Origin: Alsobacter soli
GTDB lineage: Bacteria > Pseudomonadota > Alphaproteobacteria > Rhizobiales > Beijerinckiaceae
Direction of reading: 5' to 3'
Length of the DNA stretch: 34,096 nucleotides
Assembly: GCF_003004785.1 (NCBI RefSeq)
Contig: NZ_PVZS01000032.1
Span: forward strand, 25,981-60,076
Each line of letters begins with the position of its first letter. Position 1 is the first letter of the stretch. The translations under genes were made by a program, and so were the position numbers. The notes beneath the pieces were generated by a model. It was not told where the DNA came from, ran no database searches, and worked only from the letters and a program-made list of their open reading frames with translations. Of this stretch, positions 1 through 34,096 are shown in pieces.

Positions 1-105
1 CAGGAGGGAGATGAACTCGCCCTTCTCGACCGCGAGGTCGAGCGCATCCACGGCGACGTGGTCGCCATAGCGCTTGGTCAGGCTTTCGAGTGCGATGTAG
101 GCCAT
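1..105 (-). CDS. ABC transporter ATP-binding protein, N-terminal fragment (partial)
   Basis: Only the first 35 codons lie in the window; the gene runs off the left edge. The start ATG is at 105 on the minus strand. The fragment begins MAYIALESLTKRYGDHVAVD and continues with a stretch typical of strand 1 and the A-loop Tyr (Y13) of importer ATPases, ending just before the expected Walker A. It lies downstream of, and in the same direction as, the polyamine-type binding protein at 263-1297, so it is probably the ATPase of that importer. The 157-bp gap between them holds a REP-like palindrome. Substrate is inferred from the neighbour only. Confidence 0.85.
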   Translation of the reverse strand, partial: MAYIALESLTKRYGDHVAVDALDLAVEKGEFISLL

Positions 106-150
106 GGGGGTCCGGTGCTTTCGCCCCATTCGCGGGGATCGTGTTCGACG

Positions 151-201
151 CCCCTCGTCCTGAGGAGCCCTGCGCCGCAGGGCGTCACGCAGGACGAGGG
201 G
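151..201. repeat. REP-like compound palindrome between binding-protein and ATPase genes
   Basis: Perfect 12-bp outer arms CCCCTCGTCCTG (151-162) and CAGGACGAGGGG (190-201) enclose a second perfect 7-bp inverted repeat GCCCTGC/GCAGGGC (167-173, 177-183) with a 3-nt loop. The asymmetric bulges (AGGA against GTCACG) and the CCTCGTCCTGAGG start resemble dispersed palindromic elements seen in alphaproteobacterial genomes. No second copy occurs in this window, so the repeat status is inferred. As RNA it would fold strongly 3' of the binding-protein message and could stabilise it or reduce read-through into the ATPase gene. Confidence 0.7.
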
Positions 202-262
202 GTTCAGGCGGCGCGGGCGGGTCTCCGGGGAGCTGTTTGCCCGCGCTTCTCGTTTCAGCCCC

Positions 263-1297
263 TTACCGCTCGATCTCGCGGTTCCAGCGCTTGGTCCACT
301 CCTCGCGCTTGGCGTTGACGGCGTCCCAGTCGACCGCCTTCAGCGTCTTGGCCTGCTCGCCATAGGGCAGGCCCTTCTGCTCCTCGGGCGAGAGCTTGAC
401 GGTCGTGTTGGCCGGGCCCGTGCCTGCGCCCTTGGCGAGCGCCACCTGGATCTCGGGCGAGAGCAGGTGCTGCACGAAGGCGTTGGCCTCCTTCTCGTTC
501 TTGGAGCCGGCCACGGGGCAGGCGGCGGTGCCAAGCGCGTAGCCGCCTTCCTTCGGGTAGATGAACTCGACGGGGAAGCCGGTGTCCGCGAGGGCCTTGA
601 CGCGGCCCGAGCCCCAGACGGCGAAGATCGCCTGGCCGTTCTGGAACAGCTCGGTCATCTTGGCCGGGGAGGGCTCATAAGCGATGACGTTGGGGTTGAT
701 GTCCTTCTTGAAGGCCTCGAACCCGGGCTCGATGTTCTTCTCGCCGCCGCCCGCGAGCTGCGCCTCGGCGATGAGGGCGTGCAGGCCATAGGTGTTGTTG
801 ATCGGCGGGATGACGATCTTCTGCTTGTACTTGGGGTCCTTGAGGTCGGCCCACGAGGTCGGCAGCGGCCACTTGTTGTCCTCGAAGGCCTTCTTGTTGA
901 CCATGAAGCCGGTGGCGACCATGCCGATGCCGACCGCCTTGTTGGACGGGAACTTCATCACCGGCGCCACGTCCTTGTAGACGTCGCCGGCGGCGAGCTC
1001 GCCGCAGAAGCCCAGGGCTACGGCCTGGTAGGCGGGGCCGTCGTCGACAATGATGACGTCGATCTGCTGGTTGCCCTTCTGCGCCTGCAGCTTGGCGAGG
1101 GTATCAGTGGAGTTGCCGGCCACATACTCGACCTTCATGCCCGTCTTGGCCTCGAAGGGCGGGATGATCTCCTTGCGGACGACCTGCTCGTAGGAGCCGC
1201 CGTAGCCGGCCACGTAGAGCGTCTTGCCCTGCGCGAGCGCCTGGCCGGAGGCCAGCGCAGTCGAGGCCAGCAGCAGCCCCGCAAACATGTTCTTCAT
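263..1297 (-). CDS. Polyamine-type (PotD-like) ABC transporter substrate-binding protein
   Basis: 344-aa periplasmic solute receptor. The N-terminus MKNMFAGLLLASTALASGQA is a signal peptide with likely cleavage after ALAQG. Mature-protein signatures of the spermidine/putrescine/iron(III) binding family follow: LYVAGYGGSYEQ, an EAKTG..VEYV strand, the hinge-type VIIVDDGP segment, and a C-terminal helix ending in KRWNREIER. The frame stays open to 1594, but the start at 1297 is chosen because it opens the signal peptide and is preceded by a strong AGGGAGG ribosome site. A LysR gene is divergent upstream and an ABC ATPase follows downstream. The exact ligand (polyamine, opine or other small cation) cannot be read from sequence. 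Confidence 0.9.
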   Translation of the reverse strand: MKNMFAGLLLASTALASGQALAQGKTLYVAGYGGSYEQVVRKEIIPPFEAKTGMKVEYVAGNSTDTLAKLQAQKGNQQIDVIIVDDGPAYQAVALGFCGELAAGDVYKDVAPVMKFPSNKAVGIGMVATGFMVNKKAFEDNKWPLPTSWADLKDPKYKQKIVIPPINNTYGLHALIAEAQLAGGGEKNIEPGFEAFKKDINPNVIAYEPSPAKMTELFQNGQAIFAVWGSGRVKALADTGFPVEFIYPKEGGYALGTAACPVAGSKNEKEANAFVQHLLSPEIQVALAKGAGTGPANTTVKLSPEEQKGLPYGEQAKTLKAVDWDAVNAKREEWTKRWNREIER

Positions 1298-1394
1298 GAG
1301 TCCCTCCCTCACATAATTGAAGTCTTCGCCAGCTTGGACGGGGCGCGCGGGGCCGGTCAAATCGAATGATTGCGGCAGTCCATCAGGGAATGTT

Positions 1395-2309
1395 ATGGAC
1401 TGCATGATGCTCAATCCCCGGCAAATTGAGGCTTTTCGGGCCGTCATCGTGATGGGCGGCGTCACAGCGGCCGCGCAGGCGCTCAACGTCACGCAACCGG
1501 CGGTGACGCGGCTTGTGCACGACCTGCAACGCAGCCTGGGCCTGCCGCTGTTCGTGCGCCGCGGATCGCGCCTCGTTCCAACCGAGGAGGCCATGGCGCT
1601 TTACCGGGAAGTGGAGCGCCAGTTCGTGGGGCTCGACCGGATCGCGCGGGCCGCCCGGGACCTGCGTGAAGGTCGCGCCGGCACGCTGCGCGTGGCCGCC
1701 CTGCCGGCCTTCAACGTCGGCTTCATGCCGCGGGCCGTCGGCGAGTTCATGGCGGAGCGTCCTGAACTGGACGTCTCGCTCTATGGCAGCATCTCGTCAC
1801 AGGTGACCGACTGGATCGCATCGGGCTTCTGCGAAATCGGCTTCGTCCAGATGCCGATCGAGTCCGCCCACCTCGTGATCGAGCCGCTCGTCTCGGCGCC
1901 GGCTGTCGCCGTGCTGCCTGCGGGCCACCCGCTGGGGGCCAAACCTGCGCTCATGCCGGAGGACTTCGCGGGCGAGCAGTTCGTGTCCCTGGAGAACAGC
2001 ACGCAGCTGCGCTACCGGATCGACGCCGTGTTCTCGCAGGCGCGGGTGTCCCGGCGCACGCGCGCGGAGACGCCGTTGTCGATGATCGCCTGCGCCATGG
2101 TGGCGGCCGGGGCGGGCCTGAGCATCGTGGACCCTTTCACGGCCGCCGAATATGACGGCCGGGGGGTCGTGATCCGGCCGTTCCGGCCCCAGATCCAACT
2201 CGAGGTCGCCGCGATCTGGTCTTCCCAGCGGTCGCGCTCGGGCATCGCGCAGCAATTCATGGCCTTCATTGAGCGCAGGCTCGAACCGTTCCGGAGGGCC
2301 GCGGCCTAG
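1395..2309 (+). CDS. LysR-family transcriptional regulator
   Basis: 304-aa regulator. Residues about 5-65 form the LysR winged helix-turn-helix (IEAFRAVIVMGGVTAAAQAL, then VTQPAVTRLVHDLQ and LPLFVRRGSRLVPT). The rest is a two-lobed effector-binding domain of normal length. ATGs at 1395, 1404 and 1407 are all in frame; 1395 is preferred because a CAGGGA ribosome site lies 5 nt upstream. It is transcribed divergently from the polyamine-type binding protein 97 bp away, the usual arrangement for a LysR activator of its neighbour. A short GAAGTCTTC dyad (1319-1327) in the gap is one possible contact site. The effector is unknown. Confidence 0.92.
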   Translation: MDCMMLNPRQIEAFRAVIVMGGVTAAAQALNVTQPAVTRLVHDLQRSLGLPLFVRRGSRLVPTEEAMALYREVERQFVGLDRIARAARDLREGRAGTLRVAALPAFNVGFMPRAVGEFMAERPELDVSLYGSISSQVTDWIASGFCEIGFVQMPIESAHLVIEPLVSAPAVAVLPAGHPLGAKPALMPEDFAGEQFVSLENSTQLRYRIDAVFSQARVSRRTRAETPLSMIACAMVAAGAGLSIVDPFTAAEYDGRGVVIRPFRPQIQLEVAAIWSSQRSRSGIAQQFMAFIERRLEPFRRAAA

Positions 2310-2360
2310 GCTGGCGCGGACTGACCGAATCGTAACTCGTGCCTGCGGGGCGGATGGATC

Positions 2361-2366
2361 TATAAT
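2361..2366 (+). promoter_or_regulatory. Perfect -10 box (TATAAT) six bases before an ATG
   Basis: TATAAT at 2361-2366 is a consensus sigma-70 -10 element, rare by chance in DNA this GC-rich. No clear -35 was found 17 bp upstream. Transcription would begin at or next to the ATG at 2373, and there is no purine-rich ribosome site in the gap, so the downstream gene may be made from a leaderless mRNA. Confidence 0.5.
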
Positions 2367-2372
2367 CCCGGC

Positions 2373-2708
2373 ATGCTGAAACGCCTCTTTCCCGTCCTCG
2401 CGCTGCTTCTCGTGCAGGCTGAGACCGCCCATGCGGACTGGCGCTATTGCCTGGCCGTCAACGAGGCGGACCACACGGCGGCGATGACGCAGGCGTTCCA
2501 GAGCAGCCAGGCCATGGACGACATCGAGAAGGCGTTCGAGGCTTGGCTCCGCAGCCAGAAAGTCGCCCATAGCCGCGTGCTTTGCCCGCGGGCGGCGGAC
2601 CAGGCCGCGATCGAGCGGGACCGGGCGCACGCGGCGACGTACAACGCCAAGGTGGGCAACCACGTGAATGCGCTGACCTGGAATACGGGCGCGCCCTCCT
2701 CATTCTGA
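2373..2708 (+). CDS. Small secreted hypothetical protein
   Basis: 111 aa with a clear signal peptide (MLKRLFPVLALLLVQAETAHA, cleavage after AHA about residue 21). The mature part is helical and charged, and carries two cysteines (WRYCLAV and RVLCPRA) that could form one disulfide in the periplasm. No family is recognised. It is separated by 63 bp from the LysR gene upstream and appears to have its own -10 box just before the ATG. High third-position GC and the export signal argue for a real gene. Function unknown. Confidence 0.75.
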   Translation: MLKRLFPVLALLLVQAETAHADWRYCLAVNEADHTAAMTQAFQSSQAMDDIEKAFEAWLRSQKVAHSRVLCPRAADQAAIERDRAHAATYNAKVGNHVNALTWNTGAPSSF

Positions 2709-2917
2709 TCGCGCTGTCCGGCCCGATCTCTCCGGTCTCCCTCAACTGACGCAAGTCATTGCGACCGACGGCCCCGCGCACTTGACTACGGGCAGGCGCC
2801 TTCGGGCCGTCCGTCCCCGGCGCCGCAATGGCGTCGCTGCCTTGGGATGACCAGCCAACTGAGATGACAGGGACGGCTTTGATGTCCGTCGTTTGACGCG
2901 AAACGGGAGGTTTGAAG

Positions 2918-3328
2918 ATGCGAAAGCTTCTGGCCGCCACTGCGATTGCGTTGATTACCACGACCGCCATGACCTCCACGGAGGCAAGCGCCCAATGGCG
3001 CCACGGCTACTACGGAGGAGCGTGGCGCGGCGGCTGGGGCCGCGGCTACTACGGAGGCTGGGGACGCGGCTATGGCTGGGGCGGCGGCTGGTGGGGCCCG
3101 GCGGTCGTCGGCGGCGTGGCCGGACTGGCGCTGGGCGGTCTGCTCGGCGCGGCGACCGCGCCGGCCTGGGGCTACGGATATCCCGTCTATGACGGCTATT
3201 ACGGCGGCTACTACGGCCCGACCACGGTGGTCTACGCGCCGCGGCGCGTCGTGTACGTGGAGGGTCCCCCGGTCTATCGCCGGGTTTACGCGGTGCACCG
3301 GCACCGGCGTCACTGCCGCTGCTATTGA
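2918..3328 (+). CDS. Gly/Tyr/Trp-rich secreted or surface protein
   Basis: 136 aa. A signal peptide (MRKLLAATAIALI... ending EASAQ) is followed by low-complexity repeats: YYGG, RGGWGRG and GYGWGGGWWG blocks, a short hydrophobic Gly/Ala segment (VGGVAGLALGGLLGAATA) that may insert as a glycine-zipper, a second Tyr/Gly block, and a basic tail with HRHRRHCRCY. The ATG at 2918 is used because GGGAGG ends 7 nt upstream; a TTG at 2912 is also in frame. Alphaproteobacteria carry many such small exported glycine-zipper proteins, usually with envelope or stress roles, but no function is shown here. Confidence 0.82.
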   Translation: MRKLLAATAIALITTTAMTSTEASAQWRHGYYGGAWRGGWGRGYYGGWGRGYGWGGGWWGPAVVGGVAGLALGGLLGAATAPAWGYGYPVYDGYYGGYYGPTTVVYAPRRVVYVEGPPVYRRVYAVHRHRRHCRCY

Positions 3329-3331
3329 GGT

Positions 3332-4408
3332 TCAGTAGGGGCGGCGATCCGCCAGGGGCTCGTCCGGCCATGGCGGCCGCGGCTCCAGGTCCGCGCGGAG
3401 GCGAAACGCCGACGGCGTTTCGCCGAACGCCTTGCGGAACTCGCGGCTGAAATGCGCGCTGTCGGCGAAGCCCGCCATTGCGGCGATCTCGGCCGTGGTG
3501 CGGCTCGACTGGGCGAGGTGCCACCGTCCGAAGGCCAGGCGCAGGCGGCGGTAGATCGCCGCGGGCGAGTGACCCAGCTCAGCCACGAATAATCGCGCGA
3601 GCTGGCGCTCGCTCACGCCGGCGCGGCCCGCGAGATCGGCGACCGAGAGCGGCTCGCCCAGGTTCTGCTCCATTGCGGCGACAGCCCGGCGCACGCGCGC
3701 CGAGGCGGCGGGCGGGATGAAGCTCGGCAGCGGCTGGGTCGAACTCTCCGCCCGCGGGCTCTCGAACATGAGCACGCCGAGGCTCTTGCGCGCCACGGAC
3801 GAGCCGAGGTGGCGCTCCACGAGGGCGGCGGCCATCTCGGCCGCGCCTGCGCCTCCCGAGCAGGTGATGCGATCTCCGTCGATCAGGAAGAGGCGATCCG
3901 ACACCGGCTCGATGTCGTCGAACTCCGCCACGAGGTCGGCGTGGTGATACCAGCTCACGCAGCAGCGCCGTCCGTCCAGCAGCCCGGCCCGAGCCAGGAT
4001 GAACGAACCGGTGCAGACGCCGATCAGCGGAATGCCGAGCCCTGCGGCTCGGCGCAGGTACTCCTCCGCGCGTGCATCGACCTGGGGGCCATGGTGCAGC
4101 AGGCCTCCTACGATGGCGACGTAGTCGAACTGTGTGGGGTCGACCAGGTCCTCGTCGGGCAGGATCTCGATTCCGCAGCTCGCCCGGACGGGCCTCCCGC
4201 CGGGGCTCATGACCGTCCAGCGGCAGCGGATCGGGCGGGAGCGGTCGCCCTCATCCGCGGCGAGGCGCAGGGTGTCCACAAACAGGGAAAAGGCCGTCAG
4301 GGTGAAGTGGTTGGCCAAGACGAAGCCGACCCGCAGCCGCTCCTGCGGCCCGCGCGGCGCGGCGACCGCCCCACGGCGCCTCGGAGCGCTCTGGCCTGAC
4401 GTACTCAT
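3332..4408 (-). CDS. GlxA-type AraC-family transcriptional regulator with DJ-1/PfpI domain
   Basis: 358 aa. Residues about 25-210 form a class I amidotransferase/DJ-1-like domain with the nucleophile-elbow signature LIGVCTGSFILARAG (Cys132) preceded by AIVGG. Residues about 245-340 hold the two AraC helix-turn-helices (LSVADLAGRAGVSERQLARL and TTAEIAAMAGFADSAHFSRE, then FGETPSAFR). In this family the first domain is a ligand sensor and is generally not a proteolytic enzyme. The gene ends 3 bp after the Gly/Tyr-rich gene (convergent) and diverges from the TRIC channel gene across a 120-bp gap with two dyads. The ligand and target genes are unknown. Confidence 0.92.
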   Translation of the reverse strand: MSTSGQSAPRRRGAVAAPRGPQERLRVGFVLANHFTLTAFSLFVDTLRLAADEGDRSRPIRCRWTVMSPGGRPVRASCGIEILPDEDLVDPTQFDYVAIVGGLLHHGPQVDARAEEYLRRAAGLGIPLIGVCTGSFILARAGLLDGRRCCVSWYHHADLVAEFDDIEPVSDRLFLIDGDRITCSGGAGAAEMAAALVERHLGSSVARKSLGVLMFESPRAESSTQPLPSFIPPAASARVRRAVAAMEQNLGEPLSVADLAGRAGVSERQLARLFVAELGHSPAAIYRRLRLAFGRWHLAQSSRTTAEIAAMAGFADSAHFSREFRKAFGETPSAFRLRADLEPRPPWPDEPLADRRPY

Positions 4409-4432
4409 GGATCCGGCTTAGCAAAAGCGGGG

Positions 4433-4487
4433 GTCGCCGCCAACGGCGACAGGCGGCCAGCCGAGCCGCTTGAGGCGCTTCGCCTCA
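4433..4487. promoter_or_regulatory. Two perfect dyads between divergent glxA-like and TRIC genes
   Basis: GTCGCCG-ccaa-CGGCGAC (4433-4450) and TGAGGCG-ctt-CGCCTCA (4471-4487) are perfect 7-bp inverted repeats about 20 bp apart in the shared upstream region. They could be operators for the AraC-type regulator or hairpins in the TRIC leader. No sigma-70 boxes could be placed with confidence. Confidence 0.4.
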
Positions 4488-4528
4488 TGGTGGAGAAGTG
4501 GATTCCCGATGTCCCGTGAGCCTCCTCC

Positions 4529-5179
4529 ATGCTGTTCGACACCGCCGCCGCCGTCCTCGACTGGATGGGCGTGATCGTGTTCGCCGTGACCGGCGGGCTG
4601 GTCGCCTCCCGCAAGCAGATGGACATCGTGGGTTTCGCCCTGCTCGGGACGGCGACGGGCATCGGAGGCGGATCGCTGCGCGACGTGCTGCTGGGGCAGC
4701 CGGTGTTCTGGGTGCACGAGCCCGCCTACCTGGTGACCTGCCTGGTTGTCTCCGCGCTCACCTTCTTCGCGGCCCACCTGCCGCAATCGCGCTACGTCGT
4801 CTTGCTTTGGCTCGACGCGCTCGGGCTCGCGCTGTTCTGCGTCACGGGCGCCGAGCGCGCGCTGCTCGCGGGAACGGGACCCACCGTCGCGGTCGCCATG
4901 GGGGTGATCACGGCCACGTTCGGCGGCGTCATCCGGGACGTGCTTGGCGACGAGATCCCGGTGGTGCTCACCCGCGAGATCTACGTAACGGCGGCCTTGT
5001 GCGGGGCGGCCGTGTTCGTGACCCTGTCGCAGGTGGGTCTCGGCCGGGAGGCCGCCATCGCGGCGGGGCTTGGGGCGGGGCTCGCCGTGCGCGGGGCCGC
5101 GCTCCACTGGGGATGGTCGCTGCCGCGCTACCATCCGCGCCCAGGCCGCACACGCGAGGAGATCGAGCGCCTGCGCTGA
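4529..5179 (+). CDS. TRIC-family (UPF0126/YicG-like) membrane channel protein
   Basis: 216 aa, seven predicted hydrophobic segments. The protein is an internal duplication of three-helix units, each with the glycine-rich kink and basic residue of the family: GIGGGSLRD (about 44-52) and TFGGVIRD (about 130-137), followed by LGDEIPVVL. Prokaryotic members are trimeric monovalent-cation channels of the inner membrane; some have also been annotated as glycine transporters. No good ribosome site precedes the ATG (CCTCCTCC). The C-terminal tail (RTREEIERLR) is hydrophilic. It diverges from the GlxA-type regulator, but a regulatory link is only inference. Confidence 0.9.
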   Translation: MLFDTAAAVLDWMGVIVFAVTGGLVASRKQMDIVGFALLGTATGIGGGSLRDVLLGQPVFWVHEPAYLVTCLVVSALTFFAAHLPQSRYVVLLWLDALGLALFCVTGAERALLAGTGPTVAVAMGVITATFGGVIRDVLGDEIPVVLTREIYVTAALCGAAVFVTLSQVGLGREAAIAAGLGAGLAVRGAALHWGWSLPRYHPRPGRTREEIERLR

Positions 5180-5313
5180 ACCCCTCAAGCCGCGACGCCC
5201 CCCCCCGAAAGGACTACGTCCTGCCGGGCGCCAAAATTCGGCTCCAAAGAGCAGTTTGGCTTGCATCGCGCAGCCCGCGCTTCGGCCGGGCAATTCCAGA
5301 AGGAGAGAGCTTC

Positions 5314-5616
5314 ATGCGGCCCGAGGACTGGTCGATCTGGCGTTCGGCTTCCGATCACTTCAGCCGGCTCCAACTCGCCGGAGCGCGGACACCGGACAGC
5401 GCGGCGCCAAGGCGTAGGCGAATCCTGCCGCAGATCGAGACCGGGCCGCTGGTCGCGGGCGTTATCGTCCTGGGCGTGCCTCTGTTTGTCTGGCTGGCGC
5501 TGATCTTCGGATCCGATGGCGTTCAGCTTGGGGGCGTGTCCTTCGCCTTCCTGGTGTTCGGACTTTTCCTGGCGGGGTTCATTTACGAGGTGCGTCGGCT
5601 CAGCCAATTGCCGTAG
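5314..5616 (+). CDS. Small two-helix membrane protein, unknown function
   Basis: 100 aa. A soluble N-terminal third (RPEDWSIWRSASDHFSRLQL) and a basic RRRR patch precede two transmembrane segments (about 46-64 and 72-91), ending in YEVRRLSQLP. The ATG at 5314 follows AAGGAGAGAG, a strong ribosome site; the frame is open far upstream but that part is not coding-like. Orphan gene between the TRIC and ABC transporter genes on the same strand. No family recognised. Confidence 0.7.
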   Translation: MRPEDWSIWRSASDHFSRLQLAGARTPDSAAPRRRRILPQIETGPLVAGVIVLGVPLFVWLALIFGSDGVQLGGVSFAFLVFGLFLAGFIYEVRRLSQLP

Positions 5617-5695
5617 GCGCGCCGATACTCGGTCCCAAATCGAACGCTCTGCCGCTTGCCGCGTTGCCCCTGCAGGTTTGGCAAGAGCGGCCGGA

Positions 5696-7594
5696 ATGAA
5701 CGACAAGTCTGAAGCGAAGGAAATCCAGGCGAAACAAGGGTCTTCCTTCGCCAGCGAGGTGACCGAGCCGGAGCGGGCGTCCGCCCGCGAGTTCTGGTCC
5801 ATGGCCTCGGGCTTCTGGCGTGGCGACTCCAAGGGCAAAGCCTGGCTGTTGACGGGGGCCATCGGGGCCCTGGTCGCGATCAACATCGCCGTCCAGTACG
5901 GCATCAACCTCTGGAACAAGTACTTCTTCGACGCGCTGGACGCGCGCGACGGATCCCGGGTCACCTGGGCCATCACCCTGTTCGCCGTGCTGGCGGTGCT
6001 CGCCGTGCTCGCCATGGTCGGGCAGGTGTTCGCCCGGCTGACCCTGCAGGCCCGCTGGCGCCGCTGGCTCACGGCCGATCTGGCGCGGCAGTGGCTCGAA
6101 GGGCGGCGCTTCTACCAGATGAGCATCGCGGCCCCGGAGGTGGACAGCCCCGAGTTCCGGATGACCGACGACGTGAAGGTCGCGACGGAGCCGATCGTCG
6201 ACTTCGCCATCGGGTTGTCGAACGCAGTGCTGATGGCGGCGGTCTTCGTGGGCGTCCTGTGGACGGCCGGCGGCTCCATCGAGGTGTTTGGCCACACGAT
6301 CCCAGGCTATTTCGTTGTGTGCGCCGCGGCCTACGGCTTGCTCACGTCAGGCCTCATGGTGCTCCTCGGACGCCCGCTGATCCGCTTCACCGAGCGCAAG
6401 AACGCGGCTGAGGCGCAGATCCGCTTCGAACTCGTCAGGGTGCGCGAGAATGCGGAGAGCATCGCGCTGATCGGCGGCGAGGAGGACGAGGAGCGTGGCC
6501 TCGGCCGCACGCTGGACGAGGTGCTGGCGCGCTGGCGCAAGGTCGTTTCGCAGCAGGCGCTGATGACCTTCATCATCCACGGCAACACCATTCTGGCGCC
6601 GGTGGTGCCCCTGCTGCTTGGCGCCCCCAAGTATCTGGCCGGCCAGATGTCGCTGGGCCAGCTGATGCAGATCGCGGCGGCTTTCGTCCAGGTGCAGCTG
6701 GCGTTCAACTGGCTCGTGGAAAACTACATCCGTCTGGCGGAGTGGAATGCCTCCGCCAGCCGCGTGGTGGCCCTGTGGCGCACGCTGCGCGCCATCGAGA
6801 AGGCGTCCGCGACGGAGGACCGCATCGCCATCGGCGAGAGCGAGGACGGCAACCTCCATATCCGCGATCTCTCCGTGGCCCAGCACAATGGGCGGGTGGT
6901 GATCAATGAGGCGGACGCGATGTTCGCGCCCGGCGAGAAGATTCTGATCAAGGGCGAGTCAGGGACCGGCAAGTCGACGCTGATCCGCGCCATCGCAGGC
7001 CTGTGGCCCTGGGGTTCCGGGGACGTGCTGTTGCCACGCGGATCGCGGGTGATGTTCGTTCCACAGAAGCCCTATGTGCCCAACGGGACGCTGCGGCAGG
7101 CGCTCCTGTATCCCGAGGGCGCCGGCGACGTCTCCGACCAGGCGCTTAAGGATGCGCTGCATCGTTGCGGCCTGCGGCACATCGCAGGACGGCTGGACGA
7201 AGAGGAGCGCTGGGACAAACTGCTGTCGGGCGGCGAGCAGCAGCGGCTCGCCTTCGCGCGCCTCCTTGTGCACCGGCCGGAGGTCATCATCCTGGACGAG
7301 GCGACATCGGCCCTGGACGAGGCGAGCCAGGATTCCATGATGTCGCTGTTCCACAGCGAGCTGGCGGACGCCATGCTGCTGAGCGTCGGACACCGTCCCA
7401 GCCTGGCGGAGTTCCACGACCGCACGGTGGAGCTCACCCGAAAGCCCAGCGGGGCGGAAATGAACGACCCGAATGCGCCGCCGCGTGCGAAGCGGCAGCG
7501 GTTCCTGGGTCGGCTTCTGCGGCGCGGGCTGCGGCCTCGGCCATCGCCCGACGCGGCCGCGGAGGTCGAGCACGTCCAGGAGAGCCAAACCTAG
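5696..7594 (+). CDS. ABC transporter with fused membrane and ATPase domains, SbmA/BacA-YddA-like (ABCD type)
   Basis: 632 aa half-transporter. After a 35-residue hydrophilic N-terminus come six transmembrane helices (about 50-400) including the ITLFAVLAVLAVLAMVGQVF helix and the TERKNAAEAQIRFELVRVRENAESIALIGGE coupling region typical of the SbmA/BacA and peroxisomal ABCD membrane domain. The ATPase has Walker A GESGTGKS (about 420-427), signature LSGGE (about 510), Walker B VIILDEAT (530-537) and the switch His in SVGHRPS. Family members form homodimers and move peptides, vitamin B12 or very-long-chain acyl groups; the cargo here is unknown. A 45-residue Arg/Pro-rich C-terminal tail extends beyond the ATPase. 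The start at 5696 is chosen because homology begins soon after it. Confidence 0.92.
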   Translation: MNDKSEAKEIQAKQGSSFASEVTEPERASAREFWSMASGFWRGDSKGKAWLLTGAIGALVAINIAVQYGINLWNKYFFDALDARDGSRVTWAITLFAVLAVLAVLAMVGQVFARLTLQARWRRWLTADLARQWLEGRRFYQMSIAAPEVDSPEFRMTDDVKVATEPIVDFAIGLSNAVLMAAVFVGVLWTAGGSIEVFGHTIPGYFVVCAAAYGLLTSGLMVLLGRPLIRFTERKNAAEAQIRFELVRVRENAESIALIGGEEDEERGLGRTLDEVLARWRKVVSQQALMTFIIHGNTILAPVVPLLLGAPKYLAGQMSLGQLMQIAAAFVQVQLAFNWLVENYIRLAEWNASASRVVALWRTLRAIEKASATEDRIAIGESEDGNLHIRDLSVAQHNGRVVINEADAMFAPGEKILIKGESGTGKSTLIRAIAGLWPWGSGDVLLPRGSRVMFVPQKPYVPNGTLRQALLYPEGAGDVSDQALKDALHRCGLRHIAGRLDEEERWDKLLSGGEQQRLAFARLLVHRPEVIILDEATSALDEASQDSMMSLFHSELADAMLLSVGHRPSLAEFHDRTVELTRKPSGAEMNDPNAPPRAKRQRFLGRLLRRGLRPRPSPDAAAEVEHVQESQT

Positions 7595-7615
7595 GTCCCC
7601 GTCCGTCGCGGCAGA

Positions 7616-7650
7616 CGCGCGAGGGCAGGGGCATCCCTCGTCGCGCGCCT
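7616..7650. other. Imperfect hairpin after the ABC transporter gene
   Basis: GCGAGGG and CCCTCGtCGC arms flank a short CAGGGGCAT loop 20-55 bp after the stop codon. The arms carry one bulged T and no T-tract follows, so it may be a weak or Rho-assisted transcript end rather than a standard intrinsic terminator. Confidence 0.3.
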
Positions 7651-7750
7651 GTTGCCTGTCGCGGATTGAATTCGGATGGTAGCGGCGCCTGAGTCCTCGG
7701 GCGTTTCGTTCCTGCCTGTCCGGCCGCCGGTCGCCGCGGAGTTCCCCCTT

Positions 7751-8710
7751 ATGAGCCAACATCACGATCTGCCGTTTCGCCCAGACACGATGGTCTGGGG
7801 AACCTTCGACGCGGCGATCCCGCCCGCGATCGAGATCGACTCGGGCGATACGGTGAGCATGCATGCGCTGCCGGCCTGCATATCGAGCCGCTTGCCCAAG
7901 GATCCGTCCTACGACGTGCCGGGCCTGCTGCTGGAGGCGATGAAGACTCTGCCGCAGGGCCCGTCTTCGCATTTCGTGTCCGGCCCCGTCGCGGTCCGGG
8001 GCGCGCAGCCCGGCGACGTGCTGCAGGTCGACATCCTGGAGGTGGAGCCCTGGATGGACTGGGGCTACATGACCATCCAGCCGCTCAAGGGCACGCTGCC
8101 GGACGACTTTCCCGAGGCGTCGCTGATCCATCCTCGCATCGACCGCGAGGCGGGCATGATCCGCATGCTGCCGGGCCTCGACGTGCCACTCGACCCGTTC
8201 TTCGGCGTGATGGGCGTGGCCCCGCCGCCCGCCTGGGGGGCGCAGCCGACGATGGTCCCACAGGTGTTCGGCGGCAACCTGGACAACAAGGAGCTACGGG
8301 CGGGCGCGACGTTGTTCCTGCCCGTGCTGGCGCCCGGCGCGCTGTTCTCTGCGGGTGACGGGCATGGCGCGCAAGGCGACGGCGAGGTCTGCCTGACCGG
8401 CCTCGAAACCGGGCTGCGGGGCCGATTCCGGCTCACCGTTCGCAGGGAACTCGGATGGGCCTGGCCTTTCGCCGAGACCGGCGAGCACCTGATCAGCATG
8501 GGCATGAACGAGGACCTGGACGATGCGGCGCGCCAGGCCGTACGGGAGATGATCGCCCACATCGTCCGGCGGACGACGCTCTCCCGCGAGCAGGCCTACA
8601 TGCTCTGCTCGCTGGCGGGCGACCTTCATGTGACGCAGACGGTGGACGGAAACAAAGGCGTCCACATGATGCTGCGCAAGGCGCTGCTGGCTGGCGTCCA
8701 GCGGGCCTGA
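7751..8710 (+). CDS. Acetamidase/formamidase family amidohydrolase
   Basis: 319 aa cytoplasmic enzyme of the FmdA/AmdA family, which hydrolyses formamide, acetamide or related short amides to ammonia and the acid. Family features visible: an N-terminal HHDLPF and WGTFD start, SGPVAVRGAQPGDVLQVDIL, the FGGNLDNKEL segment, LFSAGDGHGAQGDGEV (metal-site region), and a C-terminal CSLAGDLHVTQTVDGNKGVH motif. ATG 7751 is preferred; the frame is open to 7676 but that region looks like leader. It has no linked transporter or nickel/urease genes. The true substrate cannot be told from sequence. Confidence 0.9.
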   Translation: MSQHHDLPFRPDTMVWGTFDAAIPPAIEIDSGDTVSMHALPACISSRLPKDPSYDVPGLLLEAMKTLPQGPSSHFVSGPVAVRGAQPGDVLQVDILEVEPWMDWGYMTIQPLKGTLPDDFPEASLIHPRIDREAGMIRMLPGLDVPLDPFFGVMGVAPPPAWGAQPTMVPQVFGGNLDNKELRAGATLFLPVLAPGALFSAGDGHGAQGDGEVCLTGLETGLRGRFRLTVRRELGWAWPFAETGEHLISMGMNEDLDDAARQAVREMIAHIVRRTTLSREQAYMLCSLAGDLHVTQTVDGNKGVHMMLRKALLAGVQRA

Positions 8711-8829
8711 TACAGCAGCCCCAATCCGTGAGGCGCACTTGCGGTCCGACCCGCGCGTTCGGCGATTGAGCCGGTCGAACCGTGTCCGCGCAGCGGCGTT
8801 GGGGCATGACTTCAGGTCGAGAGGCGAAG

Positions 8830-9234
8830 ATGGCGTTTGTTGGCGTGCTGGTGGACGAGAAGGGCAAAGACACGGTGGGCACGGCGCTGACCACGACGCC
8901 TGACGCGCGGGGAAACGAGTACTCCCGCGCCGTGGACGACCTGAAGACGCGCAAGCTGCTGGACGATCCCAGCTCGGCCAAGATGTTCGCCGACCACTTC
9001 GCCGAGATCACGATCGGCAAGATCCTCGACCAGGACGAAGCCGCAGCCGGGCACGCGGCGGACGCCCTGGTCGCCGTCATGGGCCATGACTTCCTGCTCG
9101 TGCGGGCGAGCAAGCTTCGGGACGACCTCGAGATCGTCGACATCAAGCGGCTGGAGGCGGACAACCTCGAACAGGCCGAGGAGATCTGGTCCAGCACGCT
9201 GGAGCAGCTTCTGACCGAGAAGAAGGGGCACTGA
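8830..9234 (+). CDS. Conserved-looking hypothetical protein
   Basis: 134 aa, acidic, soluble, no signal peptide. It starts MAFVGVLVDEKGKDTVGTAL and contains charged helices (SRAVDDLKTRKLLDDPSSAK; a C-terminal NLEQAEEIWSSTLEQLL). The ATG at 8830 has a GAGAGG ribosome site 5 nt upstream. Strong third-position GC supports coding. No motif recognised. It is convergent with the RNase Z-like gene (15 bp between ends), with a CGCCGT-CAA-ACGGCG hairpin at the junction. Confidence 0.7.
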   Translation: MAFVGVLVDEKGKDTVGTALTTTPDARGNEYSRAVDDLKTRKLLDDPSSAKMFADHFAEITIGKILDQDEAAAGHAADALVAVMGHDFLLVRASKLRDDLEIVDIKRLEADNLEQAEEIWSSTLEQLLTEKKGH

Positions 9235-9244
9235 AGCGCCGGCG

Positions 9245-9259
9245 CGCCGTCAAACGGCG
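9245..9259. terminator. Short hairpin at a convergent gene junction
   Basis: CGCCGT-CAA-ACGGCG is a perfect 6-bp stem with a 3-nt loop that spans the stop codon of the RNase Z-like gene and lies 11 bp past the stop of the gene on the other strand. No T-tract on either side, so termination by it is uncertain. Confidence 0.35.
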
Positions 9260-10257
9260 GCAGGCGGCTCGCCCCTGAACGCCCGGTCCGCCTCTTTGAG
9301 CAGCGCTTCGCGCCGGTCGAGGTACCGGGGCGAGTGGTGGAACACGGTGAAGCGGCGGGCGCCGGCGCGCCGCGCCAGTTCGCCGGCCTGCCGGGCCGTC
9401 AAGTGCAGCCGCTCGGCGGCGACGCCTTCGTCCTCCTCCAGAAAGGCGGCCTCTATGAAGAGGTGGTCGGCATTGCGGGCGAGGTCCAGAATGGAGGCCA
9501 CGTTCGCGGGCGTGAAGCGCGCATCTGTCACGTAGGCGATCCGCTGGCCGGGCGCGACCTGCAGCGCCTTGTCCCTGACGCGCCCGAGGCGCACGCGCCG
9601 ACCGGGACCCGCTTCGATCTCCATGTCGTCGGAAGCGCCGCTCCGGACGGCTCGCTTGGCCGCGTTGAGCCAGGGCCCCACGGAGAGGCGCAACTCGTCC
9701 AGCCCAGCCGTCCAGACATTCACGCGTAAAGTCTCCTGCAGCGCGAATGCGAGGCACGGCGTCCCGTGGTCGAGCGCCACACACTCGATCCGGAATTCGG
9801 GGTCTTGCAGCAGCAGGCCGGCCGGAAGGCCCTCGGGGGCGTCATGCGGGCGCGGCGCGAACTTCTCCTGCGATCGAAAAAGCACCGATTTTCGGATCTG
9901 GCCCTCGACGAACTCGGACGCCAGGATCTCGAAGTTCGGGGAGCTCTCGTCGAGCAGGTTCCAGGTGTACGCGTCGATCTTGGCGGTCACGCCCCGGATG
10001 AACCCGTCGGGGCCTGCGAGGCAAAGCCTTCCCGGCCGATACAGGCGCGCATGCAGCAGCCGGTCGAAGCCGGCGAAATGATCCATGTGCCGGTGCGATA
10101 CGAAGGCGTGCGTCACGCGGCCCAACTCGCGGGAGGTGAGGGGGGCCACGTCGCCCAGGTCGAACAGGATCGCGCGCCGGCCAAAACGGAAATCGACGAA
10201 CAAAGCCGGATCCGAGAAGGGGTCGTTCACGAGGCGAGGCTGGACGAGAGAAGACAT
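9250..10257 (-). CDS. MBL-fold hydrolase, RNase Z/ElaC-like
   Basis: 335 aa metallo-beta-lactamase fold. The metal motif is HRHMDH (residues 55-60: H55, H57, D59, H60), followed by AGFDRLLHARLY as in RNase Z. Later ligands appear as the LDHGTPCLAFALQE block, YVTDAR (Asp), and a C-terminal HLTARQAGELARRAGARRFTVFHHSPRY (His in HLT). This ribonuclease Z-like layout suggests a zinc phosphodiesterase acting on tRNA 3' ends or other RNA, but many such paralogues act on other phosphodiesters or are arylsulfatase-like. Start ATG at 10257, with AGGAG about 10 nt upstream. It is divergent from the cytochrome gene. Confidence 0.85.
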   Translation of the reverse strand: MSSLVQPRLVNDPFSDPALFVDFRFGRRAILFDLGDVAPLTSRELGRVTHAFVSHRHMDHFAGFDRLLHARLYRPGRLCLAGPDGFIRGVTAKIDAYTWNLLDESSPNFEILASEFVEGQIRKSVLFRSQEKFAPRPHDAPEGLPAGLLLQDPEFRIECVALDHGTPCLAFALQETLRVNVWTAGLDELRLSVGPWLNAAKRAVRSGASDDMEIEAGPGRRVRLGRVRDKALQVAPGQRIAYVTDARFTPANVASILDLARNADHLFIEAAFLEEDEGVAAERLHLTARQAGELARRAGARRFTVFHHSPRYLDRREALLKEADRAFRGEPPAAV

Positions 10258-10393
10258 GCGCTCGGAACTCCTGAGGCTCTGATCAGAGATGTGAACGCGT
10301 CAACCCGCAACCTGTCGTTGGCGACGCCGGGCGATCGTGGGATCATCTCCACGAGCCTTTGCTGGTCGCCAGTCCTTGGCAGGGAGGCCCCTC

Positions 10394-10942
10394 ATGCGGT
10401 TCCTGGCTCTCATCGGCGCTCTCGCCATCGTCGCCGCCATCGGCGCGGCTGTGTACTTCTTCGGCGGGTTCTACAGCGTGGCGGCGCAGTACGACGATCC
10501 GGCGCCCGTGAACTGGGCCCTGGTGCAGGCGCGCACCCGCTCGATCGATCGCCACGCCAAGGACCAGCCGCCTGGCGACCTGCAGTCGCGCGTCGAGGCG
10601 GGCGGGCGCGCCTTCGCCACCCGGGGATGCCCCACCTGCCACGGAGCGCCGGGGGTGGAGTGGGCGAAGTTCTCGGAAGGGCTGAACCCGTCTCCGCCTG
10701 ACCTGAAGGACGTGGCCAAGGACCTCGAGCCGCAGCAGATCTTCTGGGTCGTGAAGAACGGGATCAGGATGACCGGCATGCCGAGCTTCGCCGGCGCCGG
10801 CGCGCCCGACGACGAAATCTGGTCCATCGCCGCCTTCGTGAAGAAGCTGCCCGAGGTCAAGGAGGAGGACTACAAGAGCTGGACCACCGCCGCAGCGCCG
10901 GCGGGCCAGTCGGCCGCCGAAACGCCAGCGCCGAAACCCTGA
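10394..10942 (+). CDS. Membrane-anchored class I cytochrome c
   Basis: 182 aa. One N-terminal helix (FLALIGALAIVAAIGAAVYFF) acts as signal anchor, leaving the domain in the periplasm. A single haem site CPTCH (C79, C82, H83) and a likely axial Met in MTGMPSF (Met126 or Met129, the latter more typical) are present. The Ala/Pro-rich tail (about 165-182) looks disordered. Such proteins shuttle electrons between dehydrogenases and oxidases. The ATG at 10394 has AGGGAGG 6 nt upstream. A polytopic membrane protein gene begins 20 bp downstream on the same strand; no oxidase or dehydrogenase gene is adjacent, so its partner is unknown. Confidence 0.92.
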   Translation: MRFLALIGALAIVAAIGAAVYFFGGFYSVAAQYDDPAPVNWALVQARTRSIDRHAKDQPPGDLQSRVEAGGRAFATRGCPTCHGAPGVEWAKFSEGLNPSPPDLKDVAKDLEPQQIFWVVKNGIRMTGMPSFAGAGAPDDEIWSIAAFVKKLPEVKEEDYKSWTTAAAPAGQSAAETPAPKP

Positions 10943-10962
10943 TCCCGCGCCGGTGAGCGCTC

Positions 10963-12441
10963 ATGCGGGTTCCGAGTCGCTCGCGGCCCCCCGGGCGGGG
11001 GCTGGGCTCCTATGATGAGTTCGTCGCTTCGGCCGTGACCTTGCGCGCCGTCGCGATCGGCGGCGGACTGGCGTGGGCCGTTGCATTCGTCGTCGTGGGC
11101 CTGGGGTGGCGTCTGCAGACCTATGCGGATGGCGCGCTGTTCTCCTATGCGGTGGCGGTCCGGGAGGTCTGGGCCTTCCACTGGCGCGATATCGCCGTGC
11201 GCGGCGTCGTGGCGCTCGTCACCATGGCTCCGGCCGAGTTCGTCGCCGGCTGGACGGGCGACCTCCAGGCCGGGGTGGTGGCGTATGGGGCGCTGTTCTT
11301 TTCCGTGCCGCTGCTTTCGCTTGCGGGGACATACGCGGCGGATCGGACCGAGGGGCGGCCATTCTTCACCTGGGCCTGTGTTTCGACAGCCTCGCTGTGC
11401 CCGCTCGTGTTCGGGTTCCCGACAGAAATGTGGGTGGCCCACGGGCTGTTCTGGCCAACGCTGGCGAGCGCTCATGGGGCGCCGCCCGGCAGGGCTGGCG
11501 CCTTCCGGGTCTGCTGCCTGATGGTGGCGCTCGCCTTTACGCATGAGGGTGCCCTTGTGCTGATCGGGACGCTGCTCGCCGGGCTGTCGCCCCGGGGCGT
11601 TGGGGACGCCCGTTTCCGGCGTGCCGCCGCCTGCGCCGGGGCAGCTGCCGTGCTTTGGGTCACGGCCAACGCCCTTGCGCCGCCGGGGCCCTATTTCGGG
11701 GAGGTCCGCTGGCGGGCGGCGACCCAGTTTCTCGATCCGGGGCTGCTCCTAAGTTCCCTCGCGCTGACGCTCGGGGGCGCGCTGAGCCTCTATGGGATCA
11801 GTGTTCTGGCGCTCGCCCGACTCACGGGCCGGCCGCAGGCTTTCTTGGCAGTTGGGGCTTCCGCGGCTGCGCTGGCCGCCTACTGGGCGCTTTGGGATCA
11901 CTCGCTGCATGCCGACGAGCGCTATGGCATGCGCACGGCGCTTCTGGTCCTCACGGCCATCCTCGGCGGTTTCGCCTCGCTGGCCGCGCTGCCCGGCTCG
12001 CTTCTGGCCGCGCGGCTCGTTCGTGACGCTGGCACGAGGCTTTTATCGCCGGGCGGAGCCCGCGCACTGGCGGGAGCGCTCGCGCTCGTGATGCTTGTCC
12101 ACGCCGTGGAGACGGCCAAGTTCGCCCGCGCGTGGACCCGCTACCGCGCGGCCGTCGCCGATCTGGCCCGATGCACGCTCGCCGATCCCGCCCTGGGGAG
12201 CCCCGATTTCGTTTCCGTGACGCGCGCCGCGGCCGACCCCCGATTGGGCTGGTCGTCCACCACGCCGTACCTTGGCGTGCTCGTGGCCGACTTCCGGCCC
12301 CGCCGGCTGGTGGTGGATCCGGGAGCCGGATATTTCTGGCTCTCGTGCGCCGTCGCAACGGGAAGCGTGGACGCCGGCGGCCTTGATGACCGGCGCGCCC
12401 GGGATCTGCTGAGGGACTATGCGTGCCTGCATCGCCCATGA
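10963..12441 (+). CDS. Polytopic inner-membrane protein, possibly GT-C/PMT-like
   Basis: 492 aa. About ten hydrophobic segments span residues 25-390 (for example LRAVAIGGGLAWAVAFVVVG, VVAYGALFFSVPLLSLAG, LLVLTAILGGFASLAALPGS). A C-terminal domain of about 110 residues follows and is rich in Arg/Asp with two Cys (ARCTLADP, WLSCAVA). The overall plan, with a short soluble head, many helices and a periplasmic tail, resembles GT-C glycosyltransferases or similar lipid-linked-sugar enzymes, but no DE/DD motif could be assigned. It follows the cytochrome gene by 20 bp and may be co-transcribed. It ends convergent to the MFS gene. Confidence 0.75.
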   Translation: MRVPSRSRPPGRGLGSYDEFVASAVTLRAVAIGGGLAWAVAFVVVGLGWRLQTYADGALFSYAVAVREVWAFHWRDIAVRGVVALVTMAPAEFVAGWTGDLQAGVVAYGALFFSVPLLSLAGTYAADRTEGRPFFTWACVSTASLCPLVFGFPTEMWVAHGLFWPTLASAHGAPPGRAGAFRVCCLMVALAFTHEGALVLIGTLLAGLSPRGVGDARFRRAAACAGAAAVLWVTANALAPPGPYFGEVRWRAATQFLDPGLLLSSLALTLGGALSLYGISVLALARLTGRPQAFLAVGASAAALAAYWALWDHSLHADERYGMRTALLVLTAILGGFASLAALPGSLLAARLVRDAGTRLLSPGGARALAGALALVMLVHAVETAKFARAWTRYRAAVADLARCTLADPALGSPDFVSVTRAAADPRLGWSSTTPYLGVLVADFRPRRLVVDPGAGYFWLSCAVATGSVDAGGLDDRRARDLLRDYACLHRP

Positions 12442-12523
12442 TCCTCTGCGCGAGAGCGCCGATGGCGCGGAAGCCGCCAGACAGGTCCGGCGTCTTCCTT
12501 GCTGCGAGCTTCAACTGCGGCTC

Positions 12524-13864
12524 CTACTCGGTGCCGTGGCCCTGGAGATATCCGTTCTCGCGCGAGTCCGGCATGACGAGCGACACCAGGAAGCCGACCA
12601 CCATGAGGGCGGTGACGTACCAGTAGAAGTCGCTTTCCATGCCGGCCTGCTTGAACCAGAGCGCGACGTATTCGGCAGTGCCGCCGAAGAGCGCGTTGCC
12701 GATGGCGTAGGCCAGGCCGACGCCCAGCGCGCGCACCTCCGCGGGGAACAGCTCCGCCTTCACCAGGCCACTGATGGAGGTGTAGAGGCTGACAACGGCC
12801 AGGGCGAGCGTGATGAGCGCGAAGGCCGCCACCGGCGAGCGCACACCGGAGATCATGGTCAGCACCGGGACGGTCATCAGGACCGAGAGGCCCGTGAACA
12901 GCCGCATGGAGGTGCGCCGGCCGATCCGGTCAGCCAAGGCCCCGAAAAGCGGCTGCATGAGCATGTAGACGAAGAGCACCGCCGTCATGGTGTTGGTCGC
13001 GGTGGCGGCGCTGAACCCGGCTGTGTTGACCAGGTATTTCTGCATGTAGGTGGTGAAGGTGTAGAAGATCAGCGATCCGCCGGCCGTGAAGCCGAGGACG
13101 ATGAAGAAGGCCTTCCGGTTATCTTCGCTGGCGAAGATGGCGCCGACCGTCCCCGCACCCTTCTTGCCGCGCGTCTCGGCCGAGGACGTCTCGTGCAGCG
13201 AGCGGCGCAGGTAGAATGCGATCACGGCGGCGATGGCCCCGATGGCGAAGGGGACGCGCCAGCCCCAGGCGCGCATGTCGCCCTCCTGCAGAAACAGCTG
13301 CATGATCACCAGCACCAGCGTGGCGAGCAGCTGGCCGCCGATGAGGGTGACGTACTGGAACGAGCTGAAGAAGCCGCGACGGCCGCCGATCGCGACCTCG
13401 CTCATGTAGGTGGCGCTGGTCCCGTACTCGCCGCCAACGGACAGTCCCTGAATGAGCCGCACGACGAGGAGCAGCACCGGCGCCATCACGCCGATGGTGG
13501 CGTAGGTGGGCAGCACGGCGATGGCGGCCGACCCGGCGCACATCAGCGAGACCGACAGCATCATGGCGTTGCGGCGGCCGAGCCGGTCCGCGATCGCGCC
13601 GAACAGCCAACTGCCGACTGGCCGCATCAGGAAGCCGGCCGCGAAGATGCCGGCGGCGTTCAGCAATTGGGAGGTCTGGTCGCCCTTGGGGAAGAACTCT
13701 GGGGCGAAATAGAGCGCGCAGAACGAGTAGACATAGAAGTCATACCACTCGACCAGGTTGCCTGACGCGGCGCCCACGATGGCCAGGACGCGCCGGCGCG
13801 TTTCGTGCCGGTCGGGCGCAAGCTCGCCTGGCGCGAGGGTGGGGGAGGGGGCGATCTGGTCCAT
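12524..13864 (-). CDS. MFS transporter, metabolite:H+ symporter (MHS) subfamily
   Basis: 446 aa, twelve transmembrane helices. MHS hallmarks are [15 protein letters not shown] in helix 1, the loop motif [11 protein letters not shown], the [18 protein letters not shown] segment in helices 4-5, a second loop [10 protein letters not shown], and [26 protein letters not shown]. Relatives (KgtP, ShiA, ProP) take up dicarboxylates, shikimate or betaines with protons; KgtP-like is the closest impression. The start has an AGGTGAG ribosome site. The TetR gene lies 96 bp upstream on the same strand, so repression by TetR is likely, either as an operon or through a second site. Substrate unknown. Confidence 0.93.
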
Positions 13865-13960
13865 GACTCACCTGGTGCGTTGGGGGGGCTTGCTTCTTGC
13901 GCGGACTGGCCGCCGTTCGTGCAACGGCGCCGCTCGCCCGCGGTTTCTCAGGGTTCCGGC

Positions 13961-14620
13961 TCAGCGCGCCGGTTTGGGCGCAATCGGGACGCCAGGAGGC
14001 GTGAAGTCGATCCGAGACAGCGCCTCGGCGATGCGGAGGGCGACCTCTCGTTCGGGCGGTTCCGAAAGCAGTCCGGCGAGCGCCCGCAGGTGCAGGTCTC
14101 CCCGAAGCGTCTCGAGAAAGCGCGTGGCCTCGCGGAGCGGGTCGTCGACGGCGAGGAGCCCGGCGGCGCGCCAGCGTTCGAACTGCGCGCCCAACTGCGC
14201 GGCGATACGCTCGGGCCCGCCGCTGAAGAAGGCGCGCGCGATGTCCGGGAAGCGAGGGCCTTCAGCGATGACGAGCCGATAAAGCCCCAAGATTTCGGGC
14301 GACAGCACCGCGGCGATATAGCGCCGTGCGAATCGGGCCAGGGCGGCCTCGACGTCGCCACCTGAGGCTCCGAGATCGAGCGCCAGCACGCTTTCCGCGC
14401 GTTCCACGATCACGGCCGCGAAAAGCGCGGCCTTGTCGCCGAAGAAGCTGTAGATCGTCGCCTTGGAAGCCTGCGCGACATTGGCGATCTCGTCGACCGT
14501 CGCGCCGGCGTAGCCGCTGCGCACAAACACCTCTGCAGCCGCCTGCAGGATCTCGGCCCGCCGTCGTTCTCCCCGCGACGCCTTTCCCCTGGCGCTCTCT
14601 TGACCGTTTGTTGTTGTCAT
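13961..14620 (-). CDS. TetR/AcrR-family transcriptional repressor
   Basis: 219 aa. The DNA-binding domain is at residues about 17-63 (RRAEILQAAAEVFVRSGYAG, ATVDEIANVAQASKATIYSFFGDKAALF), the standard TetR helix-turn-helix. The remainder is the all-helical ligand/dimer domain (TetR_C-like, with the LVIAEGPRFPDIARAFF segment). The start codon at 14618-14620 directly abuts a perfect palindrome, and no ribosome site is present. It lies upstream of the MFS gene on the same strand, so an efflux or uptake substrate of that permease may be its inducer (inference). Confidence 0.93.
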   Translation of the reverse strand: MTTTNGQESARGKASRGERRRAEILQAAAEVFVRSGYAGATVDEIANVAQASKATIYSFFGDKAALFAAVIVERAESVLALDLGASGGDVEAALARFARRYIAAVLSPEILGLYRLVIAEGPRFPDIARAFFSGGPERIAAQLGAQFERWRAAGLLAVDDPLREATRFLETLRGDLHLRALAGLLSEPPEREVALRIAEALSRIDFTPPGVPIAPKPAR

Positions 14621-14621
14621 G

Positions 14622-14657
14622 AACTGTACGGTACAGTTTTCTGAGAAGCGACGTCAA
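14622..14657 (-). promoter_or_regulatory. tetR promoter overlapped by a perfect 17-bp operator
   Basis: AACTGTAC-G-GTACAGTT (14622-14638) is a perfect dyad of TetR-operator size touching the tetR start codon. On the minus strand a TTGACG -35 (14657-14652) is followed 18 bp later by TACCGT inside the dyad, a plausible -10. Binding would block RNA polymerase, giving autorepression. The predicted transcript start falls at the ATG itself. Confidence 0.7.
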
Positions 14658-14825
14658 CAGTCCTGGCTCCAGAAGCTGATTGGCGGGTACGAGCGATGGG
14701 TTGAGCGCCCAAGATTGCTTGCGGTGCGAGGAAGCCGCAGCGCGTCTCTTACCAGGGGCGGAACGGTGACAATCCGCCGGCTTTGCGAGCCAGCCTTTCA
14801 TCGCGCGAGACATCGCGGCTTATGC

Positions 14826-14854
14826 TTGACACACCCGCGCCCCTATCCTATCAC
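14826..14854 (+). promoter_or_regulatory. Promoter of tRNA-Met
   Basis: Consensus TTGACA (14826-14831), 17-bp spacer, TATCAC (14849-14854), which matches TATAAT at four positions. Predicted start about 14861, 50 nt before the mature tRNA 5' end. This is typical strength for a tRNA gene. Confidence 0.7.
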
Positions 14855-14911
14855 CCGCCTCGCCTTGCGGGGGCGCATCGACCGAACCCCGCGACGCCGA
14901 TACGGCGCCGG

Positions 14912-14988
14912 GGCGGAGTAGCTCAGCTGGTTAGAGCAGAGGAATCATAATCCTTGTGTCGGGGGTTCGAGTCCCTCCTCCGCTACCA
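14912..14988 (+). tRNA. tRNA-Met (anticodon CAT), CCA encoded
   Basis: 77-nt cloverleaf. Acceptor stem GGCGGAG/CTCCGCT with a G-U at 1-72, discriminator A and encoded CCA. D arm GCTC...GAGC with GGTTA loop. Anticodon arm GAGGA-ATCATAA-TCCTT with CAT in the loop. Five-nt variable loop. T arm GGGGG-TTCGAGT-CCCTC. The 5' end and D loop match the alphaproteobacterial elongator tRNA-Met rather than the initiator, since position 1-72 is paired. A CAT anticodon could also mean tRNA-Ile2 (lysidine), judged less likely. Confidence 0.93.
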
Positions 14989-15056
14989 CCCTAAGCGCCC
15001 TGAAAGACAGCCTCAGTCTCAGCAGCTTGCGCGCCTCCTGGTAGCGGATGCGCCCT

Positions 15057-15079
15057 CACGCATGTGACTCACATGTGTG
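15057..15079. repeat. Palindrome downstream of tRNA-Met
   Basis: CATGTGA-C-TCACATG (15061-15075) is a perfect 7-bp-arm dyad. Beyond one mismatched pair, three more bases on each side pair (CAC...GTG). It lies 70 bp past the tRNA and beside the recombinase remnant. Function unknown. Confidence 0.5.
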
Positions 15080-15215
15080 CCTCTCGCCGAGGCCGGTCGC
15101 AGCCGCTGCCGCAACCTCGCGAGAGCGGCGGTGGCACGCACAGAATACCTTCTCCGAATCAACCGACGATACGTCTTCAACGCGCGGTTTGCCCCATTCG
15201 GGAATCCAGACGAGC

Positions 15216-15530
15216 TTAGATGGCCGCTCTAGTTGAGCCCGTCAATTCGAACGGGACGGGACGGCCCGTCTTCTGCTGGACGACCGTCGACTTGGTGCTT
15301 ACCGTCCCACCTGCGGCTACGTCGGCGACGCGAAGACGAACGAGATCGCAACCTCTTAGCTTGTTGTCGATTGCGACGTTGAACATCGCGAGGTCGCGAA
15401 AGCGTCTCTCGAGCTGGAGCCGTGTCCTCAATGCCCAGATGTGCTGGGGTCTGAGTGGCGGTTTCGCGCCTATTATGCGACCCGCAGTCCATGGCCGGCG
15501 CTCCGAAAGCATTCCCTGCTGGAAAGACAT
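15216..15530 (-). pseudogene. Truncated tyrosine recombinase/integrase
   Basis: 104 residues match, by eye, the N-terminal half of a short tyrosine-recombinase family common in alphaproteobacteria: MSFQQGMLSERRPWTAGRII, then LRPQHIWALRTRLQLERRFRDLAMFNVAIDNKLRGCDLVRLRVADV with the catalytic-domain Arg region, and QQKTGRPVPFEL. The frame stops right after TRAAI. The C-terminal part with the HxxR and Tyr catalytic residues is missing, and none of the three minus-strand frames in the next 200 bp restores it. It lies 230 bp from tRNA-Met, a usual integration target, so it is probably the leftover of an excised or decayed element. Confidence 0.75.
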
Positions 15531-15847
15531 GGCGAACTCCTACTTGGATCGCCGCTTCCGCTCAAAAAACTGCGATGGACATCCTTCTCTGCCGGCGAGC
15601 AGCGCGTCAGCGTCGCTTAGGAGGCGACATTAGGCTCGCGTAGCCGGAGAGGCCGCTCCCGACCCGGAACGGACACTGAGCCCTGGCGCGGAGAAGGTCG
15701 GCCTCAGGACCCGAAACGAACCTTGGCCTCTGTCGCGGCGAACCTTCATTCAGGAGTTCGCTTTGGGTTCGGTCCGGAACGCGCCCATTCGGGACTTGCC
15801 CCATGCGGGCAAGCTGACCTTAGGGGCTCGGACTCTGCCAGCCTCAG
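15531..15847. other. 317-bp non-coding stretch with degenerate short repeats
   Basis: No convincing gene. About 15655-15790 contains loosely repeated units of the form GACCCGRAACGRACMYTG (15659-15676 and again near 15709-15726), and a related GGTCCGGAACGCGCCCATTC near 15771. Such CCGGAAC-rich arrays resemble decayed intergenic repeat units. The remainder shows nothing recognisable. Confidence 0.35.
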
Positions 15848-16858
15848 TCAGGACGGCTTCAGGACCAGTCGATGTTCCAGCAGAACTTCGCCCACGTCTA
15901 AACCCGTCTTGACCCCCTTGAGGCAATCGACGATGCGCGCTCCGAAGTCGCTATACGGGACGCTCACCGAACTGAGCCAGGGCGCAATCCAGGCGTTCAG
16001 GGCGTTTCCATCGATGCCGATGGGGATGCAATCGTCAGGGATGCGGACGCCACGTTCGGAAGCGGCCTTGTACAGGCCGTAAGCCATCAGATCGCTCGGG
16101 CACAGCACCGCGTCGGGCCAATCTTCCTTCCCGCCCAACGCGGAAGCGGCGCTGTAGCCCGCGTCGAGATGGTTCTTCCCGGCCCCGCTGAAGCGGCGCA
16201 CCCTGGCGCCCGGCGTGCGCGCCTCGAAGCGTTCGATGAAACCCTCGACCCGGTCGCGGATCGTCAGCGAGAGGTCTTCGGGATGCACCGCGGCCGGCCG
16301 GCGCGCGCCGCAGGCGATCAGGTGGTCGGCCGCATCCGCTCCGGCTTGCCGGTTGTCGATCCCCACGAACGCCAGGCCACCATAGGGGCTGCGCCGGTTG
16401 ACGAAGACGATCGGGTCCGCACGCCCCACGGCCGCCTCGAGCTCCCGGCTCGCGACGGCGCTGACCAGCACGAAGCCCTCGACGAAGCGGGACCGCATGG
16501 CGCGCAGGTACTCGTCCTGCAGGTCGGGCTCGTCGTGCGTGTCACAGAGGATCATGACGTATCCGGCGTCACGGAGCGCAGCCTCCGTAGATGCCGCGAT
16601 CGCCGCCATGGCCGGGTTGTCGAGGTTCGGCGCCAGCATTGCGATAAGTCGGCTCTCCCCGCCGCGCAGGCTGCGGCCCACCGGGTTCGGGCTGTAGCCG
16701 AATTCCGCGATGAGGCGTTGGACCTTTTCGACGGTCGCCGGGGAGGCGCGGCGCAGCGCGCCGTTGGCGATGCGCGACACGGTCGAGACCGAGACGCCGG
16801 CTTTGGCGGCTATGTCGGCCAGGGACACGTTTTGCGGCTCACGCCTGCGATCGTTCAC
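15848..16858 (-). CDS. LacI-family repressor of the sugar ABC/GH31 operon
   Basis: 336 aa. The LacI headpiece is at residues about 10-60 (NVSLADIAAKAGVSVSTVSRIANGALRRASPATVEKV, hinge GYSPNPVGRSLRGG), followed by a periplasmic-binding-like effector domain (LIAMLAPNLDNPAMAAIA, VFVNRRSPYGGLAFVGIDN, DAVLCPSDLMAYGLYKAASERGVRIPDDC). The start is GTG at 16858, supported by GGAGAG 5 nt upstream. It is divergent from the binding-protein gene, with a perfect LacI-type operator in between, so it most likely senses the imported sugar or a breakdown product and represses both directions. The inducer is unknown. Confidence 0.93.
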   Translation of the reverse strand: MNDRRREPQNVSLADIAAKAGVSVSTVSRIANGALRRASPATVEKVQRLIAEFGYSPNPVGRSLRGGESRLIAMLAPNLDNPAMAAIAASTEAALRDAGYVMILCDTHDEPDLQDEYLRAMRSRFVEGFVLVSAVASRELEAAVGRADPIVFVNRRSPYGGLAFVGIDNRQAGADAADHLIACGARRPAAVHPEDLSLTIRDRVEGFIERFEARTPGARVRRFSGAGKNHLDAGYSAASALGGKEDWPDAVLCPSDLMAYGLYKAASERGVRIPDDCIPIGIDGNALNAWIAPWLSSVSVPYSDFGARIVDCLKGVKTGLDVGEVLLEHRLVLKPS

Positions 16859-16881
16859 GGTCGCTCTCCAAAAAAGTCACG

Positions 16882-16911
16882 TTGACAGCTTAGGCAAACG
16901 TTTGCCATGTT
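16882..16911 (+). promoter_or_regulatory. Sugar operon promoter with LacI operator in the spacer
   Basis: Consensus -35 TTGACA (16882-16887) and a -10-like CATGTT (16906-16911, 18-bp spacing). The spacer holds GGCAAACGTTTGCC (16893-16906), a perfect 14-bp palindrome with the CG centre and AAACGTTT core typical of LacI/GalR operators. Binding would block this promoter and probably that of the divergent lacI-type gene. The 5' leader to the ATG at 17001 is about 85 nt. Confidence 0.8.
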
Positions 16912-17000
16912 CAAGTGCGATCGGTTTCGCGACGCCGAACCGGCGCGGAAAAAAACACGCTCAGCCTGAACAAAGGGCTGCGCCGGGAGGAGAGAACGCC

Positions 17001-18284
17001 ATGAAGAAGACCGGATGGGCGGTCGGCTGCGCCCTGGCGCTGTCGGTTCTGGGATCTGGCTACGCCCAGGCGCAGACCACGCTGCGCATGATGTGGTACT
17101 CGGACGGCAACGAGGGCGAGGTCATGGCTGACCTCCTCAAGCGGTTCGAGGACAAGAACAAGGACATCAAGGTCGTCCTCGACCAGGTCCCGTTCAAGGC
17201 GACCAACGAGACGCTTCCCGTGCAGCTCGCCGCCGGCCAGGGTCCGGACATGGCCCGCACCACGGACATGGGCGGCATCGCCCCCTACATGCTGGACCTC
17301 CGTCCCTACCTGAAGGACGCCGCGACCTTCGAGCGGAACTACGCCCCGTTTCTCGAGTGGATGCGGGTCCCGGGCGACGCCAAGTCCATCCCCGGCTACA
17401 TGACCCAGCTCACGGTGACCGGCCCCTTCGTGAACAAGACCCTGTTCGAGCAGGCCGGCGTTCCCATGCCGAGCCCGAAGGCGACGTGGGAGGAGTGGGC
17501 CAAGGCGGTGAATACCGTCGCCGACAAGGTGCAGGCGCCGTTCCCGCTGGCGCTGGACCGGTCGGGCCACCGCTTCTTCGGCCTTGCGGTGTCCCAGGGC
17601 GCGAAGGTCATGGACGCCAAGGGCGACCCGGCCGTCATCGACGAGGGCTTCAAGCGCGCGGCGCAGTTGGTGGTGGACTGGCACAAGTCCGGCGTGATGT
17701 CGAAAGAGCTGTGGGGCTCGGTGTCGGGCGCCGCGTACCGGGGCGCGAACGAGGAGTTCAAGAACGCCCAGGTCGTCATGTACCTTTCGGGCTCCTGGCA
17801 GATCGCGCAGTTCGACAAGACGGTTGGTGACGCCTTCGACTGGGTGGCCGTGCCCACGCCGTGCGGCCCCGCCAATTGCTCGGGCATGCCCGGCGGCGCG
17901 GCCCTGGTCGGAATCAAGGCCACCAAGCACCCGGCCGAGGTCGCGCGGGTGCTGGAATACCTCGCCAGCGACGACGTCGTGAGCGAGTTCTATTCGCGTA
18001 CGCTGTTCGTGCCGGGCAACCTCGCGGTGGCCAAGAAGGGCGTCCAGTATCCGTCCGCTTCGCCCCAGGCGGCGGCGGCGCTCAAGGTCTTCGGCGATGC
18101 TGTCGCAAGCATCGACCCGGTCGCCTACAAGATCCAGGGCTGGACCAACAGCCGCATCGTCTTCAACGCCGTGATCAGCCGCCTGGGTCAGGCGGTCGCG
18201 GGCGAGACAACGCTGGACGAGGCCTACAAGCGCATCGAGACCGACGTCGCCCAGCAGATCGCCGAGCGCAACAAGAAGCAGTGA
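17001..18284 (+). CDS. Carbohydrate ABC transporter substrate-binding protein
   Basis: 427 aa. The signal peptide MKKTGWAVGCALALSVLGSG is cleaved near AQA (about residue 24), leaving a periplasmic sugar receptor of the CUT1 (solute-binding family 1) type: TLRMMWYSDGNEGEVMADLL, VPFKATNETLPVQLAAGQGPD, FVNKTLFEQAGVPMPSPKATWEEW, YLSGSWQIAQF, GGAALVGIKATKHP. Two close Cys (PCGPANC) may form a disulfide. The ATG at 17001 follows GGGAGGAGAG. It is the first gene of the operon, followed by permeases, ATPase and GH31. The ligand is an oligosaccharide or glycoside; the GH31 suggests an alpha-glucoside or alpha-xyloside (inference). Confidence 0.95.
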   Translation: MKKTGWAVGCALALSVLGSGYAQAQTTLRMMWYSDGNEGEVMADLLKRFEDKNKDIKVVLDQVPFKATNETLPVQLAAGQGPDMARTTDMGGIAPYMLDLRPYLKDAATFERNYAPFLEWMRVPGDAKSIPGYMTQLTVTGPFVNKTLFEQAGVPMPSPKATWEEWAKAVNTVADKVQAPFPLALDRSGHRFFGLAVSQGAKVMDAKGDPAVIDEGFKRAAQLVVDWHKSGVMSKELWGSVSGAAYRGANEEFKNAQVVMYLSGSWQIAQFDKTVGDAFDWVAVPTPCGPANCSGMPGGAALVGIKATKHPAEVARVLEYLASDDVVSEFYSRTLFVPGNLAVAKKGVQYPSASPQAAAALKVFGDAVASIDPVAYKIQGWTNSRIVFNAVISRLGQAVAGETTLDEAYKRIETDVAQQIAERNKKQ

Positions 18285-18293
18285 CGCGCGCGC

Positions 18294-18318
18294 GGCCGGG
18301 GCCGTACTAGCCCCGGCC
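18294..18318 (+). other. GC-rich hairpin between binding-protein and permease genes
   Basis: GGCCGGGGC-cgtacta-GCCCCGGCC is a perfect 9-bp stem with a 7-nt loop, 10 nt after the binding-protein stop and 19 nt before the permease start. No T-tract follows. In ABC operons such hairpins commonly protect the binding-protein message from 3' decay, giving more receptor than permease. Confidence 0.7.
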
Positions 18319-18336
18319 CCTCACAGGAAGGCGGCC

Positions 18337-19352
<1,016 letters not shown>

Positions 19353-19356
<4 letters not shown>

Positions 19357-20405
19357 CGGGGATCCTGCGCCTCCTCACGGCCCGCCGCGGCGCGGGCCGG
19401 CTCCACTGGACCGACTGGGCGACCTATGCCTACCTGGGGCTCGCCGTCCTGCTGATGTTCGGGCCGGTGCTCTGGCTCGTTCTGTCCTCCTTCAAGACCC
19501 CCGCCGCGTTGCTGGAATTCCCGCCGTCCTTCCTGCCCATGACGCAGAAGGAGGTGAGGGTGGAAGGCTACCCGCAGCCTCTGCCCCTGTTCTCCGTGAC
19601 CATGGAGGACGGCTCCACCCGGGAGCTCGCGCAGGTGCGGCGCGTCGGCCTCATCGCCCAGATGGTCGATCCCAAGGCGCCGGGAACGACAGTCCGCGTT
19701 GCGGCCGACAAGCGCCAGCCGGTGAGGGAGATGGCCTTCGCGGTGAGCAACTACACCGAACCCCTGGCCAAGTACGACTTCCTCCGATTCCTCGAGAACT
19801 CGCTGTTCGTCACCCTGATCGCGACGGCGATCACGCTGGTGATCAACTCGATGGCGGCCTATGCGCTGTCGATCTACGAGTTCAAGGGCAAGACCCTGGC
19901 GATGCTGGCGGTGATCGGCACGTTGATGATCCCGATCACCATCGTGCTGGTTCCGGTCTACCTCGTCGTCACCGAGATGGGGCTGGTGAACTCGCTCTGG
20001 GCGGTGATCCTGCCTGGCGCGGCGACCCCGACGGGCGTGTTCCTGCTGCGGCAATACATGCTGACGATCCCGCGTGACCTCATCGAGGCCGCGCGCATGG
20101 ACAAGGCTTCGGAGTGGCGCATCTACGCCCGGATCGTCATGCCTTTGTCCGCGCCGGCGCTCGCCGTGCTGACCATCTTCTCCATCATGTGGCGCTGGAA
20201 CGACTTCCTCTGGCCCCTCGCGGTCCTGACGAAGAGCGAGGTCCAGACCCTGCAGATCGGGCTGAACGCCTTCCAGGGCGAGCTCCAGACGCAATGGCAT
20301 TACCTGCTCGCCATGACGGTGGTGACGCTGACCCCGGTCGCGATCGTGTTCGCGTTCCTGCAGCGGTTCATCGCCACCGGCATCGCCAACACGGGGATGA
20401 AATGA
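19353..20405 (+). CDS. Carbohydrate ABC transporter permease, MalG/AglG-like with long periplasmic insert
   Basis: 350 aa. Helix 1 (about 25-46) is followed by a loop of about 90 residues (50-140: FPPSFLPMTQKEVRVEGYPQ ... QPVREMAFAVSNYTEPLA), much longer than in MalG, then five helices and the EAA loop IEAARMDKASEWRIYARIVMP. The start overlaps the previous stop (ATGA). The AglG permease of rhizobial alpha-glucoside systems has a similar insertion, which supports a related system here. It pairs with the upstream permease to form the channel. Confidence 0.95.
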
Positions 20406-20406
20406 G

Positions 20407-21492
20407 ATGGCCGGCCTGGAACTGAAAGCCGTGCGCAAGGACTTCGGCCCGGTGTCCGTCATCAAGGGCGTGGATCTCTCCATTGCGGACGGAGAGCTCG
20501 TCGTCTTCGTCGGCCCGTCGGGCTGCGGCAAGTCCACGCTGCTGCGCATGATCGCCGGCCTGGAGACCGTGAGCGACGGCGCCATCCGCATCGAGGGCGC
20601 GGATGTCACGCATATGCCCGCCTCGGACCGCGGGCTGGCGATGGTGTTCCAGTCCTACGCCCTTTATCCGCACATGAGCGTCTACGCCAACATGGCCTTC
20701 GCGCTCGAAAACATGGGCGTCGCCAAGCCGGAGATCGCGAAGCGCGTGCAACGCGCGGCCGCGATGCTGCGGCTCACCGACTACCTCGACCGCAAGCCGG
20801 GCGCTCTGTCCGGAGGGCAGCGGCAGCGCGTCGCCATCGGCCGCGCCATCGTGCGCGATCCCAAGATCTTCCTGTTCGACGAGCCGCTGTCGAACCTGGA
20901 CGCCGAACTGCGGGTGGCGACCCGCAAGGAGCTCGCCGCGCTTCATGCTGAGATCGGCGGCACCATGATCTACGTCACCCACGACCAGGTCGAGGCGATG
21001 ACGCTCGCCGACCGCATCGTGGTTCTGAACGGGGGCCGCATCGAGCAGGTCGGCGCTCCCCTGGACCTCTATAACCGCCCCGACAACCTGTTCGTAGCCG
21101 GCTTCATCGGCTCGCCCCGCATGAACCTCCTGCCCGCAACGATGGACGCCTCCGGCGCCCTGCTGCTGGCCGGACGGGCGCTCGCAGGCGCGCCGCGCGG
21201 GCTAGCGCCGGCCGGCGAGCGGCTCACGTTGGGGGTCCGCCCGGAACACGTGGAGGCTTGCGCGGAGGCCGAAGCGGACCTCGTGGCGCAGGTGGATCTG
21301 GTCGAGCGTTTGGGCGGCGAGACGTTCGTGTATGGCGCGGCGCCTGGCGACCTGGCGCTCACCATCCGCCTGGATGGCCAGACCGCCGTCGCGCGCCGCG
21401 AGAGTCTCCCCGTCCGCTTCAGCCGTTCGCATCTGCATGTCTTCGACCAGACGGGCCAGGCCCGCCGCCCCGACATTCCCGCCCGGAGCTGA
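20407..21492 (+). CDS. ugpC: Sugar ABC transporter ATP-binding protein, UgpC/MalK type
   Basis: 361 aa. Walker A GPSGCGKST (36-44), Q-loop in VFQSYALYPHMSV, signature LSGGQ (134-138), Walker B IFLFDEP (154-160), D-loop SNLDAEL and the switch His in YVTHDQVEAMTLADR. The last 120 residues form the TOBE/MOP-like regulatory domain of MalK-type ATPases (LGVRPEHVE, VDLVERLGGETFVYG). It starts 1 nt after the previous stop codon. UgpC is used as a family label; the protein probably serves this operon and perhaps other importers, as shared ATPases of this type do. Confidence 0.95.
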   Translation: MAGLELKAVRKDFGPVSVIKGVDLSIADGELVVFVGPSGCGKSTLLRMIAGLETVSDGAIRIEGADVTHMPASDRGLAMVFQSYALYPHMSVYANMAFALENMGVAKPEIAKRVQRAAAMLRLTDYLDRKPGALSGGQRQRVAIGRAIVRDPKIFLFDEPLSNLDAELRVATRKELAALHAEIGGTMIYVTHDQVEAMTLADRIVVLNGGRIEQVGAPLDLYNRPDNLFVAGFIGSPRMNLLPATMDASGALLLAGRALAGAPRGLAPAGERLTLGVRPEHVEACAEAEADLVAQVDLVERLGGETFVYGAAPGDLALTIRLDGQTAVARRESLPVRFSRSHLHVFDQTGQARRPDIPARS

Positions 21493-21495
21493 TCC

Positions 21496-23847
21496 ATGAA
21501 AGCCCTGACACGCGCCCGCTTCGCGGGCCGCGACGGCGTTTACGCCGTCTTCGCGCTCGACTTCGGCGTCGACATCCGCGTGGGCCTGCTGGAGGCGGAT
21601 CTCGGCCGTGTCCTGATGCGCCGCGACGGCGCCTATCGGCTCGATCGGGGCTGGACGGTGGCGCCCAACGGCCACGAGCCCGGTTTCGAGGGGCGTCCCC
21701 GCGACGGCCTGGCGGGCTTCTCCTGCCCGCCCGCTACGTTGGACGAAGGCGAGGGCATCGTGACGCTTCGTGGCGAGCGCCTGAGGGCGGAGGTGAGCCT
21801 CGACCCGTTCGGGATCGCCTGGTTCCGCACCGGGGAATCCGAGCCCTTCCTGCAGGACCGGCGCACCCAGGCCTATTTCGTGTCACGCCAGACGCACGCC
21901 TTCGAGCATCACATGGCCCGCGACGCCGGAGACCGGCACTATGGCCTCGGCGACAAGACAGGCCCGCTCGACCGGACGGGCCGCCGCTTCAAGATCGACG
22001 CCGTGGACGCGTGCGGGTTCGACGCCGAGACGAGCGACCCCCTCTACAAGATGATCCCGTTCTTCATCGTCGCTGGGGCGGCAGGCGCCCATGGGGTCTA
22101 TTACGACAACCTCGCGACGGCCGAGGTCGACCTCGGCGCCACGCTCGACAACTACCATGGCCTGTTCCGCTCCTATCGGGCGGACGATGGCGACCTCGAC
22201 GCCTACATCCTGGCCGGTCCGACCGTGCCCGACGTCACGCGCGCCTTCTCGCGCCTCACGGGCGGCCATGCGTTCAACCCCAAGTGGACGCTCGGCTTCG
22301 CGACCACGTCCATGGCGATCGCCGACGCGCCTGACGCCCATGCGCGCATCGCGGACTACATGGCCCAATGCGCCCAGCACCGCATTCCATGCGACAGCTT
22401 CCACTTCGGCTCGGGCTACACGATGATCGCGGGCCGTCGCTACGCCTTCAACTGGAACCGGGACAAGTTCCCCGACCCGGAGGGCACGCTCCAGAGTCTC
22501 AACGACGCCGGCCTGCATCCGGTGGCGAACCTCAAGCCATGCCTGCTGGACGATCATCCCCGCCTTGCGGAGCTGCAGGACCGGGGCGGGCTCGTGCTCG
22601 ACGGACAGACCGGCGAGCCCGCGGTGGCGCAGTTCTGGGACGGCCTCGGCTATCATCTGGATTTCACGCACCCTCACGGCCGCGCCTGGTGGCGCGCCGG
22701 CATGGAGACGGCCCTGCTGGACAAGGGCTTCGTCACCGTCTGGAACGACAACAACGAATACGAGATCTGGGACGAGGACGCCGTCTGCGCCGGCGATGGC
22801 CGGCCTTTCCCGCAGGCTCTGGCGCGCCCCGCCCAGGCGCTGCTCATGACCAAGCTGTCGCGCGAGACCCAGATCGCCCATGCGCCGGGCAAGCGCCCCT
22901 ACGCCATCACGCGCGGCGGCCCCGCCGGCGTCTGGCGCTACGGCCAGACATGGTCGGGGGACAACGCGACCGCCTGGAAGACGCTGCGCTTCAACCTCAC
23001 CCAGGGGCTCAACATGAGCCTGACCGGGATGTTCGACATCGGCCACGATGTGGGCGGATTCCATGGTCCCAGCCCCACGCCGGAGCTCCTCGTCCGCTTC
23101 GTGGAGTTCTGCTCGTTCTGGCCGCGGATGGTGATGAACTCCTGGAATTCGGACGGCGTGACCACGCTGCCCTGGATGTATCCGGAGATGATCGACCCGA
23201 TCCGCCAGGCCATCCGGCTGCGCTACCGGCTTGCCCCGTATCTGTACGCGCTGATGTGGCGCGCCGCCCTGGACGACACGCCGGCGGTCCGGCCCTTGTT
23301 CTGGGATTTCCCGAACGACCCCGACGCCGTGACGACCGAGGACGCCTTCATGCTCGGGCCCGACCTGCTGGTCGCTCCAGTGCTGGAGGAGGGCGCCCGG
23401 ACGCGGTCCGTCCGCCTGCCGGCCAACCCGGGCGGCTGGTATCTGTTTCACGACGGGTCGCATGTCGAGGGCGGCGCCCACGTCACCGCGGACGCGCCGC
23501 TCGGCCGCGCCCCGCTCTTTGTGCGCGCCGGGGCGATGCTGCCGCTGGGCGCCGCCACGGACCGGCTCCACCCCGCGGGCGACAGCGTTCGGGAGCTGGT
23601 GGTCTATGGCGACCCCCACGAGGCCGCGGTCGCGCTCTTCGACGACGACGGGGACACGGCCGCCTGGCGGACGGGCGAGGGGCTCGAAACGCGCATCACC
23701 TTGCGCCGGAACGGCGAGACCGCCGTCCTTTCGGCTGCCGCCGAGGGCCGCTATCGCCCGGCCTGGCGCGAGATCCGCGTTCGCGGCGTGGGCTCGCGCT
23801 CCTTGGAAATCGAGGCCGGAAGGTCGACGCCGCTGTCCCTTGCCTGA
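21496..23847 (+). CDS. Cytoplasmic glycoside hydrolase family 31 (alpha-glucosidase/xylosidase type)
   Basis: 783 aa. No signal peptide. An N-terminal beta-sandwich (about 1-250) precedes the TIM barrel. Its nucleophile is Asp418 in VWNDNNEYE, and the likely acid/base is Asp489 in WSGDN. HFGSGYT and the ALLMTKLSRETQI segment also fit GH31, and C-terminal beta domains follow (LFVRAGAMLPLG). It hydrolyses non-reducing-end alpha-linked sugars of the imported ligand by a retaining mechanism. It is the last gene of the sugar operon, 3 bp after the ATPase. Rhizobial agl operons have a GH13 enzyme in this role; here GH31 replaces it. The exact linkage is not predicted. Confidence 0.93.
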   Translation: MKALTRARFAGRDGVYAVFALDFGVDIRVGLLEADLGRVLMRRDGAYRLDRGWTVAPNGHEPGFEGRPRDGLAGFSCPPATLDEGEGIVTLRGERLRAEVSLDPFGIAWFRTGESEPFLQDRRTQAYFVSRQTHAFEHHMARDAGDRHYGLGDKTGPLDRTGRRFKIDAVDACGFDAETSDPLYKMIPFFIVAGAAGAHGVYYDNLATAEVDLGATLDNYHGLFRSYRADDGDLDAYILAGPTVPDVTRAFSRLTGGHAFNPKWTLGFATTSMAIADAPDAHARIADYMAQCAQHRIPCDSFHFGSGYTMIAGRRYAFNWNRDKFPDPEGTLQSLNDAGLHPVANLKPCLLDDHPRLAELQDRGGLVLDGQTGEPAVAQFWDGLGYHLDFTHPHGRAWWRAGMETALLDKGFVTVWNDNNEYEIWDEDAVCAGDGRPFPQALARPAQALLMTKLSRETQIAHAPGKRPYAITRGGPAGVWRYGQTWSGDNATAWKTLRFNLTQGLNMSLTGMFDIGHDVGGFHGPSPTPELLVRFVEFCSFWPRMVMNSWNSDGVTTLPWMYPEMIDPIRQAIRLRYRLAPYLYALMWRAALDDTPAVRPLFWDFPNDPDAVTTEDAFMLGPDLLVAPVLEEGARTRSVRLPANPGGWYLFHDGSHVEGGAHVTADAPLGRAPLFVRAGAMLPLGAATDRLHPAGDSVRELVVYGDPHEAAVALFDDDGDTAAWRTGEGLETRITLRRNGETAVLSAAAEGRYRPAWREIRVRGVGSRSLEIEAGRSTPLSLA

Positions 23848-23859
23848 TCTGACGACGCG

Positions 23860-23877
23860 CTGTCACCAAACTGAGAC
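23860..23877 (+). promoter_or_regulatory. PHO-box-like direct repeat before plcP-like gene
   Basis: CTGTCAC-caaa-CTGAGAC: two 7-bp repeats with a 4-bp A-rich spacer, which is the PhoB box layout (two CTGTCAY heptamers, 4-bp spacer). The first repeat fits fully, the second at 4 of 7. It ends 41 bp before the ATG at 23919, with a T-rich stretch (23888-23893) near the expected -10 position. This fits phosphate-starvation control of the plcP family. Confidence 0.6.
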
Positions 23878-23918
23878 GGGAATCCGGTTTTTAGCGGCAG
23901 GTTTCCGGAGGTCTCGCC

Positions 23919-24716
23919 ATGGCCCAGTCCGTCAAGGTCCGCTCCCTGTTCCTGTCCGACGTCCACCTCGGGACGCGCGGCTGCCAGGCGGACATGCTGC
24001 TCGACTTCCTGAAAGTCTATGAGGCCGAAACGATCTTCCTGGTCGGCGACATCGTCGACGGCTGGCGCCTCAAGGTGAGCTGGAACTGGCCGCAGGCGCA
24101 CAACGACGTCGTGCAGAAGCTCCTGCGCAAGGTGCGCAAAGGCGCCCGCATCATCTACGTTCCGGGCAACCACGACGAGTTCCTGCGAGAGTACGTCGGG
24201 ACGAACTTCGGCGGCATCGACATCGTCGAGGAGCACGTCCACACCACTGCCGATGGCCGCCGCATGCTGGTGCTGCACGGCGACAAGTTCGACATCGTGG
24301 TCCGCCACGTGAAATGGCTCGCGCTGCTGGGCGACTGGGCCTACGACCTGGCCCTGTTCCTCAACGTCTACATCGGCCGCATGCGCCGCCGCATGGGGCT
24401 GCCGTACTGGTCCTTTTCCGCCTGGAGCAAGCAGAAGGTGAAGACGGCCGTCAACTTCATCGGCGCGTTCCAGGACGCGGTGGCCAGCGACGCGCGCAAG
24501 CACGGCGTGGACATCGTGCTGTGCGGGCACATCCACCAGCCCGCGGTCGAGACCATCGATGGCGTCCTCTACGTCAACACCGGCGACTGGGTGGAATCGT
24601 GCTCCGCCGTGGTGGAGCATGGCGACGGCCGCCTCGAGCTGGTGCGCTGGACCAGCGCGGCGTCGGATCACGCGCCCGCCGCCCCGGCGCGGCTGGCGCT
24701 CGCGCCGGCGGCCTGA
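23919..24716 (+). CDS. plcP: PlcP-like metallophosphoesterase (phospholipase C for lipid remodelling)
   Basis: 265 aa calcineurin-like phosphoesterase. Metal ligands: LSDVHLG (D14, H16), GDIVDGW (D44), GNHDE (83-87), VLHGDKFD and CGHIHQP near the C-terminus. The N-terminal HLGTRGCQAD and the WNWPQAHNDVVQKLLRK stretch are characteristic of PlcP, which removes phosphocholine or phosphoethanolamine from membrane phospholipids during phosphate starvation, and also of related LpxH-like proteins. A GGAGG ribosome site lies 8 nt upstream. A PHO-box-like site and the Agt-like neighbour, convergent with 3 bp between stop codons, favour PlcP over UDP-diacylglucosamine hydrolase. The Ala-rich tail is poorly conserved. 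Confidence 0.85.
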   Translation: MAQSVKVRSLFLSDVHLGTRGCQADMLLDFLKVYEAETIFLVGDIVDGWRLKVSWNWPQAHNDVVQKLLRKVRKGARIIYVPGNHDEFLREYVGTNFGGIDIVEEHVHTTADGRRMLVLHGDKFDIVVRHVKWLALLGDWAYDLALFLNVYIGRMRRRMGLPYWSFSAWSKQKVKTAVNFIGAFQDAVASDARKHGVDIVLCGHIHQPAVETIDGVLYVNTGDWVESCSAVVEHGDGRLELVRWTSAASDHAPAAPARLALAPAA

Positions 24717-24719
24717 GGC

Positions 24720-25817
24720 TCAGAGCGCCGCTCGCCTGACGATCTCGAGGAAGCTCCTGCAGCTCTCCGCCATGGTCGCCCCGCGGGCGTAGGCGCGGCA
24801 GCGCTCCCGGGGAATGTTCAAGGCCTGCATGGCCGCTTCGGCCAGGTTCTCCGACAAGACCCCGCACCCCGAGTCGCCCAGCACGTCGCGCGGACCCGTC
24901 ACGGGAAACGCCGCGACGGGCGTGCCGGCCGCCAGCGCCTCCAGCATCACGAGCCCAAACGTGTCGGTCCGGCTCGGGAAGACGAAGGCGTCCGCGGAGG
25001 CGTAGACGTCCGCCAGGGCTTGGCCCGACAGAAGCCCGAGGAAATGCGCCTGCGGGAACCGGGCCTGAAGGTCGTTCCGCGCCGGGCCGTCGCCGACGAC
25101 GACCTTGGAGCCGGGGAGTTCGAGAGCCAGGAAGGCGTCGATGGTCTTCTCGACCGCCAATCGGGCGACGCACAGGAAGATTGGCCTGGGCAGGTCCAGC
25201 ACGCCTGGCCGGCCGCCGGCGAACAGGGACACATCGACGCCGCGCCGCCACAGCGCGAGGCGATCGAAGCCATGGCTCGCCAGTTCGCTGGCTAGGGCCG
25301 GGGTTGCGGCCATCGTGGCCACGGCAGGCGCGTGAAAGCGGCGGATCGCCCCGTAGGACCACGCCAGCGGAATCGGCGCCCGCGCCGCCAGGTACTCCGG
25401 AAAGCGCGTGTGATAGCAGGTGGTGAATGGCCAGCCGCGGCGCAGGCAGTGGCGCCGAACCATGAAGCCCACCGGGCCCTCCGTGGCGATATGGATCGCC
25501 GAAGGCCGCACCGCCGTGATCGCTGAATCGATTGTGCGGGCAGACGGGAATGCGAGCTGGATGTCCGGATACCCCGGCATGGGAATCGACGGGAACCGGT
25601 CGGGACCGAGCACCTCGATGTCCGCGCCCAGGCCTGGAGCCTCGGCGATCAGGCCTTCCAAGGTGCGTACCACGCCGTTCACCTGTGGCCGCCACGCGTC
25701 GCTTGCGACCACCACTTTGAAGAAGCCCTCGGCCGGAGCGCTCCAAGGCAGCGGCTCGTCCCGTTGAGCCGGTGAGACGGAGGCGACGGCGAAGTCTGAC
25801 GTGTCGAGGGCGCTCAT
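24720..25817 (-). CDS. GT4 glycosyltransferase, Agt-like (glycosyl-diacylglycerol synthase)
   Basis: 365 aa. N-terminal Rossmann domain: VVVASDAWRPQVNGVVRTLE (37-54), VLGPDRFPSIPMPGYPDIQL, AIHIATEGPVG, TTCYHTRFPEYLAARAPIP. C-terminal donor domain: VGDGPARNDL and FVFPSRTDTFGLVMLEALAAG, the E-x7-E region with Asp in place of the first Glu. Family members paired with plcP (Agt in rhizobia and marine bacteria) attach glucose or glucuronate to diacylglycerol, making phosphate-free glycolipids. Start ATG at 25817 with a weak AGGTAG site. It is convergent to plcP. The sugar added cannot be predicted. Confidence 0.85.
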   Translation of the reverse strand: MSALDTSDFAVASVSPAQRDEPLPWSAPAEGFFKVVVASDAWRPQVNGVVRTLEGLIAEAPGLGADIEVLGPDRFPSIPMPGYPDIQLAFPSARTIDSAITAVRPSAIHIATEGPVGFMVRRHCLRRGWPFTTCYHTRFPEYLAARAPIPLAWSYGAIRRFHAPAVATMAATPALASELASHGFDRLALWRRGVDVSLFAGGRPGVLDLPRPIFLCVARLAVEKTIDAFLALELPGSKVVVGDGPARNDLQARFPQAHFLGLLSGQALADVYASADAFVFPSRTDTFGLVMLEALAAGTPVAAFPVTGPRDVLGDSGCGVLSENLAEAAMQALNIPRERCRAYARGATMAESCRSFLEIVRRAAL

Positions 25818-26049
25818 GGCGCTACCTAAACAGGACTCGCACGGCAAGCGGATGACACGCGCCTTGCGCATCTCACAAGGTGGGCAAGGGCGGGGCCCGG
25901 TCGTCTCGCGCACTATCACCCAGATGTCACGATCCCAAAACGTTTGCTGTGTCATGCTGTTCTGCGTAATTTGGCGCGCCTTGCGGGAGCTAGAGCGCTC
26001 TGAGAGGCTGGATCTCGCGCGAGGCGACCCAGGGTCGCCCGCCGCCTGA
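25818..26049. other. 232-bp gap: agt upstream region and 3' end of the sigma gene
   Basis: This region must hold the agt promoter on the minus strand, but no boxes could be placed with confidence. TGTCAT/TGTCAC half-sites occur on both strands (25852-25858, 25925-25930, 25951-25956) without the 11-bp PHO-box spacing. AAACGTTTGC (25938-25947) matches the core of the LacI operator at 16893-16906. Confidence 0.35.
26023..26039. terminator. Dyad just after the sigma-factor stop codon
   Basis: GGCGACCC-A-GGGTCGCC is a perfect 8-bp inverted repeat beginning 10 bp past the sigma gene stop (minus strand). There is no T-tract, so it may act as a 3' stabiliser or a weak terminator. Confidence 0.4.
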
Positions 26050-26955
26050 TCACTGTGTCCGGGAGTTCGGGTCCGGCTCCGCCGCGAGAGCCTGAGCGAC
26101 GTGGCGAAGCTTGTCAGGATTGCGGGTGATGTAGATCGCCGTGATCCGGCCGTCCTCGATGGCGAGCGCTGTTGTCTGGAGGACATCGCCACGCTCGCGG
26201 CTGACGTAGCCGGGCAGCCCGTCGATCCAGACGGGTTCGAGCAACTGCGCCCAGCCTTCCCCCCACTTGGACCGCACAGCCTCGTACAGCCGTAGGAGGC
26301 GGTTCAATCCCGTGATGGGGTTGATGAAGGCTAGAACCTTGCCGCCGCCGTCCGAACGCAGCACGGCGTTCTCGGCAAGAAGCGTGCGCAGCGTTGCGGT
26401 GTCGCCGGTGGTGGAAGCCGCGAAGAAAGCACGTGCGATCCGCTCGCCCTGTTCGCGTTCGACCGGAAAGCGCGGACGCGCGGCCTGCACGTTTCGCCGC
26501 GCCCGGACGGCGAGTTGGCGCACGGCCGCGGCTTCCCGGCCGAGCGTGTCCGCCACCTCGCCGAGCGGAACGCCGAAGACGTCGTGGAGGAGGAAGGCGG
26601 CCCGCTCGAGCGGCGAAAGGCGCTCCAGCGCCATCATCAGCGTCAGCGTGAGGTCGTCCTCGTCCACGCCGTCCTCCTCCGTTTTCAACAGAGGCTCGGG
26701 CAACCAGGCGCCCACGTAGGTCTCGCGGCGGGCGCGAGCCGACTTCATCTCATCGAGGCAAAGTCGCGTGACGACGCGCGTAAGGAAGGGATACGGAGCG
26801 GCGACCTTCGTCTGGTCCACCGTCACCCAACGCAGCCATGCGTTCTGTACAACGTCCTGGGCTTCGCTGCGCGAGCCAAGCATGCGGTATGCAATACGCA
26901 GGAGCCGCGCCCGATGGGTCTCGAAGATGACCGTGGCGTCGTCTACCTGCTGCAT
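26050..26955 (-). CDS. sigJ: ECF41-type sigma factor (SigJ-like) with C-terminal SnoaL-like domain
   Basis: 301 aa. Sigma region 2 (about 10-75: RIAYRMLGSRSEAQDVVQNAWLRW) and region 4 (about 105-155: ERLSPLERAAFLLHDVFGVP with DTLGREAAAVRQLAVRAR) are joined by a linker with the group signature WLPEPL (84-89). Residues 170-290 form a SnoaL-like domain with the two ECF41 hallmark motifs DGGGK (202-206) and NPDKL (279-283). In ECF41 factors this fused domain modulates promoter recognition, in place of an anti-sigma factor. The neighbours are the classic ECF41 partners, an epimerase/oxidoreductase and a carboxymuconolactone decarboxylase. It is probably last in an nmrA-cupin-sigma transcript. Confidence 0.95.
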   Translation of the reverse strand: MQQVDDATVIFETHRARLLRIAYRMLGSRSEAQDVVQNAWLRWVTVDQTKVAAPYPFLTRVVTRLCLDEMKSARARRETYVGAWLPEPLLKTEEDGVDEDDLTLTLMMALERLSPLERAAFLLHDVFGVPLGEVADTLGREAAAVRQLAVRARRNVQAARPRFPVEREQGERIARAFFAASTTGDTATLRTLLAENAVLRSDGGGKVLAFINPITGLNRLLRLYEAVRSKWGEGWAQLLEPVWIDGLPGYVSRERGDVLQTTALAIEDGRITAIYITRNPDKLRHVAQALAAEPDPNSRTQ

Positions 26956-27037
26956 GTGCGCTTCCTTGATGGTGGATTCGGCTGCCTAGGCGATGATGGC
27001 CACGGATGAGCCCCGCCGCCCAAGATACAAGGGTGCG

Positions 27038-27463
27038 CTACGGGCGGTCCGGCTTCGTCAGCGCGGTGTCGTTCGTATCCACGACGAAAACGGCAAGGAG
27101 CCCGGACGGCTCGACGTCACTCGCGTTGGCGCTGACGCCGTGGTGGTCGCCCGGCATCTCAACGAAGCTCTCGCCGACCCGAAAGACCTTCTCCGGGCCG
27201 TCGTTGATCCGGCTGCGCACCGCGCCCCTGATCACAGTCGCCGTGATGAAGGCGGATGCGGCGTGGGTGTGAGACGGCGACGAGCCACCAGGGCCATACT
27301 CCACCAGGACACCGCGCAGGCTCTTGCCGGGAACCGAAGGCAGAGGATGGTCGAAGATCGTGGTCACGCGTGCCTCGCCCTTCGCGACATCTGCTGCCAT
27401 GGCGGGGACAGCTGAGACGGAGGATACGGCAAGGCAGGCTGCCAGCAGGATTGTTCTCGACAT
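27038..27463 (-). CDS. Exported cupin-domain protein
   Basis: 141 aa. The signal peptide (MSRTILLAACLAVSSVSAVP, cleavage near AMAA) sends it to the periplasm. One cupin barrel: motif 1 GGSSPSHTHAASAFITATVIRG (H65, H67, no usual Glu close by) and motif 2 VGESFVEMPGDHH (E98, H107/H108), a probable metal site. It lies between the NmrA-like gene (41 bp upstream) and the ECF41 sigma gene (82 bp downstream) on the same strand, so it is likely co-transcribed. Small exported cupins of this type are often annotated as stress-related; the substrate is unknown. Confidence 0.88.
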   Translation of the reverse strand: MSRTILLAACLAVSSVSAVPAMAADVAKGEARVTTIFDHPLPSVPGKSLRGVLVEYGPGGSSPSHTHAASAFITATVIRGAVRSRINDGPEKVFRVGESFVEMPGDHHGVSANASDVEPSGLLAVFVVDTNDTALTKPDRP

Positions 27464-27504
27464 GGAACGGGTCTCTCTTCGTGGATGGGGGACGCGCGCA
27501 GGGT

Positions 27505-28254
27505 TCAGGCGGCGGCGAGCCAGCTCTCGAACCGCGTCGGCCCGAGCCGCGCCGCTCCCGCATGCTCGGGAACAAGCGAACCCGGCTCGAGCGCGGCGCC
27601 GAAGTAGAGCGCCGCCCTGTCGGCCTGCACCTCCCGATGGTCGCCGCGAGCAGCGATGCGGCGGGCGACGAAGTCGCGGAACGGCAGGCGGTCGGGCCCG
27701 GCGATCTCGATCGTGACGTTGCGCGGCGGAGCGAGCGCGACATCGGCGAGCGCTGCGGCGACATCGGCGGCGGCGATGGGCTGGAAGTCGGCATCGGGTA
27801 CGACGAGGCGGTCGCCGTCGACGGCAGCTTCGGCGATGGTGGCGACGAACTCGAAGAACTGGGTCGCGCGCACGATGGTGAAGGGGATGCCAGAGGCCTT
27901 GATGAGCCGCTCCTGCGCGACCTTGGCCCGGAAGTAGCCGTTCCCCTCGAGGCGGTCCGTGCCGACAATGGACAGGGCGACGTGATGCTTCACGCCCGCC
28001 TGGCGCTCAGCCGCGAGGAGGTTACGGCCCGAGCGCTCGAAGAAGTCGAGCACCGCCGCATCCTCGAAGGAGGGCGAGTTCGCGACGTCGACGACAGCCT
28101 CGGCTCCGGGGAGGACTTCGGCGAGGCCTTCGCCCGTCAGCGCGTTCACCCCGCTGCTGGGCGATGCCGCGATGGCCTCATGCCCCAGTCGCGAGAGTTC
28201 AGCTGTCAGGCGCCGGCCGATGAGACCGCTTCCGCCTATCACCACGATTTTCAT
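27505..28254 (-). CDS. NmrA-like SDR-family epimerase/oxidoreductase (ECF41 partner)
   Basis: 249 aa. N-terminal NAD(P)-binding Rossmann motif GGSGLIGRRL (7-16), then VDVANSPSFEDAAVLDFFER, HHVALSIVGTDR, YFRAKVAQERLIKASGIPFTIVRATQFFEF and a C-terminal substrate domain: an atypical short-chain dehydrogenase of the NmrA/NAD(P)H-binding type. It starts at ATG 28254 behind GAGGAG. This is the oxidoreductase/epimerase class that ECF41 sigma genes usually accompany. A second ECF41-type promoter lies 70-97 bp upstream. The small-molecule substrate is unknown. Confidence 0.92.
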   Translation of the reverse strand: MKIVVIGGSGLIGRRLTAELSRLGHEAIAASPSSGVNALTGEGLAEVLPGAEAVVDVANSPSFEDAAVLDFFERSGRNLLAAERQAGVKHHVALSIVGTDRLEGNGYFRAKVAQERLIKASGIPFTIVRATQFFEFVATIAEAAVDGDRLVVPDADFQPIAAADVAAALADVALAPPRNVTIEIAGPDRLPFRDFVARRIAARGDHREVQADRAALYFGAALEPGSLVPEHAGAARLGPTRFESWLAAA

Positions 28255-28323
28255 GGTACCGTCTCCTCTTTGAAAACGGACGGGGCGGCTCCATGCCGCC
28301 TTCAGGTGTGAGTTGAAGAAAAG

Positions 28324-28351
28324 GACGATGCGGGTTGGGCGGTATGTGACA
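28324..28351 (-). promoter_or_regulatory. ECF41-type promoter upstream of the NmrA-like gene
   Basis: Minus strand: TGTCACA (28351-28345), 17-bp spacer, CGTC (28327-28324). Both boxes match the ECF41 target consensus (TGTCACA / CGTC); the spacer is one base longer than at the other site. The leader to the ATG at 28254 is about 60 nt. Confidence 0.72.
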
Positions 28352-28419
28352 TGCCCAGGCAAAAAGCTTCTGAGGTGAGACGCGGAGTTGCGGGTCAACA
28401 TGCGATCACCATCGGCGGG

Positions 28420-28442
28420 AAAAGGACGGCGCTGGCGCCGCC
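28420..28442 (-). terminator. Intrinsic terminator after the carboxymuconolactone decarboxylase gene
   Basis: Minus strand: GGCGGCG-CCAG-CGCCGTC (7-bp stem with one G-U, 4-nt loop) followed by CTTTT, beginning 22 bp after the stop codon. The T-run is short. It separates this gene from the NmrA-like gene, which has its own ECF41 promoter. Confidence 0.5.
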
Positions 28443-28463
28443 TAGACGGTGTCATAGGGCCGA

Positions 28464-28919
28464 CTAGGCCTTCGCTTTGACCGGAAGGCGAAAGGGCGCC
28501 CCAAGCCGATTGAAGGCGTTCATCGCAGCGATGGTGATCGTGAGGTCCACGAGGTCCTTCGGCGCGAAGGCCGCGCTGGCGGCTGCATAGGCCTCGTCGG
28601 AGGCGTGCGTCTCGCTGACCAGCGTGACCTCCTCCGCCCAGGCGAGCGCCGCGCGGTACTGGTCGGAAAAGAGATGCGGCGCCTCGGCCCAGACCGGAAC
28701 CAGGACCACCTTCTCGATCGGCATGGTCTTGAGCAGGTCGCGCGTATGGAGGTCGATGCAATGCGCGCAGCCGTTGATCTGCGACACACGCAAGAAGATG
28801 AGGTGGATCATCTCATTCGGCAAGTCAGTGGCCGTGGTGATGTAGTGGTGGATGCCATAGAGCGCTTTGGCGCCCTGCGGGGCCACCTCGTTCCAGACCA
28901 GTCGCTTGTTCTCGCTCAT
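28464..28919 (-). CDS. Carboxymuconolactone decarboxylase/AhpD-like protein (ECF41 partner)
   Basis: 151 aa, all-helical. The redox/proton-relay motif is CAHCIDLHTRDLL (C51, C54, H58), the AhpD-type CxxC-x3-H site, preceded by MIHLIFLRVSQING and followed by RAALAWAEEVTLV. CMD/AhpD proteins act as peroxidase reductants or decarboxylases; those next to ECF41 sigma factors are thought to respond to oxidative or electrophile stress. A matching ECF41 promoter lies 47-73 bp upstream and a terminator just downstream, so it is probably a separate one-gene unit in the same regulon. Confidence 0.94.
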   Translation of the reverse strand: MSENKRLVWNEVAPQGAKALYGIHHYITTATDLPNEMIHLIFLRVSQINGCAHCIDLHTRDLLKTMPIEKVVLVPVWAEAPHLFSDQYRAALAWAEEVTLVSETHASDEAYAAASAAFAPKDLVDLTITIAAMNAFNRLGAPFRLPVKAKA

Positions 28920-28965
28920 GTCTCGTCCTTGTGCTCGGAACGCGGATATTGACGTTCGAAGCAGT

Positions 28966-28992
28966 GACGAGCCGAGCGACCCTCGTGTGACA
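28966..28992 (-). promoter_or_regulatory. ECF41-type promoter upstream of the CMD/AhpD-like gene
   Basis: Minus strand: TGTCACA (28992-28986), exactly 16-bp spacer, CGTC (28969-28966). This is a full match to the ECF41 promoter consensus as recalled. The expected start near 28959 leaves a leader of about 40 nt before the ATG at 28919. Confidence 0.82.
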
Positions 28993-29021
28993 TGCGACGC
29001 AGCATTTTCGCTGGAAGCGGC

Positions 29022-29243
29022 TCATTTCGAATTGGAGCCGGCCGCTTCGGATCCCGGCAAAGGGGGCAGCGACCAGTCCTCAAACCGGTCCAGGAACTGG
29101 GCCTGCGACAAGCGTTCGATTGTGCCCAAGCTGGCGCTCGTCAGGCGCACCCAGGCGAGCCCCTTTTCGGGAATCACAAAGAAGGCGCCCCGCACCGCGA
29201 TGCCGGGGCGATCGAGCCAGTCGAATTGAAAGTCCAAGTGCAT
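29022..29243 (-). CDS. Small hypothetical protein
   Basis: 73 aa from ATG 29243 (an upstream in-frame ATG at 29288 would add 15 residues). The sequence reads like a real soluble protein: MHLDFQFDWLDRPGIAVRGA, then FFVIPEKGLAWVRLTSASLG and QAQFLDRFEDWSLPPLPG, with GC-rich third positions, in a stretch where the surrounding non-coding DNA is lower in GC. No ribosome site is obvious for either start. It ends about 30 bp before the CMD promoter. No family recognised. Confidence 0.5.
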   Translation of the reverse strand: MHLDFQFDWLDRPGIAVRGAFFVIPEKGLAWVRLTSASLGTIERLSQAQFLDRFEDWSLPPLPGSEAAGSNSK

Positions 29244-29380
29244 TGCAGGCAATTTTGTCGAGCACCAAAACGTGCCCGTTCCCAACATCGGGCCAATCAG
29301 GCTCAGCCGCGAGCACCGATGCGCCCAATGGGTTTGGTACGTACAATATATGTCAATATTCGCGATTCCGGCGAATGGGC

Positions 29381-29409
29381 TTGCAAATCCTCTTGAAGCA
29401 GCCTAAATA
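29381..29409 (+). promoter_or_regulatory. Possible cold-shock gene promoter
   Basis: TTGCAA (29381-29386), 17-bp spacer, TAAATA (29404-29409), in an AT-richer stretch. It would give a leader of about 140 nt before the ATG at 29558, close to the long 5' leaders that act as thermosensors in cspA-type mRNAs. No cold-box sequence was assigned. Confidence 0.4.
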
Positions 29410-29557
29410 AACCGCATCGACTTTGGCCGGACAATCGAGCCGTTGCCCTTGGCTTAGCCGGGCGCACGTTCAGACTTTCTCCAAAATTCGACTAATCGGA
29501 GCGGCGTCGCTGTTCGGCGCTCTGCTTCAGCATGCGCTTGCGCTAAAGGATAATACA

Positions 29558-29767
29558 ATGACCAACGGCACCGTGAAATTCTACAACGACCAAAAAGGCT
29601 TCGGCTTCATCGCCCCGCAGGACGGCAGCACTGACGTGTTCGTGCATGCAACCGCTCTTGAGCGAGCCGGTATGCGCGGTCTGACCGAGGGCCAGCAGGT
29701 CATGTTCGACACCGAGATCGATCGCCGCAGCGGCAAGACCGCCGTGCGGAACATCGAGGCCGCGTAA
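29558..29767 (+). CDS. cspA: Cold-shock protein, CspA family
   Basis: 69 aa, one cold-shock OB fold. RNP1 is KGFGFI (residues 13-18, in YNDQKGFGFIAPQ) and RNP2 is VFVHAT; the N-terminal GTVKFYN is canonical. It binds single-stranded RNA/DNA and acts as an RNA chaperone. The ATG at 29558 is preceded by AAAGGA. A probable long leader lies upstream, and a UUCG hairpin and a strong terminator lie downstream. The cspA symbol is a family label; these genomes carry several paralogues, not all cold-induced. Confidence 0.95.
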   Translation: MTNGTVKFYNDQKGFGFIAPQDGSTDVFVHATALERAGMRGLTEGQQVMFDTEIDRRSGKTAVRNIEAA

Positions 29768-29781
29768 GCCAGAGGGCCGCG

Positions 29782-29795
29782 CCGGCTTCGGCCGG
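29782..29795 (+). other. UUCG-tetraloop hairpin in the csp 3' region
   Basis: CCGGC-TTCG-GCCGG, 14 nt after the csp stop, forms an exceptionally stable C(UUCG)G stem-loop. It may protect the mRNA 3' end; the actual terminator lies further on. Confidence 0.6.
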
Positions 29796-29865
29796 GAGCG
29801 CGTCTCAACCAGGCCATCGTCCGACCACGGATGTACTGGCGCGTTGATAGCCTGGTGAAGCAAAC

Positions 29866-29898
29866 GGCCGCCTTGGGGCAACCCACGGCGGCCTTTTT
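29866..29898 (+). terminator. Intrinsic terminator of the cold-shock gene
   Basis: GGCCGCC...GGCGGCC stem, with an inner TGGG/CCCA extension closed by a GCAA (GNRA) loop, followed by TTTTT (29894-29898). It lies about 100 nt after the csp stop and is the strongest Rho-independent terminator in the window. Confidence 0.85.
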
Positions 29899-29946
29899 CG
29901 TCAACCAGCTTTCGGCTGGCCGACCGTAGGACTGAGTGAGCTGTTC

Positions 29947-30138
29947 ATGACTTACACCTTCAAGCTGCATCAAACCGTGCGCCTCGTGCGCACTCCGAGC
30001 TTGGACAAACGCGGGTCTACGCCCACGGAATACGAGATTATTCGACTGATGCCCGCGGATCCCAACGGCGAGGTGTCCTATCGCATCAAGTCCGGATTGA
30101 CTGAGCTTTCCGTCCGCGAACATGAGATCAAGGCATGA
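29947..30138 (+). CDS. Small conserved-looking hypothetical protein
   Basis: 63 aa: MTYTFKLHQTVRLVRTPSLD, then EYEIIRLMPADPNGEVSYRIKSG and a charged end (LSVREHEIKA). The pattern suggests a small all-beta, SH3-like fold (inference). Its stop overlaps the start of the next gene (ATGA), so the two are translationally coupled. The ribosome site is weak. No function known. Confidence 0.78.
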   Translation: MTYTFKLHQTVRLVRTPSLDKRGSTPTEYEIIRLMPADPNGEVSYRIKSGLTELSVREHEIKA

Positions 30139-30476
30139 GCCGGTTCAACGACAGCTTGGAAGCGCGCCAGAAGGCGGCTCAGGCCTCTCGCAAGGCCATG
30201 CTGGAGCGCTTCTCAGCCCGGCCAGGTCCGGATGATCCAGCGACCGTAAAAAAGCGCGCGGCCCGTGAGGCCATCAACGCGGCGCGCGGGGTCCGGCGGG
30301 CAGAAGCGGAGCGAAGGCGGCAGTCTGAACAGGAGGCGCAGGCCGCCCAGTCTGCCATGGAGGCCTCTCTGCTTCAGCAGCGAGTGGAGCAGGAAGCCCG
30401 TGAGGCCGCCGCACTCAAAGCAGAGCAGAAGGCGGCCCGAGACGCCCGATACGCCGCGCGGAAGGCGCGCAAGTAG
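30135..30476 (+). CDS. DUF6481-like coiled-coil protein
   Basis: 113 aa, highly charged, Ala/Arg/Glu-rich. N-terminal SLEARQKAAQASRKAMLERF and ARPGPDDPATVKKRAAREAI, then a long helical coil and the basic end KAARDARYAARKARK. This matches, by memory, the small alphaproteobacterial family DUF6481 of unknown function. Overlaps the upstream 63-aa gene by 4 bp. Probably cytoplasmic; the basic ends could contact nucleic acid, but this is only inference. Confidence 0.8.
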   Translation: MSRFNDSLEARQKAAQASRKAMLERFSARPGPDDPATVKKRAAREAINAARGVRRAEAERRRQSEQEAQAAQSAMEASLLQQRVEQEAREAAALKAEQKAARDARYAARKARK

Positions 30477-30805
30477 GCTCCTACAGGCCTACTAGCGACG
30501 TTTGCGGCTGAGGACCCTGACGAGCCCATGGGCTTGTGTAACCCGCGGCGGGACCTCAGGGCCAAGCTGGCCGACACCGCATTGGCCGAGGCCTGGGCCG
30601 CGCACCTCGCGGGCTAGATGCATGCCGCGCGGCCGGCAGTTCCGGACAGGCGATTTGCGCGCGCAATTGTGGGCGGCGTTCGGCCGGCCCGCGCCTCCCG
30701 CCTTGATCGTCAATGGGCGAGGCGCCACGATGTGGCAAGCCGGTCCAGCATTCCTCCCGACGATAGCCACTGCTTGCGGATTGGCGGACCATGAGGGAGT
30801 TGGCC
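30477..30805. other. 329-bp stretch without a convincing gene
   Basis: After the DUF6481-like stop, a frame stays open and contains ATG 30528 to stop 30617 (29 codons; LRAKLADTALAEAWAAHLAG at its end), which could be a very small peptide or a degraded gene. Another open frame (30502-30816) shows no recognisable protein. No promoter was assigned for the methyltransferase gene. Confidence 0.4.
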
Positions 30806-31792
30806 ATGAGCCCTGAAGAGCATCTGACTCGCTTGGGTTTCGGGTTCGCCATATCGCAGTCCCTCAAGGCAGCGGTCGACTTGGACATCGCCGACAGACT
30901 TGTCGCCGGAGCCCGCTCCGCCGAGGATCTCGCGGCGGAATGCGGCGTCCATGCCGGCGCGCTCGCGCGTGTGCTCCGGGTGCTGTGCGCCGAAGGAGTG
31001 TTCCACGAAGAACCGAGCGGCGTCTTCGGTCTGACCGCGGTCGGGGACGCCTTGCGCGCCGGGCGCGGACCACTCGACTTTTTACGCATGCTGAACGCGG
31101 AGCCCTACCTGGCCTTCGATAAATTGTCTCACTCTGTGCGGACAGGCGAGCCCTCGTTTGACGTCGTGTTCGGCCTGCCGCGATTTACGTGGCTCGCTCA
31201 AAATCCCGAGGCTGCCAAGGCCTTCCAGGCTGCCATGGTGGCGTATGGACGCGGGGTGAACGAGGCCGTCGCGGACGCCTACGACTTCGCCGGATGCTCC
31301 ACCGTTGCGGACATCGGCGGCGGCCATGGCCGGCTCCTGTCGGCCATCCTAGCCCGCAATCCCCACCTAAAGGGCATACTGTTTGACTTACCGAGCGGCG
31401 TGGAAGAGGCCAGGAAGGGCGTGGGCGGCCCGCTGCCGAACACCTCCTTCATTGCCGGCGATTTCTTCGAGGGTGTGCCTGCCGGGGCGGATGTTTACAT
31501 TCTCAAAAAGGTGATCCACGACTGGGACGACGAGAAGTCCGTGGCCATCCTCACCGCGGTCCGCCGCGTGCTGCCCCCTCATGGCCGCGTCCTGCTGGCC
31601 GAGACGCTCGTACCACCGGGCAACGCCTTCTCGACGATCAAGCTCATCGACCTCACGATGCTGGCGATCACGGGTGGGCTGGAGCGAACGGAAGACGAGT
31701 ATGCTTCGCTGTTCGCGCGAGCAGGGTTGTCGCTTTCGAGAGTCATTCCAACGGCGGCGGCGATCCAGTTACTGGAAGCCAAAGACGCGTGA
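30806..31792 (+). CDS. SAM-dependent O-methyltransferase, COMT-like (plant-type family 2)
   Basis: 328 aa. N-terminal dimerisation/winged-helix domain (ISQSLKAAVDLDIADRLVAG, SAEDLAAECGVHAGALARVLRVL), then the class I Rossmann fold with SAM motif I VADIGGGHGRLLSAIL (about 165-180), ILFDLPSGV and GDFFEGVPAGADVYILKKVIHDWDDEKSV, where the conserved HDWDD includes the usual catalytic His. Such enzymes methylate phenolic or polyketide hydroxyl groups; the substrate is unknown. The start at 30806 has GGGAG 7 nt upstream. No biosynthetic genes are adjacent. Confidence 0.93.
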   Translation: MSPEEHLTRLGFGFAISQSLKAAVDLDIADRLVAGARSAEDLAAECGVHAGALARVLRVLCAEGVFHEEPSGVFGLTAVGDALRAGRGPLDFLRMLNAEPYLAFDKLSHSVRTGEPSFDVVFGLPRFTWLAQNPEAAKAFQAAMVAYGRGVNEAVADAYDFAGCSTVADIGGGHGRLLSAILARNPHLKGILFDLPSGVEEARKGVGGPLPNTSFIAGDFFEGVPAGADVYILKKVIHDWDDEKSVAILTAVRRVLPPHGRVLLAETLVPPGNAFSTIKLIDLTMLAITGGLERTEDEYASLFARAGLSLSRVIPTAAAIQLLEAKDA

Positions 31793-32159
31793 CCCAGCCG
31801 CGCTTGGCCGCCCCGCCCAAGGCGCCGGGGCTCGACCAGATCCCCAGAGGCGCTTCTGCCGATGCTGGCCGTCACTGGCAGGCTCGGGTTGGGCGTCGAG
31901 CTCGGCGCCGCCGCCTCTGGATCGGCGAAGCCTCCCGGGGGGGCGAACACAATTCCGCTTGTCCCCGGACGTTGGCCGCCTTCGGCTTGGGGGGGGCGTC
32001 GTCATGGTCGCCCGCCCCACCACAGACGCTCAGGCTCATGTCGCAGGACGCGGCGCCGGCGGGGTTACTCCACCGATCACCGCTTTCGCCCGCGAGCAGA
32101 CGGGCTCCTTAGAGCGAAGCGGCCCGCTGAGATTCCGCGGTTGCGATCACTTCAAGAGG
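31793..32159. other. 367-bp GC-rich gap, no gene recognised
   Basis: It lies between the methyltransferase stop and the stop of the HD-hydrolase gene (convergent). It contains two runs of seven to eight G (near 31940 and 31990) and open frames on both strands, none of which shows a recognisable protein. No T-tract terminator was found. Possibly decayed coding sequence. Confidence 0.35.
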
Positions 32160-32750
32160 TTACGGACGAAGCATCTCGTCCAGGTCCGACGTTTTCCCGC
32201 CAGTGAAGCTCTTGCGCGCCAGTTCGCAAGCTTCCTCAAACTTGGCCATCAGCACTGGATTGCGCTCGGGCAACCGCGCCACAACGGCTTCTGCCCAATC
32301 GACATAGTGTTCCAACCGCGCCCGGTCCCAATCCCTCGGCGGCGAAACGGCGAGCGCCATCACGTTCGAGGTCTTGTCGGCAAGCTTGAGGATTGCGGCG
32401 CGCGCCGTTTTGTGCGGCGCGTTCTCGATCTGCAGGCGCTTCCGCTCCTCCTTCGGCAACGACTTGTCGTCCGTCACTTCCTTGACCAGATCGGCCACCG
32501 GACGACCGAACTGCATGGCGAGGGCATCGAGGCTGATGCCGGCATCCTCCACCGCGTCATGCAGGATTCCGGCAATGACCAGATCGGCGTCCTTGCCGCC
32601 CGTCGCTTCCGCGATCAGTTGGGCAACGTGGGCCAAGTGAATGGCATAGGGCTCGTTTGCCTCGCCCTTCCTTCGCTGGCCGTCGTGCCCTGAAATCGCC
32701 CGTCCCATTGCCTGCATCATGCGGGCGGTGTCGTTCAGGTGTGTGCTCAT
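32160..32750 (-). CDS. HD-domain hydrolase, small alarmone hydrolase (Mesh1/SpoT-like)
   Basis: 196 aa, single HD domain. The order of motifs follows the SpoT/Mesh1 hydrolase: HDGQRRKG (H22), YAIHLAHVAQLI (H38), ILHDAVEDAG (H64, D65), FGRPVADLVKEVTDDKSLP, and KLADKTSNV (Asp). No synthetase, TGS or ACT domain, so it would be a stand-alone (p)ppGpp or related nucleotide hydrolase. Stand-alone HD enzymes of this type also act on other substrates (NADPH for Mesh1). ATG 32750 has no strong ribosome site. Orphan between PolX and the methyltransferase gene. Confidence 0.88.
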   Translation of the reverse strand: MSTHLNDTARMMQAMGRAISGHDGQRRKGEANEPYAIHLAHVAQLIAEATGGKDADLVIAGILHDAVEDAGISLDALAMQFGRPVADLVKEVTDDKSLPKEERKRLQIENAPHKTARAAILKLADKTSNVMALAVSPPRDWDRARLEHYVDWAEAVVARLPERNPVLMAKFEEACELARKSFTGGKTSDLDEMLRP

Positions 32751-32858
32751 GACACGGAGATAGGGCGCGAACCGCCGGTCCGAAACACCAGCTTGAGCTT
32801 TTCGATCGTAGGAACCATCCCATGGGTCGGGGACGTCGTCATCTTTGGTCCGCGATCC

Positions 32859-34096
32859 TCATTCCGGGGCGCTCGCCGCTCGGCCCCGATCCGCGCCGCG
32901 TAGCCACTCATCGAGATCGGGCCAGGAGCGCGCATTCAGCACATGGCTTGCTTCTAGCCACCCGCGGCGGGCCTGCAGGAGCGCGAAGTCCAGGTCCGCG
33001 AGCCCCTCCGGCGAGGTCGCTTCGGAGGACAACGAGACGGGTACGCCGGCCTCGCGCGCCAGGCCGCAGTCGAGATCGCCGATGTCGAGCCGGGCCGGAT
33101 CGGCCGTGATCTCGACCGCCACGCCGGCGGCCGCCGCGCTATGGATCACCTGCGCCATGTCCACGTCGTAGGGCTCGCCCCGAGCGACCAGGCGGCGGCT
33201 TGGCTGCGCCAGGATCCGCAGGGCGGGGTGCTGCAGGGCCCGCAGCGTTCGCCGGGTCTGCTCGTCGCGGGTGAGGGCGAAGCCCGAATGGATGGCGCCG
33301 ATCACCGCGTCGGCGGCGGCCTTGAGCGGGTCCGGCAAGACGAGGGCGCCATCGGGGGCGATGTCGCATTCGATGATGCGCAGCACGCGCACGCCCGCGT
33401 GTTCAGGGGGGAGCCGGGCCAGCGCGTCGGCGGTGGCGGACGGTCCGCCGGCGATGGCCGACTCGAGCCGGGAGGCCTGGTCGACCAGGCCCAGATAGGC
33501 CCAGCCCCGGGCGGCCGCCGCCTTGCAGAAGGTCCGCGCGAGGTCCGGATCGTCCAAATGGCAGTGGACGTGCAGGTCGCCCCGGATGTCGGAGGCGCAA
33601 ACCAGCGGCGGCAGGCGGCCCGCCTGGGCCGCTTCGATCTCGCCGCGGTTCTCCCGCAGCTCGGGCGGGACCAGGGGCAGGCCGACGGCGGCGTAGACGG
33701 ATTCCTCCGAGTCCCCCGCGATCCGTCGGCCGTCCCGGAAGACGCCATACTCGTTCAGCTTCAGTCCCCGCTTCTGCGCCATGCGGCGCAAGGCGATCGA
33801 GTGCGCCTTGGAGCCGGTGAAGTACTGCAGCGCCGAGCCGTAGGCCTCGGGCGCGACCACCCGAAGATCCACCTGCAGGCCCGAGCGGAGCGCGACGGTG
33901 GCTTTGGTGGGGCCGCGGGCGGCCACGCGCGCGACGTCCGGGAAGGCGCAGAAGCGCTCGACGCAGGCGCGCCCGTCGCGCGCGGTCGCGAGCACGTCCA
34001 GGTCGCCCACGGTCTCGCGCCCGCGCCGGAAGCTGCCCGCGAGCGTGACGCGCTCGACCCCGGGCGCGGCGCGCAGGTGCGCCTCGAGCGCGCGCG
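32859..34096 (-). CDS. polX: Family X DNA polymerase with degenerate PHP domain (5' end outside window)
   Basis: At least 412 residues are visible; the N-terminus lies beyond the right edge. The polymerase core is intact: GSFRRGRETMGDLDVL (nucleotide-binding Ser/Arg and two catalytic Asp), QVDLRVV (third Asp), and the finger/thumb segment FTGSKAHSIALRRMAQKRGLKLNEYG. A PHP domain follows, but several metal ligands are changed: GDLHVHC keeps the first His pair, LVDQAS replaces the usual TDHS, IECDI keeps Glu, GAIHSG keeps His, LAQPSRR replaces the HP-type motif, and SSEAT replaces the DAH motif. The 3'-5' exonuclease and AP-endonuclease activity of bacterial PolX is therefore probably lost. Confidence 0.92.
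   Translation of the reverse strand, partial: RALEAHLRAAPGVERVTLAGSFRRGRETVGDLDVLATARDGRACVERFCAFPDVARVAARGPTKATVALRSGLQVDLRVVAPEAYGSALQYFTGSKAHSIALRRMAQKRGLKLNEYGVFRDGRRIAGDSEESVYAAVGLPLVPPELRENRGEIEAAQAGRLPPLVCASDIRGDLHVHCHLDDPDLARTFCKAAAARGWAYLGLVDQASRLESAIAGGPSATADALARLPPEHAGVRVLRIIECDIAPDGALVLPDPLKAAADAVIGAIHSGFALTRDEQTRRTLRALQHPALRILAQPSRRLVARGEPYDVDMAQVIHSAAAAGVAVEITADPARLDIGDLDCGLAREAGVPVSLSSEATSPEGLADLDFALLQARRGWLEASHVLNARSWPDLDEWLRGADRGRAASAPE

Follow-up and report, generated by a model that had tools for sequence, protein, structure and literature searches.

A putative portable ECF41 sigma factor regulon with two conserved target promoters in Alsobacter soli

We analyzed a 34,096-nucleotide stretch of the Alsobacter soli genome (hereafter, the window) and found a cassette that appears, by sequence comparison, to have two target promoters and to be a well-supported variant of a switch previously described with a single target. 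It is likely that the cassette forms a self-contained, portable ECF41 regulon, in which the sigma factor acts on two promoters, P1 and P2, and the P2 unit includes the sigma gene, creating positive feedback. Its apparently new features are a conserved second ECF41 target promoter, natural variants without one of the units, a CMD unit that also occurs beside widely differing ECF41 factors, and a leader upstream of the NmrA-like gene that covaries. All window features described below lie on the minus strand.

The sigma factor is encoded by an ORF at 26050..26955 (start at 26955) and is 301 amino acids long. It contains regions 2 and 4 of ECF-type sigma factors (PF04542, 6.6e-14; PF08281, 2e-11), and its match to the SigJ model NF007214 spans residues 5-287 and scores 370 bits, against a cut-off of 271. 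It also resembles Mycobacterium tuberculosis SigJ (PDB 5xe7; E 5.7e-47, residues 11-284), a likeness in sequence that includes the C-terminal extension. The Pfam SnoaL_2 match to the C-terminus fell under its cut-off (20.2 vs 27 bits), and the SnoaL-like extension was recognized via the SigJ model and the sequence of the SigJ structure. The ECF41 assignment had been predicted from the motifs WLPEPL, DGGGK, and NPDKL; these were confirmed at residues 84-89, 202-206, and 279-283, respectively, and the assignment is strongly supported by comparison, including both SigJ matches. Across 81 loci (the window and 80 relatives), the sigma factors contain exact WLPEP in 73 cases, and DGGG[KR] and NPDK in 80 cases each; we take the letters DGGGK and NPDKL to be ECF41 extension motifs. 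The WLPEP linker is given as a trait of the group (PMC3426412), and the accessible portion of the ECF41 literature states that the extension has three conserved motifs, without their letters. COE genes (CMD and NmrA-like) adjoin the sigma gene, and no anti-sigma gene was present among the five other ORFs scanned for domains. The only ECF41/SigJ-type factor found in the source genome was the one in the cassette.

The original prediction placed two promoters in this cassette, and both are exact matches to TGTCACA-N16±1-CGTC, the sequence form of ECF41 target promoters: P1 (28966..28992) precedes the CMD gene with a 16-bp spacer, and P2 (28324..28351) precedes the NmrA-like gene with a 17-bp spacer. 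Within the window, TGTCACA-N15-18-CGTC occurs twice vs 0.06 times expected, and two matches were reached in 0 of 100 shuffles. The proposed genome-wide search for the N16-17 pattern recovered these two sites, but its total of three matches in 5.19 Mb is not above chance, which we roughly estimate at ~5 in uniform sequence by our own arithmetic. The third site was the only further candidate for a regulon member in the genome; it falls within a reading frame that by eye resembles a LysR-type regulator, begins at the second base of the likely ATG, and is probably a chance match. Searching the genome with a TGTC-type −10 variant performed no better than its reversed control, with one match each. 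Thus, P1 and P2 are significant because of their position and conservation, not because of the genome-wide count.

This conservation was evaluated in 80 fetched relatives' loci (0.94 Mb), with the window added for counts of 21 and 81. Relative to the sigma gene, exact sites in the 80 loci number 91 upstream in the sense direction, 0 downstream, and 3 antisense, while the reversed-motif control gave 0, 1, and 0, respectively. In 73 of the 80 relatives, sigma has such a site no more than 2.3 kb upstream, and the exact site is absent from seven. Both sites are kept in 20 relatives, which together with the window make up 21 dual loci from Alsobacteraceae, Methylobacteriaceae, Aurantimonadaceae, Xanthobacteraceae, Rhizobiaceae, Phyllobacteriaceae, and one Myxococcota record. 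The P1 spacer is 16 bp in all 21, and the P2 spacer is 17 bp in 19 and 16 bp in the other two (L012 and L020). Three sites in the dual loci have a single changed base, namely the P1 −35 in L017 and L026 and the P2 −10 (CGTT) in L005. Alignment columns in the −35 and −10 elements are 98.7-100% conserved, compared with 71-79% upstream of them. Together, these comparisons strongly support the predicted spacers of 16 and 17 bp as those of ECF41 target promoters. The modest genome-wide total would be compatible with P1 and P2 being chance matches themselves, but strand, position, and conservation over the 80 loci oppose such an origin; we consider it extremely improbable and rejected it on the excess in the window and the strand and position bias among relatives.

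Both sites also occur in one plasmid copy and two further relatives. Among these records, L133 probably belongs to one species with L009. Some relatives are natural single-unit variants: L022 contains only P1-CMD-sigma, and L021, L023, L024, L025, and L027 contain only P2-NmrA-(cupin)-sigma. A run of Ts ~9 nt upstream of the P2 −35 (28361..28365) is conserved as TTTT or longer in 20 of the 21 dual loci; it could be a UP-like element or a transcript end.

The gene downstream of P1 (28464..28919) encodes a 151-amino acid CMD/AhpD-family protein with a CxxC motif (CAHC), matching PF02627 (E 2.2e-11) and the AhpD core model TIGR00778. P2 is followed by a gene for a 249-amino acid NmrA-like NAD(P)H-binding protein (27505..28254; PF13460, 2.8e-11; PF05368, 6.6e-07), which falls in the “epimerase” class of COE in Wecke's terms. 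The small cupin encoded at 27038..27463 (PF07883, 5.9e-11) has a signal-peptide-like N-terminal segment. Hydrophobic N-termini were also seen by eye in the cupins of relatives, and the protein is probably exported. We thought it unlikely that the cupin is a ChrR-type anti-sigma factor, given its signal-peptide-like start (by eye).

A hairpin follows the CMD gene (28424..28442), with nine pairs in a G+C-rich stem that is conserved in the dual loci (19 distinct rows of 21, with 95.9% of their cells paired). It had been proposed as an intrinsic terminator (28420-28442) that splits the cassette into two units. The hairpin is real and its stem is conserved, but only the window (1 of 21 dual loci; 0 of the 20 others) has TTTT (28423-28420) in the 10 nt that follow, and a terminator scan requiring at least five Ts in eight did not report it. 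Because the T run is restricted to the window, a canonical intrinsic terminator is not supported, and strict separation is the weak point of the two-unit model. As the hairpin is conserved and the T run is not, transcription from the CMD gene may continue into NmrA-cupin-sigma. The cassette could then be one long operon, in which P1 reads through a weak hairpin, P2 boosts the distal genes, and both feed the loop, a reading that we regard as possible but doubtful. The near absence of the T run and the silent scan agree with it, as does L022, in which P1-CMD directly precedes sigma. The conservation of the stem itself opposes it, and so does a further feature of L022, a single case: here, where P1 would need to supply sigma, the first hairpin arm is kept but the second arm, P2, NmrA, and most of cupin are missing.

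In the dual loci, the exact motif was found before neither sigma nor cupin. Any expression of sigma driven by ECF41 must therefore arise by read-through, with P2 as the simplest source. We infer positive autoregulation via P2, as originally predicted, from its fit to this lack of a motif, to the 82-bp gap between cupin and sigma, which shows little conservation, and to the ECF41 site that 73 of 80 relatives have no more than 2.3 kb upstream of sigma. The same gap offers room for a housekeeping promoter, and some basal supply of sigma is required regardless. If such a promoter were the main source, there would be no autoregulation and the ECF41 sites would drive the enzymes only; this is rather unlikely, as the gap is poorly conserved, our scan with a simple sigma-70-type consensus found no sigma-70-like site for basal sigma expression, and most relatives keep the nearby ECF41 site.

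The 46 nt between the P1 −10 and the start of CMD (28920..28965) are mostly 5′ leader, as the mapped S. meliloti promoter suggests a start ~9 nt after CGTC (PMC3616915), and have 90% mean column identity across 22 sequences. A hairpin is possible in this leader, with 89% of cells paired, but it shows no covariation and we rejected it. We rejected a small reading frame here, as single-base gaps break the frame in 4 of the 22 sequences (by eye). Between the P2 −10 and the NmrA start (28255..28323), pairing and covariation point to a conserved two-helix fold, with 93.9% of cells paired and two-sided changes in eight cells, neither of which was matched in any of 500 shuffles. The outer helix is partly broken in the window itself. 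Anti-Shine-Dalgarno pairing in this leader was rejected (82.5% paired, not above shuffles). Rfam returned one sub-threshold snoRNA match on the opposite strand, which we took as chance.

Two Microvirga plasmid loci carry a window-type CMD with 92-93% identity and an ECF41 site, while their sigma factors are only 61-63% identical. Among non-redundant leaders of other-type CMD genes, 16 of 27 contain a perfect stem of at least 5, whereas shuffles give 4.7 and control leaders 15 of 69. Given the near-identical CMD beside different sigma factors, these stems, and the NmrA leader covariation, we tentatively propose that ECF41 regulons are built from portable units, in which an ECF41 promoter and a structured 5′ leader precede a target gene, that these units move between loci with markedly different ECF41 factors, and that the leaders add a second layer of control after transcription, by 5′-end protection or gated ribosome binding. 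We consider this proposal somewhat unlikely. A held-out plasmid set yielded 7 of 21 vs 4.0 (reached in 82 of 1,000 shuffles), folding energies were mostly ordinary, and the CMD leader lacks covariation, all of which argue against it. Elsewhere, a search of 397 genomes from the order found P1 together with the CMD-type leader in two, under a strict pattern from which the window's own leader is one base off.

In the mechanism we favor, the C-terminal SnoaL-like domain would restrain the sigma factor until a signal arrives, after which sigma would guide RNA polymerase to P1 and P2; restraint and motif recognition are both modeled on studied ECF41 factors. P1 would produce the CMD/AhpD enzyme. P2, presumably as a separate unit, would produce the NmrA-like protein, the exported cupin, and, by read-through, sigma as the last gene. 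Sigma activation would then feed back positively via P2, in a loop that a basal promoter must start. As a guess, the cassette serves an oxidative or electrophile response, which would fit a CxxC enzyme and an NAD(P)H-binding protein.

The published ECF41 systems (PMC3426412) share with this cassette the WLPEP linker, the C-terminal extension, the TGTCACA-N16±1-CGTC promoter, COE neighbors, and the lack of an anti-sigma gene. Co-transcription of sigma from the upstream COE promoter, and autoregulation through it, were already proposed there for the group. The published factors have one target transcript each, compared with two separate target promoters here, and the present cassette combines COE genes from two classes with a cupin. 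The same source describes ECF41 factors as generally having a single target gene or operon, a generalization instead of a strict criterion, and the two conserved promoter-like sites before two genes depart from it at the level of sequence. Start sites with versions of the motif have been mapped in S. meliloti, R. sphaeroides, and B. licheniformis, the last with TGTT as its −10. Sinorhizobium meliloti RpoE9 with SMb20029 also has a CMD gene upstream of sigma and a mapped start located 9 nt past this motif, but a single CMD target and a single promoter are reported for it (PMC6180224, PMC3616915). In the 2012 ECF41 study, many conditions were tried with no confirmed phenotype, and the signal and purpose were not found.

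ECF41 is a large sigma factor group, and the dual, single-unit, and different-sigma loci represent ready-made comparisons that bear on the importance of each target, the need for feedback, and the gain of a second target by a sigma factor. If transcripts confirm the two units, the rule that each ECF41 factor has one target transcript would need an exception. Downstream of sigma, the first five codons of an SDR-like gene (SDR by eye) are present at 25941..25955; the gene is kept in some relatives, and DNA similarity to them stops at this point.

We found that the cassette in the window reads, on the minus strand, P1, CMD, hairpin, P2, NmrA, cupin and sigma, where P1 and P2 are ECF41-type promoter-like sites before the CMD/AhpD gene and the NmrA-like gene, and sigma encodes an ECF41/SigJ-type factor. 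Two target sites with 16- and 17-bp spacers had been predicted, and both are exact, with TGTCACA-N16-CGTC at 28992-28966 (−) for P1 and TGTCACA-N17-CGTC at 28351-28324 (−) for P2. Only 0.06 matches to TGTCACA-N15-18-CGTC were expected in the window, and none of 100 shuffles reached two. The genome-wide search for the N16-17 pattern proposed in the original prediction returned three matches in 5.19 Mb, two being P1 and P2; the third lies inside a LysR-type-regulator-like frame (assigned by eye) and begins at the second base of a likely ATG. Judged by sequence, the pair of ECF41 sites around the sigma gene is real and well conserved, and the sigma gene probably activates itself. A cold-shock-domain gene adjoins the cassette on the opposite strand (29543-29767, +).

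The ECF41 motifs claimed for the sigma factor recur across 81 loci (80 relatives and the window), with WLPEP exact in 73, DGGG[KR] in 80, and NPDK in 80. Regions 2 and 4 have Pfam matches, the SigJ model covers nearly the whole protein at 370 bits (cut-off 271), and the sequence of PDB 5xe7 (SigJ) matches residues 11-284; a separate Pfam SnoaL_2 match is weak, at 20.2 bits and below its cut-off of 27. It is the one protein of its type in the genome, the next two matches being 32% and 28% identical over about half coverage. A set of 40 genomes chosen as relatives, counting that of the window, contained 20 with any match to the sigma protein, and besides the window's own only two matches exceeded 80% (94% and 87%). 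Both carry the two-site arrangement, one with an altered −35 base.

For a wider comparison, we used the best 80 of 156 loci encoding sigma relatives, taken from a sigma protein scan. At least one exact site lay upstream of sigma on the same strand in 73 of them, and the 80 loci held 91 such sense sites, the farthest at no more than 2.3 kb. No exact site fell downstream of the sigma start and three were antisense, dropping to two with N16-17. Over the same loci, the reversed motif gave 0 upstream, 1 downstream and 0 antisense matches, a first scrambled motif gave 0, 1 and 8, and a second gave none in any position. The true motif with 30-33 spacing gave 20 upstream matches, which we attribute to another CGTC within the conserved leader of CMD. 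The antisense sites of L058 and L071 could serve divergent genes, and the one in L071 precedes an NmrA match on that same strand. The exact site was missing from seven of the 80 loci (L033, L034, L038, L045, L060, L061, and L080), with just 123 bases available before the match in L033. In Geminicoccus (L054:5099-5167), an ECF41 site stands immediately 5′ of sigma, with 68 bases from its first base to where the sigma match begins.

A CMD of the window type and an NmrA, each with its own site, were present in 20 of the 80 loci, giving 21 dual loci with the window. The P1 spacer is N16 in all 21, with one −35 base altered in L017 and in L026; the P2 spacer is N17 in 19 and N16 in L012 and L020, and the P2 −10 is CGTT in L005. 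The cupin is missing from L019, and the NmrA match of L020 is split in two pieces. Column conservation was 98.7-100% in the −35 and −10 elements, 80-83% in the spacers, and 71-79% upstream, with L022 also included in the P1 set. The leaders are also well conserved, since their columns, start codon included, reached 88-91%.

Other loci carry parts of this arrangement. L022 (Bosea) is P1-CMD-sigma, and its alignment to the window ends 6 bases past CMD and restarts within the final 22 bases of the cupin. Five loci (L021, L023, L024, L025, and L027) are P2-NmrA-(cupin)-sigma without CMD. We sorted the remaining 54 ourselves: 31 had a single site, placed before a CMD that differs in type from the window's (34-46% identity), in 11 a site preceded NmrA-(cupin)-CMD-sigma, two sites in a different order were present in L050 (Skermanella), and 11 were others, including the seven lacking an exact site. 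In the sigma tree, a supported clade (100/99) held 26 rows, of which 21 were dual, 4 NmrA-only, and 1 CMD-only.

ECF41 promoters have been described as TGTCACA-N16±1-CGTC in passages of PMC3426412, where loci with COE neighbor genes upstream of the ECF carried the motif before the COE in 97 of 107 cases and before the ECF in none, and four cupin neighbors are mentioned. In those passages, the authors conclude that an ECF41 acts on a single target gene or operon and propose that the sigma gene is co-transcribed, whereas the window cassette has two sites before two genes. In Sinorhizobium meliloti, sections of PMC6180224 and PMC3616915 place the motif 9 nt upstream of the mapped SMb20029-rpoE9 start, the single target found there. 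The two-site cassette is a variant of this already known ECF41 arrangement; among the titles listed for the ECF41, CMD, NmrA, and SigJ literature, none concerned a two-promoter ECF41 cassette.

The units had been proposed to be separated by an intrinsic terminator. The hairpin 3′ of CMD (28442-28424, −) is indeed conserved and has nine pairs; across 19 distinct rows, 95.9% of cells are paired, and covariation showed no excess over shuffles. However, TTTT within 10 nt after the stem occurs in 1 of 21 dual loci, the window only, leaving a canonical intrinsic terminator unsupported. The hairpin may either end the CMD transcript or protect it. In the CMD-sigma gap of L022 (L022:5828-6000), its first arm is kept and its second is gone. 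Some 9 nt before the P2 −35 there is a T-run (28361-28365, −) that 20 of the 21 dual loci share.

The dual loci resemble the window at the DNA level over a stretch that starts no more than 37 bases before P1 and ends no more than 109 bases after sigma. Comparing the flanks of 26 loci (325 pairs, E up to 1e-10), we found 5′ matches in 14 pairs and 3′ matches in 76, the compared 3′ stretches being longer; the 3′ matches are in part an SDR-like gene after sigma. The window keeps just the first five codons of this gene (25941-25955, −), where similarity ends; the gene is present in, for example, L004. The full cassette also occurs on a mobilizable Methylobacterium oryzae plasmid (L106, NZ_CP090350.1), adjoining an IS3 transposase. 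Because two Microvirga plasmid loci (L108 and L110) have a window-type CMD 92-93% identical and a sigma just 61-63% identical, we infer from these sequences that the CMD unit has been exchanged between loci; in both (L108:2349-2908 and L110:2349-2908), CMD and sigma each have an ECF41 site, the sites lying between the two genes and facing in opposite directions. The cassette in L014, which is filed under Enhygromyxa salina (Myxococcota), may reflect transfer or contamination.

The NmrA leader can form two helices across 26 sequences (24 distinct). The paired fraction was 93.9% of cells, and both sides had changed in 8 cells; none of 500 shuffles came up to either value. Four pairs had a double change, a count matched by 8 of 500. 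By eye, the window itself has three unpaired positions in the outer helix. In the window-type CMD leader, covariation was sought and none was found. Among 32 leaders of the other CMD type (27 nonredundant), 16 of 27 had a perfect stem of at least 5, against 4.7 expected, a maximum of 12 in 1000 shuffles, and 15 of 69 control leaders (Fisher P = 0.0006). All 42 nonredundant leaders gave 24 with a stem versus 9.4 expected, although several of them are homologous NmrA leaders, and a mean folding z of −0.62 versus −0.25 in 150 controls (P = 0.02). Folding energy was clearly beyond shuffles in one of nine sequences. A held-out plasmid set comprised 25 of 60 listed loci (223 records in all), with the site present in 21 of 25. 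Its 21 nonredundant leaders gave 7 with a stem versus 4.0 expected (82 of 1000 shuffles reached this), and 4 with stems of at least 6 versus 1.1 expected (13 of 1000). We regard the leader structure signal as a lead, short of a result. Within the CMD leader, roughly 30 nt (28920-28957, −; GAACGTCGAT...) hardly vary between genera, even at loci with a different sigma.
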